Shown here piece by piece: positions 1 to 64,000 of a stretch of DNA of 64,000 nucleotides. The translations under genes were made by a program, and so were the position numbers. Source of the stretch: Promethearchaeia archaeon (GTDB lineage: Archaea; Asgardarchaeota; Lokiarchaeia; Sigyniarchaeales; SOKP01). The notes beneath the pieces were generated by a model that worked only from the letters and a program-made list of their open reading frames with translations, was not told where the DNA came from and made no database searches. The DNA lies in contig JAHQWK010000011.1 of NCBI GenBank assembly GCA_029856145.1, positions 117,506 through 181,505 on the forward strand, written 5' to 3'. Numbering within the stretch: position 1 is the first letter of the stretch; each line of letters starts with the position of its first letter.

Positions 1-141
1 TTTCCCTTTTTTTCTGTTAATAATTTTGAATAAAAGATATTTATAATTATAGCAACGAAATGTATATAAAAATTTATTTGAATTACGCATAATATATAGG
101 AAATAAAGATTAAGTGTTTTAATAAACTAATTCAAAGAATT

Positions 142-1173
142 ATGAGTGAATCAGATAAGAATTTCATTATATGTTTTATATCTACTATACCTAAACATGT
201 AAGAGAATATCTAGTTGAAAATTTGAAAAAAATAAATAATGTAAGGATTATATTTCGAAAAGATTCTTCAGAAGAAGAATTATTAAAACTTGTTCCATCA
301 GCAGATATGTTGATTGGTTGGCGTCCTTCCAATAAGATTCTAAAAAATGCCACTAAGCTTAAATTATTTATCAATCCAGGAGCGGGAGTTCATCATCTTT
401 TGCAACTCTTTCATGAAATAAATAAAGAAAGGAAAGTTATTCTTATTAATGGTCATGGAAACTCTTATTTTGTAGCTCAACACACAGTTGCACTTTTATT
501 GGCTCTAATGAATAAAATTATTCCTCATCATGAATGGATGCGACAAGGAAGATGGAGGACTGGAGATGAGGATGCCGCATCAATTCCGTTAAGATTTAAA
601 AAGGTGGGATTACTTGGATATGGAGCAATAAATCAACAAGTTCACTGTTTCTTAAGTGGTTTCGATGTTGAATTTTGTATTTTAAGAAAGCACTGGGAAA
701 AACAAAAGGATCATCTACTTACAAAGATAAAAAGTTACAAAATCTCACAGCTTAATGAATTTCTTAAAGATATTGATATCCTCATAATTGCTGTACCTGT
801 AACTTCATTAACAAAGAAAATGATTGGGAAAACTGAATTAGAACTTTTGGGGCCAAAGGGGTTAATAATAAATGTTAGTAGAGGGGAAATTATTGATGAA
901 GAAAGTTTATTCAATGCTTTACAAGAAAATCATATACAAGGTGCTGCGATTGACGTATGGTATAACTATACTCCAGAAAGCAATAAAGAAGGAAAAAAAT
1001 TTCCTTATCATTTTCCCTTCCATACCCTTGATAATATTATATTATCACCACATAGAGGTTATTCCCCTTTTAATGATTTATTAAGATGGAATGAAGTGAT
1101 TGAGAATATTTCTCGAATGGCTCAGGGGCGTCAAGATTTTATTAATACAGTAAATCTGGAAGAGGAATATTAA
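142..1173 (+). CDS. D-isomer-specific 2-hydroxyacid dehydrogenase family protein
   Basis: 343 aa; NAD-binding motif VGLLGYGAINQQV, LIINVSRGEIIDEESLFNALQ, GAAIDVW, SPHRG typical of the family. Confidence 0.85.
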   Translation: MSESDKNFIICFISTIPKHVREYLVENLKKINNVRIIFRKDSSEEELLKLVPSADMLIGWRPSNKILKNATKLKLFINPGAGVHHLLQLFHEINKERKVILINGHGNSYFVAQHTVALLLALMNKIIPHHEWMRQGRWRTGDEDAASIPLRFKKVGLLGYGAINQQVHCFLSGFDVEFCILRKHWEKQKDHLLTKIKSYKISQLNEFLKDIDILIIAVPVTSLTKKMIGKTELELLGPKGLIINVSRGEIIDEESLFNALQENHIQGAAIDVWYNYTPESNKEGKKFPYHFPFHTLDNIILSPHRGYSPFNDLLRWNEVIENISRMAQGRQDFINTVNLEEEY

Positions 1174-1652
1174 AAAAAAATATTTTCATTTTAAAATTCT
1201 CAAAACTTAACAAATTTTGTTATGAAATATATTTTCTCAAACATTTGGTTATTTAAATTGAAAAATTGTTTATGATTATTTAGATAAGTAAACAATTTTG
1301 CTAGTTATAAGATTTTTTTATGGATACTTTCAACTTTAAAAGAAACTCAATATAAAATTGTTCATACATCTTTATATAATAATAAAAACTTCGAAAATAT
1401 CCTTAAATTTGAGGAGTATAGAAACATTTTAAAAATTAATACATTAATATACTATTTGGAATATTTAATACATGACAAAATAGTATCTCTCTAAATATAT
1501 TAATCCGATAAAAATAAACATTTATATATTAATGTGTAATAAAATAAATTATAAAAAAAGTTGTGGTTTAAGGCGATAGTTTTAAAAAAAGGTTTAGTCA
1601 ATTTGCCGATTTTTGAATTTGGCATATTTATGAAAAAATATAGTGGGTTAAA

Positions 1653-1943
1653 ATGAAAATTGTAACTGTTAACATTCCTGAATCCTATATCGATAGTATA
1701 GAAAAATTAGTGGGGGGAAATGGGCTATATCCATCTAGATCCGAGTTAATTAGAGTAGCTGTTCGAGATTTTCTTATCAGAGAACTAAAAATGGCCAACA
1801 ATTTGGCTAAATATAAAGAGGCTGAAATTGAAGAATTCGATGATGAAAATTATGTAAGAGTACCAATCAAGCGATTAAATGAAAAAGATGAACCAGTTCG
1901 TGAATTTAAAACGTATAAGATTATCAAACGATTAGAATATTAA
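1653..1943 (+). CDS. Ribbon-helix-helix (CopG/Arc-like) transcriptional regulator
   Basis: N-terminal MKIVTVNIPESYIDSIEKLV...YPSRSELIRVAVRDFLIREL is a typical RHH fold signature. Confidence 0.8.
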   Translation: MKIVTVNIPESYIDSIEKLVGGNGLYPSRSELIRVAVRDFLIRELKMANNLAKYKEAEIEEFDDENYVRVPIKRLNEKDEPVREFKTYKIIKRLEY

Positions 1944-2167
1944 ATTTTTTTATAATATACTCTTTATAAATTAGGTATAAGTTGGTTAGAAAAAGTTTTT
2001 TCCTTTTTTTTATTTTTTTTTGAGTATCTAAACACTCTCTAAATTCCTCAATTAAGTAAAAAATAAATACAATTAAAATAATCTTAATAAATCTAATGTA
2101 AAAAAGATTCGAGGTAGTTTTTATTTCTAATAAATTAGAAAGCCAAGATCATTATGCGCCTAAATTC

Positions 2168-3400
2168 ATGGAATGGGGTATAATTAATAAAGAAAATTTT
2201 GAGAATAAAACTACTTACGATGTTCCAATTAAGAGATGGGACCCTCTATCAACAGTAAGCATACGAACTGAGGATTTTGGTTTAAGAAAAGGGAAACCAA
2301 GATATTATGGGCATTATTCTTATATTTCTCCAATTAGGGGAAAACGACCTAAAGGATTTAAGACAATAGAAGAAGAAAAGCATCTCTATGATTGTTCAAA
2401 AAAAATTGTTGGTAAATATAATGATGTATTTTCCTCAGTAATTGAAGGAAAAATAGTATATGATGATTGGGGTATGCCATTAGGAAATGGATTTACAATT
2501 ATTATTTCCGAAGATGAAAAAAGACGGGATAATCCCTTCTCAGAAGCACCACATCGAATAGATAAAATTTCAGATAAATCTAAAGCACTAACGTTAATAA
2601 ATAGATATCCTTCGATGGCAAGAGTAGTAGATCCGGATATAGATAAGCATATTCAGCAAAATCTTCCTTCTCATTTGAAATTATCAAAAGGAATAAATTT
2701 AGTTAGCATTTCAAGAAGTTTCTATCCTTCTTTATGCTTTAATTTAATACCACATGGAGTTTTAGCAGGTATTTTTCTGTCAATGAGAGCAGCAATTCTA
2801 TATTGTATTGAAGAAGCTATTAATAGGGATTATTATGATATTCCTGTTATGCCATTTTTTAATATTGGAACTAAAGTTGGAGGATCCCAACCTAGAATAC
2901 ATAGTCAAGTTTATATCGATTTAAATATGGATGGTCATGGAAGTAGATTAGAAGGATATCTTGAAGCATTTAAAGAAATGGGGAGTAAATGTCATCTATG
3001 TCAAACCACTCATGGGGGAACAGATAGGATTATATTAGAAACTGAATTCTGGACTTTTTACAATACTGGAAGTCCTGTAAGAAATTATCATATAAGATTT
3101 CATCCAAATGAACATTTAAGAAGATTTGCCCAATTAAAAGTTAACCAGATTGAAGATTTAGCAAAGTCTCTAAAAATTATTTTTCAAGCATTAGACGATA
3201 TTGAAATTGATAGAAACCGTAATATTTTATTTAATTGTTGTCCATATGGTTATGATGCTGATTTTCATATGTTTGCGGATATTATTCCACATGAAGTAAT
3301 TGGTGGAGCTGAGATGGCTGATGATATGCGAGTTGCAAGAAAATTACCTCACGTTGCAGCAGAAGAAATTAGAAATTCGCTGAAGAAATATCTTGATTGA
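2168..3400 (+). CDS. GalT/HIT-superfamily nucleotidyltransferase-like protein
   Basis: FNIGTKVGGSQPRIHSQVYIDL resembles the GalT/HIT motif NxGxxxGxSxxHxHxQ, with the first His replaced by Arg; the frame stays open upstream to about 2102 without ATG/GTG/TTG. Confidence 0.6.
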   Translation: MEWGIINKENFENKTTYDVPIKRWDPLSTVSIRTEDFGLRKGKPRYYGHYSYISPIRGKRPKGFKTIEEEKHLYDCSKKIVGKYNDVFSSVIEGKIVYDDWGMPLGNGFTIIISEDEKRRDNPFSEAPHRIDKISDKSKALTLINRYPSMARVVDPDIDKHIQQNLPSHLKLSKGINLVSISRSFYPSLCFNLIPHGVLAGIFLSMRAAILYCIEEAINRDYYDIPVMPFFNIGTKVGGSQPRIHSQVYIDLNMDGHGSRLEGYLEAFKEMGSKCHLCQTTHGGTDRIILETEFWTFYNTGSPVRNYHIRFHPNEHLRRFAQLKVNQIEDLAKSLKIIFQALDDIEIDRNRNILFNCCPYGYDADFHMFADIIPHEVIGGAEMADDMRVARKLPHVAAEEIRNSLKKYLD

Positions 3401-3502
3401 GCATTTTACTTTCTAATGCCATAACCTTTATAATTCAAATTGAATTAGATTTATATCTATTAAATATGTTACATATTTGAAAATTTCCATGAGGTACCAA
3501 TA

Positions 3503-4651
3503 TTGAGAGAATGGTCTGCTATAATCTTGGCAGGTGGTAAAGGCAAACGGTTAATGCCTTTAACTTCACAAGTTCCAAAACCTCTAGTTAAGGTTACAAA
3601 TGTTCCTATGGTCGATTATGCGATTGCACATTTATTGTATGCTAATATAAAACATATTATTATAGCATTAGCATATATGGGTAAAGAAATGAAAGAATAC
3701 ATCAAAAAAACATGGACAAAAGACAAATTGGGAGACGTGGAATTAGAATGTGAGATTCAAGAGAGTAGAGGTACCGCAGATGCGTATAGGCTTTTAACCG
3801 ATCAAATAGACTCTGAAAAAATTGTAGTTTCAATGGCAGATATTGTAACAAACCTTCCAATGAAACGTTTCATGGAATTTCACTCTGAAAAAGGGGGATT
3901 AGCTACTATTTCAATGAAAACTATTGCCAGTCATATATCTCAATATGGTGTAGTACTATTAGATGATAATAGGAAGATTTACCTTTTTTTAGAAAAACCT
4001 GCACCGATGGAATTATATTTAAGCAGTATGTCTCAACGAGAAGATCTTTTTTTACATACAAATGTTGCCAACACAGGTATATACTGTTTTAAAAAAGAAA
4101 TTGGAGATATCCTTCATGAAACAGGTTTAATGGATTTTGGTGGCGAAGTCTTTCCCTATTTGCTTGAAAACAAATATGATTTATTTGGGTTTGTTGAGGA
4201 TTATTATTGGATGGATGCAGGAAATTCTACTACCTATTTATGGGCGAATTGGGATCTTTTACGTAAATATGCATGGCCAATTTTACCCAAAGGAGTTGAT
4301 TATGATGGAATTTATATAGAGGGTGTAATAAATTCTGGACAAAATATCGTAATCGAGAAACCAACTTGTTTTGGGGAATTTGTTCAATTAGAGAATCGTG
4401 TAAAGATCAAAGAATTAACATCTATTGGAAATAATGTAACAATCGGAGAAGATACTATAATAGAGAAGAGTGCAATATGGGATGAAATTAAAATTGGTGC
4501 TGGATGTATTATAACAGAAAGTATAATTTGTAATAATTGTGAAATCGGAGATAATGTAGTTTTAGAGAGAGCGATTATTGCACCAAATTGTAAGATCAGT
4601 AGTAACTCTCAAATCAGAGATAAAACAATAGAGCTTGGAAGAGAAATATAA
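3503..4651 (+). CDS. NDP-sugar pyrophosphorylase (nucleotidyltransferase plus left-handed beta-helix)
   Basis: IILAGGKGKRLMPLTSQVPKPLVKV signature and C-terminal hexapeptide-like repeats; TTG start. Confidence 0.85.
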   Translation: MREWSAIILAGGKGKRLMPLTSQVPKPLVKVTNVPMVDYAIAHLLYANIKHIIIALAYMGKEMKEYIKKTWTKDKLGDVELECEIQESRGTADAYRLLTDQIDSEKIVVSMADIVTNLPMKRFMEFHSEKGGLATISMKTIASHISQYGVVLLDDNRKIYLFLEKPAPMELYLSSMSQREDLFLHTNVANTGIYCFKKEIGDILHETGLMDFGGEVFPYLLENKYDLFGFVEDYYWMDAGNSTTYLWANWDLLRKYAWPILPKGVDYDGIYIEGVINSGQNIVIEKPTCFGEFVQLENRVKIKELTSIGNNVTIGEDTIIEKSAIWDEIKIGAGCIITESIICNNCEIGDNVVLERAIIAPNCKISSNSQIRDKTIELGREI

Positions 4652-4691
4652 ATTTTATTGATATTATTAATAAAATGAAAGATAATCCATA

Positions 4692-6407
4692 TTACTTTTT
4701 AGCAAAAGGTTCAAGGTCTAATGCTTCAAATATATCATCTAAAGCTTCAATTGTTCCTAAAAAGTGCCATTCCCCTTCATCAACGTTTTGTCCGGTTGCA
4801 TACTTACTTGCCATATTATATAACCTGATGAAATTTTCATAATGTAAGGCTATTCTATTTTCTGCATAATCTCTAGCACTCCAAGTTGTTATTAGAAATT
4901 GCCAATCACTACTTTGTAAGAGTAAGAGTTCTCGTACCATCTGTTTAAGAATTTTGAGTAAATTTGGATCGCTTGAATTTTTATATTTTGCGATGATCTC
5001 TTCGCTCTTTGCTTCACATTCATATATTCTCTCCCATGTCCAAGTCGTCCACTCATTTAACCACACCCAATGAGAACTGGCTTGCCCCCATGATCCCTCA
5101 ATCACAGAAACAACCTTATTAGGTGGGTTCTTTTCTAAATGTATTCTTGTGTTCGTCAATTCTACTTCAGGATCATCCTCTACCCACCGAAGAACTCTGG
5201 CTAACCACCAGTTTCCCTCAAACCACCAATGGCCAAACAGCTCTGCATCATATGGCGACACGACAATACCATTTCTTCCATTTTTATCTTTGTAATCTCG
5301 TAAAATATCTTTAATAAGATTTAGATAATGACCCGCATTTTCATCTAGTTTCCCAGGTATGTCCTCTGGCCAATAAAGCATTTTTTTCCCTAAATCTAAT
5401 TTCGCTTCTGTAACTTTCCAATATCGGAGACCTCCCGGATAGTGTTTCTTATGGAAATCAAGATACTCGGCACAGCCGGGATACCCATGCTCTCCGCTCC
5501 ATACCACAATCCCTGTTTTTTCATCCCTAGTAAAAAAACCAACAGGTGCGGGGGTAGATGGATCAGTAGAAACTAAATATGGCTCATATTGAGATTTTTC
5601 AAAAGATGTTGGAATTTCTTCATATTGAGAAGAAAATTGTTTCCAGAGTTCCGCAAGTAAAGGAAATCGAGCTGCATAAACACCCTGAGATTTTCCTCCT
5701 AAAAGTAAGGCTGTATCAATAAAGAAATATTTCAAACCATTTTTAGCAAGAAAATATTCTACACCAGGTCTTTCATACTCCTCATCTGTAATTGGATTTT
5801 TCCATCGATATGCAGGACGATATCCACATTCGGGTAACCATGCACCAGTAGGAGCTCTCCCAAAATGAAGTTTATAATTATCAACTGCAGTTTTAAATTG
5901 GGCATCAATAGATGAATCTTTAGAAAGCAATGGAGCATATCCATGAGTTGCCCCACAAGTGATGATATCAACAAGCCCCATATCTTGTAGATTTTTATAT
6001 GCTCCCACGATGTCTTTATTGTATCTATTTAAGAAATTGTCTCTAACTCGGTCATAGAACTCCTGCCACCACTTTGTTAATTTGATTCGTCCATCTTTAT
6101 ATTTATTTTCTGTAAAATCCTCAAAATCATATAAAGCAGCATTGTATTTTTCTTCCAAATATCCTAAAAAGCCATCAACAAATTTAGGATTACGAAGCAT
6201 TTCACATAATACTGGTGTAAGACCAATGGTAAGTTTTGGATGATATCCATCATCAATGAGTTTATATAATTCTATTAAAAGGGGGATATATGTTTCTGCA
6301 GCCGCTTCATTAACCCAATCCATCCCATGCGGCCACACGCCATGGCCCAATACCCACGGGAGGTGACTATGCAAAACTAAACAGAATGAACCCAATATTT
6401 CAGTCAT
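4692..6407 (-). CDS. Glycoside hydrolase family 57 protein (1,4-alpha-glucan branching enzyme type)
   Basis: LVLHSHLPWVLGHGVWPHGMDWVNEAAAETYIPLL, TGAWLPECGYRPAY, VVSPYDAELFGHWWFEG are GH57 motifs. Confidence 0.85.
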   Translation of the reverse strand: MTEILGSFCLVLHSHLPWVLGHGVWPHGMDWVNEAAAETYIPLLIELYKLIDDGYHPKLTIGLTPVLCEMLRNPKFVDGFLGYLEEKYNAALYDFEDFTENKYKDGRIKLTKWWQEFYDRVRDNFLNRYNKDIVGAYKNLQDMGLVDIITCGATHGYAPLLSKDSSIDAQFKTAVDNYKLHFGRAPTGAWLPECGYRPAYRWKNPITDEEYERPGVEYFLAKNGLKYFFIDTALLLGGKSQGVYAARFPLLAELWKQFSSQYEEIPTSFEKSQYEPYLVSTDPSTPAPVGFFTRDEKTGIVVWSGEHGYPGCAEYLDFHKKHYPGGLRYWKVTEAKLDLGKKMLYWPEDIPGKLDENAGHYLNLIKDILRDYKDKNGRNGIVVSPYDAELFGHWWFEGNWWLARVLRWVEDDPEVELTNTRIHLEKNPPNKVVSVIEGSWGQASSHWVWLNEWTTWTWERIYECEAKSEEIIAKYKNSSDPNLLKILKQMVRELLLLQSSDWQFLITTWSARDYAENRIALHYENFIRLYNMASKYATGQNVDEGEWHFLGTIEALDDIFEALDLEPFAKK

Positions 6408-6598
6408 AATTCTATATTATCTCTAATGAAAGTTAAATTAATCGAAATTTGCTATTGTTATATAATTTTTCAATTCTTAAATATTAAAGAGAATCTTAAA
6501 TATTCAAAAATCGTTAAAGTTATATATTCTTATTTAGCTTTTTATCATATATAATATCCAATTGAAACGTTATCGATATTTTAAAGAAGTAGTTCTTA

Positions 6599-7987
6599 AT
6601 GATTCATAATCCAATAGAAGACCTTAACGAGTTAAAAAAAAACGGTAGGATTATAGGTAAAGCAAACTATGTGTTTACACCGGAGATTTCAAGCTTAATA
6701 GGATCAATTCATGGTAGTTTATTCAAACAAGGAGAATCAGTTGTTATGGGGAGAGACTATCATAATGACAGTCGGATGTTGAAAAGAGCATACACCTCAG
6801 GTATGATGTCTACTGGAATAAATCTTTTAAACCTTTCAGATTGCACGCTTCCCTTATTGCAATTTACAATAAGGCGATTTGGAGCGAGTGGTGGTTTTTA
6901 TTTCTCAGGAGGGCATTTATTTAGTGAAGATGTAGGAATTCGTTTCTTAGATGCAGGAGGAATTGAATTAGCACAATCAGAACTTCAAAGAATAATTGAA
7001 TCTTACAACAACTATCCTCAACAAGTAAGAAGAGTTGATCCTAATGAAATAGGACAAATAACAGCAATACCTCAAACTGCTGATATTTATATTAAATCCC
7101 TTCAACAATTTGTTAATAAAAAAAAGATAAAAGAGGCGAAATTAAAGATTGTAGTAGATTGTTCTTATGGTCCAACGGGAAAAATAACTCCCCTTTTAAT
7201 TAATGATATTGGTGTTGAAGTAATTGCCTTAAATACTCATTACCGCGAAAGATCTTCAAGTCCCGTACCTAGCATTAATACTATACGAAATACAGCAGAC
7301 ATCGTGAAAGCATCAAATAGCCATCTTGGTGTTTGTTTTGATGTAGATGGCTCAAGAATATTAATAATAGATGAAAATGGGTTGGAAATAACCTATGAAG
7401 ATTTATTAATGCTTTTTATTACCTTTGATAAAAGAATTCAAAAATCTAAAGGGAGCACAATTATTACCACCCCATCAATTTCTCCTGTTGTAAGAGAATT
7501 TATTGAAGATAGTAATTTCCCCATAAAGCAGGTAGAAAATTATCCTGGGGAGATTTCAAGACAAATAAGAGAAGAAAGAGCATGTTTTGCTGCTGCAGAT
7601 ACATTGAAGTTTTATTTCAGTGAGTATGCTCCCTTTTCTGATGGTAACTTCATTCTACTCAAGGTTCTTGAAATCATGACTGCTCAAAATGATCTCATTA
7701 GCTCGTTATCCAGAGGATTTCCAAAAGGTATAAAGATTAATAAAACAATATCCGTTTCCTCAGATTTAATTAATAATATTCACAATCGCTTAAGAGAATT
7801 AGCAGAACAAAACGGATATAGATATCATGATATAATAAATGAACTGAAGATCATTGGAGATGATGCATACATCATTATAAAAGTTGCACTATATAGAAAT
7901 GCAATTCTTCTTTCTGCTGAATCAGAGGATAAAGACAAGGCACAAGAAATGATCCTTAATATGGAAAAGATAATTTCCAAACTTTAA
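6599..7987 (+). CDS. Phosphoglucomutase/phosphomannomutase-family paralogue with degenerate active site
   Basis: PGM fold-like layout (VVDCSYGPTGKITPLLINDIGVEVIALN; GVCFDVDGSRILIID), but the phosphoserine, DxDxD metal loop and sugar/phosphate loops are altered. Confidence 0.7.
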   Translation: MIHNPIEDLNELKKNGRIIGKANYVFTPEISSLIGSIHGSLFKQGESVVMGRDYHNDSRMLKRAYTSGMMSTGINLLNLSDCTLPLLQFTIRRFGASGGFYFSGGHLFSEDVGIRFLDAGGIELAQSELQRIIESYNNYPQQVRRVDPNEIGQITAIPQTADIYIKSLQQFVNKKKIKEAKLKIVVDCSYGPTGKITPLLINDIGVEVIALNTHYRERSSSPVPSINTIRNTADIVKASNSHLGVCFDVDGSRILIIDENGLEITYEDLLMLFITFDKRIQKSKGSTIITTPSISPVVREFIEDSNFPIKQVENYPGEISRQIREERACFAAADTLKFYFSEYAPFSDGNFILLKVLEIMTAQNDLISSLSRGFPKGIKINKTISVSSDLINNIHNRLRELAEQNGYRYHDIINELKIIGDDAYIIIKVALYRNAILLSAESEDKDKAQEMILNMEKIISKL

Positions 7988-8046
7988 AACTTTCACTCCT
8001 AGATGATATTACATAAGTTTATCATCAAAAGTATGATTCTAATCAA

Positions 8047-8100
8047 AATTATTTTAAAACCTTTCTAATTAATTTTATATTAAGAAATTTTAAAATAATT
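8047..8100. promoter_or_regulatory. Putative invertible promoter segment, orientation A (upstream of permease copy 1)
   Basis: Perfect 13-bp inverted-repeat arms AATTATTTTAAAA (8047-8059) / TTTTAAAATAATT (8088-8100) around a 28-nt spacer that is the exact reverse complement of 9365-9392. Confidence 0.65.
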
Positions 8101-8223
8101 AATCCAGTTATTTTGAATTCATGTTAATAACAGCGATAGATTAAAAAGGCAAAGATAATAATCCCTATAGCGTCGTAGAAGTAATTAAAAAAATTATTAA
8201 ACTTTGGAAAATAAATAAAAATA

Positions 8224-9249
8224 ATGAGCTTGCTAAGTTACATTTTCAAAAGAATACTGATAACAATACCAGTAATATTTGGAGTGTTAACTATAACCTT
8301 TATACTTTCTAGATCAATGCCGGGAGATCCAGTGATGATACTACTAACTCAGGCGCAAATAAGAATTACACCGGAGATTTATAATGCAATGGTACGTGAA
8401 TTAGGACTTAATCTCCCTATTCATTTACAATATTTTAGATATATAGCTGATATATTTACAGGAAATTGGGGTGAATCTGTTAGTGTTGCTCGCGGATCAG
8501 ACGTTTGGGAATTAATCATTTATAGATTACCTAAAACAATGGACCTTGCTTTTTTTTCAATGCTCATTGCCTCATTTATAGGAATTAAAATAGGAATTAT
8601 TTCAGCAACTCATAGGAATAAAACCAGAGACACCATTTTTAGAAGTTTGGGCATTATAGGAGTTGCTTTTCCCGTATTTGTATTAGGAATGCTTCTGCAA
8701 TATTTTTTATCATATCAACTGCACTTATTTCCAGCAACTTACTATAAAAGTATAGAATATAGAGATCCTCCTTTTATAACAGGTTTCTATATGATTGATG
8801 CACTTTTAACAGGGGAACTCTATAAAATACCAGATTATTTATATCATTTAGCTATGCCTGTATTTTGTTTATCGTTTGTTACTCTTGCGGGAATTATAAG
8901 ACAAACTCGTTCTAGCATGTTAGATGTTTTACAACAAGATTATATAAGAACCGCAAGAGCAAAAGGATGTAGTGAAAAAGGTGTTATTAAAGGTCATGCA
9001 TTAAAAAATGCAATGATTCCGACTGTTACTGTTATCGGATTAAGTTTTGCTACAACATTATCTGGAGCAGTTATTTTAGAATCTACTTTTGGTTTACGTG
9101 GAATAGGTTTATTATTAATTGATGCTACATTGGGGCTTGATTATTGGCTAATAAACGCATGTATGGTTGTCTTAGCATTTATTTTTATAATTACTACTTT
9201 GGTAATAGATATCTTATATGGATTTATAGATCCAAGAGTAAGATTTTAA
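8224..9249 (+). CDS. ABC transporter permease, DppB/OppB family (copy 1)
   Basis: MSLLSYIFKRILITIPVIFGVLTITFILSRSMPGDPV and a C-terminal EAA-like region; close paralogue of 9527..10552. Confidence 0.9.
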   Translation: MSLLSYIFKRILITIPVIFGVLTITFILSRSMPGDPVMILLTQAQIRITPEIYNAMVRELGLNLPIHLQYFRYIADIFTGNWGESVSVARGSDVWELIIYRLPKTMDLAFFSMLIASFIGIKIGIISATHRNKTRDTIFRSLGIIGVAFPVFVLGMLLQYFLSYQLHLFPATYYKSIEYRDPPFITGFYMIDALLTGELYKIPDYLYHLAMPVFCLSFVTLAGIIRQTRSSMLDVLQQDYIRTARAKGCSEKGVIKGHALKNAMIPTVTVIGLSFATTLSGAVILESTFGLRGIGLLLIDATLGLDYWLINACMVVLAFIFIITTLVIDILYGFIDPRVRF

Positions 9250-9351
9250 GTCTAATCTCCGAAGAAGGATAATTAATTTCAGCTCAAACTTAATTGATAT
9301 AGTTCTCGATGATAATATAAAAGATTATTACAATACCAGCATTCTAATCTA

Positions 9352-9405
9352 AATTATTTTTAAATTTCTTAATATAAAATTAATTAGAAAGGTTTAAATA
9401 TAATT
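9352..9405. promoter_or_regulatory. Putative invertible promoter segment, orientation B (upstream of permease copy 2)
   Basis: 13-bp arms with one mismatch around TTTCTTAATATAAAATTAATTAGAAAGG; reads GAAAGGTTTAAATATAA (archaeal BRE/TATA-like) toward the permease. Confidence 0.65.
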
Positions 9406-9526
9406 ATCCAGATATTTTGAATAAATGCTAATAGCAGCGATAGATTAAAAAGGCAAAGATAGTAATCCCTATAGCGTCGTAGAAGTTATTAAAAAATTAT
9501 TAAACTTTGAAAAATAAATAAAAATA

Positions 9527-10552
9527 ATGAGCTTGCTAAGTTACATTTTCAAAAGAATACTAGCGACTATTCCTGTAATATTTGGAGTTTTAACAATAAC
9601 TTTTTTCCTTTCTAGATTGATGCCAGGAGATCCAGTGATGCAATTATTATTACAAGCACAAATAAGACAGGATACTTGGATGTATCGTCAAATTGTAAAT
9701 CAATTAGGACTTAATCTCCCTCTTCATTTACAATATTTAAAATATTTAATCGATATTTTTACAGGAAATTGGGGTGAATCTATTGTTTATGCTGTAGGAT
9801 CAGACGTTTGGGATTTAATCATTTTTAGATTACCTAAAACAATTGACCTTACATTTTTTTCAATAATCATTGCCTCATTTGTAGGAATTAAAATAGGAAC
9901 TATTTCAGCAACTCATAGGAATAAAATCAGAGATACTGTTTTTAGAAGTTTGGGCATTATAGGAGTTGCTTTTCCCGTATTTGTATTAGGAATGATTCTG
10001 CAATATTTTTTATCATTTCAACTGAAATTATTTCCAATGACTAATTATAAAACTATAGCATATAAGGATCCTCCTTTTGTAACAGGTTTCTATATGATTG
10101 ATGCATTATTAGCAGGGGAACTCTATAAAATACCAGATTATTTATATCATTTAGCTCTGCCTGTATTTTGTTTATCGTTTGTTACTCTTGCGGGAATTAT
10201 AAGACAAACTCGTTCTAGCATGTTAGATGTTTTACAACAAGATTATATAAGAACCGCAAGAGCAAAAGGATGTAGAGAAAAAAAAGTTATTAAAAAACAT
10301 GCATTAAAAAATGCAATGATTCCGACTGTTACTGTTATCGGATTAAATTTTGCTAGCTTATTATCTGGAGCAGTTATTTTAGAATCTACTTTTGGTTTAC
10401 CTGGAATAGGTTTATTATTAGTTGAAGCTACACTCTATAGAGATTATTGGTTATTAATCTCATGTATGGTTGTAATAGCATTTATTTACATTTTTACTAT
10501 TATGGTAATAGATATCTTATATGGATTTATTGACCCTCGAATCAAATATTAA
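9527..10552 (+). CDS. ABC transporter permease, DppB/OppB family (copy 2)
   Basis: Close paralogue of 8224..9249, same family motifs. Confidence 0.9.
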   Translation: MSLLSYIFKRILATIPVIFGVLTITFFLSRLMPGDPVMQLLLQAQIRQDTWMYRQIVNQLGLNLPLHLQYLKYLIDIFTGNWGESIVYAVGSDVWDLIIFRLPKTIDLTFFSIIIASFVGIKIGTISATHRNKIRDTVFRSLGIIGVAFPVFVLGMILQYFLSFQLKLFPMTNYKTIAYKDPPFVTGFYMIDALLAGELYKIPDYLYHLALPVFCLSFVTLAGIIRQTRSSMLDVLQQDYIRTARAKGCREKKVIKKHALKNAMIPTVTVIGLNFASLLSGAVILESTFGLPGIGLLLVEATLYRDYWLLISCMVVIAFIYIFTIMVIDILYGFIDPRIKY

Positions 10553-10808
10553 GTTCTAAATTACTCATCGTATAGTAGCATAAAATCATTATAACTACTT
10601 TTTACACATAATATTTTAAATTTCATCTATAAAGATTCATAAGAAAAGGAAAAAGCTCAAAAAAGGATTCTTGAATTAGAAGAAAAATGATCTAGACTCT
10701 TATATTTTATTTTCTGTATAATATAGAGTTAAGGTTTAAAATAAATAGAATAAATTATATTATAATATTAAAATATCTTACAATCCAAAAAAAAAAGTTG
10801 AAAAAATC

Positions 10809-11477
10809 ATGGCATTTGACATTCCTAGTGTAATAATTTTGATAACTTTGTTCATCATATTTATGATATTTTTAGTTTTTGATTTATTTGGTAGGAATGA
10901 GAAGTACGGCTATTTAGCTTACGCCGTTGCTGTAATACCGGTTAATTACTTTTGGGGTATGGGAGGGGATCCACTCTTTGCTTATATCATTCTATTCATA
11001 TTGTGGATTGTTACAATACTACGAGATACAATAGGGTTATATCGAAAAAAAGAAAAAGAAATTAATGAGATACTAATGTACATAGCTATTAGTATTTTAA
11101 TACAATTGATTATCAGCGCGATTATTCCAGAAGCTAATCCCTCTTTACAAGCACCTTATACAGAGAAATTCTGGTTTTTCTGGTTACCTAATGTACATTC
11201 TGCTATTTTTGATCCAGCAATAGTTGCAACTTTCAGAATTACTGCTACAATATTGATATTCATTGTTATTGTTCCTTTAATCTTAGATATTAAAGACGAG
11301 GAAGTACCTTTACCGATTATTATTATATTTGTTGCGATATTCATTGCTCCTTTTCTTTATTTAAGCTATTTATGGATACCAGATCCAGCGGGTTTCTGGA
11401 CATTAACGTTCCTATTCTTAGTTGTGTTATTTCTAATCCTGCTTCTTCTAACAAGAAGCGGCTTGGAGACAAAGTAA
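10809..11477 (+). CDS. Multi-pass membrane protein, unknown function
   Basis: 222 aa with about six hydrophobic segments. Confidence 0.65.
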   Translation: MAFDIPSVIILITLFIIFMIFLVFDLFGRNEKYGYLAYAVAVIPVNYFWGMGGDPLFAYIILFILWIVTILRDTIGLYRKKEKEINEILMYIAISILIQLIISAIIPEANPSLQAPYTEKFWFFWLPNVHSAIFDPAIVATFRITATILIFIVIVPLILDIKDEEVPLPIIIIFVAIFIAPFLYLSYLWIPDPAGFWTLTFLFLVVLFLILLLLTRSGLETK

Positions 11478-11588
11478 AAAAAAAAAAATTCTTCTATTAA
11501 ATTTTTATTCTTATTTTTATATTTATTTCATGATAAAATATCAAATTTATCTGGAATTCAAATAAAAGTTTACACTTAATATTATATA

Positions 11589-12587
11589 ATGGCAAAAAAA
11601 AAAGTACAGTCTGAGGATACAAACGGTAAAGAAATTTCTAAGACAAAATCCTCTTATACTTTAAAAGATCTTCCTGGAGTGGGAGAAGCAACAGTAAAAA
11701 AGTTGAAAGAGGCAGGAATCTTATCCATAAGAACCCTTGCTTTGTATCCATTGAAAAAATTAATGGATGAAGCAGGTATAGGAGAAAAAACTGCTGAAAA
11801 AATAACCAAAGTTGCCCAAGATATCGAAAAAATGGGATTCAAGTCGGCAGATAAAATATGGGAAAAAAGAAAAACCTTACATAAATTAACTACAGGTAGT
11901 CAGAATTTAGATGATTTATTGATAGGAGGAATTGAACCTGGAGCAGTTACAGAACTTTTTGGGGAATATCGAACTGGAAAAACACAATTAGCGCATCAAT
12001 TGTGTGTTAATGTTCAACTTTCTTATGAGGAAGGAGGATTAGAAGGTGGAGCATTGTATATAGATACTGAAGGAACCTTTAGACCAGAAAGATTAATTCA
12101 AATGGCACTTGCAAAAGATTTAGATCATAATTTAATCTTGAAAAAAACAACTGTCGGAAGGGCTTATAATAGCAATCATCAAATTCTATTAGCCAAAGAA
12201 GCTCCGAAAATTATAAGTGAAAAAGAAATAAAGTTAATTATAGTTGATTCTCTTATAGGCCATTTTCGTAGTGAATATATCGGTAGAGGGACTTTAGCAG
12301 AACGTCAACAAATTATAAATACGCATATACATGATTTATTAAGATTAACTGAAACCTATGATGAATTAGCTGTTGTTTTTACAAATCAGGTGTCTGCAAA
12401 GCCAGATGTATTCTATGGTAATCCACTAACACATACTGGTGGGCATATTGTAGCTCATGGTGCGACAATACGCATATTTCTACGAAAGGGTAAAGGTGAA
12501 CAGCGAATCGCTAAAGTTGTAGATGCTCCACATATTCCTGAGAGTGATGCTATATTTTCCATTACTGAAGATGGTATAACAGATTAA
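11589..12587 (+). CDS. radA: DNA repair and recombination protein RadA
   Basis: N-terminal HhH domain (LKDLPGVGEATVKKLKEAGI), Walker A GEYRTGKTQ, LYIDTEGTFRPERL, LIIVDSLIGHFRSEY, FTNQVSAKPD. Confidence 0.95.
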   Translation: MAKKKVQSEDTNGKEISKTKSSYTLKDLPGVGEATVKKLKEAGILSIRTLALYPLKKLMDEAGIGEKTAEKITKVAQDIEKMGFKSADKIWEKRKTLHKLTTGSQNLDDLLIGGIEPGAVTELFGEYRTGKTQLAHQLCVNVQLSYEEGGLEGGALYIDTEGTFRPERLIQMALAKDLDHNLILKKTTVGRAYNSNHQILLAKEAPKIISEKEIKLIIVDSLIGHFRSEYIGRGTLAERQQIINTHIHDLLRLTETYDELAVVFTNQVSAKPDVFYGNPLTHTGGHIVAHGATIRIFLRKGKGEQRIAKVVDAPHIPESDAIFSITEDGITD

Positions 12588-12600
12588 TTTCGAGAGAGAA

Positions 12601-13038
12601 TTAATAATCAAAATTAGTATTTATTTCAATTCCTTCTCTTAATGATTCTGAAATGATGCAGAATTGCTCGAAAATTTTCTGACATTGATCTGCTATTTTA
12701 CGCATTCGTGGATTATCAATCTTGGGATCTAATTTTATATCTATTTTCTTAAGTCTCCAAAATCCTTTTTCATTTCTCTTACTAGTAATAACTGCTTTTC
12801 CTTCGATATCAGATACTGAAAAGTTTTTCTTACGTAAGCAAAATGCAAAACTAGCAGCTAAACACCCTAGAACCGATAATGCCAACAGTTTTGTAGGATT
12901 TGGTCCAATTTTGTCTATTGATTTCTTATTTTGTTCATCAATAAATAAATTATTCATTTTAATTTGTCCAAGATCGCATTTAAAGATCATTTCTTCTTCT
13001 AGTTTTATACCAACTTCAGATTTATATTCATCTGGCAA
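12601..13038 (-). CDS. OsmC-family protein (paralogue 1)
   Basis: GCLAASFAFC and CIISESL match OsmC cysteine motifs; similar to the next gene. Confidence 0.75.
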   Translation of the reverse strand: MPDEYKSEVGIKLEEEMIFKCDLGQIKMNNLFIDEQNKKSIDKIGPNPTKLLALSVLGCLAASFAFCLRKKNFSVSDIEGKAVITSKRNEKGFWRLKKIDIKLDPKIDNPRMRKIADQCQKIFEQFCIISESLREGIEINTNFDY

Positions 13039-13078
13039 GTAAAATTCACCTTAATTAAAAATAAATAAAAATACTGAA

Positions 13079-13555
13079 TTAAATTTCAATATTCACGTTT
13101 ACTTCGACACCAGCACGGACAGATTGTGTCACAATACAATATTGCTCAAAGAAGCTTACCCCATCTTTGGTGGCTTTTAAACATTGTTTTGCTCTTTTAA
13201 GAGTTTCGGGATCTTCTATTTTTGGTTCAATATTGACATCAATTTTTTTAATTCTCAAGAACCCCTTTTCATTCCTTGCAATAGTAACCTCCGCATCGCT
13301 TCTAAAATCATCTACTTTCATATTTCTTTTCTTTAAACAGAATATGAAACTCGCACTTAAACATCCTAAAACCCCCAATGCTAGCATTCTTGATGGATTC
13401 GGTCCTAACATATCGACTTCTTCATGATGTTCCTCATCGATATAACAATCTTTAACCTTCATGTTACCTAAGTTACATTTAAAGATCATTTGCGATTCGA
13501 ACTCATCTAATTTTATACCAACTTTAGTTTTTATCTCATTTGAAATGATGATCAC
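13079..13555 (-). CDS. OsmC-family protein (paralogue 2)
   Basis: GCLSASFIFC and QYCIVTQSV; similar to 12601..13038. Confidence 0.75.
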   Translation of the reverse strand: MIIISNEIKTKVGIKLDEFESQMIFKCNLGNMKVKDCYIDEEHHEEVDMLGPNPSRMLALGVLGCLSASFIFCLKKRNMKVDDFRSDAEVTIARNEKGFLRIKKIDVNIEPKIEDPETLKRAKQCLKATKDGVSFFEQYCIVTQSVRAGVEVNVNIEI

Positions 13556-13580
13556 CCTTTAATATTTTGTAGAGAGAATT

Positions 13581-14114
13581 TTATTTGTTAGAAGCTATAT
13601 CTCTAAAAAGCGAAAACAATTTATCTTTTTTTGATTTATCATCTCTAACATTCTCAAGCAATTGATTAATTTCAGTTAACTTAACCTTATAATATTTCAA
13701 ATCTTCTTTAATTTCTGATTGAACAATTGATAATTGAATAGAATCATCTATTATGCAAGCTCTTCTAACGAATTTGAGGCATTGATTAATTCTTTCAGAT
13801 ATTAAATCATCGTCAAAATATTTATCAACAATAATATTAATTTGTTTAATTAACCAATCTCCACTTTCATTTTTTATAGTTTTTAATTGAACATGGGGGA
13901 AATCTAATTCTTCTCTATTATTTCTCAAGCAATTTACTAAGGAAGCGTTTAAACAATTAATCAATGTCTTATCGGGTATTTTTGGAGTAGCCGTTGATAA
14001 TGTGTCAATATCTGCTTCACCTACTTCTTCAAGAATACAGTTAAACAAATTAGTATCATTTAAATCACATTCAAAAACATTTAACTCATCTTCATCCATA
14101 GAGATCAGACTCAA
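13581..14114 (-). CDS. Divergent OsmC-like protein (paralogue 3)
   Basis: INCLNASLVNCLRNN and ACIIDDSI align to the two upstream paralogues; different C-terminal extension. Confidence 0.6.
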   Translation of the reverse strand: MSLISMDEDELNVFECDLNDTNLFNCILEEVGEADIDTLSTATPKIPDKTLINCLNASLVNCLRNNREELDFPHVQLKTIKNESGDWLIKQINIIVDKYFDDDLISERINQCLKFVRRACIIDDSIQLSIVQSEIKEDLKYYKVKLTEINQLLENVRDDKSKKDKLFSLFRDIASNK

Positions 14115-14180
14115 TAATAATATTTTTTTTTATTTTAGAGTAACTAATACAATGTCTTACAAAAATCTTCTATCTATGAA

Positions 14181-14789
14181 TTAAAAGTTTAATGCTTTGT
14201 GGTTCTTTTCAATTTTTTTAAGAGTAAAGTGACGTTGCAAATGAAAGTATAGCCCAAGAAAATACAGTAAAATCATAAATATATATTTTAAGGCAAATAT
14301 TACAATAAAAAGCACCATTAAAATAAAAATAATAACTTCTACTATTAAGCATATCTTATTACTATAATACTTCTCATCAAAAAAGGATGCTGGTACTCTG
14401 TATTTAGCTAAATATGTAGGTAAATTTTCAAATTCTTCTTTCGAAATTAATAATCTAAAACCGACTTGTTTTTTCTGAAAGTAAAAAAAATTTGTACCCC
14501 AATCAAGAGTATCAATAAATATATGAATAGAATAACTAAAACCACCGAGAATTAATGCTGGTAAGTCCAATATATATCCAATTATAATTATAACTATACT
14601 TGGAATTATTGAATGAGTAATTAATAACCTATGATTATGATCTTTAGTAAATTTATTAAAAACAACATCAAAATCGCAAATAAATGAAAAAAATACAATA
14701 AGTATAAATTCCAACACTGTAAAATTAAAACAATAGTTTAGAATAGAGGCAAAAATAACTCCGACAGCAAAATGAATATTTATATGCAT
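14181..14789 (-). CDS. YdjM/DUF457-like membrane-bound putative metal-dependent hydrolase
   Basis: Multiple TM segments with DFDVVFNKFTKDHNHRLLITHSI and SIHIFIDTLDWG motifs. Confidence 0.55.
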   Translation of the reverse strand: MHINIHFAVGVIFASILNYCFNFTVLEFILIVFFSFICDFDVVFNKFTKDHNHRLLITHSIIPSIVIIIIGYILDLPALILGGFSYSIHIFIDTLDWGTNFFYFQKKQVGFRLLISKEEFENLPTYLAKYRVPASFFDEKYYSNKICLIVEVIIFILMVLFIVIFALKYIFMILLYFLGLYFHLQRHFTLKKIEKNHKALNF

Positions 14790-14814
14790 AAAACTAATTA
14801 ATTTTAATTTAAGA

Positions 14815-15798
14815 CTAATTGATATATATTTTTTTTTTTAATCTTTTTAAAACTGCTTTTTTATTTTCTAGACCAGCAGGACCTTTATTTTCAACTAAAA
14901 ATGAAGCTGCTGCTGATGCTAAATAAGCAGCCTTTTCGATTGATTCCCATGATTTATCGGAATGAATATATTCATATAAGAATATTGAGAAATAAACATC
15001 TCCTGCACCAGTTTCATCTACGACTCTTCTAGGTTCAAAAGCAGGAATATTAAGGATTTTTTCTCCTTTTTTAGTGAGCATGGACCCTTTTTCTCCCAAA
15101 GTCATAATGTAAATTCCATTATTATCATAGTTATTGCAGTGAATCATAACTTTTTCAAAATCATCACATTCCCCGGCAATTAGATTCATCTCCTCCTCTG
15201 AGCCTTTCAAAATCAATCTATCTCCAATTAAATCAATAATTTTCTTCATGTTAGAGATGATTTCATTCTCATAAATATATGTTACTTTACCATCCTCATC
15301 TATTTTTCTAATAAAACCTTGCAAATCTATGCCAATATAAGCATCAGAAAAATTTTTTAAAATTTGAGCTACATATTCATATGAAATTTCATTACACAAT
15401 GGAACGAGTACAAATATATCTGGAGGATTATTAAGATATTCTAATGGAATATCTTTAAAATCAAGATTAGGGCTCTTAGATTTTAGGGTCAAAGTCCTTG
15501 AATGATCAAAGTAATCCAATACAAATTTTGTATTTTTTACTTGAGAATATTTAATTCCTCTTAAATCAATTTTCTTATTCTTAATTTTATCTAACAAAGA
15601 GTTATTAAAATTTAATTTACCTATATGTGAGATTATGCCTATTTTAGCATCTTGGGTATAATTACTTAATGCTAAGGTGCAGTAGGATACACTTCCACCG
15701 AGGCTAGGTTTGTTAAGGCGTTTAAATCTTATTATGTTATCAATCGCAAAGTGACCCGTAAATATTATAGAGGGATGATTTTTATTTTGAGTATTCAT
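14815..15798 (-). CDS. PfkB-family carbohydrate kinase
   Basis: C-terminal DETGAGDVYFSIFLYEY and GGSVSYCTLALS signatures. Confidence 0.85.
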   Translation of the reverse strand: MNTQNKNHPSIIFTGHFAIDNIIRFKRLNKPSLGGSVSYCTLALSNYTQDAKIGIISHIGKLNFNNSLLDKIKNKKIDLRGIKYSQVKNTKFVLDYFDHSRTLTLKSKSPNLDFKDIPLEYLNNPPDIFVLVPLCNEISYEYVAQILKNFSDAYIGIDLQGFIRKIDEDGKVTYIYENEIISNMKKIIDLIGDRLILKGSEEEMNLIAGECDDFEKVMIHCNNYDNNGIYIMTLGEKGSMLTKKGEKILNIPAFEPRRVVDETGAGDVYFSIFLYEYIHSDKSWESIEKAAYLASAAASFLVENKGPAGLENKKAVLKRLKKKIYIN

Positions 15799-15849
15799 AA
15801 TTTCTATTTACTTTTCTAATGAAAAATCCTTTATAAAAAATGATAAATT

Positions 15850-16962
15850 TCAGAGCTTTTCAGAGCTTAGACGCTGTAGTTCTTTATTCTTTTCTTCTAT
15901 TGTTGTTTTTAGTTTATTAATTTTGTTCTGTAAGTCTTCCACCAAACCTGACATTGGTCCTTTAGGTATTATAGGCTGAACTTGTTGAGTAGCTTTCAGT
16001 TCAGCAATCAAAAGATCTTTTTCTTTTATTTGTTCTTGAAGATTATTTATTTTCTCTTCAGACTCATTGATTTGAGGAGTCTCTTTTTGTTTCATTCTCA
16101 AAGACTCCTGTAATTGTGATAGATCATTTTTTAACGACTCATTTTCTTTTTTAAGATCTTTAATTTCCTCAGGTTCTAATTGATATCCTCCACTTTCAAG
16201 TGTTTGTTTAAGGTCATCTTTTTCTTTAGTTAGATTTTCTATATTTCTTTTGTACCTATTTAGATCTTGTTGAAGGTCTTGGCATAACCTTTCGAGTGTT
16301 TCAGTTGATGGTTGTGTTGATTGAGGCCTTATTACTGACGGTTTTGGCTGCTCCAACGGAACTACATAATCAATTGGTAAAGTTTTCTCCTTTTTTAGCA
16401 ATTGTTGGTTTAATACTTCATTTTCTTCAGTTAGCTCATTAATTTTGGTTTCTAATTCATCGATTTGAATCTTCTTTTTAGTTAAATCGGATTTCAAATC
16501 ATTGATCAAAGCGGTGGTTACTCCAGAATCCGTAGTGGTTGAACTAACTATTGATTTTGAAGTTGCTTCTAATTTAGTCTCTAATTCAATTTTCTCATTA
16601 CTTCTTGCTCTTAATTCCACTTCCTTTTCTGCTAACTGTTTTTCTAAGTTTATTATTGTATTATTAAGAACAACAATCTTTTGTTGGAGATCACTTACGT
16701 TTATTCCAATACTTAATCCCCCTTGTTTTAATTGTTCTTTTAACCGTTCGTTCTCTTCAATAGTGCTCTTAATAATATGCTCGGTTTTACTTATCAATCC
16801 TATATTATCTTTAATTTTATTTCTTAATAGTTCGTTTTCTTTTTCTACTTCTTTTATTCTATCTAAAGTCTCTCCGATGGCACTAGGTTTATCGATTTCA
16901 TTTTCCATCTTTTTTCTCCATAGACTAATGAAATCCTCAACTTTTTCATTTTCTTCTGGCAT
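15850..16962 (-). CDS. Coiled-coil protein
   Basis: 370 aa of charged heptad-like sequence. Confidence 0.75.
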   Translation of the reverse strand: MPEENEKVEDFISLWRKKMENEIDKPSAIGETLDRIKEVEKENELLRNKIKDNIGLISKTEHIIKSTIEENERLKEQLKQGGLSIGINVSDLQQKIVVLNNTIINLEKQLAEKEVELRARSNEKIELETKLEATSKSIVSSTTTDSGVTTALINDLKSDLTKKKIQIDELETKINELTEENEVLNQQLLKKEKTLPIDYVVPLEQPKPSVIRPQSTQPSTETLERLCQDLQQDLNRYKRNIENLTKEKDDLKQTLESGGYQLEPEEIKDLKKENESLKNDLSQLQESLRMKQKETPQINESEEKINNLQEQIKEKDLLIAELKATQQVQPIIPKGPMSGLVEDLQNKINKLKTTIEEKNKELQRLSSEKL

Positions 16963-17000
16963 TTTATTTCAAAACTTTTTTCTACTTAATTTTTATATTT

Positions 17001-17885
17001 TTATTTTATTAATACTCCTGAAAAATATCCTACACAGTATCCACTGAAACTTCCAACTTTTTCAGAACTTGTATAATATTTTAATAATTTCCCTTTATTT
17101 GCATTTAAATTTTTACATATCATCATTAAAGAAGTTATTGTTTGAGCCCCACATACGGTTGTTTTTGAAGCTGCCTCAAGTGTTTTTTCTGGATTAAATG
17201 CGACAAAAGAATCAATTACTTGCTGATCTCTTTCCTTGAATTTTTCTAATTGTTTTGAATCATATACCTCTTTATGAGTCATATCAGAAGAGGCAACTAT
17301 TACCACATCCTTATTGTAGGATTCAATTGATTTTGCAATATCGTTTGATAATTTGCTCAATATATTAAAATCTTTAACAGATACTTTTATTGGTATAAAT
17401 TTAACATCTTTTTCTTGAGCACAATATTTTATAAATGGTAACTGTACTTCGATATTGTGTTCTCTTCCAAAAGGATGACCAATGAATGCTGACTCATCAT
17501 TTATAACTATATTACTATTATCTAATATCTTCTCAGATAATTCTTCATCAATATGTATATTTCCTAGAGGTGTTTCCCACGCTCCCTCATCCATTAAAGC
17601 AACTTTACCATAACCAATATGATCAGTGCCTAAAACTATAACAGTATCAGGTATTCTTTCTTTAAATAAATTTAAAAAAGTAAAAGCAGCACAACAACCA
17701 GAATAAACGTATCCCGCATGAGGAGATACTCCACCAATAATTGATCTTTGTTTTTGGTTTAATGTTTTGGGTTCTTCACCAGGTCCAAACTCATTATCAG
17801 TGAATGATTCTTTTAGAATGTTAAGTAAATCAGGTTTGAATCGGGGATAAAAGTGACCCGCCACCATAGCATGTCGAGTAACCAT
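17001..17885 (-). CDS. MEMO1 family protein (AmmeMemoRadiSam system protein B)
   Basis: AGHFYPRF, GGVSPHAGYVYSGCCAAF, LGTDHIGYG, SSDMTHK. Confidence 0.9.
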   Translation of the reverse strand: MVTRHAMVAGHFYPRFKPDLLNILKESFTDNEFGPGEEPKTLNQKQRSIIGGVSPHAGYVYSGCCAAFTFLNLFKERIPDTVIVLGTDHIGYGKVALMDEGAWETPLGNIHIDEELSEKILDNSNIVINDESAFIGHPFGREHNIEVQLPFIKYCAQEKDVKFIPIKVSVKDFNILSKLSNDIAKSIESYNKDVVIVASSDMTHKEVYDSKQLEKFKERDQQVIDSFVAFNPEKTLEAASKTTVCGAQTITSLMMICKNLNANKGKLLKYYTSSEKVGSFSGYCVGYFSGVLIK

Positions 17886-18005
17886 TTTTCTAACACTTAT
17901 ATTTTTTAGTTATATTACTAAATTTATTAATGTTGAAATTTATATAATTTCATCTAGTTAATGTAAAATTGAAAGATTTATTAAGTCATTTTTAATACCT
18001 CTTTA

Positions 18006-18602
18006 GTGATGAACCAAGTAAAGGATGAACAAATCTCTCTTGATGACATTGAAGTACCAGATAAAATTCCTACTAAATTTGTAAATTCAAGAGTGATTGT
18101 TTTCAACCCTTTGTATGCCTCTTATTTATACGTGAAGAAAGGGTTTTTTGGCTCTCCATTAGGGATCAATAAACCTAGATTAGAATATTTTTCCAAACCA
18201 AGCGAGTTATCGTTAATTGAATCATATTATCTATTAGAAAGAGATGAAATTACAATTTTCGATGTAAAAGAGAATAATTTTTTAGAGCCAAAGAAATTCA
18301 ATGAGATAGCTAAGAGGATTCATCATAAATTTGAGGAAAAATATATAATTTACAAAGATTTAAGACAAAAAGGATATATCCCGAGACCTGGGTTAAAGTT
18401 CGGAGCAGATTTCGTAATTTATAAAAAAGGACCAGGACTCGAACATTCTCTTTTTATGGTTCATGTTTTACCACATGATTCTGAAATTACTGCAATTGAT
18501 ATGGTTAGGGCGGGGAGGCTTGCAACCTCTGTAAGGAAAAAGTTTGTTATCGCAAATCCACTCACAAAATCATATTATTTCTTTGAATGGTTCAAGCCTT
18601 AA
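18006..18602 (+). CDS. endA: tRNA-splicing endonuclease
   Basis: YKDLRQKGYIPRPGLKFGADFVIYKKGPGLEHSLFMVHV...RAGRLATSVRKKFVIA matches the catalytic domain (Tyr/His/Lys). Confidence 0.88.
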   Translation: MMNQVKDEQISLDDIEVPDKIPTKFVNSRVIVFNPLYASYLYVKKGFFGSPLGINKPRLEYFSKPSELSLIESYYLLERDEITIFDVKENNFLEPKKFNEIAKRIHHKFEEKYIIYKDLRQKGYIPRPGLKFGADFVIYKKGPGLEHSLFMVHVLPHDSEITAIDMVRAGRLATSVRKKFVIANPLTKSYYFFEWFKP

Positions 18603-18694
18603 AAAGCAACTTCATATTATTTATATCCATTCTTGGATTAGCATCATTATTTCTAAAAATTCTTTGATTTTATACATCTCTCGATATAGAAAAT

Positions 18695-19348
18695 TTAGTG
18701 AGGTCTCCACTTTGAAGATATTATTATTATTATAAAAAACAACAATAGAAAAGGGGATAAAATAAAAAATGTTAATGAATAATAATAATAGAAGGTCCAT
18801 GTAATGAGTATTATTGAAGCAATTAACAATGCTACTAAATAATATAGTGAATTATTTCTTTTCATTTCATATATACTACCAAATATTATTATAAAAGATC
18901 CAAAAAACATACCTATCATTCCAACACCGGGAAGATAAGACCCCCAAAGGCTCGGTGGCTTCCAAAAAAAGTATATAGTATAATTTGTTATATAAACATA
19001 TTCTATTATAATACTCAAATTTAATGTTGAAATAATCATTAATACGCTGACAGTAAACGATTCTCCAGCAAGTTTTCCAGTATTAAGATTTCCCTTATCA
19101 ATACTTCTAAAAATATAAAAAGTAATAATTATACAAGCTAAAATTAAAATAGCTAAAATAAGATTTAAACCAAAAGGACTTAAAAAAAATCTCAAACTAA
19201 AATCCTTTATTACAAAGCCCCAATAGAAGAATACTTGCCCAAATTCATTAACAACATATGATGTAAAAATCAAAGGAAATAAGAATCCAATGAAAGTTAG
19301 TATAATTCCAACCTTAAGACTAAAAATATATATTTCGTTTTCTTCCAT
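18695..19348 (-). CDS. Multi-pass membrane protein, last gene of candidate peptide operon
   Basis: 217 aa, about 5-6 hydrophobic segments; starts 17 nt after the upstream small peptide gene. Confidence 0.65.
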   Translation of the reverse strand: MEENEIYIFSLKVGIILTFIGFLFPLIFTSYVVNEFGQVFFYWGFVIKDFSLRFFLSPFGLNLILAILILACIIITFYIFRSIDKGNLNTGKLAGESFTVSVLMIISTLNLSIIIEYVYITNYTIYFFWKPPSLWGSYLPGVGMIGMFFGSFIIIFGSIYEMKRNNSLYYLVALLIASIILITWTFYYYYSLTFFILSPFLLLFFIIIIISSKWRPH

Positions 19349-19365
19349 TTTTTATTTCCTATAAA

Positions 19366-19623
19366 TTAGGATTTTCTTTTTTTGATTTTAAAATCTTTCA
19401 TTCTTACAGTTGAATATCCCGTTCCAGCAGGATAGGTATTTCTACTGATTTCTGCTGTTAATATAAGTATAGATATTGCCCAAAAAGAGATCATTATTAT
19501 AATTATTAGCTTAAAAATTAGCGTATACCTACTATTATTAAAAAATAGTACCTTATTCATTTCTTTATTTGTTAATCCTAATTCTTTACCAATCTTATAA
19601 AACTCGATGATATCCTTAATCAT
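19366..19623 (-). CDS. Small single-TM peptide, candidate modified-peptide precursor (copy 2)
   Basis: 85 aa; FYKIGKELGLTNKEMN N-terminus and YPAGTGYSTVRMKDFKIKK tail shared with 22245..22490. Confidence 0.75.
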   Translation of the reverse strand: MIKDIIEFYKIGKELGLTNKEMNKVLFFNNSRYTLIFKLIIIIMISFWAISILILTAEISRNTYPAGTGYSTVRMKDFKIKKRKS

Positions 19624-19671
19624 TCTTTATTCCCATTTTTTATAAATTATCCATTTTTTAAATTACAGATT

Positions 19672-20796
19672 TTATATATTTAATATGCTAGAATAGATAT
19701 TTTTGTATTTTGATAAAACTGTATCCATTTTTCCTTTTACTTTAAAAATTTTCGAATTAAAACGTACATTTTCTATTGCTCGTAAACAATAGGGCGAATC
19801 TTCTGAGTTTAAGGCATATCTTGTTCCTAAACAGCCTCCTTTACATTCATTCACCATATCACAGTTTTTACAATATCCACGTAAATTTTCTTTTTCAAAA
19901 TTGCGATTATAATTAAAAGCATAAGGATTTGATATAATTTCCTTTAGACTATTGGTTCTTACATTTCCTTCAATAAATTTATCTGAAAGGGTTAAACATC
20001 CTTTAATATTTCCATTGCTTTGAATACCTAACACTGAATATCCTGCTTGACATCCAACCCATGGTGCTAATCCCAAATTTGGTATGAATCTTGAAAAATA
20101 ACCAATACAATGTGCTCCTATTACAGGGAGTCTTCGATAGGAGTATTTTTTAACATTAATTGCAATAAACATTGCTAATGCATAATATTCTTCTCTTGAA
20201 ATCATTAATTCTTTAGGAAAGCGCCCAATAGGGACTGCTAATTGAATTTGCCAAGAAATATTTTGATCCAAAATTAAATTTTTAATTAAATCTACTTCCT
20301 TTAAGTTTTTTTTATTAATGGCTGTTATTATTGAAACTGGCAGTTTTTCTTTTTTTAAAATCTTCATTGCATTTATAGTTTTATCGTAAGCTCCTTTAAT
20401 TCCTCTAAGATAATCATGAGTTTCTGGAATTCCACCGTCTAAGCTTAAAGATACACAATCTACATCTAGTTTTTTCAATTTTTGAATATGTTTAACAAGA
20501 TTTAATCCGTTAGTAACAATTGATAAGTCCATTTTATATTTCTTAACTTCTTTCGCAATTTCAAACCAGTCCTCTCTAATTAGAGGTTCTCCACCCATTA
20601 ATGCGACACCTTTATAGCCACATGAATGCAAATCTTTTACCAATTCTAACGCTTCCTCAGTATTTAACTCATCTGAACGCGCGCTACCCGCTCTGGACCC
20701 ACAATGAATGCATAAACTATTACACTTTAAAGTAATTTCCCAAACTGCACAAGAATTTTTTATTCTACGGGTTAAAAGTGATATTAAACTTGGCAT
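19672..20796 (-). CDS. Radical SAM/SPASM domain protein
   Basis: CNSLCIHC (CxxxCxxC), MGGEPL; C-terminal SPASM-type cysteines CLTLSD...CKNCDMVNECKGGC...YC. Confidence 0.9.
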   Translation of the reverse strand: MPSLISLLTRRIKNSCAVWEITLKCNSLCIHCGSRAGSARSDELNTEEALELVKDLHSCGYKGVALMGGEPLIREDWFEIAKEVKKYKMDLSIVTNGLNLVKHIQKLKKLDVDCVSLSLDGGIPETHDYLRGIKGAYDKTINAMKILKKEKLPVSIITAINKKNLKEVDLIKNLILDQNISWQIQLAVPIGRFPKELMISREEYYALAMFIAINVKKYSYRRLPVIGAHCIGYFSRFIPNLGLAPWVGCQAGYSVLGIQSNGNIKGCLTLSDKFIEGNVRTNSLKEIISNPYAFNYNRNFEKENLRGYCKNCDMVNECKGGCLGTRYALNSEDSPYCLRAIENVRFNSKIFKVKGKMDTVLSKYKNIYSSILNI

Positions 20797-20913
20797 TGCA
20801 ATTATCGGATTCTTTTTCTGAAATATAAATTGATTAAATTTCTTTAAAAACTTTTGTTATAAAAATTGAATATTTCATAATATAATCGCTATGGAGTATA
20901 ATTTAATTGCTTT

Positions 20914-22248
20914 TTAATTTACGGAATAGTACTTATCGAGAGTTATGATAGGATTAAAGTTCGCTAATGGTACTGTTGACTTCTTTACGCAACTTATTTC
21001 TGAAGCGATATCCTTTTTGATCATCTTTTTATTCTTTATATTACTAATTCTTAACAATCTTAATGTTCTCCTGTAAGTTTTTAGTGCATCTGATCTTAAA
21101 TTCAATTTAACAAACACTTTTGCTAAATTCCAGTAATAGATTAAATCATCCCTAAATATTTGAATTGAGTCTAACAATTTCTCTTTAGCAATTTCATAAT
21201 TTTGATTGTAAACTTCCTTTATTCCTTGATAGAAAAATACTTGAGATTTTCTTTGAATCATTGCAGAAGAGAAAAAGAACAACTTATTCGGTTTATTAGT
21301 TATTGAGAGTTCTTTTAGACGAGTCAATTGTTGCTGCTTTTCATTTTTGATAAACATTAATTTCTCTATTATTCTTTCACCAAATGCTTCTATTGATGAA
21401 AATGCAAACATTTGGGATCCTGGAATTGTTGGCAGTCTTTTAAGGGAATTAAATAGAATATTAGGAAGGTTGTATTTTATTATATATTCAATTATTTCAT
21501 AAATGTATTTTATCTCAAAAATTGAAAGATAATTGATATCCTCAATCCCTTTAAGAAAAATGTTAGCTACTTGAGGAAATCTTATTAGAATGGTCTTAAT
21601 AATTTCAAATATAATATTTTTATCTTTTCTTCTTTCAAATTCTTTTAACTTTAATATTATAAAAGTTACTAAATCCTCTTGTTCTTTTGCTAAAAAAGAG
21701 TCTTTAAAATCTACTAGATTCTCTAATAACATTTGTTTTCGAATATGCGTAATAACTTGAAAGAAATTCTCTTTTGAAGGCTTTTTGCATTCAACTCTTA
21801 AAGTGGGTATTGACTCTGTGTTATAAAATTTTCTTTCCTTTATATCAATAAATCCTATTTTTCTAAGCATTTCTGCTAACAATTCTGAGGGATAACATAA
21901 CTTATGTTGAAGTCCTTTATGAGGAATACCAAATATCCATCCTAAAATTTCCTTTTGTTGTTCATAGTTTCCATTTAAATAGGATTGAAAAGCCTTTTCA
22001 ATATCAGGTGTTTCTATTATTAGAACTCCATTAAACTGTAAGACTCTAAAAAATTCGCTTAATACATAGAGAGATTTGAAAAAACCAATATGTTCAATTA
22101 ATTGAATTGCTTTAACTTCTTCACAAGAGTTATCGGAAAATGAGAGATTTATAGCAGACATTTGTTGATCTGCTAAGATATCTTCATATAAATCAATATT
22201 GTAATAATCTGGCTCATATCTTCTTCCAGAGCCCACATTTAACTTCAT
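20914..22248 (-). CDS. SAM-dependent methyltransferase domain with helical C-terminal extension
   Basis: MKLNVGSGRRYEPDYYNIDLYEDI...LIEHIGFFKSLYVLSEFFRVLQFNGVLIIETPD; start overlaps the upstream peptide stop as ATGA. Confidence 0.75.
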   Translation of the reverse strand: MKLNVGSGRRYEPDYYNIDLYEDILADQQMSAINLSFSDNSCEEVKAIQLIEHIGFFKSLYVLSEFFRVLQFNGVLIIETPDIEKAFQSYLNGNYEQQKEILGWIFGIPHKGLQHKLCYPSELLAEMLRKIGFIDIKERKFYNTESIPTLRVECKKPSKENFFQVITHIRKQMLLENLVDFKDSFLAKEQEDLVTFIILKLKEFERRKDKNIIFEIIKTILIRFPQVANIFLKGIEDINYLSIFEIKYIYEIIEYIIKYNLPNILFNSLKRLPTIPGSQMFAFSSIEAFGERIIEKLMFIKNEKQQQLTRLKELSITNKPNKLFFFSSAMIQRKSQVFFYQGIKEVYNQNYEIAKEKLLDSIQIFRDDLIYYWNLAKVFVKLNLRSDALKTYRRTLRLLRISNIKNKKMIKKDIASEISCVKKSTVPLANFNPIITLDKYYSVN

Positions 22249-22490
22249 TTTTTATTTTTAAAATCATTTAATTTAACAGATGAATATAAGGTTCCGCTTG
22301 GATAAACAGATTTAGATCCAACAACTATAGCGACAACTATAACAACAGCTAATGAAGCTAAAAAAAATATCAATGAAAGTGTAAATAATATAGAACGATT
22401 GCCTGAAAATAAAAATGTTCGATTAATTTCACTTTTTTTTAATCCTAACTCTTTACCAATTCTATAAAATTGAGTTAATTCTTTGAACAT
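22245..22490 (-). CDS. Small single-TM peptide, candidate modified-peptide precursor (copy 1)
   Basis: Start reassigned from ORF track 22610 to internal Met at 22490 by similarity to 19366..19623; tail YPSGTLYSSVKLNDFKNKK. Confidence 0.75.
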   Translation of the reverse strand: MFKELTQFYRIGKELGLKKSEINRTFLFSGNRSILFTLSLIFFLASLAVVIVVAIVVGSKSVYPSGTLYSSVKLNDFKNKK

Positions 22491-22699
22491 GTTGTAAATT
22501 TCACCTCTTAAATATAGAATAATGCTATATGCTTTTTTATTATAATTACATATAAAAACATTTCTTTGGTATATTAATAGTCTAAGAGATTTTAAAGCTT
22601 TAAGGTGCACTTTTCGAACATTATGAAATATTCTTGAAATTAGGAAATTATTTTTAGCTTTTTTCCCTTAAAAGTTAAGTTGCACTTAATTTTAGTTAT

Positions 22700-24508
22700 T
22701 TAGATGGCAAGCAATCTTAATTTCTTCATGATTGTATCTTTAATTTTCTCGATCCGTTGAAATGCTTCATTAGGTACAGTCTGGCTTATTCGCAAAATTG
22801 AGTTTATAAGGTCTGGTTCTAAAAGATCCTCAATCAATATTCCTCGCTCTATAAGGTTTTTACCCTCGTTATAGATTAAAAGTATAACTTTGATTATCCC
22901 TAATAATTTTTTAATACTTGTATAATTATCAGTGTCATCGAAAGCGTTTTGAATTAAGAATCCGTCTCTAATCATTTTTGCAATGAATAGAACTAACTGT
23001 TGAGATTCAGGTAAATTTTTTTCTCCAACCAATTGTAGAATATGTTTCAATTCTTGTTCTTGGGATAATATCTCATTTACTTGGTTTCTACATTGAGACC
23101 AATCAATATCTATCTCTGGCCAATCTATATCTCTCTCATACCACCATTCAGAAATGAATTGGGAATAATTTGAATATGAATTCAACCAAGTAATGGCAGG
23201 ATAATGTTTTAGATAAGCAAGTTTAGGATCCAAAGCCCAAAAAACTTGAACTAAACGCTTAGTTGTTGCTGTTACTGGTTCGCTGAAATCCCCCGCAGGA
23301 GGAGAAATAGTGCCAATGATTGATATTGAACCAATTCTTTCATTTCCTAAATGATCTTTTCCTAAAGTTCTAACAACTCCTGCTCTTTCATAAAAACTAG
23401 ATAGTTTAGATGGTAGATAAGCAGGATATCCTTCTTCTGCGGGCATTTCTTCTAATAATCCTGAAATTTCTCTCAAAGATTCAGCCCATCTTGATATACT
23501 ATCAGCTAGAACTGCAACATCATATCCCATATCTCGATAATATTCTGCAATCGTTACTCCAGAAAATAAGCTAGCCTCCCGAGCAGATACAGGCATATTA
23601 GATGTATTAGCTATAAGTATAACTCTATCTAATAATGTTTCTCCGCTTTGGGGGTCTCTAATTTCTGAAAATTGTTTCAAAATATTAGCAATTTCATTTC
23701 CAGGTTCACCACACCCAATAAATACAATTAAATCAGCATTACACCATTTAGCGAGTAATTGCTGAATCACAGTTTTTCCTGTGCCAAAACCGCCCGGAAT
23801 CGCAACTGTTCCTCCTTTTGCTATCGGAAATAATAAGTCTATAACCCTTATTCCCGTGATCAATGGCTCACGAGGATCTTCTTTTCTCATATAAGGGCGC
23901 TTTTTTGTTATTGGCCATTTTTGCAGCATTGAGAAAGATTTTTCTATACTATTTTTTTTTATTAGAAAAATCTCATCTGTGATTGTATAATCTCCTTCTT
24001 GAGCAATAAAGGATATTTCTCCATTGATAAATGGAGGGACCATTATTTTATGTTCAAAAAATGTAGTTTCTTGTATAGTACCAATAATATCTCCTGCATT
24101 GACGTTATCATTATTTTTCCTTATTGGTACAAAATGCCATTTTTTACTTCTAGATAAAGAAGGATATTTTACTCCTCTCCCTAATCTTCCATTATTAAAA
24201 TCTTCAAATACTTTTCCTAATGGTCTCTGTATCCCATCGAAAACGTTTGATAAAAGCCCTGGAGCTAATTCCATTGAAAGAGGTTCATTCAAACTAACAA
24301 CTTCTTCATTTAACTGTAGGTTTATGGTATTTTCAAAACATTGACTAATTATATGATCTGAATAGATCTGAATTACTTCTCCCAGGATATTATATTTAGA
24401 GATATTAATTAGGTCGAAAAGATGGACATGATTTTCCAGACCTTTAATTTTGATAAGCGATCCATTAATTGCAGAAATATAGCCAATTTTTATTTCTGTT
24501 TCATTCAT
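22700..24508 (-). CDS. A/V-type ATP synthase subunit A, divergent second paralogue
   Basis: [12 protein letters not shown]-loop; GCGEPGNE in place of [24 protein letters not shown]. Confidence 0.9.
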
Positions 24509-24532
24509 CTCTTTTTTTCAAGCATCCTATTT

Positions 24533-24976
24533 TTATTGGTATATTATATTTTCATTACAAAATGGACATTTTTTAACAAAATTCGGCACAATATTCCCAC
24601 AATTTTTACATTTATTTATTAAAGGTTTACGGTATTCAAACTCTAGGTTGATAGGTTTAGAAATTTTAAGGTTAGGTTGTTTTAATTCCTTCTCTTCTAG
24701 AATTCGCTTTCTTTTTGTCTGTTCACTTAGTTTAGCTCTACTTTTTTTATCTGAAAACATCCTAGAATAAAGAGTTCGTTTGTTTCGTCTGAGAAATGGT
24801 CCGATAGTAGCTAAAATAATAAAGATGAGTAAAATTGAGATAATTAAAGGGTTAAAACCAAAATTGATTAGTAGATAAAATAGGTAAAGAAAAATAATTA
24901 AATAAAGCATTATCCAAATTAATTTCAAAATAACTTGTTTGCGTGATGGTTTATTTTTTTTGTCTTCTAGCGTCAT
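24533..24976 (-). CDS. Membrane-anchored zinc-ribbon protein
   Basis: Two hydrophobic segments, C-terminal CKNCGNIVPNFVKKCPFC. Confidence 0.65.
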   Translation of the reverse strand: MTLEDKKNKPSRKQVILKLIWIMLYLIIFLYLFYLLINFGFNPLIISILLIFIILATIGPFLRRNKRTLYSRMFSDKKSRAKLSEQTKRKRILEEKELKQPNLKISKPINLEFEYRKPLINKCKNCGNIVPNFVKKCPFCNENIIYQ

Positions 24977-25016
24977 AAATTGTAGATTTTAACATTTTTG
25001 CTTATTAAATATCATT

Positions 25017-27308
25017 TTATTTAAATTCTTTTGAGATATAACTCTTCGCTTTATCAATCTCATCCTTTACCGATTTAATTTCAATTTCTTTATCTATCTC
25101 TTCGGAAATTATATCTTTCTCAAGTTCTCTACTGAATATCATTACTGAATAATCAGCATCAAGATAGAAAGGGAAATACTCAATGCCAGAACCTTGAAAG
25201 AATTTAAAAAAGAACTCATAAAAATGTAACCTCATCGTGTTGATAAATACAAGTAATCCTTCTATGAGAATAACGATAATATTACCAAAGATTAAACCAA
25301 CTATGTTAAGTATTTCAAAACCTATACCCTCTCCCTGAATCAGATTTCCCATTTCATTTATAGCATATAATAAAGCGACATGAGCAAGTGCTAGTGCTAG
25401 TAACCTAATATATGAAAGAACATTACTCATAACTGATAATAATGTATCAAATGTTTCAATTGATCCTTCACCTAATAATCCACCAAAAGATTCTTCCCGT
25501 AAATAGGATAATTTAAATACCTTCCCTAAGGGTTTTGAGAGTATCAGTAAAAGTCCTGGAATTAACACAAATAGTATAGGGTATGGAAAAGCTAACCATA
25601 CATATATATCAAATCCATAAGTAAAAATTAGAACTGTTCCTCCGATCAAAAAGAAAATTTTCATTAATGAGTCGGTAAATGCTAAATATTTCCTATGTTG
25701 CTTCCAATAATTTAGAAATTGAATGATCCACCCCAAAATTATGTGAAAAATCCCAATTAATATGGAAAAATAAAATACAGATAAAATATTATTTAATGGA
25801 TTATATAAAATGATATTTGTAAAAGGAATTTTAATTGGCTCAAGATTTAAAAGAACGATGCCAAATATTTCTATTTCTTGTTTTCCAAAAAATTCACCAT
25901 ATAAAAAACCAATAAAAAAAGCAGCCCATCCACAGAAAAAGATAATCCAAGAGAAGTTAGACATTTGTTTCTTTCGCTTTCTGAATACTAATGCTCCTAT
26001 TAATCCACATATTATTAAAGTTAAGCCATGCCCAATATCTCCAAACATAATTCCAAATAATATAGGAAAAGTAAAAGCAATAATTGGCGTAGGATCTATT
26101 TCAGAATAAGTAGGAGTACCATACATTTTTGTGATTGCTTCGAAGGGTCTTACTAAAAAAAAGTTTTTCATAATTCTTGGAGTTTGATCCCTTAAATCTT
26201 CAACGCTATCAGATTCCTCACTTAATGACTTTATAGTTTCTGTTTTTACTTTTAATCTACTTTTTTTTTTTCTGATTGATTTTGAGGGATAAATTTCATA
26301 AATAGGACGCTTTTTAGATACATCAATCGAGTCAACTATTACGTTATCCTTAAATTTATTGAATAGGGTTTCTTGAATTTTATTCTTTTTTGATAAAGGA
26401 ACAAAAAATTTGAGAATTGCCCTATTTGTTGAAGTTTTTTCAAATTGCTGATCTGCCCAATTATATTCTTCGATATTTTGAACGATTTCATTAATACCTG
26501 CAAATTTTAATAAATTATCCTTAGCGATTCTACTTTGCTCTTTGTTATACCTTAATAATAAGTCTTTGATAAAATTGATTTCCATATCAATCCTATTATA
26601 ATTAATACCTGTATCAGTCATATATTTTTTTAAAATCGGGACTTGTTCTGAATGGATTAATCGAATTCTTCCATTAAATTCATCTTCTTTATCCTTAGGA
26701 TATATTATATAAAAACCTATCCGATCATCTGGGATTTCAAATGTCTCATAGAAGTTTGGGAATTCAGAAAAAGCAAAAAGATTGTTTAAATTATCTAAAT
26801 TTTTATAAAATGTTGTAAAAACTTTAAATTTAAAATAATTTAAATTCGTAACGTTATTTTTTGTTATATTTATTTTTTCAAGGTGTTTATAACAAGCTTT
26901 TATAGACTGTAAATTCTCTAGCTCAATATTTGCTTTAGCAATATAACTTTGTAATTCTGTTACCCGATTTATGAAAAAATCTATTTCTTCAAGAATATGA
27001 TTAATTAATTCAGTAAAGTCTTGTGCTTTAAATTCAATTCTCTCAGATTTCTTAATTCGTAAATTTTCAATATCAGCTTCATTAATATCAAGTTTTTTAA
27101 ATAATGTATTCAAATTCTTTCTTAAAAGTTTAATCTTCTCAACAACAGGCCTTTTATCTTCAATTTCTCCTTTGATTTTGGTTTTCTCTTTTTGTTTAAT
27201 ATGTACAGTATTTAAATTAGATATTTCTATTAAAAGTTGATCTTTATAATTATTGTTAATGTCCGCTTTCATTAAACAAAATTCATCTTTTTTTCCCATA
27301 CCATCCAC
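25017..27308 (-). CDS. atpI: A/V-type ATP synthase subunit I (a-type)
   Basis: Cytoplasmic N-half, C-terminal multi-TM region with FGIMFGDIGHGL, SYIRLLALALAHVALLYAIN, GLLVFINTMRLHFYEFFFKFFQGSG. Confidence 0.93.
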   Translation of the reverse strand: MDGMGKKDEFCLMKADINNNYKDQLLIEISNLNTVHIKQKEKTKIKGEIEDKRPVVEKIKLLRKNLNTLFKKLDINEADIENLRIKKSERIEFKAQDFTELINHILEEIDFFINRVTELQSYIAKANIELENLQSIKACYKHLEKINITKNNVTNLNYFKFKVFTTFYKNLDNLNNLFAFSEFPNFYETFEIPDDRIGFYIIYPKDKEDEFNGRIRLIHSEQVPILKKYMTDTGINYNRIDMEINFIKDLLLRYNKEQSRIAKDNLLKFAGINEIVQNIEEYNWADQQFEKTSTNRAILKFFVPLSKKNKIQETLFNKFKDNVIVDSIDVSKKRPIYEIYPSKSIRKKKSRLKVKTETIKSLSEESDSVEDLRDQTPRIMKNFFLVRPFEAITKMYGTPTYSEIDPTPIIAFTFPILFGIMFGDIGHGLTLIICGLIGALVFRKRKKQMSNFSWIIFFCGWAAFFIGFLYGEFFGKQEIEIFGIVLLNLEPIKIPFTNIILYNPLNNILSVFYFSILIGIFHIILGWIIQFLNYWKQHRKYLAFTDSLMKIFFLIGGTVLIFTYGFDIYVWLAFPYPILFVLIPGLLLILSKPLGKVFKLSYLREESFGGLLGEGSIETFDTLLSVMSNVLSYIRLLALALAHVALLYAINEMGNLIQGEGIGFEILNIVGLIFGNIIVILIEGLLVFINTMRLHFYEFFFKFFQGSGIEYFPFYLDADYSVMIFSRELEKDIISEEIDKEIEIKSVKDEIDKAKSYISKEFK

Positions 27309-27310
27309 AC

Positions 27311-27922
27311 CTAGATAATCTTTTCTTGTTTAATAATCAGGTCTTTGGTTTTTTTCAATCTTACATAATTTTCTCTTTCAATTTCTTCTAAAATTTCTTT
27401 TATTTGTTTAATAGTAGATTCTAATTTAGGGATTATAACATTTTTTAACCCATTTATTCTTCTATTAATTTTTTTAAAGTTTATTGTTACTTTTAATATT
27501 AAATCTTCGATTTCAGAAAATTCTTTAATTTTATTAAAGAATTCTTTCAGTTTTATGAGTAAATCATCAAGATAATGGCTTGTGTTTTCAAAAGTATATG
27601 CAGGAAGTTTCTCTTCTTGAAACAATTCATAATCTACTTGAGAGACAACAATTCCCATTTTTTTTACTGTTTGAATATTTATTCTCGGTTTATATTGGAT
27701 TCTACTTAGTTTGCTAATTAAATTCACGCCGTTTTTGCCCATCTCTTCATAGGTTTGTGTCAAAAAGTTAAGAGACTCTTTGAATAATTTGAGAAGTTCT
27801 TTCCTATGAGTATTGTAATCCTTCCATAATTTTTTAATTTGAAAAATGAGCTGTTCACGTCTAAATTCCAAAAAATTTTGTCCTTTACCTGCGAATAATA
27901 ATCTTTTCTGCAAATTAATCAA
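27311..27922 (-). CDS. atpD: A/V-type ATP synthase subunit D
   Basis: Coiled-coil with RRINGLKNVIIPKLESTIKQIKEILEEIERENYVRLKKTK, typical subunit D C-terminus. Confidence 0.9.
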   Translation of the reverse strand: MINLQKRLLFAGKGQNFLEFRREQLIFQIKKLWKDYNTHRKELLKLFKESLNFLTQTYEEMGKNGVNLISKLSRIQYKPRINIQTVKKMGIVVSQVDYELFQEEKLPAYTFENTSHYLDDLLIKLKEFFNKIKEFSEIEDLILKVTINFKKINRRINGLKNVIIPKLESTIKQIKEILEEIERENYVRLKKTKDLIIKQEKII

Positions 27923-27961
27923 ATTCGTTTTAGTTGGCTTTATTTCACGAAAACTTATAAC

Positions 27962-29353
27962 TTACACCTTTGGTTTATAGTATTTATTAATAAAGTTCTG
28001 ATGAATTCTAATTAATTGGTTTTTATTTAAGTTAGATAATGTGTCCCAAGCAATAGCTAGGGTTTGGTTAAATTCTCGATTTTCATTTAGTTTTTGATTT
28101 AGGAATTTTTGTTCAAAATCTTCTCCAAACAGTAATAAATTCTTTTGATCAATGTTTAAACCATCCTCTCCAACAATTGATATAAGGTCTTTAACTTCAA
28201 GATAATTGGAATATGAAGCTAATAATTGAGAACTAACATCAGCATGATCTTCCCTTGTTTTATCCTTACCAATAGCATCTTTCATCAATCTTGATATCGA
28301 AGCTAAAACTTCGAAAGGAGGATATACAGCTTTCTTATGTAAGCTACGACTAAGAACTAATTGTCCTTCAGTTATGTAACCAGTTGTGTCCGGTATTGGA
28401 TGAGAAATATCATCATTTGGCATTGTTAAAATTGGGATTTGCGTTATTGTTCCCTTTTTCCCCTTAATCTTCCCTGTTCTCTCATAAATTGATGCAAAGT
28501 CCGAATAAATATATCCCGGATACCCTTTCCTACTTGGAATTTCTTCTTTAGCTGAACTAAGTTCTCTTAAGGCTTCTGCATAATTGGTCATATCAATTAA
28601 TATTACTAAAACATGCATGTCCTTTTCAAAAGCATAATATTCAGCAGTGGTTAATGCGATTCTTGGTATAATTAATCTTTCGATTATTGGATCGTCTGCA
28701 AAATTTATGAAGGAAATGATATTTTGAAGTGTTCCACTCTCCTGAAAACGGTTTAAAAAATATATTGCTTCGTCTTGAATTATACCGATACCACAAAAAA
28801 TTATTACAAAAGGCTCCTCTGAAGTAACTTTAGCTTGAGTTGCTATTTGAGCTGCCAATTTATTATGAGGTAATCCTTGCCCACTAAAAATCGGAAGTTT
28901 TTGACCCCTAATAAGGGTAAATAAGCCATCAATTACAGATATACCTGTTTGAATAATATCCTGGGGATATTCTCTAGCAAAGGGATTAATAGGAATTCCA
29001 TTAATATCTCTTCGAACGTCAGTCAATATATCAGAATCCAGAACGTTTTTTGTTCTAATATCAATTGGGTTTCCAAGTGAGTTGAATGTCTGTCCAAACA
29101 TATCTTTTGAGATATTAATCTTAAATGTGTCTTCTGTAAATATGATTTCTGCATTTTCTGAAGATAATCCAGAAGTATCTTCGAAAACTTCAACGACTAT
29201 CATATCTTCACTCATTTTTACTATTTGCCCCGTTCTAATATTATTATCATCTGTTTTAATCTTAACAATTTCGCCATATTGAGCATCATGCTCATTTTTT
29301 AAAAACAAGAGTGGTCCTATTATTTGTTGAATCTTCTTATAAATTATACTCAT
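27962..29353 (-). CDS. atpB: A/V-type ATP synthase subunit B
   Basis: [100 protein letters not shown]. Confidence 0.95.
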
Positions 29354-31194
29354 TTTTTCTTATATACCCCATGAGTTAGTTTTAATGCTTCTATTTCACT
29401 TAGTAGTTTATTTTTAAGACTTTCTAATTTATGAAAATCTTCATTACGTATAGAGCGATTTATTCTTAAAACTGTATTTATAACAGTAAGTTCCTTAATA
29501 TCGTCAATATAAAATCCTTGTTTAAGAAGTTCTTTGCTTTCTTTATATATTAAAAGAATTATTTTAATCATTCCAAGTAATTTTGTGATACTTGTATAAC
29601 TATCAATGTCATCGAAAGCATTTTGAATTAAAAATCCATCTTTAATTAATTTAGCAATAAATATAGTTAATTGCTGATCTTCAGGTAAGTTTTCTACCCC
29701 TATCAATTGAGTAATATACTTTAACTCATTATCTTTAGATAAGATCTCATTTACTTGTCTACGGCAATCAAACCAATCAATATCAATCTCCACCCAATCA
29801 AAATCTCTTTCATACCACCACTCAGAAATGTATTCTGGATAATTTGAATATGAATCTAACCAGTTAATTGCGGGATAATGTTTAGAATATGCTAATCCGG
29901 CATCTAAAGCCCAAATACCTTGAACAAAGTTTTTAGTTGTAGCTGTAACAGGTTCACTAAAATCACCCGCAGGTGGAGAGACAGAACCAATAATTGTTAA
30001 AGAACCAATTCTTTCCTTTCCATCTAAATCAGTTCCTAATAATTCTACAATTCCAGCGCGTTCATAAAAGCTTGAAAGTCTGGAGGATAAGTATGCAGGA
30101 TAACCCTCCTCTGCGGGCATTTCTTCTAATAATCCTGAAATTTCTCTTAAAGATTCAGCCCATCTTGATGTACTATCAGCTAGAACTGCAACATCGTATC
30201 CCATATCTCGAAAATATTCTGCGATAGTGACTCCTGAAAATATACTAGCTTCACGTGCAGAAACAGGCATATTTGATGTGTTTGCAATAAGAATTATACG
30301 TTCTAATAAAGGGCGTCCAGTTTGGGGATCAATTAATTCAGAAAATTGGTTTAAGACATCAGCTATCTCATTTCCACGCTCCCCACAACCAACGTATAGC
30401 ACGACATCAGCATCACACCATTTCGCTAACGAATGTTGTATAACTGTTTTACCTGTTCCAAACCCTCCAGGAACCCCAATTGTACCACCCTTAGTTATTG
30501 GAAATAATAAATCTATAACTCGAATCCCCGTAATCAAAGGCTCTTGAGGCATATTTCTCCTCTTGAATGGCCTAGATTTAGTTACTGGCCATTTTTGTAG
30601 CATAGAAAACGATTTCTCTTTATTATTTATTTTTAAACGGTAAATTTCATCAATAATAGTATAATCCCCTTCCTCTACTAGAAATGACAATTCTCCAGAA
30701 ATATTAGGAGGAACCATAATTTTATGCTCTATTAAAGCTGTTTCTTGCACTGTTCCTATTATATCCCCACTTGAAACTGTTTCCTTAAGTTTTCTCTGTG
30801 GAGCAAAATACCATTTCTTTTTTCGTGAAATTGGATTTATTTCTAGACCTCGTTGTAGTCCCCCTTCTTTAAAGGAATTAAAGGCTTTTTTTAATGGTCT
30901 TTGGATTCCATCAAAAACATTACCCAATAATCCAGGTGCTAACTCCATAGAGAGTGGTTCATTTAAACTAATTACTTCATCATTAATTCTTAAATTTACA
31001 GTACTTTCAAAACATTGAGCTACAATATGATCAGAATAAATTTGAATTACTTCTCCTAAAATATTATATTTTGTGACTTTAATCAGATCATGAAGTCTAA
31101 TATGGCGTTCTAATCCTTTTATCTTTATTAAAGACCCCACTATTGTTGAAATGTATCCACGACTTTGATTATCTTTATATTTGGATTTGATCAT
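29350..31194 (-). CDS. atpA: A/V-type ATP synthase subunit A (canonical paralogue)
   Basis: [50 protein letters not shown]. Confidence 0.95.
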
Positions 31195-31903
31195 ATTGCT
31201 TGAGATATTCTATTATTTTTGTTTTTTGATTTTGAATAAAAGTATTGAAATCTTTATCAATTTCCTTAATTTCTGAGTCATTTACAATCTTTGAGACTTC
31301 TATTTGGATGAAAGAAGATTTTTTATTAATTAAGTTATCAATAGTATAATCATAGGATATTAATCCGCCACCCAATGAAATTTTAAAACCTCCAATAAAA
31401 TCCATATTTTCTTTGTTTATTTCGACGGGATTTTTGAATAAATTTTGAATTTTTTCTGAGTTTTGAAGAAAATAACTATAATCTTTTGAATTAAGGATTA
31501 ATTCTATTGCTTGAGGTTTATCAACAGTTTTTTTAATTTTCTTAATAATCTTTAATAAGAACTTAATGTAATTTGAATAATTATTTTTTATATTTACCTT
31601 AATATTATTAAATAGACTTGTTTTCAACTCTTTTATTAATTTATTTTTTAATTTCAAAAATTTTTCTTTTCCCTCTAAAAGTGTTGAAGATAAGGATTGA
31701 TTTAAGAACTGATCAAAATTTTCTGTAAATTGTTCTTTGAGTCTTAGGGAACGTTCTTGACTTCTTTCTATATACCTCTTTTTTATTTCAGCTTTCTGAA
31801 ATAATGTTTGGCGATTAAATTCGTCTATTTCTTTTTGAGCTTTCTCAATTAAATAAAGCCCTAGATCCCCAAACTGTTTTTTTAACTCTTTTTCTTCAGA
31901 AAT
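31175..31903 (-). CDS. atpE: A/V-type ATP synthase subunit E, apparent non-canonical ATT start
   Basis: ORF track gives 31175..31657 (TTG start), but the same frame is open upstream to a TGA at 31912-31910 and encodes a plausible E-subunit N-terminal coiled coil (ISEEKELKKQFGDLGLYLIEKAQKEIDEF...). Confidence 0.7.
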   Translation of the reverse strand: MSEEKELKKQFGDLGLYLIEKAQKEIDEFNRQTLFQKAEIKKRYIERSQERSLRLKEQFTENFDQFLNQSLSSTLLEGKEKFLKLKNKLIKELKTSLFNNIKVNIKNNYSNYIKFLLKIIKKIKKTVDKPQAIELILNSKDYSYFLQNSEKIQNLFKNPVEINKENMDFIGGFKISLGGGLISYDYTIDNLINKKSSFIQIEVSKIVNDSEIKEIDKDFNTFIQNQKTKIIEYLKQYDQIQI

Positions 31904-31917
31904 TTTATATCAACTCC

Positions 31918-32241
31918 CTATGATATAACAACGTCTCCAATAGATTCTAATATTTTATTTATTACTTGTCCTTCTTCTTCAATGTGAGGATGGAAAATAT
32001 CTGGAAGGATAAATATGAAGGGTATCCTATTATTAAGTTTAAAATTTATTATAAAATTTATAATATCGTCGGGTAAAGGTATTGCAATTATTATCATGCC
32101 TATTGAAGGCCTTTTTATTAACTCTTTAAATTCGATCATAAAATCATCTCCAGAATTAATTATTGTGCCTTCTATACCTAAAAGACCTAACATTACTACC
32201 AAATCTTCTTCTCCTAAAATATGAATTTTTTGATTGACCAT
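31918..32241 (-). CDS. atpF: A/V-type ATP synthase subunit F
   Basis: 107 aa, position in operon, IHILGEEDLVVMLGLLGIEGTII start typical of subunit F. Confidence 0.85.
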   Translation of the reverse strand: MVNQKIHILGEEDLVVMLGLLGIEGTIINSGDDFMIEFKELIKRPSIGMIIIAIPLPDDIINFIINFKLNNRIPFIFILPDIFHPHIEEEGQVINKILESIGDVVIS

Positions 32242-32552
32242 TAGAAATCTAACCTTGCCTCAGATATAATTAATTTATTTAGATTTTGAATACTATTCTG
32301 AAATTGCTTTTCAATTTTTTTAATTGCTATATCCATCTTATCCCTAAAGATTTTAGTTTCAGAGCCCACATCTTTTGAGAGTGTAATTAAGGCATTATTT
32401 ACAAGATCATTTTTCTTTCTTAGATAATCCTCAAATTCCTTTCTTTGGATCTCTCTGAACTGTTCTATATCATTTAAATTAACATTTTTCGCACTATTTA
32501 TTAATTCTTCATATACGTTTTCGATATCTTTTATCCATTTAAAAATATCCAT
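32241..32552 (-). CDS. A/V-type ATP synthase peripheral-stalk subunit H/G-like
   Basis: Small helical protein immediately upstream of subunit F, overlapping start/stop. Confidence 0.6.
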   Translation of the reverse strand: MDIFKWIKDIENVYEELINSAKNVNLNDIEQFREIQRKEFEDYLRKKNDLVNNALITLSKDVGSETKIFRDKMDIAIKKIEKQFQNSIQNLNKLIISEARLDF

Positions 32553-32597
32553 AGCTCAACAACCCGAATTATTGTCTCCTATTTTTACATTAATCTC

Positions 32598-33662
32598 TCA
32601 TTTTAATAATTTGTATTTTTCATGCACAATTTTTACTAATTTTGGGAGAATGAATAAGCGAATTTCTTTATCTTTTTTTATTAGTATTTCCAAGATTTTA
32701 AATATCGCTTGATATTCAATATCCACTTTCTTAGTTTCTAACATTTTAAAATAATAATCTAAATATATTTTCTCTACTGACCAAATAAAATGTTCTTCAT
32801 CAAGAGAAGAATGAGATAAACTTGATTTTAGTTCTTTTATATTAGTTAGAAATTTTTTAAAAACTACTATAAATTCATCTACATCGTTTGAAAACACTAA
32901 ATCCTTCAGTTTTTTCTCATTCATAAATAAATAAGTTTTAACCAAAAACTGTAATAAAAGATTTTTATCAATATTATTTTTAATCCCTCTATATATAACA
33001 TTCAAATTGTAAATTTCTGATACATAATTGATATAAGAAGAAATCATTGTTTTTTCTTTTTGAGTTAACAATCTCATCTCTTTTTTCAGATTTTCATAAT
33101 ATAATTGGTCTAAAAAGGCTTCTAACACGAATATTTCATTTGTTTTTTTAAAATAAAGAATTCCTTCTCTAATTACCTTATTATATAGGGTAGGTTTCAT
33201 AAACAGTTGTATTGTTTCTAGAGATGTAATTTCAATCAACTCTGTCATAAAATTTGCATTATTTAGGTATTTCTCGACTAACATATTAACCATAGAATTT
33301 TTTTCATCAGTACTTATACCTAAAATTGTACCAAGGATAATGTGTTTTATATTCATTATTTCATATTTCAATAAATAGTTCCTCAAAAAGATTCTCATAG
33401 TTTTTGGAGATATATAGAGAATTTTCCCTATTAATTTTATATAAGTGTGAAAAAGAGCTTTCTCAATATCTTCAATTGTATAAGATTTAAAAGTGAGTCC
33501 AGGATAAAATACGCTTATATATTCAATAAATTGTTTAATCTCAGTAATTTCTTCTAACTTTTGCAGTGTTGTGTCATCCATTATTAATTGTTTTAAAAAA
33601 CCAATTTTGATTAAAGAAAAAGCGTAAGATGGTACTTCGATAGCACTCGTAAAATTCACCAA
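32598..33662 (-). CDS. atpC: A/V-type ATP synthase subunit C
   Basis: 354 aa all-helical, in operon order, internal repeat-like layout of V-ATPase subunit C/d. Confidence 0.8.
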   Translation of the reverse strand: MVNFTSAIEVPSYAFSLIKIGFLKQLIMDDTTLQKLEEITEIKQFIEYISVFYPGLTFKSYTIEDIEKALFHTYIKLIGKILYISPKTMRIFLRNYLLKYEIMNIKHIILGTILGISTDEKNSMVNMLVEKYLNNANFMTELIEITSLETIQLFMKPTLYNKVIREGILYFKKTNEIFVLEAFLDQLYYENLKKEMRLLTQKEKTMISSYINYVSEIYNLNVIYRGIKNNIDKNLLLQFLVKTYLFMNEKKLKDLVFSNDVDEFIVVFKKFLTNIKELKSSLSHSSLDEEHFIWSVEKIYLDYYFKMLETKKVDIEYQAIFKILEILIKKDKEIRLFILPKLVKIVHEKYKLLK

Positions 33663-33690
33663 AAATATAATATTTATAAATTAATAACGG

Positions 33691-34059
33691 TTACGGAGGT
33701 GCTGGGATATTAAACACCAATAGGATTGCTATGATCAAGCCATAAATCGCAATCGCTTCTCCTAATGCAACAATAACTACTACCTTTCCAAATGCGCCCT
33801 CCCTTTCTGAGATTGCTGAAATTGCAGCAGTCCCTACGGTTTTTATAACATGAGCTGCAGCTAATCCTGAGATTGAGATCGCTATAGCAGCAGAAATTGC
33901 TAATATAGCAGTCGTTGGAGAGTTATAATAGTCAAAATTTGTCTCTTGGGCGGTAACAAATCCTACAAGACCATTAATAGTTAAAAGAAATACCATAACT
34001 AATATAACTTGAACAAGAGCAAGATAAAAATAAAATTTTTGTTTACCGTTCATATACAT
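33691..34059 (-). CDS. atpK: A/V-type ATP synthase subunit K (proteolipid)
   Basis: Glycine/alanine-rich TM hairpin with conserved Glu in VALGEAIAIYGLIIAILL; additional N-terminal hydrophobic segment. Confidence 0.9.
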   Translation of the reverse strand: MYMNGKQKFYFYLALVQVILVMVFLLTINGLVGFVTAQETNFDYYNSPTTAILAISAAIAISISGLAAAHVIKTVGTAAISAISEREGAFGKVVVIVALGEAIAIYGLIIAILLVFNIPAPP

Positions 34060-34265
34060 TACATCTAAGTTTTTATTTAAAAAAATTATTCTTTTGAATG
34101 AGAATAATTAAAATTTGCGTATAAATCTTCTTATTCAAAACTGAGAGATTTAACAATTGATGAAAATATGTATATAATACAACTATTGAAGTATCATAGA
34201 TTATATACTATACTTTTTCTATTAATTTCAAGAAAATTGAAGGTTAATGATATATAATAAAAACA

Positions 34266-34305
34266 GAGACTAGTGACGGGGTAATTTACAGCCCCAATTC
34301 ACTGA
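34266..34305 (-). terminator. Hairpin plus T-run downstream of the DUF47-like gene
   Basis: Minus strand AGTGAATTGGGGCTGTAAATTACCCCGTCACT followed by AGTCTCTGTTTTTATT. Confidence 0.5.
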
Positions 34306-34934
34306 TAAAGTAAAACTCTTATGAGATCTGCAATATCGTGGATGCGGTCTGCAAGACTTTCCAGCAAATTTATACTATCTCTTAATCGTAAAAGGACTCT
34401 TATATCAATATCTTCATTAGAATATAAATGTTCAAGAAATTGCCTGTATATTAGATCAATTTCATTTTCAATCTCATGAATCGTTGTGGTATTCTTAAAT
34501 ACAACATCTGGTTTATCTCTTAAGCCTTTTATAGTTGATTTTAATACATCAGCCATCTCAATAGTTTTATTGATCAATTTCTCGTATCTCTTGACTATCT
34601 CTGGGTTATTTTTAGTATCCAGTTTAATGTTAGGCAACATATCTACAAATTCGAGAGGATAATTGATCAAATTATCCATTCGGAGGATTAAAGCAACGAA
34701 ATCGTCTAATCCGGCGCCCGATTCAGAAAAGTTTTGAATTAACTGAATTTTAATGGCATCTGCATCTTCTTCATTTAATTGCATTTTAATCTTTTTCTTT
34801 TCCAGTGAGGGTTTATGTTTTTCATAATCTTCAACCCATCTATTATAAAAAACCCCCATATCGCTGAGAACAGAATATATAATTCTGGAGTGTTCTATTA
34901 GTATTGATATGATTTCTTCCTTATTTTTATTCAT
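34299..34934 (-). CDS. PhoU-like / DUF47 family protein
   Basis: Helical 211 aa ending DSINLLESLADRIHDIADLIRVLL, typical of DUF47. Confidence 0.6.
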   Translation of the reverse strand: MNKNKEEIISILIEHSRIIYSVLSDMGVFYNRWVEDYEKHKPSLEKKKIKMQLNEEDADAIKIQLIQNFSESGAGLDDFVALILRMDNLINYPLEFVDMLPNIKLDTKNNPEIVKRYEKLINKTIEMADVLKSTIKGLRDKPDVVFKNTTTIHEIENEIDLIYRQFLEHLYSNEDIDIRVLLRLRDSINLLESLADRIHDIADLIRVLLYQ

Positions 34935-35066
34935 AAAAATCTCTTCAAATAATTTATTATAGTAAGGTTTGTAATCTCTGAAATGATATAAATTTTATGA
35001 ATTACAGTAAACCTCCTTAAATTTATATAATACAAATTTATTTTATAGCATAAGAGAAAGAAAAAA

Positions 35067-36422
35067 ATGTTAATTTCAATGTTACAATTTAAGATAAATG
35101 AATTTATTACCCTAAAACTTGAAGATAAGAAGACTAATCTTTATATAAATGGAGAATTGTTTGAGCAATGTTCATATATCTTACTAAATAAAAGAGCTGA
35201 TAAATTAGAAGAGCTGCAAGCTATTGACTCTGTTGATGAATTAGCAGAATTATCTATAGATGAAATAGCGAAAACTCCTTCTCATATAAAAGAAGATGAT
35301 TTTGAAATAGAAATATTAGACATTCCTGCTCATGTGAGATTCTTAGTCCACTGCTCAAATCTACAAGCATGGGCAGAGAATAATTATGACACTCGACTTC
35401 TTCATAGTAATCTTTCATTTCCTTTATTAAAAAAGCTTACTGAAGTCGGAGACACAAAAGCAAAACAAAAATTTAAAGAAGAAATAATTTTCCGATTTTT
35501 TAATGGTACTAAAAATATCCAGAAATATCTACTACAAGAGGGATATATGAAGTTGATCACTATTGATGAGAAATATATCCTATTCAAATTAGAGGAAGAG
35601 GAAAATGTGATTAGAGAATTAGAAAGGTTAACTGGAAAAGAATTCAATATAGACAATGAAGAATTTCTTTATTATCAAAGTCTTGTATTAAAAGAGGGGA
35701 AAGTAAAGGAACTAAATCTAGTAAGGTGTAATATAACAGAAATACCTAGAATAATTAAAAGACTAAAAAACTTAGAAGTATTGAGGATTTATAGTAATCA
35801 ATTGAGACAGCTTCCTGATTGGATTGGAGAGATAAGTTCTCTGAAAATTCTTAAGATACTTGAAGAACTAGAAGAATTACCTGATTCAATCGGACATCTA
35901 AAATCTCTAGAAATATTAGAATTGCATGACACTATGATCAAGACGCTACCTGAATCGTTTGGTAATCTCTATAAGCTTAGGAAATTAGACCTTAGTCATA
36001 ATAAATTAAAAAATCTACCCGAATCATTTGGAAATTTAAAAGCACTTGAGCAATTGATTGTAGTTAATAATGAATTAGAAATTTTGCCAAAATCATTTGG
36101 AAACCTTACTTCATTGAAAGAATTAGAGTTAAGTGAGAATAAACTGATAACACTTCCAGATTCTTTTGGATACTTAAAGTCTCTTAGGGTAGTCGATCTA
36201 TCTAATAATCAATTAAAGCAAATCCCAGAATTAATCGGAAATCTTAAATCAATAAAAACTATTACCTTGAACACAAATTTATTGGAATATATACCTAAAT
36301 CAATAGGAAATCTTAAGACACTTATAAGCCTTGATTTAAGTAATAATAAGATAGCAAAACTCCCTTATTCTATTGGAGATCTAACTCTGAGGGAGTTTGA
36401 AGATAATTTGGAATATCTTTAA
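35067..36422 (+). CDS. Leucine-rich repeat protein
   Basis: About eight repeats of the type LPESFGNLxxLxxLxLSxNxL in the C-terminal half. Confidence 0.9.
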   Translation: MLISMLQFKINEFITLKLEDKKTNLYINGELFEQCSYILLNKRADKLEELQAIDSVDELAELSIDEIAKTPSHIKEDDFEIEILDIPAHVRFLVHCSNLQAWAENNYDTRLLHSNLSFPLLKKLTEVGDTKAKQKFKEEIIFRFFNGTKNIQKYLLQEGYMKLITIDEKYILFKLEEEENVIRELERLTGKEFNIDNEEFLYYQSLVLKEGKVKELNLVRCNITEIPRIIKRLKNLEVLRIYSNQLRQLPDWIGEISSLKILKILEELEELPDSIGHLKSLEILELHDTMIKTLPESFGNLYKLRKLDLSHNKLKNLPESFGNLKALEQLIVVNNELEILPKSFGNLTSLKELELSENKLITLPDSFGYLKSLRVVDLSNNQLKQIPELIGNLKSIKTITLNTNLLEYIPKSIGNLKTLISLDLSNNKIAKLPYSIGDLTLREFEDNLEYL

Positions 36423-36547
36423 TAGACAAATAGAAGATCTCTAAAGTACACATTTTTTTATTTAAATACGAGTGTGATTATTTAATATTAGGCAAGAATT
36501 TCATCATTAATTCAATAGAATAACTTTTTACTATGATAAGAAAACAT

Positions 36548-36666
36548 GGGCCCTACTTACACCCTGGATTTTTGTCTTTTGGTAGTGTAAATTCTTACAC
36601 TCTGATTTCGCCCTCCTCCACCTATTTTGTTTTGACGCTCATTTGCGTCTCGTACAGTAGGGACCC
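36548..36666. ncRNA. Candidate structured RNA or small inverted-repeat element (strand not determined)
   Basis: GC-rich island; closing stem GGG-CCCTACT / AGTAGGG-a-CCC; inner hairpins AGTGTAA-ATTC-TTACACT and GACGC-TCATTT-GCGTC. Confidence 0.45.
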
Positions 36667-36768
36667 CCCTTTCTCCAAACTATTATTAATTTACATATTG
36701 TCTAAATTTTTTATTTAACCACAGCTCTCATACATTTTATATAATGCTAAATCCATTTTATAAGCAGG

Positions 36769-37017
36769 ATGTCTCAAAAAAGTGACGCTGTAAAACAAGC
36801 AAGAAGGGAGTTAATTCAACATACTCTGGATAAAATTTGTGGGACTCGTGATTTTTGGGAGCTTAAGAGGAGTACTTTTGTTGTACTCGCACATTTATAG
36901 CTCCACACTAAAGCAGAAAAAGAAGGACTGTTTGAATTAGATGAATGGGCGCACCCTCAGCTTAGAGAACGCCTTATTGAAATAATTGAGACCTTTCTCA
37001 CTAAGCATATAAGATAA
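36769..37017 (+). pseudogene. Small ORF interrupted by in-frame TAG at 36898-36900
   Basis: MSQKSDAVKQARRELIQHTLDKICGTRDFWELKRSTFVVLAHL*LHTKAEKEGLFELDEWAHPQLRERLIEIIETFLTKHIR* in one frame. Confidence 0.4.
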
Positions 37018-37220
37018 GGAGTTTGACTCCATGGTGAAAAACTGTTTTCTTCTATTGTAATAAACTTAAGGATTCATATGTCGCATTTTATATTCATCAC
37101 TCCAGAACAGTAATTATATTTAAATATCTTCTTCAATAACATCCTATACGAATCCAATTTTTACTTTTAAAAGGTAAAAAATGGATGAAATCTAATTATA
37201 AATGTAAAAGATGAAAAAAT

Positions 37221-38711
37221 ATGAATAAAAAAAACAAATTTAGTTTAATAGGTCTAAGCCTTTTATTTATCATTGGATTTTCAACCAGTGGAATGGCATA
37301 TTTCGATCCTGGTAGTGGGGGCGGTTCTCTTCTTCCTACTCCTGAACTTTATCAACCCACTTCCCCAGATTATGATGGTATTATTATATTAGAGTGGAGT
37401 GAAGTAAGTGGAGCTGATTATAAAATATACAGATGGAATTCACAGACTGGAATATATAAGCTTATAGCAGCAACAACGAATAGAGCGCGAACTTATATAG
37501 ATGCAATTCCTAATGGCACTTGGGCATATAAAGTCAAAGCATATAACCCTGATACGGGGCAACAGTCATTATGTTCTAACCCTAAATCAGTAGTTGTAGA
37601 GTTACCCGCACCAAAACCTTTAATAGGTTCAACCCAAAGATTCTTTCCTCAAGAACTAGATGCGAAATTAGGATTTACAATTTTGAGTATTGATACCTAT
37701 TATACTCCAACAATTGAGTTTAGTCTAATTAACACAATGGATCCTGATAAAACTATAGATATTAAAATATATGTTGATAATTCAGAAATCTATAATGAAA
37801 TGGGCATTATACTAACAAAAAATGACCTGTATCCATTTATAATCGATGCAAATGAACTCACAACTCCATTAACGCATCAGATAGTAATAGAACTTTCTCA
37901 TGGTCAGAATATCAGATTAGAAGATCTATTTATTAACAATCTATGGTATATCGAAAACACACTTGATAATAATAAAAGATATACCCCCTTACAGAATTGT
38001 ATTTATAATGATTTACCAGATGATCCTGTTGTTGATCTTGAAGTCTTTGTTCCCTATACTGAGCCAGATGGGGAGGTAAATGATTATTTGGCTACTTTTG
38101 GAACGTCTCTTTTAGTTAATATTGATCCTGATACTTATGACTTCACTAGAAGAGCTGGTGTACTACTCGAGATATGTACTTATTATATTCATGGAGTCTC
38201 TCTTCAATGGAGAGTTCTTTGTCCTGATGGAACTTATATGGATAATCAGAATTTAGGTATATTTTGTGATATTTCCACAAGTTATGAGGGAACGGATTTT
38301 TATGAGCAAGTTAACCATGTTCTTAAACAGATAAGTAATATAATAAACCTTATCAATTTTCCCGAATATATAGAGGATCCATTAAATTGGGCAATTAAAT
38401 TTCTTACTTTTATGAACCCTGATGACCCAGTTATTTCTAAAGAAAGAATTGATAATGATAAATTCGTTGCATCGTGGCATGCAGGAGGATTCTTAGCGAT
38501 TCCAAACCCAACACTAGAAAGTCTTAGTATGTATACTGGTTTTACAATTCAACTACCTAATCCAAAAATTCTAGGTTCTTATCAAATGGAAATAACATGG
38601 ATGATTGATATTGATCTTCTAGTATATCTATCCGGTTATCCAGCTGCTACTTCTCATGAAGACGCATATGAAGTATCATCAACCTATTATCTGAACTTTG
38701 AGTATGTTTAA
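37221..38711 (+). CDS. Secreted or surface protein with fibronectin type III-like domain
   Basis: N-terminal signal-like hydrophobic segment; IILEWSEVSGADYKIYRWNSQTGIYKLIA...WAYKVKAYN resembles FN3. Confidence 0.7.
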   Translation: MNKKNKFSLIGLSLLFIIGFSTSGMAYFDPGSGGGSLLPTPELYQPTSPDYDGIIILEWSEVSGADYKIYRWNSQTGIYKLIAATTNRARTYIDAIPNGTWAYKVKAYNPDTGQQSLCSNPKSVVVELPAPKPLIGSTQRFFPQELDAKLGFTILSIDTYYTPTIEFSLINTMDPDKTIDIKIYVDNSEIYNEMGIILTKNDLYPFIIDANELTTPLTHQIVIELSHGQNIRLEDLFINNLWYIENTLDNNKRYTPLQNCIYNDLPDDPVVDLEVFVPYTEPDGEVNDYLATFGTSLLVNIDPDTYDFTRRAGVLLEICTYYIHGVSLQWRVLCPDGTYMDNQNLGIFCDISTSYEGTDFYEQVNHVLKQISNIINLINFPEYIEDPLNWAIKFLTFMNPDDPVISKERIDNDKFVASWHAGGFLAIPNPTLESLSMYTGFTIQLPNPKILGSYQMEITWMIDIDLLVYLSGYPAATSHEDAYEVSSTYYLNFEYV

Positions 38712-39177
38712 CAGATTTTAGTAAAATTTAATCTTCTAAAAACTTTTTTTTATTTTTTATACATATTATATCTATTATTGGTTTTCTATAATTCTAATCC
38801 GATGGATATAAGTTCCGCTTCTTCGTCTTTAACTCAGAACGTAGAATAAAATACACTTTGATAACCATGCTCTTTTGATTCTAATAAGATATATCCTGTC
38901 CCAACTATATTTATTAGAAAACTCTCTGAGATATAACTACGCAAATAAATGTTAGTGGCTTTACTCATTTAATTATTAAACCACAAGAGAGTATGAATTT
39001 TGAGATTATAATATTTTTGGATGAATCCCATAGAGCATAGCTTTTAGGAACATCTCATAAAAATCTTCATCCAAACTTCTGTCTTTTTCTTTACTCTCTT
39101 TATGGTCTTCTTTTACAGATTTTGTAATTATTTAATACACCCTAACATAATTTTTTATGCACATATATATTGTAGAA

Positions 39178-39606
39178 TTAATTCTCAGGAGGATCCTTTC
39201 TTTTAAAATATTTAACAATATCAAAGTTGAGGAATTTTTGAGGTTGGTTAGTTGATACCTGTAAATCTTTAAAATTCATTAACGGATGGGACACTCGTAA
39301 ATAGAGTATAGTAGAACTATCTTCTCCACTCCGCAGAGCAAATAAATAGTAATCGATATTATCATGGCTATTAAAGATCTCAGTTGCATTTCCAAACACA
39401 AGCTCAATTCTCTCCTCCTCTTGAATTTTCTCACGTTTCTCAGCTTTCTCATCTGTTAAGCCTAATGCTTCAAGGACTTTTTGGAGCACCCCAGCTGACT
39501 TTACTAGACTGACAAATCCTTCTACTTTATATTTTTTGACTATTTTCTTTTTCACTTTTTCAGTTGCATAAGCATCAGTTGCATAAATGCAATATTCGGA
39601 TTCCAT
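39178..39606 (-). CDS. Hypothetical protein
   Basis: 142 aa ORF, no family recognised. Confidence 0.4.
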   Translation of the reverse strand: MESEYCIYATDAYATEKVKKKIVKKYKVEGFVSLVKSAGVLQKVLEALGLTDEKAEKREKIQEEERIELVFGNATEIFNSHDNIDYYLFALRSGEDSSTILYLRVSHPLMNFKDLQVSTNQPQKFLNFDIVKYFKRKDPPEN

Positions 39607-39612
39607 TTTGAG

Positions 39613-40293
39613 ATGAGCATTGTTATTGGTTGTTTACTTCGGCATTATAAGATTGGTAAATTTCCCAGCTCCATAATTGATTTTTTAGATGACCTCAAGA
39701 AATATTTGATTGATCATCCGTATAGTGAAGATTTTAACGAGAGTAATATCAAAAGTATCGAAAAGACAATTGAATTCATTCAAGAGGATCCTGTTCTCCA
39801 AAGAACATTATGGATGTCCTTGGATATTCCTCGATGGTTAGGATTATGGAGTGAGGGGAAGAAGATATGTATTGATTTATCAGGGTGCGATCTTCATTAT
39901 CAGAAAATACTATTTCCTTTGCTCTTTCAGGTAGTTAAGAACTCCATCCCTATAAAGAATTCAGATACTCCGATCGGTGTTGTTGTTTTAGAAGATGCTG
40001 ATGATCTCCTTCAGAAAGTACCGTTTGACTATTATAGTAAAAATTTTAAGTTAAATAGAGATTATTATTACCAATTTGAAGAAGAGGCATATTTTCTTGC
40101 AAAAGAGCAATTAATAAAGGTATTTGGAGATAAAGATTACCTAATGAACGTTCAGCTCGAAAGTGTGTTCAATAGGTTAGTTTTTGATGAGTTAATTTAT
40201 AGAAATATCTCTTTTATTACCACATGTAGAGATCCTTTAGAACTCCATTATCCATATAAAACACAATTTCAAATTAAAATAAATTTAGATTAA
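39613..40293 (+). CDS. Possible HerA/VirB4-like ATPase C-terminal region lacking Walker A
   Basis: KKICIDLSGCDL...GVVVLEDADDLL (Walker B-like) and RNISFITTCRDPLEL; no P-loop in the ORF. Confidence 0.35.
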   Translation: MSIVIGCLLRHYKIGKFPSSIIDFLDDLKKYLIDHPYSEDFNESNIKSIEKTIEFIQEDPVLQRTLWMSLDIPRWLGLWSEGKKICIDLSGCDLHYQKILFPLLFQVVKNSIPIKNSDTPIGVVVLEDADDLLQKVPFDYYSKNFKLNRDYYYQFEEEAYFLAKEQLIKVFGDKDYLMNVQLESVFNRLVFDELIYRNISFITTCRDPLELHYPYKTQFQIKINLD

Positions 40294-40832
40294 AGAAACT
40301 GATCATAGATTAATGCCAATGTTAACCAAATGCAAAAGAGTAAACCTTTCTATTTTATGTCCTTGAGGAAATCAGTAATTTATAACTCTGGATTTAGGAT
40401 TAATGCACACATTGATACTATCCCTCATGGGGATGTGCGGTATTCCAATTTTCTTCCATATTACTTTCTGAACTTTCGATTTATCTGAAAATAATATACA
40501 AAAATTCCAAAACTTCCTTCTATAATCCATCTGCTAAAGGAAAAGAACAAGATAGCGCAGAGTTAGAAAATATAGTATCCAATGAGTATGTGGCTATGGA
40601 ATTATCTGAGGATGTTTTTGAAGTTTCAATTTAAATATTTAATTAACTCTTATAAATATAAAAAATTAAATCAATAAAAAATATAGTATTTAGAGAAATT
40701 TTAATATATTCTTAATTTTATTTATAAGTAAATTCTAAAAGAATTGGATATATCTTTTTAATAAAATAATCTTATTGAGAATTGTACAATTTAAGCTTGT
40801 AAACATTGATAAAAAGGTGAAAAAATAGCATA

Positions 40833-41489
40833 ATGCCTATTAAGAAGAAATTTCAGCAATGGAAAGAATATTCTAAAATGTCTGATTTAGGAATAATCGT
40901 AAGAAGAAAATTCTTTAATAATGCTTTTGACGGCGCCTTAACTTGTGCTGGAATTGTAAGTGGGATTTTTATAATATTCCTCGCAGATCCTTTAAAATTT
41001 GAGTCTCAACAGGTTCTCATAACAGGATTTGCAACAGCCGCAGCAATTGGAATTAGTGGGTTGTGGGGAGCATTTCTTTCTGAGGAAGCTGAAAGAAAGA
41101 AAAAAGTAATGGACATGAAAAAGGATATGGCGATTGTTAAAGAGGAAAATCTTGATTTAGAGTCTAGGCGTGAAAAAAGTAAAAATAAGAAAGAAAATAA
41201 TTCTAAAACAATAATAGGAAAAGCAGAAAATTTCGCAACAATTGTGGCTTCTTTAGTAGATGGAGGTGCTCCAGTTCTAGGAAGTTCTCTTCCTCTAATT
41301 CCTTTTTTCTTTGGGGTATCTCTGACTTTGTTTCATTTTATATTTTCTTACGTTATACTTGCCGGTTTGCTTATATATTTAGGTGTTTTTTTAGGACAAA
41401 TTTCAGGAGGGGGCCGTTTAAGATATGCTTTGCATTTAATAACCGCAGGTGTGGTAACTCTAATAGTTTCGATACTACTTGGTCTCTAA
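40833..41489 (+). CDS. VIT1/CCC1-family membrane transporter (copy 1)
   Basis: NAFDGALTCAGIVSGIFII...GISGLWGAFLSEEAE, C-terminal TM pair. Confidence 0.7.
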   Translation: MPIKKKFQQWKEYSKMSDLGIIVRRKFFNNAFDGALTCAGIVSGIFIIFLADPLKFESQQVLITGFATAAAIGISGLWGAFLSEEAERKKKVMDMKKDMAIVKEENLDLESRREKSKNKKENNSKTIIGKAENFATIVASLVDGGAPVLGSSLPLIPFFFGVSLTLFHFIFSYVILAGLLIYLGVFLGQISGGGRLRYALHLITAGVVTLIVSILLGL

Positions 41490-41604
41490 GATTATAAGGT
41501 GTATCAAAATTTTAATTGATAATCATCTCTTTAATTGAAAAATAAGATTTGAATAGATTAAATAAGAAATTCTACTCCCGATTGTAGTTTAAATAGTAAA
41601 TAAA

Positions 41605-42318
41605 ATGTTAGAAAAAATCAGAACTTACGCAAAAATTACGAATTTATGGGCAATTGCTAGACGATATTTTGTAAATAACTTTTATGATGGGATGTTAACA
41701 GTTTTAGGAATTTTATTAGGTTTTTTTGTTATAGTGTTAAAGGGAGATCAACCGACGATTGATAGTCATCTTGTTATTTTAACCGGGGTGGGGAGTTCCA
41801 TATCAATGCTCATTTCAGGTTTAACTGGATCATATCTTTCAGAGAAGGCTGAACAAAAAAAAATTAAAGAAGAATTAAAAAAAGCAATGGTAATAGATGT
41901 TAGTGAGGAACAAGAAGAGATTGAAGGGGATTCTGATAATATTAAAGAGATTGAAAAAGCAATGTTGATTAAAATAAATCAGAATATAATTTCAAAAGCA
42001 CAAATCAGACGGAGAAAAGAGAAGAAAAAATTTAAAACCCTTCAAGAAAAAGCTGAGAAATTTTCAAGTGTAATTGTTTCTTGCATAAATGGAGGTTCTC
42101 CATTTTTAGGAGGGTTAATACCTTTAATTCCTTTTTTATGCGTACCATCTGCCAATTTATTAATTTTTATTATATCCTTTTTAATAATCCTTATTTGTGT
42201 AATTTTACTTGGAGTCTTTTTAGGAGTAGTTTCTAAAGAATCAATTATCAAAAATGTACTTCAGATGACATTTGCCTTTTTTATAACCATTTTAATTTCT
42301 ATCTTTTTATTAAGTTAA
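41605..42318 (+). CDS. VIT1/CCC1-family membrane transporter (copy 2)
   Basis: NNFYDGMLTVLGILLGFFVIV...LISGLTGSYLSEKAE; paralogue of 40833..41489. Confidence 0.7.
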   Translation: MLEKIRTYAKITNLWAIARRYFVNNFYDGMLTVLGILLGFFVIVLKGDQPTIDSHLVILTGVGSSISMLISGLTGSYLSEKAEQKKIKEELKKAMVIDVSEEQEEIEGDSDNIKEIEKAMLIKINQNIISKAQIRRRKEKKKFKTLQEKAEKFSSVIVSCINGGSPFLGGLIPLIPFLCVPSANLLIFIISFLIILICVILLGVFLGVVSKESIIKNVLQMTFAFFITILISIFLLS

Positions 42319-42383
42319 ATTATTATCATAAATTTTAATTTTTGATTTTCATTTTACACATTAGCTAGATTACATACTATAGG

Positions 42384-43187
42384 ATGAATGGAAAATTGAA
42401 GACTTGTGGAGTAGACATTGGATCATTAGAAACAAAAGTAGTATTGCTTGACGATAAGAATATTATGGGCTATCGGGTAGGGCGATCTACCTTTGATTTT
42501 AAACGTGTTGGGAATAATCTATTTAATGAGCTATTAGAACAATGTAACCTAAAAAAGAGTGATGTTTATGTAATGTCAACTGGTTATGGCAGAAATACTG
42601 TATCTTTTGCTGATGACCGCATTACAGAAATCACAGCGCATGCTCGTGGAGTGCAATTTTTCTTCCCAGAAGCTCAATCTGTAATTGATATAGGAGGCCA
42701 AGATAGTAAAGCAATTGTAATATCCAAGAAAACTGGTAGTGTTATTGATTTCCAGATGAATGATAAGTGCGCCGCTGGAACAGGTCGTTTTATAGAAGTA
42801 ATGGCAGGAGCTCTTGAAGTTCCGATCCAGCAAATTGGAGATTTAGCACTTAAATCTAATAATCCAGCATCAATTAGTTCGACCTGTACTGTTTTTGCTG
42901 AATCTGAAGTTATATCTCTTTTTGCAAAAGGAACTAAAAAAGAAGATATCGCTGCGGGAATTCATAAATCAATCGCAAAGCGGGTTGCAGGGATGGCTAA
43001 ACGTATCGGAGTTGCACCTCTTTTAGTTTTTTGTGGCGGAGTTGCTAAAAATATAGGAGTTAAGAAATTTTTAGAACAAGAGTTAGGGTTTGAGATTGTC
43101 ATACCAGTGCTTAATGGAGAAAGTAAGGCCCAACTAACTGGAGCAATTGGTGCAGCTTTGATTGCTCAAAACCAAAATAACAGCTAA
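42384..43187 (+). CDS. 2-hydroxyacyl-CoA dehydratase activator (BadF/BcrA/HgdC ATPase family)
   Basis: GVDIGSLETKVVL, VIDIGGQDSKAI, NDKCAAGTGRFIEVMA, FCGGVAKN. Confidence 0.92.
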   Translation: MNGKLKTCGVDIGSLETKVVLLDDKNIMGYRVGRSTFDFKRVGNNLFNELLEQCNLKKSDVYVMSTGYGRNTVSFADDRITEITAHARGVQFFFPEAQSVIDIGGQDSKAIVISKKTGSVIDFQMNDKCAAGTGRFIEVMAGALEVPIQQIGDLALKSNNPASISSTCTVFAESEVISLFAKGTKKEDIAAGIHKSIAKRVAGMAKRIGVAPLLVFCGGVAKNIGVKKFLEQELGFEIVIPVLNGESKAQLTGAIGAALIAQNQNNS

Positions 43188-43294
43188 ATTCTTTTACTAG
43201 TTTATTTGTAATTTTATGTTTTGGTTTATTATAATAAATTTTATGAATAATTAACTCTTTTTTGATTAATAATTCAAAGTTATAAAAAATTATA

Positions 43295-44431
43295 ATGGAT
43301 AATTTAGAGCTTTTATCTGATTACGCAACATTTTTAAGAGAAAAAAAGCAAGAAGGAAAAAGAATTATTGCATTTATTTCTCATGATAATATACCTGAAG
43401 AGTTGTTAGATGCTGCTGGTTTCATTCCTTTAAGGTTAATCTTTGCGGGAAATGATGATTTAATGGATGCTAGCCATGATTATTTACCTCCTTCCACTTG
43501 TGCATTTGCTCAGTCTTGTATTGGATTCTTTTCGATAAAACCTAGGCAATATGAATTTTTAGATTTAATTGATTATTTCATCATTTCAAATCATTGTGTT
43601 TCAGATATTTGTGCCTCTGAAATAATTTCTAAATATTTTAATATACCTTCTTTGAAATTCTATATCTCATATACTAAAAATAAGAATAGTTTGAAATATT
43701 TCAAATTGGAATTAATGGAGTTGAAAAAACAATTAGAAATAATCAATGGAAACAAAATTAAGGATGAGGTTTTTATACAGAGTATTAAAAATTATAATTC
43801 CTTTAAGAAAAAGTTATTAGATTTTAGTTTTTTAAATATTAAAGGTACAGAAAAGCTAAAAATCATTCAAAGTGCTATGCTATATGGACCTTTATTTCTT
43901 CCCAAATTAGAGTCATATATTCAAAAGCATAAGGAGAATCAAATTCAAAAACTTACTGATTTAAAGGATATTTTAATAACAGGAGGATCTATCTTTATTA
44001 ATGATTATCTAATTGATTTAATAGAAGAAGGGGGAGGAAATATTGTTTTTTTTGATTCCTGGATTGGAAATAACTATTATTCCCAAATTTTTGAAGATAA
44101 TATTATAGATTCAATAGGAAACCCGTATGATTTATTAGTTCACCGCTTTAAAAATAATAAATTTGGAGATCATTCAGTTCCTAACTTTCTAGAAAATAAA
44201 ATATCTCAGATTGAGAAAATCTATCAAGATCATCTAAAGAAAACAGGAAGAAAGTTAGGGATCATAAATCATATTATAAAATTCTGTGATCACATCTCAA
44301 TTATGTCTTCACATTTTAAAAATGGATTACAAGAAAAAGGGATTCAAGTTTTAAATTTAGAAAGAGATTATTCAAGAGCTATTCGTGGTCAGCTTACTAC
44401 TAGGATAGAAGCATTTTTGGAGATGATTTAA
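43295..44431 (+). CDS. 2-hydroxyacyl-CoA dehydratase D-component-like subunit (HgdB family)
   Basis: IPEELLDAAGFIPLRL, STCAFAQSCIGFF, HCVSDIC. Confidence 0.8.
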   Translation: MDNLELLSDYATFLREKKQEGKRIIAFISHDNIPEELLDAAGFIPLRLIFAGNDDLMDASHDYLPPSTCAFAQSCIGFFSIKPRQYEFLDLIDYFIISNHCVSDICASEIISKYFNIPSLKFYISYTKNKNSLKYFKLELMELKKQLEIINGNKIKDEVFIQSIKNYNSFKKKLLDFSFLNIKGTEKLKIIQSAMLYGPLFLPKLESYIQKHKENQIQKLTDLKDILITGGSIFINDYLIDLIEEGGGNIVFFDSWIGNNYYSQIFEDNIIDSIGNPYDLLVHRFKNNKFGDHSVPNFLENKISQIEKIYQDHLKKTGRKLGIINHIIKFCDHISIMSSHFKNGLQEKGIQVLNLERDYSRAIRGQLTTRIEAFLEMI

Positions 44432-44434
44432 AGC

Positions 44435-45805
44435 GTGAGTCTTATAGCTGATGAGATTGTTAGATTTAGTTCCGTGCTGAGAATTTCGTATAATCTTTTA
44501 ACAGGTAGAGATTATTTAAAAAGAAAGAAATTTCGAGAGAAAAAGAAATTAATTTCAGTAGCATTACCATTTTCTGATTTAGTTTATGGATTTCCTGATT
44601 TAGTTCCTGTATTTCCAATTAGAACACATGCTTTTAAAATACATAGATATCTAACATATTTAGGTTCTACAGCTAGCATATTCGGTTGGGAAAACGTTTC
44701 TAAATTCTTGGGTTTTGTAAAAAACCTTGGTATTGGAGATGTTAGCAAAATTATTGATGAAATAATTGATAGTGTAATAGATACGGTAAATGATAAATAT
44801 AATGAAATGTATGATCTTGGAATCGAAAGTGGTGTTCCAACTGATTTTTGTTATGGAATAAAATCTCTCTATGGAATGCATGTTTCAAAAGGAAAGAATT
44901 ATGATGCTAATTTAAATTATACCATTCGATGTAGTGCTTGGAATAAATATTTAGAATCCTTAAAAACAATTGAAAATCCTGCAAAACAAATTTGGATTGA
45001 TATTCCTCCAAGAAATATTGGAAATGCGATAGAATTATTGACAGAGAATCTTTATGATGGTATTAGAGAATTAGAAAAGATAAGTGGGAATAGTTATGAT
45101 GAAAACATTCTACGGAATCATTTTCATGTTGCTAATGATATAAGAAACTATTATAAAACTATTCTTTATGATATAAGTTTATCCGAATTTTATCCTTGTA
45201 ATCCTGCTACATTTAGTGAAATATTAGTGATACTAAACAATAGTTTTCAGGATTATAATTCTAATGCAAATCGATATCGGGATAATATGGCATCATTAGT
45301 AAAGGAAATGAAAGAGAGAATTAGAAATAAAATTGGTATGGATGTTAGTAATATGCCTCGAATTTTAATTACTCCAATGTTTGGTGGATGGGAGCCAAAA
45401 ACTCATGAAATAATTTATGAATTAGGAGGCCGGGCATTATATGCTGATTGGGATATTTTATTACTTTTAGATGATATTCCTATTACTAAAATTTCTGATC
45501 CCGTCGAAGCCTATGCTCATTATTTAATGAATGCGACAACGAATGGGATTGGATGTGATAATAATGCTCTGACAGATTCATATTTGAGGATAGCAAAAAA
45601 GCTTAATGTGGATGGCTTAATTTTCTTTGAGCTTTACGGTTGCCATTCAATATCGAATTGTTTTACAATGCTCAAAGAAAAGATCCGTCGAGAACTAGAA
45701 ATCCCAAGCATTTCTCTTACTTTTAATAAAATAGGTGAAAATATTGAGCAAGTAAAGACTAGATTAGGTGCATTTATGGAAATGAATTTAAGTAGAAATT
45801 TATGA
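44435..45805 (+). CDS. 2-hydroxyacyl-CoA dehydratase-like protein (paralogue 1)
   Basis: GTG start; FYPCNPATFSEIL, PRILITPMFGGWEP, GCHSISN, SISLTFNKIGENIEQVKTRLGAFMEM. Confidence 0.7.
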   Translation: MSLIADEIVRFSSVLRISYNLLTGRDYLKRKKFREKKKLISVALPFSDLVYGFPDLVPVFPIRTHAFKIHRYLTYLGSTASIFGWENVSKFLGFVKNLGIGDVSKIIDEIIDSVIDTVNDKYNEMYDLGIESGVPTDFCYGIKSLYGMHVSKGKNYDANLNYTIRCSAWNKYLESLKTIENPAKQIWIDIPPRNIGNAIELLTENLYDGIRELEKISGNSYDENILRNHFHVANDIRNYYKTILYDISLSEFYPCNPATFSEILVILNNSFQDYNSNANRYRDNMASLVKEMKERIRNKIGMDVSNMPRILITPMFGGWEPKTHEIIYELGGRALYADWDILLLLDDIPITKISDPVEAYAHYLMNATTNGIGCDNNALTDSYLRIAKKLNVDGLIFFELYGCHSISNCFTMLKEKIRRELEIPSISLTFNKIGENIEQVKTRLGAFMEMNLSRNL

Positions 45806-45961
45806 AAAGATCTTAATTTCTTACTAAAAATATATAACTTAATAATTTTTTAATAATAATTTCTTTCAATGTTACAAGAGATTTATTACCTCAGCAAGGA
45901 TGAGATCCGAATCTGAATCTTTAATTGATAGATTGTTTGGTGATATATTCTTTTAATTATA

Positions 45962-46372
45962 ATGAAAAATAGTGCGGAAAAAATGGAAAGTAAAGAACCT
46001 AAAAAGCTCAAATGCAATAATCTATTTGCCTATGGTACATTACAACATGGACAAAGTCGGAATTATATTCTTAGAGGTCTAAAGTATGAAAAAGCCACCT
46101 TATTCAACTATAGAAAAGCGAAACCTCCTTCTCTGGACTTTCCATTTATTATTCGTGATGATTCATCTAAAGTTCAAGGTGAAATATATTTTGATTTGGG
46201 ACAATCCCTTATTAATTATATCGATATAATAGAAGGAGAAGGGGAATTATATTACAGAATTCTAGTGAATGTCAAGTTAGATAATGGAATAGATTTAGAC
46301 GCTTATACATATTGCCCTTCTGATATTTTAATTAAAAATTACTTAGACAATTTGGATGATATTAATGGTTGA
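45962..46372 (+). CDS. Gamma-glutamylcyclotransferase-like (AIG2/GGCT) protein
   Basis: NNLFAYGTLQHGQSRNYILRG, VQGEIYFDL, IDIIEGEGELYYR. Confidence 0.8.
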   Translation: MKNSAEKMESKEPKKLKCNNLFAYGTLQHGQSRNYILRGLKYEKATLFNYRKAKPPSLDFPFIIRDDSSKVQGEIYFDLGQSLINYIDIIEGEGELYYRILVNVKLDNGIDLDAYTYCPSDILIKNYLDNLDDING

Positions 46373-47102
46373 AAAAAATTCTTCTGATAATGATAAACTT
46401 AAGCAAATCCTTATAATCGACAATTATTCTCGAGGTTTTCCAACAGATAGAATAACACGAATAGAATCAATTATAAGAGATTGTCTAACAGAAGTAGAGT
46501 TTAAAACAATCCATTTTACTCAATTTAAATCAGAATTGACAGAAAATTATATAGGAATAATACTTTCGGGGTCTGAATTGAATGTTTCTAGTTTTTACTA
46601 TAATGAAAGAATAAAAAAGAAATTTAAACCCCAATTAGAATTAATTCAACAAAAAATTCAGACACCAATCCTTGCATTGTGCTTTGGATTTCATTTAGTA
46701 GCGTATGCTTATGGGGCTCAAATAGGTAGAATGAGAATACTCGGTTTAGGAGGAAGGATTATTTTTATCTTAATTAAAGAAAAAGATGAGCTAATTACTC
46801 AAAAAAATATTCCGGTAAACGCCCATCACCTTGATTTTGTATCTCCTAATGATTATAAAATTCAAAAAAATTTCAAGATTCTCAGTACTTCCAGAACAAT
46901 GGGCTACAATATTGTTCAATATATACGACACATTAAAAAACCAATTTTTGCACTTCAATTTCATCCTGAAACTCATAATCCTTACTATTTTCATCCAAGT
47001 TTGTTTGATGAACGAATTGCTAACAAGACTAGAATAATCGGACAAGAGATCATTGAAAATTTCATATGGTTGTGTTTGCATAAAAGAAATAATTTAGAAT
47101 AA
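46356..47102 (+). CDS. Class I glutamine amidotransferase
   Basis: PILALCFGFHLVAYAYGAQI catalytic Cys motif, FALQFHPETH. Confidence 0.85.
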   Translation: MILMVEKNSSDNDKLKQILIIDNYSRGFPTDRITRIESIIRDCLTEVEFKTIHFTQFKSELTENYIGIILSGSELNVSSFYYNERIKKKFKPQLELIQQKIQTPILALCFGFHLVAYAYGAQIGRMRILGLGGRIIFILIKEKDELITQKNIPVNAHHLDFVSPNDYKIQKNFKILSTSRTMGYNIVQYIRHIKKPIFALQFHPETHNPYYFHPSLFDERIANKTRIIGQEIIENFIWLCLHKRNNLE

Positions 47103-47165
47103 ATTTTCACTGTGAATTTTTTTTAATTCTCAAAATTCTTAAATTTTTTTCTACATTTGGTTTCT

Positions 47166-47651
47166 TTATTCTTCCTTTTCTTTTAAAAAGACCATCTTTC
47201 TTCCTGAATGAGCCACATCAAAGTAATTCTTATAATTTTCGATTTCTTCATGAATTTCTGCTAATTCTTCATTTTCCAACATTTTATTGAAAATATTTTG
47301 AAGGGATATGTATAGTTCAGGAATAAAAGTATTAATTTGAGATAATTGATAAGCTAATTCTTTAATAGAAGAAAAATCTAATCTTAAATCAATTTCTTTT
47401 TTTTTAATTTGTCCAATTATTTTTTTCTCAAGTTTTCTTCTAGAAATATTACTCCAAGTTAATTCATAGAAGAAATAGTTTACACTTTGCACAGACTCTG
47501 TTAAAAGTGCCATTCCTGTAGCAATTGCAATACTACCAGTAATAAGATATGCTGTCAGAGTCCCGAGTACTAATGTTAATGATCTATAAATGAGACTTTT
47601 AATTAGACTTTCCTTCCATTCTATTTTACGCGATTTCATTTTGGTTTTCAC
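47166..47651 (-). CDS. DUF2061-like membrane protein
   Basis: SLIYRSLTLVLGTLTAYLITGSIAIATGMALLTESVQSVNYFFYELTW. Confidence 0.6.
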   Translation of the reverse strand: MKTKMKSRKIEWKESLIKSLIYRSLTLVLGTLTAYLITGSIAIATGMALLTESVQSVNYFFYELTWSNISRRKLEKKIIGQIKKKEIDLRLDFSSIKELAYQLSQINTFIPELYISLQNIFNKMLENEELAEIHEEIENYKNYFDVAHSGRKMVFLKEKEE

Positions 47652-48073
47652 TTAAAATGATAATTTAAATTTAAGTTTATATTCTCAATATTCTCCTTCA
47701 ATTAGTATGAGCAAATTATTTAATTATAGCAAGATAGAGCAAATCTTTTTTAAATGAAATAATCTCAAATTTATTAGCTACCTTTTTGAAGGACATTTTA
47801 CTGAATTATATCAATAAGAATATTTAAATCTTGGTCTCGTTTAAATAAGTTCGGCTTCAAATTTTTATTTTATCGAATTCTATATTTTCTATAAATATTT
47901 TAAATAATTTGAGCTCTATCAGTATTGGAAATTGAAAAAAAGAAAAAGACATAATAATTTATGATGATGAATTATGAATGGTTATAAAATCTTTAAAAAT
48001 AATATTAGAATAATAGATTATATTATAAAAGAGTAATAATGATTCTTTTACCCATTTTGGAGATAATATAAAA

Positions 48074-49429
48074 ATGAGTATATATGCCGATGATATTGCT
48101 AACTTTACGTCAGTCTTAAAAATTGCATACAATTTCTTAACGGGTAGAGATTATTTACAAAGGAAGAAATTAAAAGAAAGAAAGACTTTAATTTCTGTTG
48201 CTTCTGGATTCCCGGATTTGGTGTTTGCTGCGGACTCAATTCCTGTTTTTCCGATTCGCATGGAAAAATTTAAACTTAATTTATATTTGCTCGCGTTAAA
48301 TTCAGCAACAAGTCTATTCGGTTGGAATCTTACAACTAAATTATTAGGAATAGTAAGGCAAGTAGACTTTTTAAAAATAGTAGATAATGTTTTAAATGAT
48401 GTGATTAACTCGATCAATTCAAAATATAATTTATTATACGAACGAGCAATCAAAAAAAATGTGTCACCAGATTTTTGCTTTGGGATTAAATCTATTTATG
48501 GAATGCATGTTTCAGAAGCAAATAATTGTGATTGTACTTTAAATTTCACTTTACGATGTAATAAATATAATCAATATCTTAAATCTTTAAGAGCAATAAT
48601 ACCAAATCAAGTTTGGGTAGACATTCCCCCAATTGATAAAGAAAATAAAGAAAAAACCTTAGAAATTATGGTTAATAATGTCCAAAAAGCTATTTCAGAA
48701 ATTGAAAATATAACAGGAAATATTGTAACAGATAATAGCTTAAATAAGCAATTTCGAATAGGGAATCAAGTAAAAAGATATTACAAATCAATTATTTATG
48801 ATATTAGCACTTCAGATTTCTATCCTTGTAATCCTGCTACATTTGCAGAAATCTTAGCTTTATTGACGATCTCTTTCCAAGATTATAATTCCAATGCCCA
48901 GAGATACTTGGAAAATATTAGCCAATTAGTAAAAGAAATGAGAGATCGTATAGATCGGGGTATTGGGATGGATGTATCCAATATGCCAAGAATATTATTA
49001 ACTCCAATATTCAATGGTTGGGAACCAGAAAGCCAAGAAATTATATATCAATTAGGAGGTAAAGTAATTTATTCAGATTGGGACATATTAGGTTTATTAG
49101 AAGAAATTCCAGTTTCAAAAGACTCTAATCCAGTTGAGGAGTATGCCCGATTCCTCTTAAATGCCTCAAATAAAGGCTTATTATGTTTAAATAATTGTGA
49201 CGCATTAATCAAATCTTACCAAAAATATATTAAAAGAACGAGAATCGATGGTATTATTATTAATGAACTTGCAAATTGTCATCTAGATTCTAATTGTTAT
49301 GATTTACTAAAAAATAAATTTAGAACTAATCTTAGAATACCATCAATTAGTATTAAATTTAAGAAGATTGGTGAGAATATAGAAAATCTTAAGGCTAAAT
49401 TAGGACCTTTTATGGAGTTATTTAGTTAA
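48074..49429 (+). CDS. 2-hydroxyacyl-CoA dehydratase-like protein (paralogue 2)
   Basis: Full-length paralogue of 44435..45805 (FYPCNPATFAEIL, GMDVSNMPRILLTPIFNGWEP). Confidence 0.7.
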   Translation: MSIYADDIANFTSVLKIAYNFLTGRDYLQRKKLKERKTLISVASGFPDLVFAADSIPVFPIRMEKFKLNLYLLALNSATSLFGWNLTTKLLGIVRQVDFLKIVDNVLNDVINSINSKYNLLYERAIKKNVSPDFCFGIKSIYGMHVSEANNCDCTLNFTLRCNKYNQYLKSLRAIIPNQVWVDIPPIDKENKEKTLEIMVNNVQKAISEIENITGNIVTDNSLNKQFRIGNQVKRYYKSIIYDISTSDFYPCNPATFAEILALLTISFQDYNSNAQRYLENISQLVKEMRDRIDRGIGMDVSNMPRILLTPIFNGWEPESQEIIYQLGGKVIYSDWDILGLLEEIPVSKDSNPVEEYARFLLNASNKGLLCLNNCDALIKSYQKYIKRTRIDGIIINELANCHLDSNCYDLLKNKFRTNLRIPSISIKFKKIGENIENLKAKLGPFMELFS

Positions 49430-49441
49430 ATTAAAAGAGAA

Positions 49442-50011
49442 TTATGTACCGAAAAAGTCAGATGGTTTTAGCAGGTGCTGATCTTCTTTCTCCTTTTTTG
49501 CCTTTTCATGGGGATCTACCCATTCTGATTCACCTTTAGATGCTGGTGCGCTTGCTCCTCCTGGAGTTTTTAATCCTTGTGGCTTTAAATTAATATCGGC
49601 AGAAATAGATTCTGGTTGTTGTCCCACTGCCACTGGTGCGGCTTGTACGTAAGTAACACCTCCTGCTTTCAAGAATTTTAATTCACTTAAAACCTTTTCA
49701 AGATTCATTGATTGAACACTTTTATTCATTGTATCCATTATTTCCTTTAGGGATTTTGATGTTTCTCTTAATCCTTTTGGATTTATTCCTGTAAGTAATG
49801 AATCTAAATTGGCACTTATGTTATCATTTAATTCTTTTAACGATCCCAACACTGTATTCCAATGTTTATTCATTTGAGATTCAATGGCACTAATCATTTT
49901 AATTGTTTCATTCATGAAATTGACGTGAGCTTCGTATCGTTCCTCGTCCTTTGCACGTAAATCTGATATAAGCATTATTAACTTCCGTAATGCTTCTTTC
50001 TCTTCACTCAT
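49442..50011 (-). CDS. Hypothetical coiled-coil protein
   Basis: 189 aa helical N-terminus, low-complexity C-terminus. Confidence 0.55.
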   Translation of the reverse strand: MSEEKEALRKLIMLISDLRAKDEERYEAHVNFMNETIKMISAIESQMNKHWNTVLGSLKELNDNISANLDSLLTGINPKGLRETSKSLKEIMDTMNKSVQSMNLEKVLSELKFLKAGGVTYVQAAPVAVGQQPESISADINLKPQGLKTPGGASAPASKGESEWVDPHEKAKKEKEDQHLLKPSDFFGT

Positions 50012-50174
50012 TAAATATCAACTCAAATCTTTATCTAATTTTAAATATAATTTATCTATAATTTTATTTTTTCTATTATATTTATGATTATAAAGAAATT
50101 TATATGTATCTTTTCCATTAATAAACAGATTCATAATAAAATCATTAACTAATAAAAATAAGTTAGATATTAAA

Positions 50175-51662
50175 ATGTCAATAAAAAAAATACAATGGGT
50201 AAGAAATCCAAAAATTCTTGAAATTAATACCGTTCCATGGCTTCACTCATTATCAGAAATTTATAATATCCCAATAAATTTGAAGAATATTCCCGAACAA
50301 GTATTTAACCAAGAGATTAGATTATTTGACGCAGTATGGTTAATGGGCGTTTGGGAAAGAAGTCCTTCTAGTAAAAATATAGCTCTTGAACATCCTGATC
50401 TATTAAAAGAGTATCATAAGGCTTTACATGATTTTAGGGATGAAGATGTTATAGGTTCACCTTATGCTGTATATTATTATCATGTTGACAAAAATATTGG
50501 GGGAATAGATGGCTTAAAGGAAGCCCGGGAGAAATTAGCTGAACGAGATATTCAATTAATATTAGATTACGTCCCTAATCATGTTTCTATCGATTCTTTA
50601 TGGACATTTGAATCAGATCTATTTATTGAGGGAACGTTAGATGATTTAATGTCTCATCCATATGATTATTTCAGTATTGGTGAAAAAATATTTGCCTATG
50701 GTCGCGACCCCAATTTTCCATCTTGGACAGATACAATCCAAATTAATGCATTTTCAGAAGATGCCAGAAATAAAACAGTTAACACATTACTCAGTATTGC
50801 TGAACTTTGTGATGGAGTTCGATGTGATATGGCTATGTTGATGACTAACAAAGTTTTTAGTAAAACTTGGGGTGAAAAAGCGGGAGTCATTCCTGATAAA
50901 GAATTTTGGGAAGAAACCATTCCAGCTATTAAAGAAAAATATCCAGATTTTATTTTTATAGCAGAAGTATATTGGGGTATGGAATGGGAACTTCAACATC
51001 AAGGATTCGATTTCTGCTATGATAAAAGGTTATATGAAAGATTAGTCTATGAGAATGTTAATGCTATTAAAGATCATCTAAAAGCAGAATGGGCTTTTCA
51101 AAGTAAACTTGTTAGATTTATTGAAAATCACGATGAATTAAGAGCTATTGAGAAATTTGGGGAAGAAAAATCACGAGCAGCAGCGATTATAACAACAACT
51201 TTACCTGGAGTAAGATTAATACATGAAGGTCAAATTCATGGTTATAAAATAAAATTACCTGTCCAATTAGGAAGGCGACCTTTTGAAGAGAAAAATAGTC
51301 AAGTGTTAAATTTTTATCTAAGTTTATTAAATGCAATACCAAGTCAAGATTTTAAGACCCCTAACTGGTCACTCTGTGAAGTAGAACCAATTAATAATGA
51401 TGATGATTCATTTTCAAATATAATCTCTTATTTATGGTGGAAAGATAGTAATTATCGCCTCGTTGTTGTTAATTATAGTTCAAATTACTCAAAAGCTCAT
51501 GTAAAAATAAGTCCATTCCATTTTGACACCTATAAGTGGAGATTTACTGATTTACTTGATAATAAATCTTATACTTTTCATGGAGAGGATTTGTATAAGC
51601 ATGGATTATATATTGAATTAAATGCATGGAAAGGACATATTTTTGAAATTTCGAAGGAGTAA
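50175..51662 (+). CDS. Alpha-amylase family (GH13) protein
   Basis: LILDYVPNHVSID, DGVRCDMAML, FIAEVYW, RFIENHDELR correspond to GH13 regions I-IV. Confidence 0.88.
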   Translation: MSIKKIQWVRNPKILEINTVPWLHSLSEIYNIPINLKNIPEQVFNQEIRLFDAVWLMGVWERSPSSKNIALEHPDLLKEYHKALHDFRDEDVIGSPYAVYYYHVDKNIGGIDGLKEAREKLAERDIQLILDYVPNHVSIDSLWTFESDLFIEGTLDDLMSHPYDYFSIGEKIFAYGRDPNFPSWTDTIQINAFSEDARNKTVNTLLSIAELCDGVRCDMAMLMTNKVFSKTWGEKAGVIPDKEFWEETIPAIKEKYPDFIFIAEVYWGMEWELQHQGFDFCYDKRLYERLVYENVNAIKDHLKAEWAFQSKLVRFIENHDELRAIEKFGEEKSRAAAIITTTLPGVRLIHEGQIHGYKIKLPVQLGRRPFEEKNSQVLNFYLSLLNAIPSQDFKTPNWSLCEVEPINNDDDSFSNIISYLWWKDSNYRLVVVNYSSNYSKAHVKISPFHFDTYKWRFTDLLDNKSYTFHGEDLYKHGLYIELNAWKGHIFEISKE

Positions 51663-51730
51663 TATATTGAAAATTTATTTAGAGAAAAATAAATTATATT
51701 ACCAAAAGAATCAAAAAGAGATTTTGAAAT

Positions 51731-53584
51731 TTAGTGAACTGTAACCGTTTTTGCAAGATTTAATGGTTTATCAGGATCTAAATTATGTTCAAGGGCTGCA
51801 TAATAAGCTAATAATTGTAGGGCTGGAATAAAAGTTATTGAACTAAAAAGACTATGATATTTATCCTCAGGTTGAGGTATTCGAATTGTAATATCACTCA
51901 GATTAGTAATCTTTACGTCGCTTTCTACGACTAATGAAATAATTTTACCCCCTCTTGCTTTAAATTCCATAACATTTCCAACCAACCTTTCATAGGTTTC
52001 ATCTGGAGGTGCGATAAAGATAATAGGGTATCCCTCTCTTACTAAAGAAATTGGTCCATGTTTTGCATGTGCTGCTGAATATCCTTCAATAAAACGACAA
52101 GCAACTTCTTTTAATTTTAACCCCCCTTCTTTTGCTGTTGCTATTGAAGCGCCACGGGCTAGAAAGAAAAAATTTAGATTTTTTTCTAAGTTTTTTACAA
52201 TATATTTAATTAAATCAACATTTTTTTCAAGAAAGTTCTCTATAATATCAGGGACAGATTGTAAAGCCTCATAATATTTCTGAATTTCTTCATTTGACAG
52301 TTTTTTTCTCAATTTAGCAATCTCTAAAGCGACTAATGCAAGTGTTAGAACTTGGGAAACATATGTTTTAGTAGCAGCAACTCCAATTTCAGGACCTGCT
52401 TGAGTAATTAAAACTTGATCTGAATGTCTAGTAAGTGTTGATCCAACAATATTTGTAATTGATAATATTTTTACACTTGGATTATATTTTTTTGCCCATC
52501 GAATTGGTTCAATTAGATCAATAGTTTCTCCCGATTGTGATACTGCTATTATTACAGAATTATCTTCAAGACAATTATCTAATTGAGTTTTAAATTCAGA
52601 ACATTCTATTGCTTCAATATATTTGCCAAGAAATTTTGTTACAATAAATTTTCCTGCTAATGAAGCATAGAAAGAGGTTCCAGCAGCTGTGATATATATA
52701 TGTTCTGCATTTATCAATGACTCAGAGAATTCTTTCAAAGACTCAGTAGGTATTTTCATAGTTCTTCTTAGAGCCATGGGTTCTTCATAAATCTCTTTCA
52801 ACATGAAGTGATCGTAGCCCTCCTTCTCAGCAGCACCAATATTCCAGTCAATAGTCATTAATTTTTTATTTTCTATTCTCTTTTCGCTCATTATATTGAA
52901 AAACTCAACACTATTGGGTCTTAAAATTGCTAATTCATCATCATCCAATATATAACATTTTCTAGTGTATTTTAAAAAAGCAGGAATATCAGATGCACAA
53001 TAAGTAGTGTTTTTCGCAATCCCTAAAACTAAGGGTGATTCTCTTCGAACAACAATAATAGTATCTGGATAATCAGCATGACAAATAGCCAGTGCAAACG
53101 CACCTTTACACTTTTTAATAGCAGAAACCACAGCTTCTTTTAAATTTCCATGAGTGTTCAAATTTTCTTCAATTAGATGAGGAATGATTTCTGTATCAGT
53201 TTCAGATTTAAAAACATGCCCCTTTGATATTAACTCCTCTTTCAGTTCAAAAAAATTTTCAAGAATTCCGTTATGTACTACGGCAATTTTATTATTACAA
53301 TCTAGCTGAGGATGACTATTAATCTTTGTCGGTGGACCGTGAGTTGCCCATCTGGTGTGAGCTAACGCAAGTTTAGAACCATTCGGAAACTCATTTAATT
53401 TCAACTTTTTATGGATCTCATCAATTTTACCAGAATCTTTTTTAACAAATAATTTTTTATTTGCTATATAAACAATTCCACAAGAATCATATCCACGATA
53501 TTCTAGGCGTTTTATTCCTTCGAATACATTATTACCTATGTTTAAATTCTCTTCATTAGTAACAATACCAAAGATGCCACACAT
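51731..53584 (-). CDS. glmS: Glutamine-fructose-6-phosphate aminotransferase
   Basis: MCGIFGIVTN start (trimmed from ORF track 53602), GYDSCGI, two SIS domains, C-terminal LAKTVTVH. Confidence 0.95.
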   Translation of the reverse strand: MCGIFGIVTNEENLNIGNNVFEGIKRLEYRGYDSCGIVYIANKKLFVKKDSGKIDEIHKKLKLNEFPNGSKLALAHTRWATHGPPTKINSHPQLDCNNKIAVVHNGILENFFELKEELISKGHVFKSETDTEIIPHLIEENLNTHGNLKEAVVSAIKKCKGAFALAICHADYPDTIIVVRRESPLVLGIAKNTTYCASDIPAFLKYTRKCYILDDDELAILRPNSVEFFNIMSEKRIENKKLMTIDWNIGAAEKEGYDHFMLKEIYEEPMALRRTMKIPTESLKEFSESLINAEHIYITAAGTSFYASLAGKFIVTKFLGKYIEAIECSEFKTQLDNCLEDNSVIIAVSQSGETIDLIEPIRWAKKYNPSVKILSITNIVGSTLTRHSDQVLITQAGPEIGVAATKTYVSQVLTLALVALEIAKLRKKLSNEEIQKYYEALQSVPDIIENFLEKNVDLIKYIVKNLEKNLNFFFLARGASIATAKEGGLKLKEVACRFIEGYSAAHAKHGPISLVREGYPIIFIAPPDETYERLVGNVMEFKARGGKIISLVVESDVKITNLSDITIRIPQPEDKYHSLFSSITFIPALQLLAYYAALEHNLDPDKPLNLAKTVTVH

Positions 53585-53723
53585 TGCCACACATTTTACC
53601 AAATCATATTCAATGTTATCAAGTTAAAGATATTTTGAAAAATATTTTAAGATTATTGAATTTTGGATAATATAATATAAAATTAAAGAATAATTACAAT
53701 TGGGCTAAAAAAAACTAAAACCT

Positions 53724-55160
53724 TTATATGAGATTTAATTTCTGCATATTTCTCATTGCTACATTGTTCATTTCTATTGAGTGGTTTATATCTATGGTAG
53801 ATTCACCTGAAATTCTTAAATAAGGGCTTGTTCCAGATCTTCTTATTAAAAGCCAACCATCTTCAAAATCGAATCTACATCCATCCATTCTATTGATGTT
53901 TGCTTCTTCTTTTCCCAAATCATCAAAAGTCTCTTTCATTTCATTAATAATCATCTGATGAATTTCTTCTGTAAATGGGATATCCTGTTTTAGTGCAAAT
54001 TTCTCAGCATAGTATGGGTATTCAGGAATATCTTTTAATAATTCTTTTAAATTACTTCCTGTCTTGATTATCATTTGCAATATAGTAGCTATAGAAACTA
54101 TTGAATCAGGACCAAAATGATAATTAGGCCAGATATACGTGCCAGAAGTTTCACCTCCTAAAAAGCCACCATATTTTTGTAGTGCTAGAGATACCTTAAT
54201 ATCTCCAACTTCTGTTCGAATAACTTCACAACCAAGAGGATTTAAGACATCTTCAATTAGACTTGATGAATTAACAGGAGTTGCTACTTTCATTTCATCC
54301 TTGGATAATGTATTTTCTTGAATAATATGTGTTGCTAATAGTGTTAACAATCGAATTGGATCAACTATTTCACCAGCTTCATCTAAAAAGATAACTCTAT
54401 CAGCGTCTCCATCAAGTGCGATACCGATATCTCTTTGTTGAGAAATTTTTAAAAATTTAGATATTTGGATCAAATTCTCTTTACTTGGTTCTGAATGACG
54501 TCCAGGGAATCTCCCATCCATTTGACTATTTATTGTCATTATATTTATGTTATAAGTAGAAAGAAGTTTTGGCACTATATCACAGCCAGAACCATTCCCC
54601 GGATCTACAATAATATTTAACTTGCTTCCATCAAATTTTATACGATTGGTTATATCTGAAATATGAAGATCATTTATGTCATTAATTTCAGTTACTTTTC
54701 CTATCTGGTCATATTCAATTTTAAGAAAATCCTTCTCATCATAAATTCTCGAAATTTTAATTTCTTGTTCGGGAGAATATCCTACACCAGAGGGGTTCCA
54801 TAACTTTAACCCTATATATTCGGGAGTGTTATGTGAAGCAGTTATCATAACTCCAGCATCAGCCTCTAAAAAACGCAAAGATGCCGCTAAAGTAGGAGTA
54901 GTAACAATTCCTAAAGTTTTAACATTGCATCCACTACTGATAATTCCAGAAATTAGTGCATATTCTATTGGTAATGCTGAAATTCTAATATCTTTTCCAA
55001 TTACTACAGTGCCGCCATTTAAATACGTTCCTAGTGCTAACCCTACCTCAAGACTCATTATTGGTGTGAACATAAGATCTGATTCAGAATAATTTAAAAA
55101 TACACGACGTATACCGGAGGTACCAAAAATCGAATCTGTCATAGTTTTCTTCTTAAGCAA
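53724..55160 (-). CDS. Phosphoglucosamine mutase / phosphomannomutase
   Basis: TASHNTPEYIGLK, LDGDADRVIFLD, GGETSGTYIW, RRSGTSPYLRIS. Confidence 0.9.
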   Translation of the reverse strand: MLKKKTMTDSIFGTSGIRRVFLNYSESDLMFTPIMSLEVGLALGTYLNGGTVVIGKDIRISALPIEYALISGIISSGCNVKTLGIVTTPTLAASLRFLEADAGVMITASHNTPEYIGLKLWNPSGVGYSPEQEIKISRIYDEKDFLKIEYDQIGKVTEINDINDLHISDITNRIKFDGSKLNIIVDPGNGSGCDIVPKLLSTYNINIMTINSQMDGRFPGRHSEPSKENLIQISKFLKISQQRDIGIALDGDADRVIFLDEAGEIVDPIRLLTLLATHIIQENTLSKDEMKVATPVNSSSLIEDVLNPLGCEVIRTEVGDIKVSLALQKYGGFLGGETSGTYIWPNYHFGPDSIVSIATILQMIIKTGSNLKELLKDIPEYPYYAEKFALKQDIPFTEEIHQMIINEMKETFDDLGKEEANINRMDGCRFDFEDGWLLIRRSGTSPYLRISGESTIDINHSIEMNNVAMRNMQKLNLI

Positions 55161-55428
55161 TATTATATTTTTTTACAATTACAACTGTATCTTAATATAA
55201 GATTAAGAAGGTTTTTTACTTTTTATATTTAATTTATGTAATTTTTCACTGTGGTATTGGGAAATTAATACAAGAATTAGATAAGAATTAGACATTAGCT
55301 AAATTTAACTGGTTTTTTTCTTCTTTTAAATACCGAATTTTAATAGAAAATGGAAAACTATTAATTTTTTCACAACAATAATTTAATAAGTATTGAAACA
55401 AGAGTTATATCTTTAGACTTTTAATCAA

Positions 55429-56907
55429 ATGATCTTTCAAGGATTATTCAACATTTTGGACCTTTATTTTAAAGAGACTGATCTATTCTATAATAATATT
55501 GATCTCTATTTCCGAGATAAAATCAATAGTTATTTTGTGGAAACTCATGTAAATAAGAATAATATAAACCAAAAAATTGAAGAACTCACAACATATCTTA
55601 TAAAGATATTGAAAGAAATTGGGTTTGAAAGGTCTGGTATTGAAAATGAATTCTTGGATCCATTTTTAGAATTAAGAAATAAAGAAAAAGAAAAAATTAC
55701 TTCAATAATAGAGCTTTATGAAATAAAGATAGCACCAATAATTTATGAAATCTTTTTAGAAACAATTGTTGATTATCTTGTGGATATTGAATTAGCCCCT
55801 TTAATGTTAAAGTTGAAATCTGAAGGTTTTCTAACAATTGAGTTTGTTATAGAACTTCGGAACTTGAAAAACTTGATTGAGAGCTCCCCTGAAAAGAGAG
55901 ATAATTTAAAAAAATATATTCAAATTCAAGAAAGAATTATTGATAAATTCAAAAGGAATAAACAAAATATTGAAAGTTTGGAAGATTTACCAGAGCCTCA
56001 ATTTAAACTTCAAATATTGTACTTAATTTATAGAATCATTCATTTCTTCCACCTTCAAAAGATGTTTGATTTTTCTCACTTAAAATCATATTTAGAAGGA
56101 AATGTGGATGAATGGTTAATAGATGTTCCTTTGGTTTCACTAAAAAATCCCGATATTTATTTTTGTGGCATTTATCTAGCTAAAAATCTGAATATTAATC
56201 TTGATGAGAAAAAAATTATCGATTTTTTAATAAATTTATATGAAGAAGCTATAGATAGATATGAATCTCCTCTCATCGAGGCTACTGACGGAGCTTATTA
56301 TTTCATCAAATCAACCGAAATGATGAGATTTTGGTTGGATTTTGAAAAAGTAAAGAATATTATTAAATCTGAACCGCAATTTTTTGAATCTAATTATTTA
56401 AAAAATCTAGAAACATCTCAATTAGTTGTTATATTAAAATTATATCACCATCTTGGAGTAAGTAAATTCGAAAATGAAAAAAGGGCAATCAAAGAAGAAA
56501 TTGAATTAAGAATAACACCAGAAGGAATCAAACAATTCAGAGAAGGATTTGTATCATCAGAAGCTACATATTATGTTCTCTTTTGTAATTATATGAACAA
56601 TTCACTTGATAAGCTAAAAGATTTTAATCTTTTAAAAAATGTTGTGTCTCGTATCTATAGGAATTTAGAACTTCTTGATTTTTCAATAGATACAAATTAT
56701 GATTTAATAAGTGAATTATTTTACTCAATTGAAAGTTTAAAATTATTCAATTGTATAGAAACTAAAGAAATGATAATTCATCTAGCAAAATTTTTGTTTC
56801 CACAAGAAATTAATGAAAGAATCTCAATCACTAAAGAAATAATTAGGGAAAAAGCAAAATTCAGACATTTGAAAGTGGATAGAGTTACTGGAGAAACAAT
56901 TTATTAG
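55429..56907 (+). CDS. Hypothetical helical protein
   Basis: 492 aa intact ORF, no recognised family. Confidence 0.6.
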   Translation: MIFQGLFNILDLYFKETDLFYNNIDLYFRDKINSYFVETHVNKNNINQKIEELTTYLIKILKEIGFERSGIENEFLDPFLELRNKEKEKITSIIELYEIKIAPIIYEIFLETIVDYLVDIELAPLMLKLKSEGFLTIEFVIELRNLKNLIESSPEKRDNLKKYIQIQERIIDKFKRNKQNIESLEDLPEPQFKLQILYLIYRIIHFFHLQKMFDFSHLKSYLEGNVDEWLIDVPLVSLKNPDIYFCGIYLAKNLNINLDEKKIIDFLINLYEEAIDRYESPLIEATDGAYYFIKSTEMMRFWLDFEKVKNIIKSEPQFFESNYLKNLETSQLVVILKLYHHLGVSKFENEKRAIKEEIELRITPEGIKQFREGFVSSEATYYVLFCNYMNNSLDKLKDFNLLKNVVSRIYRNLELLDFSIDTNYDLISELFYSIESLKLFNCIETKEMIIHLAKFLFPQEINERISITKEIIREKAKFRHLKVDRVTGETIY

Positions 56908-57022
56908 TTTAGATTAGATCTTGATTATTTTTGTTTATTTAATGAATTTAATATATAATATCATTAAGACTAAAAATTATTTATTAATCTTAATCATTTT
57001 ACTAAGATAATAAAAAAACCTA

Positions 57023-58510
57023 TTGATATTTATGGATTTAAAAGATTTTGAACTAATTTATAAAGAAAATCGAAATGAAATTAAAGATAAACAGAAGATA
57101 GAGAAAAGACTAAGAGAAATTGTTGGAGATAACAATGTTTCAACGAATGAGATTGATATTTTAGCTTATACAAAGGATGCATCCCTTATAACGTTAAATT
57201 GGGCAATTCAAGGAAAAATTGCAGGTTTACCTGATTTTATAACGTGGCCAGAAACGATAAAACAGATATGCGAAATTTTAAAGTTTGTAAATCAAGAGAA
57301 GATCCCAGTCATACCTTATGGAGAAGGATCTGGAGTTGTTGGGGGCGCAATAGCTATTCGGGGTGGAATTATTATTGATATGAAAAAATTTAATAAAATT
57401 CTCGAAATTAATGATAAAAATTTGACTGTTACGGCTCAAACTGGTATTAATGGAATGAATTTAGAACGTTATTTAAATGCTAAAGGATATACAACGGGTC
57501 ATATACCTCAATCTCTCTACATTTCCTCTTTAGGTGGATGGATAGCACATCGTGCTGCCGGTCAATTCAGTACTAAATATGGAAAGATAGAAGATATTAT
57601 CTTAGGAATGGAGGTTATTTTACCTCAAGGTGACATTGTAGATTTTAAAACAACCCCCAGAGCTTCAACAGGACCTCAACTTGAAAAATTATTTATAGGT
57701 GGAGAAGGTACTCTTGGAATAGTTACCAAAGCTACTCTAAAGATTTGGCCGAGTCCAGAAAAAAGAAAATTAATCTCTTATGCTTTTCCTTCCATTGAAG
57801 ATTCTTTTGATGCCACACGACAAATATTAAGAGAAAATATATATCCTGCAGTTATACGAATTTATGATCAATTTGAAACAATGAGACATTTTCCAGATAT
57901 TGATAATGCAAAAGATAAAGTTATGGTTATATTTGTCTGTGAGGGAAATACAAAGCTCGTCGACTTGGAAGAATCGATCACTAGAGAAAAATGTGAGAAT
58001 AATTTTGGTGTAGATTGTGGAGTACACCCCGTAGAACATTGGTTTGAGACTAGATTTAGAGTAACAGAAACTTCAGCAATGCCCCCATATAAAATAGTAT
58101 TTGACACGATTGAAGTTGCTTCTCTTTGGGAAAATGCATCAGATATCTATCATAACGTTTTAGAATCAATGAAAAAACTACAAGGTGTTATAATGATTAC
58201 TGCTCATGTTTCACACTTTTATCCAAATGGAGTTGGGATTTATTTCAGTTTTGGTGGAGTCCCTGCAAAAGAGCAAACAGATTTGGAGTATTACCAAAAA
58301 TGCTGGGATACAATAATTAAGGCAGTATTAGATGCTGGTGGCTCAATTGCCCACCATCATGGAATAGGTATTAATAGAGCTCATTGGATGGAAAGCGAGT
58401 TGGGTGAATCTATGAATACTTTAAAAGATATTAAAAAATTACTTGATCCAAATAATATTCTAAATCCAGGGAAAATTTATGTAAACACTTGGAAAGGAGG
58501 TGAAAAATAA
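57023..58510 (+). CDS. FAD-linked oxidase (GlcD/AGPS-like)
   Basis: PEtIKQICEILKFVNQEKIPVIPYGEGSGVVGGA FAD-binding PCMH region; C-terminal GGSIAHHHGIGINRAHWMESELG...LDPNNILNPGK. Confidence 0.88.
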   Translation: MIFMDLKDFELIYKENRNEIKDKQKIEKRLREIVGDNNVSTNEIDILAYTKDASLITLNWAIQGKIAGLPDFITWPETIKQICEILKFVNQEKIPVIPYGEGSGVVGGAIAIRGGIIIDMKKFNKILEINDKNLTVTAQTGINGMNLERYLNAKGYTTGHIPQSLYISSLGGWIAHRAAGQFSTKYGKIEDIILGMEVILPQGDIVDFKTTPRASTGPQLEKLFIGGEGTLGIVTKATLKIWPSPEKRKLISYAFPSIEDSFDATRQILRENIYPAVIRIYDQFETMRHFPDIDNAKDKVMVIFVCEGNTKLVDLEESITREKCENNFGVDCGVHPVEHWFETRFRVTETSAMPPYKIVFDTIEVASLWENASDIYHNVLESMKKLQGVIMITAHVSHFYPNGVGIYFSFGGVPAKEQTDLEYYQKCWDTIIKAVLDAGGSIAHHHGIGINRAHWMESELGESMNTLKDIKKLLDPNNILNPGKIYVNTWKGGEK

Positions 58511-59785
58511 ATGGGTGTTGAAGAAACATTAAAAAAATATAGTTGGATTTTACCGCTTATCCAAAAAGCTGATAGAGCAACCAGATCAATGATAATGAAG
58601 AATTTTAGGCAAAAAAAGACAAATTTTTATCCTGAAGGCGAAGTTAAAGCTGATGTTGGAAATTTAATTAATTGCATGCTTTGCCCAAATATGTGTCGCT
58701 TCGATTGCGGGACTTTGGTTGCTTCACAAAACGAAAGTATGAGTCCTGCTTATAAAGCTAGAATTGGTTACTATATAACAATGGGATTGATAGATCCAAT
58801 GAAAAAAGAAAACAAGGCTTTCATTGATTTGATGTACAAATGTACAAATGAGGAAAACTGTAAGATTTGGTGCCCTTTTGATTTTTCTGTCGTATCACTT
58901 TTAGAAACTGTCAGAGATGATTTAAATGATAAAGGATTAATGCCAGAATATTGCAAAAAGCAAATAAATAAATTAAATAAGACCAATACCATAGAAGATT
59001 ACAATATTTTCGAAACTTATGAGGAAAAAGGAATAGAAAATACAGAAACAGATGGGAACGATGATGTTTTTTATTATATTGGATGTGAATCTATGAAATT
59101 TCCTGAAGTAGTAAAAGCAAATATTCAAATTTTAAAAAAAGCAGGAGTCCATTTTTCAACCAATCTTGAGAAAAAAGTTTGTTGTGGCGGTCCAGCTTTT
59201 AATATTAGAGATCTAGAAACTGCTAAAGAATTTGCTAATAAAAATAAAGAACTGATTGAATCTTCTGGTGCTGAAATTATTATATCAGACTGTCCTGGCT
59301 GTGTTCTAACTTTAACAAATAGATATGAAAAAGCGGGAATTAAAATTGAAAAGCAAATACTCCATACTGTTCAATATTTTAAGAAATTAATAGATAATGG
59401 AAAATTAAGATTCAAAAATAGCATTCCAGAAGAGTATAGAAAGATAACAATTCATGATCCTTGTCTAATTGCGAGGAATCTAAAGGATACAGAATCAATT
59501 AGAGAAATTCTTAAGAAAATTCCAAGTTTAGAAGTAGTTGAACCTATTTATAATAAAGAATATGTTCATTGTTGTGGTTGGAGTGGTACTGCCCATTGGG
59601 CAGATAAAGACTTAGCTGTTAAAGAAGCACGAAATAGAATTAATGAATTAAAGGAAACGGGAATGAGCGTATTTGTTTCTGCTTGCCCTCTTTGCGAACT
59701 AGGACTAGGTTATGGGATTGCAGAATCTGAAAAAGAAAAATATAATATACTAGATATATCTGAATTATTATTAACATTACTTTAA
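58511..59785 (+). CDS. Fe-S oxidoreductase with CCG domains (HdrD/GlpC-like)
   Basis: CMLCPNMCRFDC Fe-S motif; two CCG-type motifs KVCCGGPAFN and HCCGWSGTAHW. Confidence 0.88.
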   Translation: MGVEETLKKYSWILPLIQKADRATRSMIMKNFRQKKTNFYPEGEVKADVGNLINCMLCPNMCRFDCGTLVASQNESMSPAYKARIGYYITMGLIDPMKKENKAFIDLMYKCTNEENCKIWCPFDFSVVSLLETVRDDLNDKGLMPEYCKKQINKLNKTNTIEDYNIFETYEEKGIENTETDGNDDVFYYIGCESMKFPEVVKANIQILKKAGVHFSTNLEKKVCCGGPAFNIRDLETAKEFANKNKELIESSGAEIIISDCPGCVLTLTNRYEKAGIKIEKQILHTVQYFKKLIDNGKLRFKNSIPEEYRKITIHDPCLIARNLKDTESIREILKKIPSLEVVEPIYNKEYVHCCGWSGTAHWADKDLAVKEARNRINELKETGMSVFVSACPLCELGLGYGIAESEKEKYNILDISELLLTLL

Positions 59786-59813
59786 TATTTAAATTAATAA
59801 TTTAAGTGGTTAT

Positions 59814-61274
59814 ATGAGCGATTTGATTTGTATATTTGATGTTGGAACGACTGGGGCAAGAACAATTGTATTTGATATTAATGGTAAAGAAGTTGCTAAA
59901 GCTTATGAAGAATATCCTGTTATAAAGCAGCCAATAGGAATTTCTGAGCAAAATCCAATAATTTGGTGGAATGCTGTTAAAAATACATGTAATAAAGTGG
60001 CTAGAACAATTAATCTTGAAGATATAATTGGAATAACTGCAACATTTCTTCGAGCAGCAGTAACAATTATTGATAAAAAAGGTGAAGTACTCCATCCTGC
60101 TTTAACTTGGATGGATGAAAGACAAGAACATACAGCAATAGAATGGAAAAAAGATGTGGATCTCAGAAGATCGATTCCAAAAATACTCTGGGTTAAGAAT
60201 AATAAACCAGATTTATTCAGTAGATCTGATAAAATTATCCATACTGATTCCTATATTTATATGAAATTATGTGAAGAATGTGTAACAGACCCAACAATGG
60301 GGATTTGGGGAATATTAGATAATAATTCACTTGAATGGGATGAGGGATTAGCGGAACGCTTTGATTTACCCATAGACCTTTGGCCAGAATTGCATCGACC
60401 CGGAGAAATTATTGGTGAATTATCCAGTAGTGCTGCGGATGTTTTAGGTTTAAAGAAAAACATTCCTATTATAACAGGGGGCAGTGATCAACAATGTTCA
60501 GCATTGGGATTAGGTGTTATTAATGTAGGTCAAGCTAAAGCTACTACTGGGACAGGAACATTTGTAGATTATGTTGTAGATCACCCTATTGAACCCGCGG
60601 GAGATTTTCCTATTTTTTCACTACCTTCTGTTATAAAGGGTAAGTGGAATATTGAGGGTGTTTATCCAGGAACGGGTGATGCATTAAAATGGTTTGCGAA
60701 TAATTTCTCACAATTACATCTTAAACAAAGCCAAGAGCAGGGTAAAAATGTGTATGACATGCTAACTTCAGAAGCAGCAACGATTCCCCCCGGAAGTGGA
60801 GGATTGCTATTTTTAACGGCATTATCTATCTTCCGAAAAGGGACAATTCATGGTTTAGATTGGAATCATACTAGAGCGCATATAATACGTTCGATAATGG
60901 AATCCGCTGCCCTGGGTACTCGATATTATCTCCAAACAACTGAAGCAATGGGGGGTGAAAAAACAACTGAATTAAGAGTTGATGGAGGAGGAATGAATAG
61001 TGATTTATGGGTTCAAATTTTTGCAGATACTATAGAGAAAAAAATATTAGTTTCAGAGAATAAAGATGGTGCTGCTATGGGTGCAGCGATTTTGGGATAT
61101 TTAGGATGTAAAAGATATAATACAATTGAGAAAGCTGTTGAAAATATGATTAGATTTCCTACATTTAAAAATCCAATTAAAGAAAATTCAAAAATATATA
61201 GAAAATTATATAGAATTTTTCTACCAACACTTCTAGAAATTTATTCAAAAAAGCGAGTCACTAAAGATTTATAA
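59814..61274 (+). CDS. FGGY-family carbohydrate kinase (glycerol/xylulokinase-like)
   Basis: FDVGTTGARTIVFD, TWMDERQ, GGSDQQCSALGLGV, LRVDGGGMNSDLWVQIFAD. Confidence 0.9.
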   Translation: MSDLICIFDVGTTGARTIVFDINGKEVAKAYEEYPVIKQPIGISEQNPIIWWNAVKNTCNKVARTINLEDIIGITATFLRAAVTIIDKKGEVLHPALTWMDERQEHTAIEWKKDVDLRRSIPKILWVKNNKPDLFSRSDKIIHTDSYIYMKLCEECVTDPTMGIWGILDNNSLEWDEGLAERFDLPIDLWPELHRPGEIIGELSSSAADVLGLKKNIPIITGGSDQQCSALGLGVINVGQAKATTGTGTFVDYVVDHPIEPAGDFPIFSLPSVIKGKWNIEGVYPGTGDALKWFANNFSQLHLKQSQEQGKNVYDMLTSEAATIPPGSGGLLFLTALSIFRKGTIHGLDWNHTRAHIIRSIMESAALGTRYYLQTTEAMGGEKTTELRVDGGGMNSDLWVQIFADTIEKKILVSENKDGAAMGAAILGYLGCKRYNTIEKAVENMIRFPTFKNPIKENSKIYRKLYRIFLPTLLEIYSKKRVTKDL

Positions 61275-61403
61275 TTTTTTTTTATTTATTAACACTTTTT
61301 CAAGATGATTAGGAGTTAAAATCAGCAATTTTGAAAATTTAGTAAAGTATTTTTGGAATATATTATTTCAAAAATTATAGAATATAATAAGTTTCTAGCT
61401 CAC

Positions 61404-62231
61404 ATGCCTTATTTCAAGAACCAAGAGGGTTACAATCTATATTATGAAAATATTAACCCAGATTCAAAAACTTGTACCATTATTTTACTTCATGGATTTG
61501 CCTCTTCTGCTTCTTTCTTTAAAGCACAAATAAATATCTTGAAGAAGAATTATCGAATTATTGCTTTTGATGCATTAGGGCATGGGAGGAGTGATCACCC
61601 CCAAGAAATTAATCTCTCAAAAAATCTCAGATATGATATCATTAGAGACTTAGAAGATCTTCTAAAATATTTGGAAGTAAGCGAAAAATACGGTATAATA
61701 GGGCACTCTCTTGTAGGGGGGATGATTGGTCAACTCTTCGCAGTAAAACATCCTGAAGATATCAAATTTCTTATCTTATTGAATTCCGGATACATTATGA
61801 TTGATAATGTTATAAGAAATATATTTTATAATTTACTCCCATATTTTATCCGAATGAATTTTCTTGATGTGCTAGCAAATTCTGTTGAAAAAATATTAGA
61901 TAAAACTATACCATATATTATTACGGCTTTATCTGATTCTTTAGCTGGACTAAAATTAACAAAAGATCAATTACATATGCAAATTGAAGATCAAATTTTT
62001 CGAATGATTCATGAAATAAAAGAATACGATCCATCAGATATTAGCTGCCCTACTCTAATAATTGGTGGAAGGCTTGATAATTTTGCTCCAGAGCAGATGT
62101 CGGAAGAATTGCATAGAATGATCCCTAATTCTTCATTAAGTATAATTGATATTGCAGGACATTTCGCTCCTGCTCAGAGGAAAGAGGTAGTTAATGAATT
62201 AATTTGTGATTTTATTAAAACTCTTAAATGA
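61404..62231 (+). CDS. Alpha/beta hydrolase
   Basis: LLHGFASSASFF, IIGHSLVGGMIGQ nucleophile elbow, IAGHFAP; ATG at 61404 preferred over TTG at 61353. Confidence 0.85.
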   Translation: MPYFKNQEGYNLYYENINPDSKTCTIILLHGFASSASFFKAQINILKKNYRIIAFDALGHGRSDHPQEINLSKNLRYDIIRDLEDLLKYLEVSEKYGIIGHSLVGGMIGQLFAVKHPEDIKFLILLNSGYIMIDNVIRNIFYNLLPYFIRMNFLDVLANSVEKILDKTIPYIITALSDSLAGLKLTKDQLHMQIEDQIFRMIHEIKEYDPSDISCPTLIIGGRLDNFAPEQMSEELHRMIPNSSLSIIDIAGHFAPAQRKEVVNELICDFIKTLK

Positions 62232-62252
62232 ATTCGTTTAGATTGATATATC

Positions 62253-62624
62253 ATGAATGAAAAAAATGACACAAATACAACTATTTCATTTTTTAAAAAA
62301 GAAGTAAAAAAATTTGTTGAAGACCGAAATTGGATTAAATACCATACTCCTAAGAATTTGGTTCAAGCTATAAATTGCGAAGCTGGAGAATTATCTCAGT
62401 TATTATTGTTTAAAGATTATATGAAAGAGGATATTTTTGATAATAAGGCTCTCCTTACAAATATTTCTGATGAAATTGCTGATGTATTTATTTACCTTAT
62501 AAGTCTGATTAATGCTTTAGACATAGATTTAAGCCAAATTTTTATAAACAAAATGGAAAAAAATAAAAAAAAATATTCAAGTAAAGAATTTAATAATGGA
62601 ATATATTATAAAAAATCAAATTAA
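62253..62624 (+). CDS. MazG-like nucleotide pyrophosphohydrolase
   Basis: INCEAGELSQLLLFKDY...ISDEIADVFIYLISLINALDIDL (EExxE-12-ExxD-type pattern). Confidence 0.8.
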   Translation: MNEKNDTNTTISFFKKEVKKFVEDRNWIKYHTPKNLVQAINCEAGELSQLLLFKDYMKEDIFDNKALLTNISDEIADVFIYLISLINALDIDLSQIFINKMEKNKKKYSSKEFNNGIYYKKSN

Positions 62625-62635
62625 GAGAATTAAAA

Positions 62636-63106
62636 ATGACTAATATAAATAAAGATCTATTAGCTCCATGTGGGCTTTATTGTGGTGTATGTGCTATACA
62701 TATCGCTGATAGAGACAATAATTTAAAGTTTAAAGAAAAACTCGTCGATGTCTACAAACCTTTTACAAAATCTATTGAAGATATTAAATGTTCGGGCTGT
62801 CTCTCAGAAAACCAAGAGAATATATTTGGATATTGTCAAACATGTCCAATCAGAGATTGCATAAAAAGTAAAGGAATTGATGGTTGTTATCAATGTGATG
62901 ATTTTCCGTGCAAAATCATAGAACGATTTCCTTTCCCTGTTGGTAAAAAAGTTATTCTAAGAGCAATACCTCGATGGAAAGAAATAGGAACTGAAAAATG
63001 GGTTGAAGAAGAGGAGAAAAGATATCATTGCCCTGAATGCGATAATTTTTTATTCCGAGGGGCAAAACGATGTAATAAATGTGGAATTTCAGTTAATGTA
63101 GATTGA
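62636..63106 (+). CDS. DUF3795-like cysteine-rich protein with C-terminal zinc ribbon
   Basis: LAPCGLYCGVCAIH, CSGC, YCQTCPIRDC, GCYQCDDFPC, CPECDNFLFRGAKRCNKC. Confidence 0.75.
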   Translation: MTNINKDLLAPCGLYCGVCAIHIADRDNNLKFKEKLVDVYKPFTKSIEDIKCSGCLSENQENIFGYCQTCPIRDCIKSKGIDGCYQCDDFPCKIIERFPFPVGKKVILRAIPRWKEIGTEKWVEEEEKRYHCPECDNFLFRGAKRCNKCGISVNVD

Positions 63107-63168
63107 AGGAAATTTTATTTTTTTATTAATAATAAGAATTTTTATGGCTTTTTCTATTATTATTTACC

Positions 63169-63882
63169 ATGGTTGCTAAGAATTTGGATGAGATAATTAA
63201 GGAACAATTAAACTACACCTTAAAGGAAACAGAATTTTCTAACTTGGGGGAATTTTATCAAGGAAAAGTTAGAGATAACTATACAAAAAAAGATAAAAGA
63301 ATAATTATTGCAACAGATCGTTTAAGTGCTTTTGATAGAGTAATAACTACAATTCCATTTAAAGGGCAATTATTAAACCAGGTTTCATCCTTCTGGTTTG
63401 AAAAAACTAAAGAAATTGTTAAAAATCACATTATTGATATACCAGATCCGAATGTATCTGTCGTTCATCAATGCAAGACAGTTCCAGTCGAAGTAGTTAT
63501 AAGAGGGTATTTGACTGGAAGCATGTGGCGTGATTATGATAAAGGAAAACCCACTTCTGGTATAATGCCTCCAAACGGAATGAAAAAAAATCAGAAATTT
63601 GATGAAATAATAGTTACCCCCTCAACAAAAGCAGAATCAGGTCATGATATTTACCTACCAAGAGAAGAGATCCTAAAGCGTGGTTTGGTTGATAAAGATG
63701 TTTATGAACAAATCGAAGAAGCTGCGTTTAAATTATTTAAATTCGGACAAGAGTTTTGTGAAAAGAATGGTCTTATTTTGGTCGATACCAAGTATGAATT
63801 TGGGGTAAAAGAAGGAGAATTAATGGTTATTGATGAAATTCATACTCAAGACTCATCTAGATTCTGTATCATCGATACTTAA
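63169..63882 (+). CDS. purC: Phosphoribosylaminoimidazole-succinocarboxamide synthase, interrupted by in-frame TAA at 63880-63882
   Basis: YQGKVRDNY, DRLSAFDRV, EVVIRGYLTGSMW, DEIHTQDSSRF; the frame continues after TAA as NEKFEKGDDPDILDKEIFRGWLMES, the expected PurC C-terminus. Confidence 0.88.
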   Translation: MVAKNLDEIIKEQLNYTLKETEFSNLGEFYQGKVRDNYTKKDKRIIIATDRLSAFDRVITTIPFKGQLLNQVSSFWFEKTKEIVKNHIIDIPDPNVSVVHQCKTVPVEVVIRGYLTGSMWRDYDKGKPTSGIMPPNGMKKNQKFDEIIVTPSTKAESGHDIYLPREEILKRGLVDKDVYEQIEEAAFKLFKFGQEFCEKNGLILVDTKYEFGVKEGELMVIDEIHTQDSSRFCIIDT

Positions 63883-64000
63883 AACGAAAAGTTTGAAAAA
63901 GGAGATGATCCCGATATATTAGATAAAGAAATCTTTAGAGGGTGGCTTATGGAAAGTTACCCCACAATTTTTCCTGATAGTAAACCCGATGAAGTTATTC

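Follow-up and report, generated by a model that had tools for sequence, protein, structure and literature searches.

What is made by a locus in which a radical SAM/SPASM enzyme and a methyltransferase are encoded between two genes for very small membrane proteins? This question is raised by five genes in the window, the whole 64,000-nucleotide stretch of Asgard DNA that was analyzed here. The earlier note on this DNA had claimed five minus-strand ORFs at 18695-22490, and all of them are open at these coordinates; the ATGA overlap that it described between peptide 1 and the methyltransferase is likewise present. The features are as follows.

22245..22490, minus strand: peptide 1, 81 aa when read from its ATG (an upstream GTG opens the longest ORF); carries FYRIGKELGLKKSEI as the N-terminal recognition motif, a single TM segment and the tail YPSGTLYSSVKLNDFKNKK
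22248..22304, minus strand: tail of peptide 1; contains both invariant Tyr, of which the second (L-Y-S) is the predicted site
20914..22248, minus strand: methyltransferase with helical (TPR-like) repeats, 444 aa; ATGA overlap with the stop of peptide 1
19672..20796, minus strand: radical SAM/SPASM enzyme of 374 aa, from the Asgard clade of the splicease/GDL-maturase family
20701..20724, minus strand: CNSLCIHC, the CxxxCxxC site of the SAM-binding [4Fe-4S] cluster; C25, C29 and C32, invariant in family alignments
19786..20052, minus strand: SPASM cysteines C249, C267, C309, C312, C318, C322 and C337, invariant in family alignments
19366..19623, minus strand: peptide 2, paralogous to peptide 1 and 85 aa long; contains FYKIGKELGLTNKEM, a single TM segment and the tail YPAGTGYSTVRMKDFKIKKRKS
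19369..19434, minus strand: tail of peptide 2; predicted site G-Y-S
18695..19348, minus strand: multi-TM protein, 217 aa; optional partner

The two peptides had been described as paralogues with a shared tail, and both statements are borne out. They are 40% identical, with 68% positives over 82 aa (E = 5e-20), and 12 residues are common to both 19-aa tails, a number that was equaled in none of 100,000 shuffles. Among 34 aligned members of the family, Y64, Y70 and F78 (peptide 2 numbering) do not vary, and the family has no conserved Cys. Thioether (sacti- or ranthipeptide) chemistry is therefore ruled out. Neither peptide matched a Pfam or NCBIfam family, no Nif11 or nitrile-hydratase-like leader was detected in the window peptides (against Pfam and NCBIfam) or in their relatives (against Pfam), and the peptide profile had no matches in viral contigs.

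Whether these genes belong together can be judged from their distribution. The peptide family is present in 44 of 228 Asgard genomes. The earlier note had asked for its co-occurrence with the radical SAM gene to be examined, and the peptides track that gene throughout the phylum: both families occur in 41 genomes, the peptides only in three, the enzyme only in 18 and neither in 166 (Fisher p = 2e-27). Among the 21 one-sided genomes, four (G153, G159, G154 and G161) hold cassettes cut by contig ends, and most of the others encode more divergent small proteins. The core cassette consists of the radical SAM/SPASM enzyme, a methyltransferase fused to helical repeats, and one to seven small proteins. 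Because its genomic surroundings differ between genomes, the linkage of peptide and enzyme is not shared synteny. Under one alternative, the genes are chance neighbors that share no function and belong, for instance, to the adjoining V-ATPase or AmmeMemoRadiSam regions. In the window, G018 and G010, V-ATPase and/or Memo genes do border the cassette. However, the same cassette is found in many settings that are unrelated to one another, with the co-occurrence given above, and the AmmeMemoRadiSam radical SAM model is absent from the best matches of the enzyme. The comparative data refute chance proximity, to which we attach a negligible probability. The adjoining Memo gene is real, but the best models of the enzyme are others, and its membership in AmmeMemoRadiSam was rejected.

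The proposal of a dedicated peptide-modifying cassette survives in part: the peptides do track the enzyme, but the cassette is not a local feature, and a related cassette is confirmed phylum-wide in Asgard archaea. Nor is the multi-TM protein, which had been counted as an operon member, part of the core. Its homologues occur in 7 loci only, each immediately downstream of one peptide copy, and it matched no Pfam or NCBIfam family.

The assignment of the enzyme to the radical SAM/SPASM proteins was correct. It carries the CxxxCxxC site and all seven SPASM cysteines, a set that does not vary in alignments with 15 close relatives and with 37 wider ones, and it exceeds the Pfam cut-offs for Radical_SAM and SPASM (34 bits for the latter, cut-off 21.5). 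In our tree, the Asgard enzymes and one from Thermoplasmatota form a clade (100/98) that is sister to bacterial and methanogen enzymes, and the whole family is separated at 100/100 from AhbD/NirJ/MftC-like outgroups. The sister clade holds the tyramine-excising spliceases (TIGR04103, PlpX type) and the GDL maturases (TIGR03913). The Asgard enzymes are not nested in TIGR04103 but branch as its sister. MftC (mycofactocin), AhbD and NirJ share the radical SAM/SPASM architecture but lie outside the clade with full support and have other substrates. The earlier note had recognized no described family with the peptide motif, and this still applies to the peptides; the enzyme, however, belongs with the spliceases and GDL-peptide maturases. 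This membership suggests that the enzyme acts at the tail Tyr (xY[GSA]), and TIGR04103, TIGR03913 and the Asgard enzymes probably constitute one Tyr-directed family.

PlpXY removes tyramine at XYG (PMC10533398; PMC11002830). The Asgard cassettes resemble the PlpXY splicease/spliceotide systems (TIGR04103; PlpX in IPR026482) in an enzyme of the same 100/100 clade, with 29-37% identity to the Nostoc member, in substrates with Tyr and then a small residue near the C-terminus, and in several substrates per cluster. However, the window enzyme falls well under the TIGR04103 cut-off of 725 bits (it scores 226, whereas the Nostoc member scores 853). The Asgard substrates are also membrane proteins that lack Nif11 or NHLP leaders, the cassettes carry the repeat-bearing methyltransferase in place of PlpY, and Ser rather than Gly follows Tyr in the window's family. 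The Ser, the low score and the lack of a PlpY-like partner, protease or dedicated exporter count against splicing. Beside the Asgard enzymes, no small conserved soluble gene apart from the substrates was found that could be a PlpY/RRE partner, and the Asgard cassettes have no dedicated exporter. Across the Asgard loci compared, no conserved protease or transporter occurs, and ABC transporter genes lie near one locus only (L122).

The GDL-motif peptide/DUF1843 systems (TIGR03913) use enzymes of the same clade, and their small paralogous peptides, which have xY[GA], come in arrays of two or three; in Bacteroidota, a class I methyltransferase adjoins as well. In contrast to the Asgard substrates, these small peptides lack a TM segment and have their xYG close to the N-terminus. 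The Bacteroidota methyltransferase was rejected as a homologue of the Asgard one, as no homology is detectable. We found no report of GDL maturase chemistry in the literature searched, which also weighs against reading the Asgard enzymes as spliceases. More generally, an xYG peptide lies beside the non-Asgard enzymes on the same strand at 45 of 80 loci and on the opposite strand at 6 (p = 2e-11), and 35 of the 80 have no nearby xYG ORF, a further point against splicing. These neighbors include cyanobacterial MYG/LYG precursors, Methanosarcina LYGIVRPLYGVPLK and the GDL peptides PYGVAI/LYGV; residues other than Gly after the Tyr are also seen in bacteria (Clostridium AYAV and CYSV).

The Asgard substrates have a common N-terminal recognition motif, and nearly all of them have a similar tail motif, in which a small residue (S, G, A or N) comes after a Tyr. 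In the window's family, the next residue is S in 60 cases, G in 2 and A in 1; in groups f8/f11, it is G in 18, A in 8 and S in 1. In a third group, xY[GSN] occurs near the C-terminus of 23 of the 25 scanned proteins, mostly as xYG[VT][YF], so that the motif reads YGV[YF] there, YS in the window's family and YG/YA in the other groups. The Asgard substrates have one or more TM segments, except for three short soluble peptides of Helarchaeota, which end in PPKYGVYKRR, PPRYGVYKLD and PPSYGVYSRK. A charge bias for N-in/C-out orientation is seen in 56 of 61 informative peptides.

Considering these data together, we somewhat favor a RiPP-like cassette that would modify small membrane proteins at a tail Tyr and give an outward-facing ketoamide product. 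The radical SAM enzyme would act on the second tail Tyr (L-Y-S in peptide 1, G-Y-S in peptide 2) in the manner of a splicease, and the methyltransferase would add a second modification. The repeat domain of the methyltransferase may stand in for PlpY, the RRE partner. With its positive charge, the N-terminus would be kept inside, and the modified tail would therefore face outward. A reactive ketoamide would then be displayed on the cell surface, where it might serve as an anchored inhibitor of proteases or as a group for covalent capture. As in a RiPP system, a gene-encoded substrate with conserved recognition and target regions is linked to its enzyme; leader removal and product export are not seen. 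The wider proposal, that membrane-anchored outward-facing proteins undergo backbone splicing throughout the Asgard phylum, with the window's sub-branch acting at Tyr-Ser and coupled to the repeat-bearing methyltransferase, is put forward more tentatively, at somewhat less than an even chance.

Because two Tyr are invariant in the tail, other Tyr-based chemistry, such as a C-C or C-O cross-link (e.g., Y64-Y70), epimerisation, or hydroxyl or methyl transfer, is possible, although we consider it unlikely. The SPASM enzymes SuiB, MftC and EpeE perform such chemistry, and the nearest solved folds to the window enzyme are PqqE, SkfB and SuiB. Moreover, f1 and f8/f11 tails have two invariant Tyr at a spacing of six residues, and YP recurs in the third group and in the Helarchaeota peptides. 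However, the bacterial and methanogen substrates share only xYG and not the YP...Y pair, tyramine excision is the sole characterized chemistry in the family, and the thioether products are already excluded.

The methyltransferase bears on another alternative, in which the small proteins are anchors or regulators that bring both enzymes to the membrane, where the target would be a lipid, glycan or cofactor. The window methyltransferase scores under the Pfam cut-offs and its relatives exceed them; in its predicted structure (AlphaFold2 pLDDT 91.1), helical repeats come after a class I methyltransferase domain, and the Foldseek matches are class I SAM methyltransferases. Its presence, the membrane location, the lack of a product-release gene and the occurrence of the cofactor enzymes AhbD/NirJ among the next families outward are consistent with such a role. 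Nevertheless, the small proteins vary from 1 to 7 copies per cassette, the tail has been kept across groups even though the body went from one TM segment to several or became soluble, and the bacterial relatives act on peptides. We regard the anchor role as improbable.

If modification of the tail Tyr by splicing is true, backbone splicing would extend to archaeal surface proteins, with substrates that stay in the membrane instead of being released. Asgard archaea are the closest known prokaryotic relatives of eukaryotes, models of eukaryote origin give a central place to their cell-surface biology, and they may bear chemically rebuilt protein tails on the cell surface. Tyramine excision yields a ketoamide with protease-inhibitory and labeling uses. 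The reaction has been described across bacteria (PMC10373908). In the open-access literature searched, which did not cover the splicease survey of Scott et al. (2022, Chem), we found no splicease system that is archaeal or membrane-anchored, and Asgard radical SAM peptides appear only in class-level surveys that name ranthi- and sactipeptides. The cassette would offer a concrete test by mass spectrometry: in the two window peptides, the second tail Tyr lies in the tryptic peptides NTYPAGTGYSTVR and SVYPSGTLYSSVK.

The host genome assembly comprises 3.55 Mb in 32 contigs, and the five minus-strand genes that the earlier note had placed in the window were all found in position. The two small proteins are indeed paralogues (40% identity, E = 5e-20), and their tails have 12 of 19 residues in common, which was equalled in none of 100,000 shuffles. 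The assignment of the radical SAM enzyme (rSAM) to the SPASM type is likewise upheld by a CxxxCxxC motif and seven SPASM cysteines. The genes and their ordinary neighbours are as follows.

14815-15798, PfkB-type kinase
17001-17885, Memo-family protein
18006-18602, plus strand, tRNA splicing endonuclease
19348-18695, minus strand, multi-TM protein
19623-19366, minus strand, peptide 2
20796-19672, minus strand, rSAM
22248-20914, minus strand, methyltransferase
22490-22245, minus strand, peptide 1
22700-27308, V-type ATPase subunits

Peptide 2 was used to search relatives, and 15 of 58 genomes had homologues. Each of the 16 loci that were read has one to three copies of the peptide adjoining the rSAM and methyltransferase genes, and both enzymes are at least partly present, every partial one being cut by a contig end. 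Profile searches of 228 Asgard genomes detected the peptide in 44 and the rSAM in 59 (both in 41, peptide only in 3, rSAM only in 18, neither in 166; Fisher p = 2e-27 with the genomes taken as independent, although related ones are not). The co-occurrence of peptide homologues with the rSAM, a check set beforehand, was thus borne out in 41 of the 44 peptide genomes. The cassette is cut by a contig end in the peptide-only genomes G153 and G159 and in the rSAM-only genomes G154 and G161; the third peptide-only genome, G064, has a weak peptide match, and the other rSAM-only genomes mostly contain the rSAM, the methyltransferase and small proteins whose divergence puts them beyond the first peptide profile. 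The cassette is also present in G054, a genome of the window's class according to the search tool. Three genomes of the same genus as the window have V-ATPase and/or Memo genes beside the cassette, and the flanks are different elsewhere; in the f8 group they are nitronate monooxygenase, alcohol dehydrogenase and aldehyde oxidoreductase genes. Because these surroundings differ, the peptide-rSAM linkage is not shared synteny. In one genome with f15 substrates, the cassette is followed by ABC-2 transporter genes for an ATPase and a permease (L122:11943-13738), which are not conserved members of it.

In the window-family peptides, an N-terminal helix with FYxIGKELGLxxxE is followed by a single TM segment and then by the tail YPxGTxYS[ST][VI]xxxDF. 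In peptide 2 numbering, G12, Y64, Y70 and F78 are invariant, and L15, G16, L17, E21, G67, S71 and D77 are nearly so. The proteins of the f8 and f11 groups are mostly 107-150 aa long and contain a single TM segment; YVPGTRYGSISPKDF is an example of their tails. The second tail Tyr is followed by S in 60, G in 2 and A in 1 of the window family, and by G in 18, A in 8 and S in 1 of f8/f11, where one of the f8 A counts is a spurious match to an N-terminal stretch and the single S comes from a fragment of a window-family peptide. The third group (f15, f18, f2 and f3; 120-185 aa, several TM segments) has an N-terminal motif patterned like that of the window family, e.g., KLNEVGALTEVDSKDL, and C-terminal ends of xYG[VT][YF] or similar; xY[GSN] occurs near the C-terminus in 23 of 25 scanned proteins, and one of the two that lack it is truncated by a contig end. 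The maximum copy number is at L130:3659-7544, where seven paralogous small membrane proteins with xYG[VI][YF] in their C-terminal tails precede the rSAM and methyltransferase genes. The Helarchaeota substrates are three soluble peptides of 46-65 aa adjoining the rSAM (L233:5469-5982 = L125:9021-9534). Each has G-Y-P close to its N-terminus and an end that contains YGVY (PPKYGVYKRR, PPRYGVYKLD, PPSYGVYSRK), and for bench testing they are the simplest of the substrates. A Thermoplasmatota record contains a 79-aa relative (LHDLGHTLGLNDTDIA, a TM segment, then LYYTGVSIKDF) adjoining the same enzyme. The N-terminal motif (not in Helarchaeota) and a tail Tyr followed by a small residue are constant despite the change of body, a pattern that would be expected of a leader and a modified core.

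In 56 of 61 informative window-family peptides (p = 6e-12) and 19 of 23 f8/f11 proteins (p = 0.003), the 15 residues leading into the TM segment carry more positive charge than those that follow it. According to the positive-inside rule, the tail would therefore face outward after membrane insertion, and modification by a cytosolic rSAM would have to precede insertion. This prediction has the caveat that whole tails in the window family are Lys-rich at their very ends.

Among NCBIfam models, the rSAM scores best against TIGR04103 (226 bits; cut-off, 725) and TIGR03913 (192 bits; cut-off, 592), and both kinds are among its best annotated plasmid relatives by tblastn. In a phylogenetic tree, all sampled relatives and the Asgard enzymes are separated (100/100) from AhbD-like, NirJ-like, MftC and TIGR04053 enzymes; within them, the Asgard enzymes group with the Thermoplasmatota one (100/98), and this clade is sister to the remaining relatives, in agreement with an earlier tree. 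Conservation of residues such as W77, W182-Q183-x-Q185, G232 and G257 is complete or almost so within the family but is not seen in the outgroups. The predicted structure has a complete rSAM/SPASM fold, nearest to PqqE, SkfB and SuiB, with no added RRE domain.

To our knowledge, tyramine excision is the only chemistry known for this enzyme family. Upstream of the Nostoc TIGR04103 enzyme lies a precursor ending GSIALYGLPPELF, and a 71-aa gene is found downstream, as in PlpX/PlpY systems, where PlpX cuts tyramine out of Xaa-Tyr-Gly (PMC11002830, PMC10533398). The Asgard cassette shares the enzyme family with this splicease system and would work alike, but it differs from the PlpXY type in three defining respects: the model cut-off, the PlpY partner and the leader type. 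Splicing is broad across bacteria according to a review (PMC10373908), and a survey of archaeal RiPPs covers Asgard archaea and names no rSAM classes beyond ranthi- and sactipeptides (PMC12144867). No description of the cassette was found among the open-access papers searched, the main splicease survey not being one of them.

The methyltransferase adjoins the rSAM in each Asgard group whose contigs extend far enough to show it, and is not in the Thermoplasmatota locus. Its AlphaFold2 model (pLDDT 91.1, pTM 0.88) is a class I fold up to about residue 155, followed by an all-helical repeat domain to 423; the Foldseek matches listed are methyltransferases, and a relative has Pfam Methyltransf_11 and TPR. 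Our guess is that the repeat domain substitutes for the absent RRE partner. The data show the parts and their linkage; the steps that follow are likely. The enzyme pair would bind the N-terminal helix as a recognition element, the rSAM would take out the tyramine portion of the tail Tyr with rejoining of the backbone, the methyltransferase would act before or after it, and the protein would enter the membrane with its tail outside. Spliced residues in bacterial products lead to protease inhibition (PMC10373908), and by analogy an anchored surface protease inhibitor or a capture group is therefore a reasonable possible use of the modified tail.

A genome-wide scan for the rSAM yielded 80 named relatives, and a small ORF with xYG[VILTAP] lies within 700 nt on the same strand in 45 of them and on the opposite strand in 6 (p = 2e-11). 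The motif occurs in separate deep branches, including Asgard groups.

xYG motifs across the enzyme family
Cyanobacteria: QPMYGVV
Methanosarcina: VPLYGIVRPLYGVPLK (or LYGV); 44-52-aa peptide adjoining an enzyme relative (L211:5555-5713, L222:5169-5303)
Methanoperedens: LLYGVRFP
Chlorobium: LLYGTPP
Pseudomonadota: LLYGVNIW
GDL peptides: PYGVAI, LYGVGI

Peptides of one Clostridium have AYAV and CYSV, so the residue at +1 varies outside the window as well. Some branches of the family, chiefly Myxococcota and other deltaproteobacteria, have no xYG, or only xYM/xYA repeats. Because xYG is found in separate deep branches, with +1 variation elsewhere too, Tyr-directed chemistry as the ancestral function of the family would be the most economical reading.

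The Methanosarcina peptide is a second archaeal candidate substrate for splicing. GDL/DUF1843-type peptides (TIGR03913; L155, L156, L194, L195, L198, L199, L201, L205, L241) have an xYG or xYA close to their N-terminus (PYGVAI, LYGVGI, LYAAGI), and their sequences suggest that the TIGR03913 maturases may also be Tyr-directed, and possibly spliceases. In a Clostridium cluster (L223:5671-10429), several small peptides with AYAV, AYAI or CYSV surround a family enzyme, followed by a 732-aa gene whose product, judged by its N-terminus, resembles a peptidase-containing ABC exporter.
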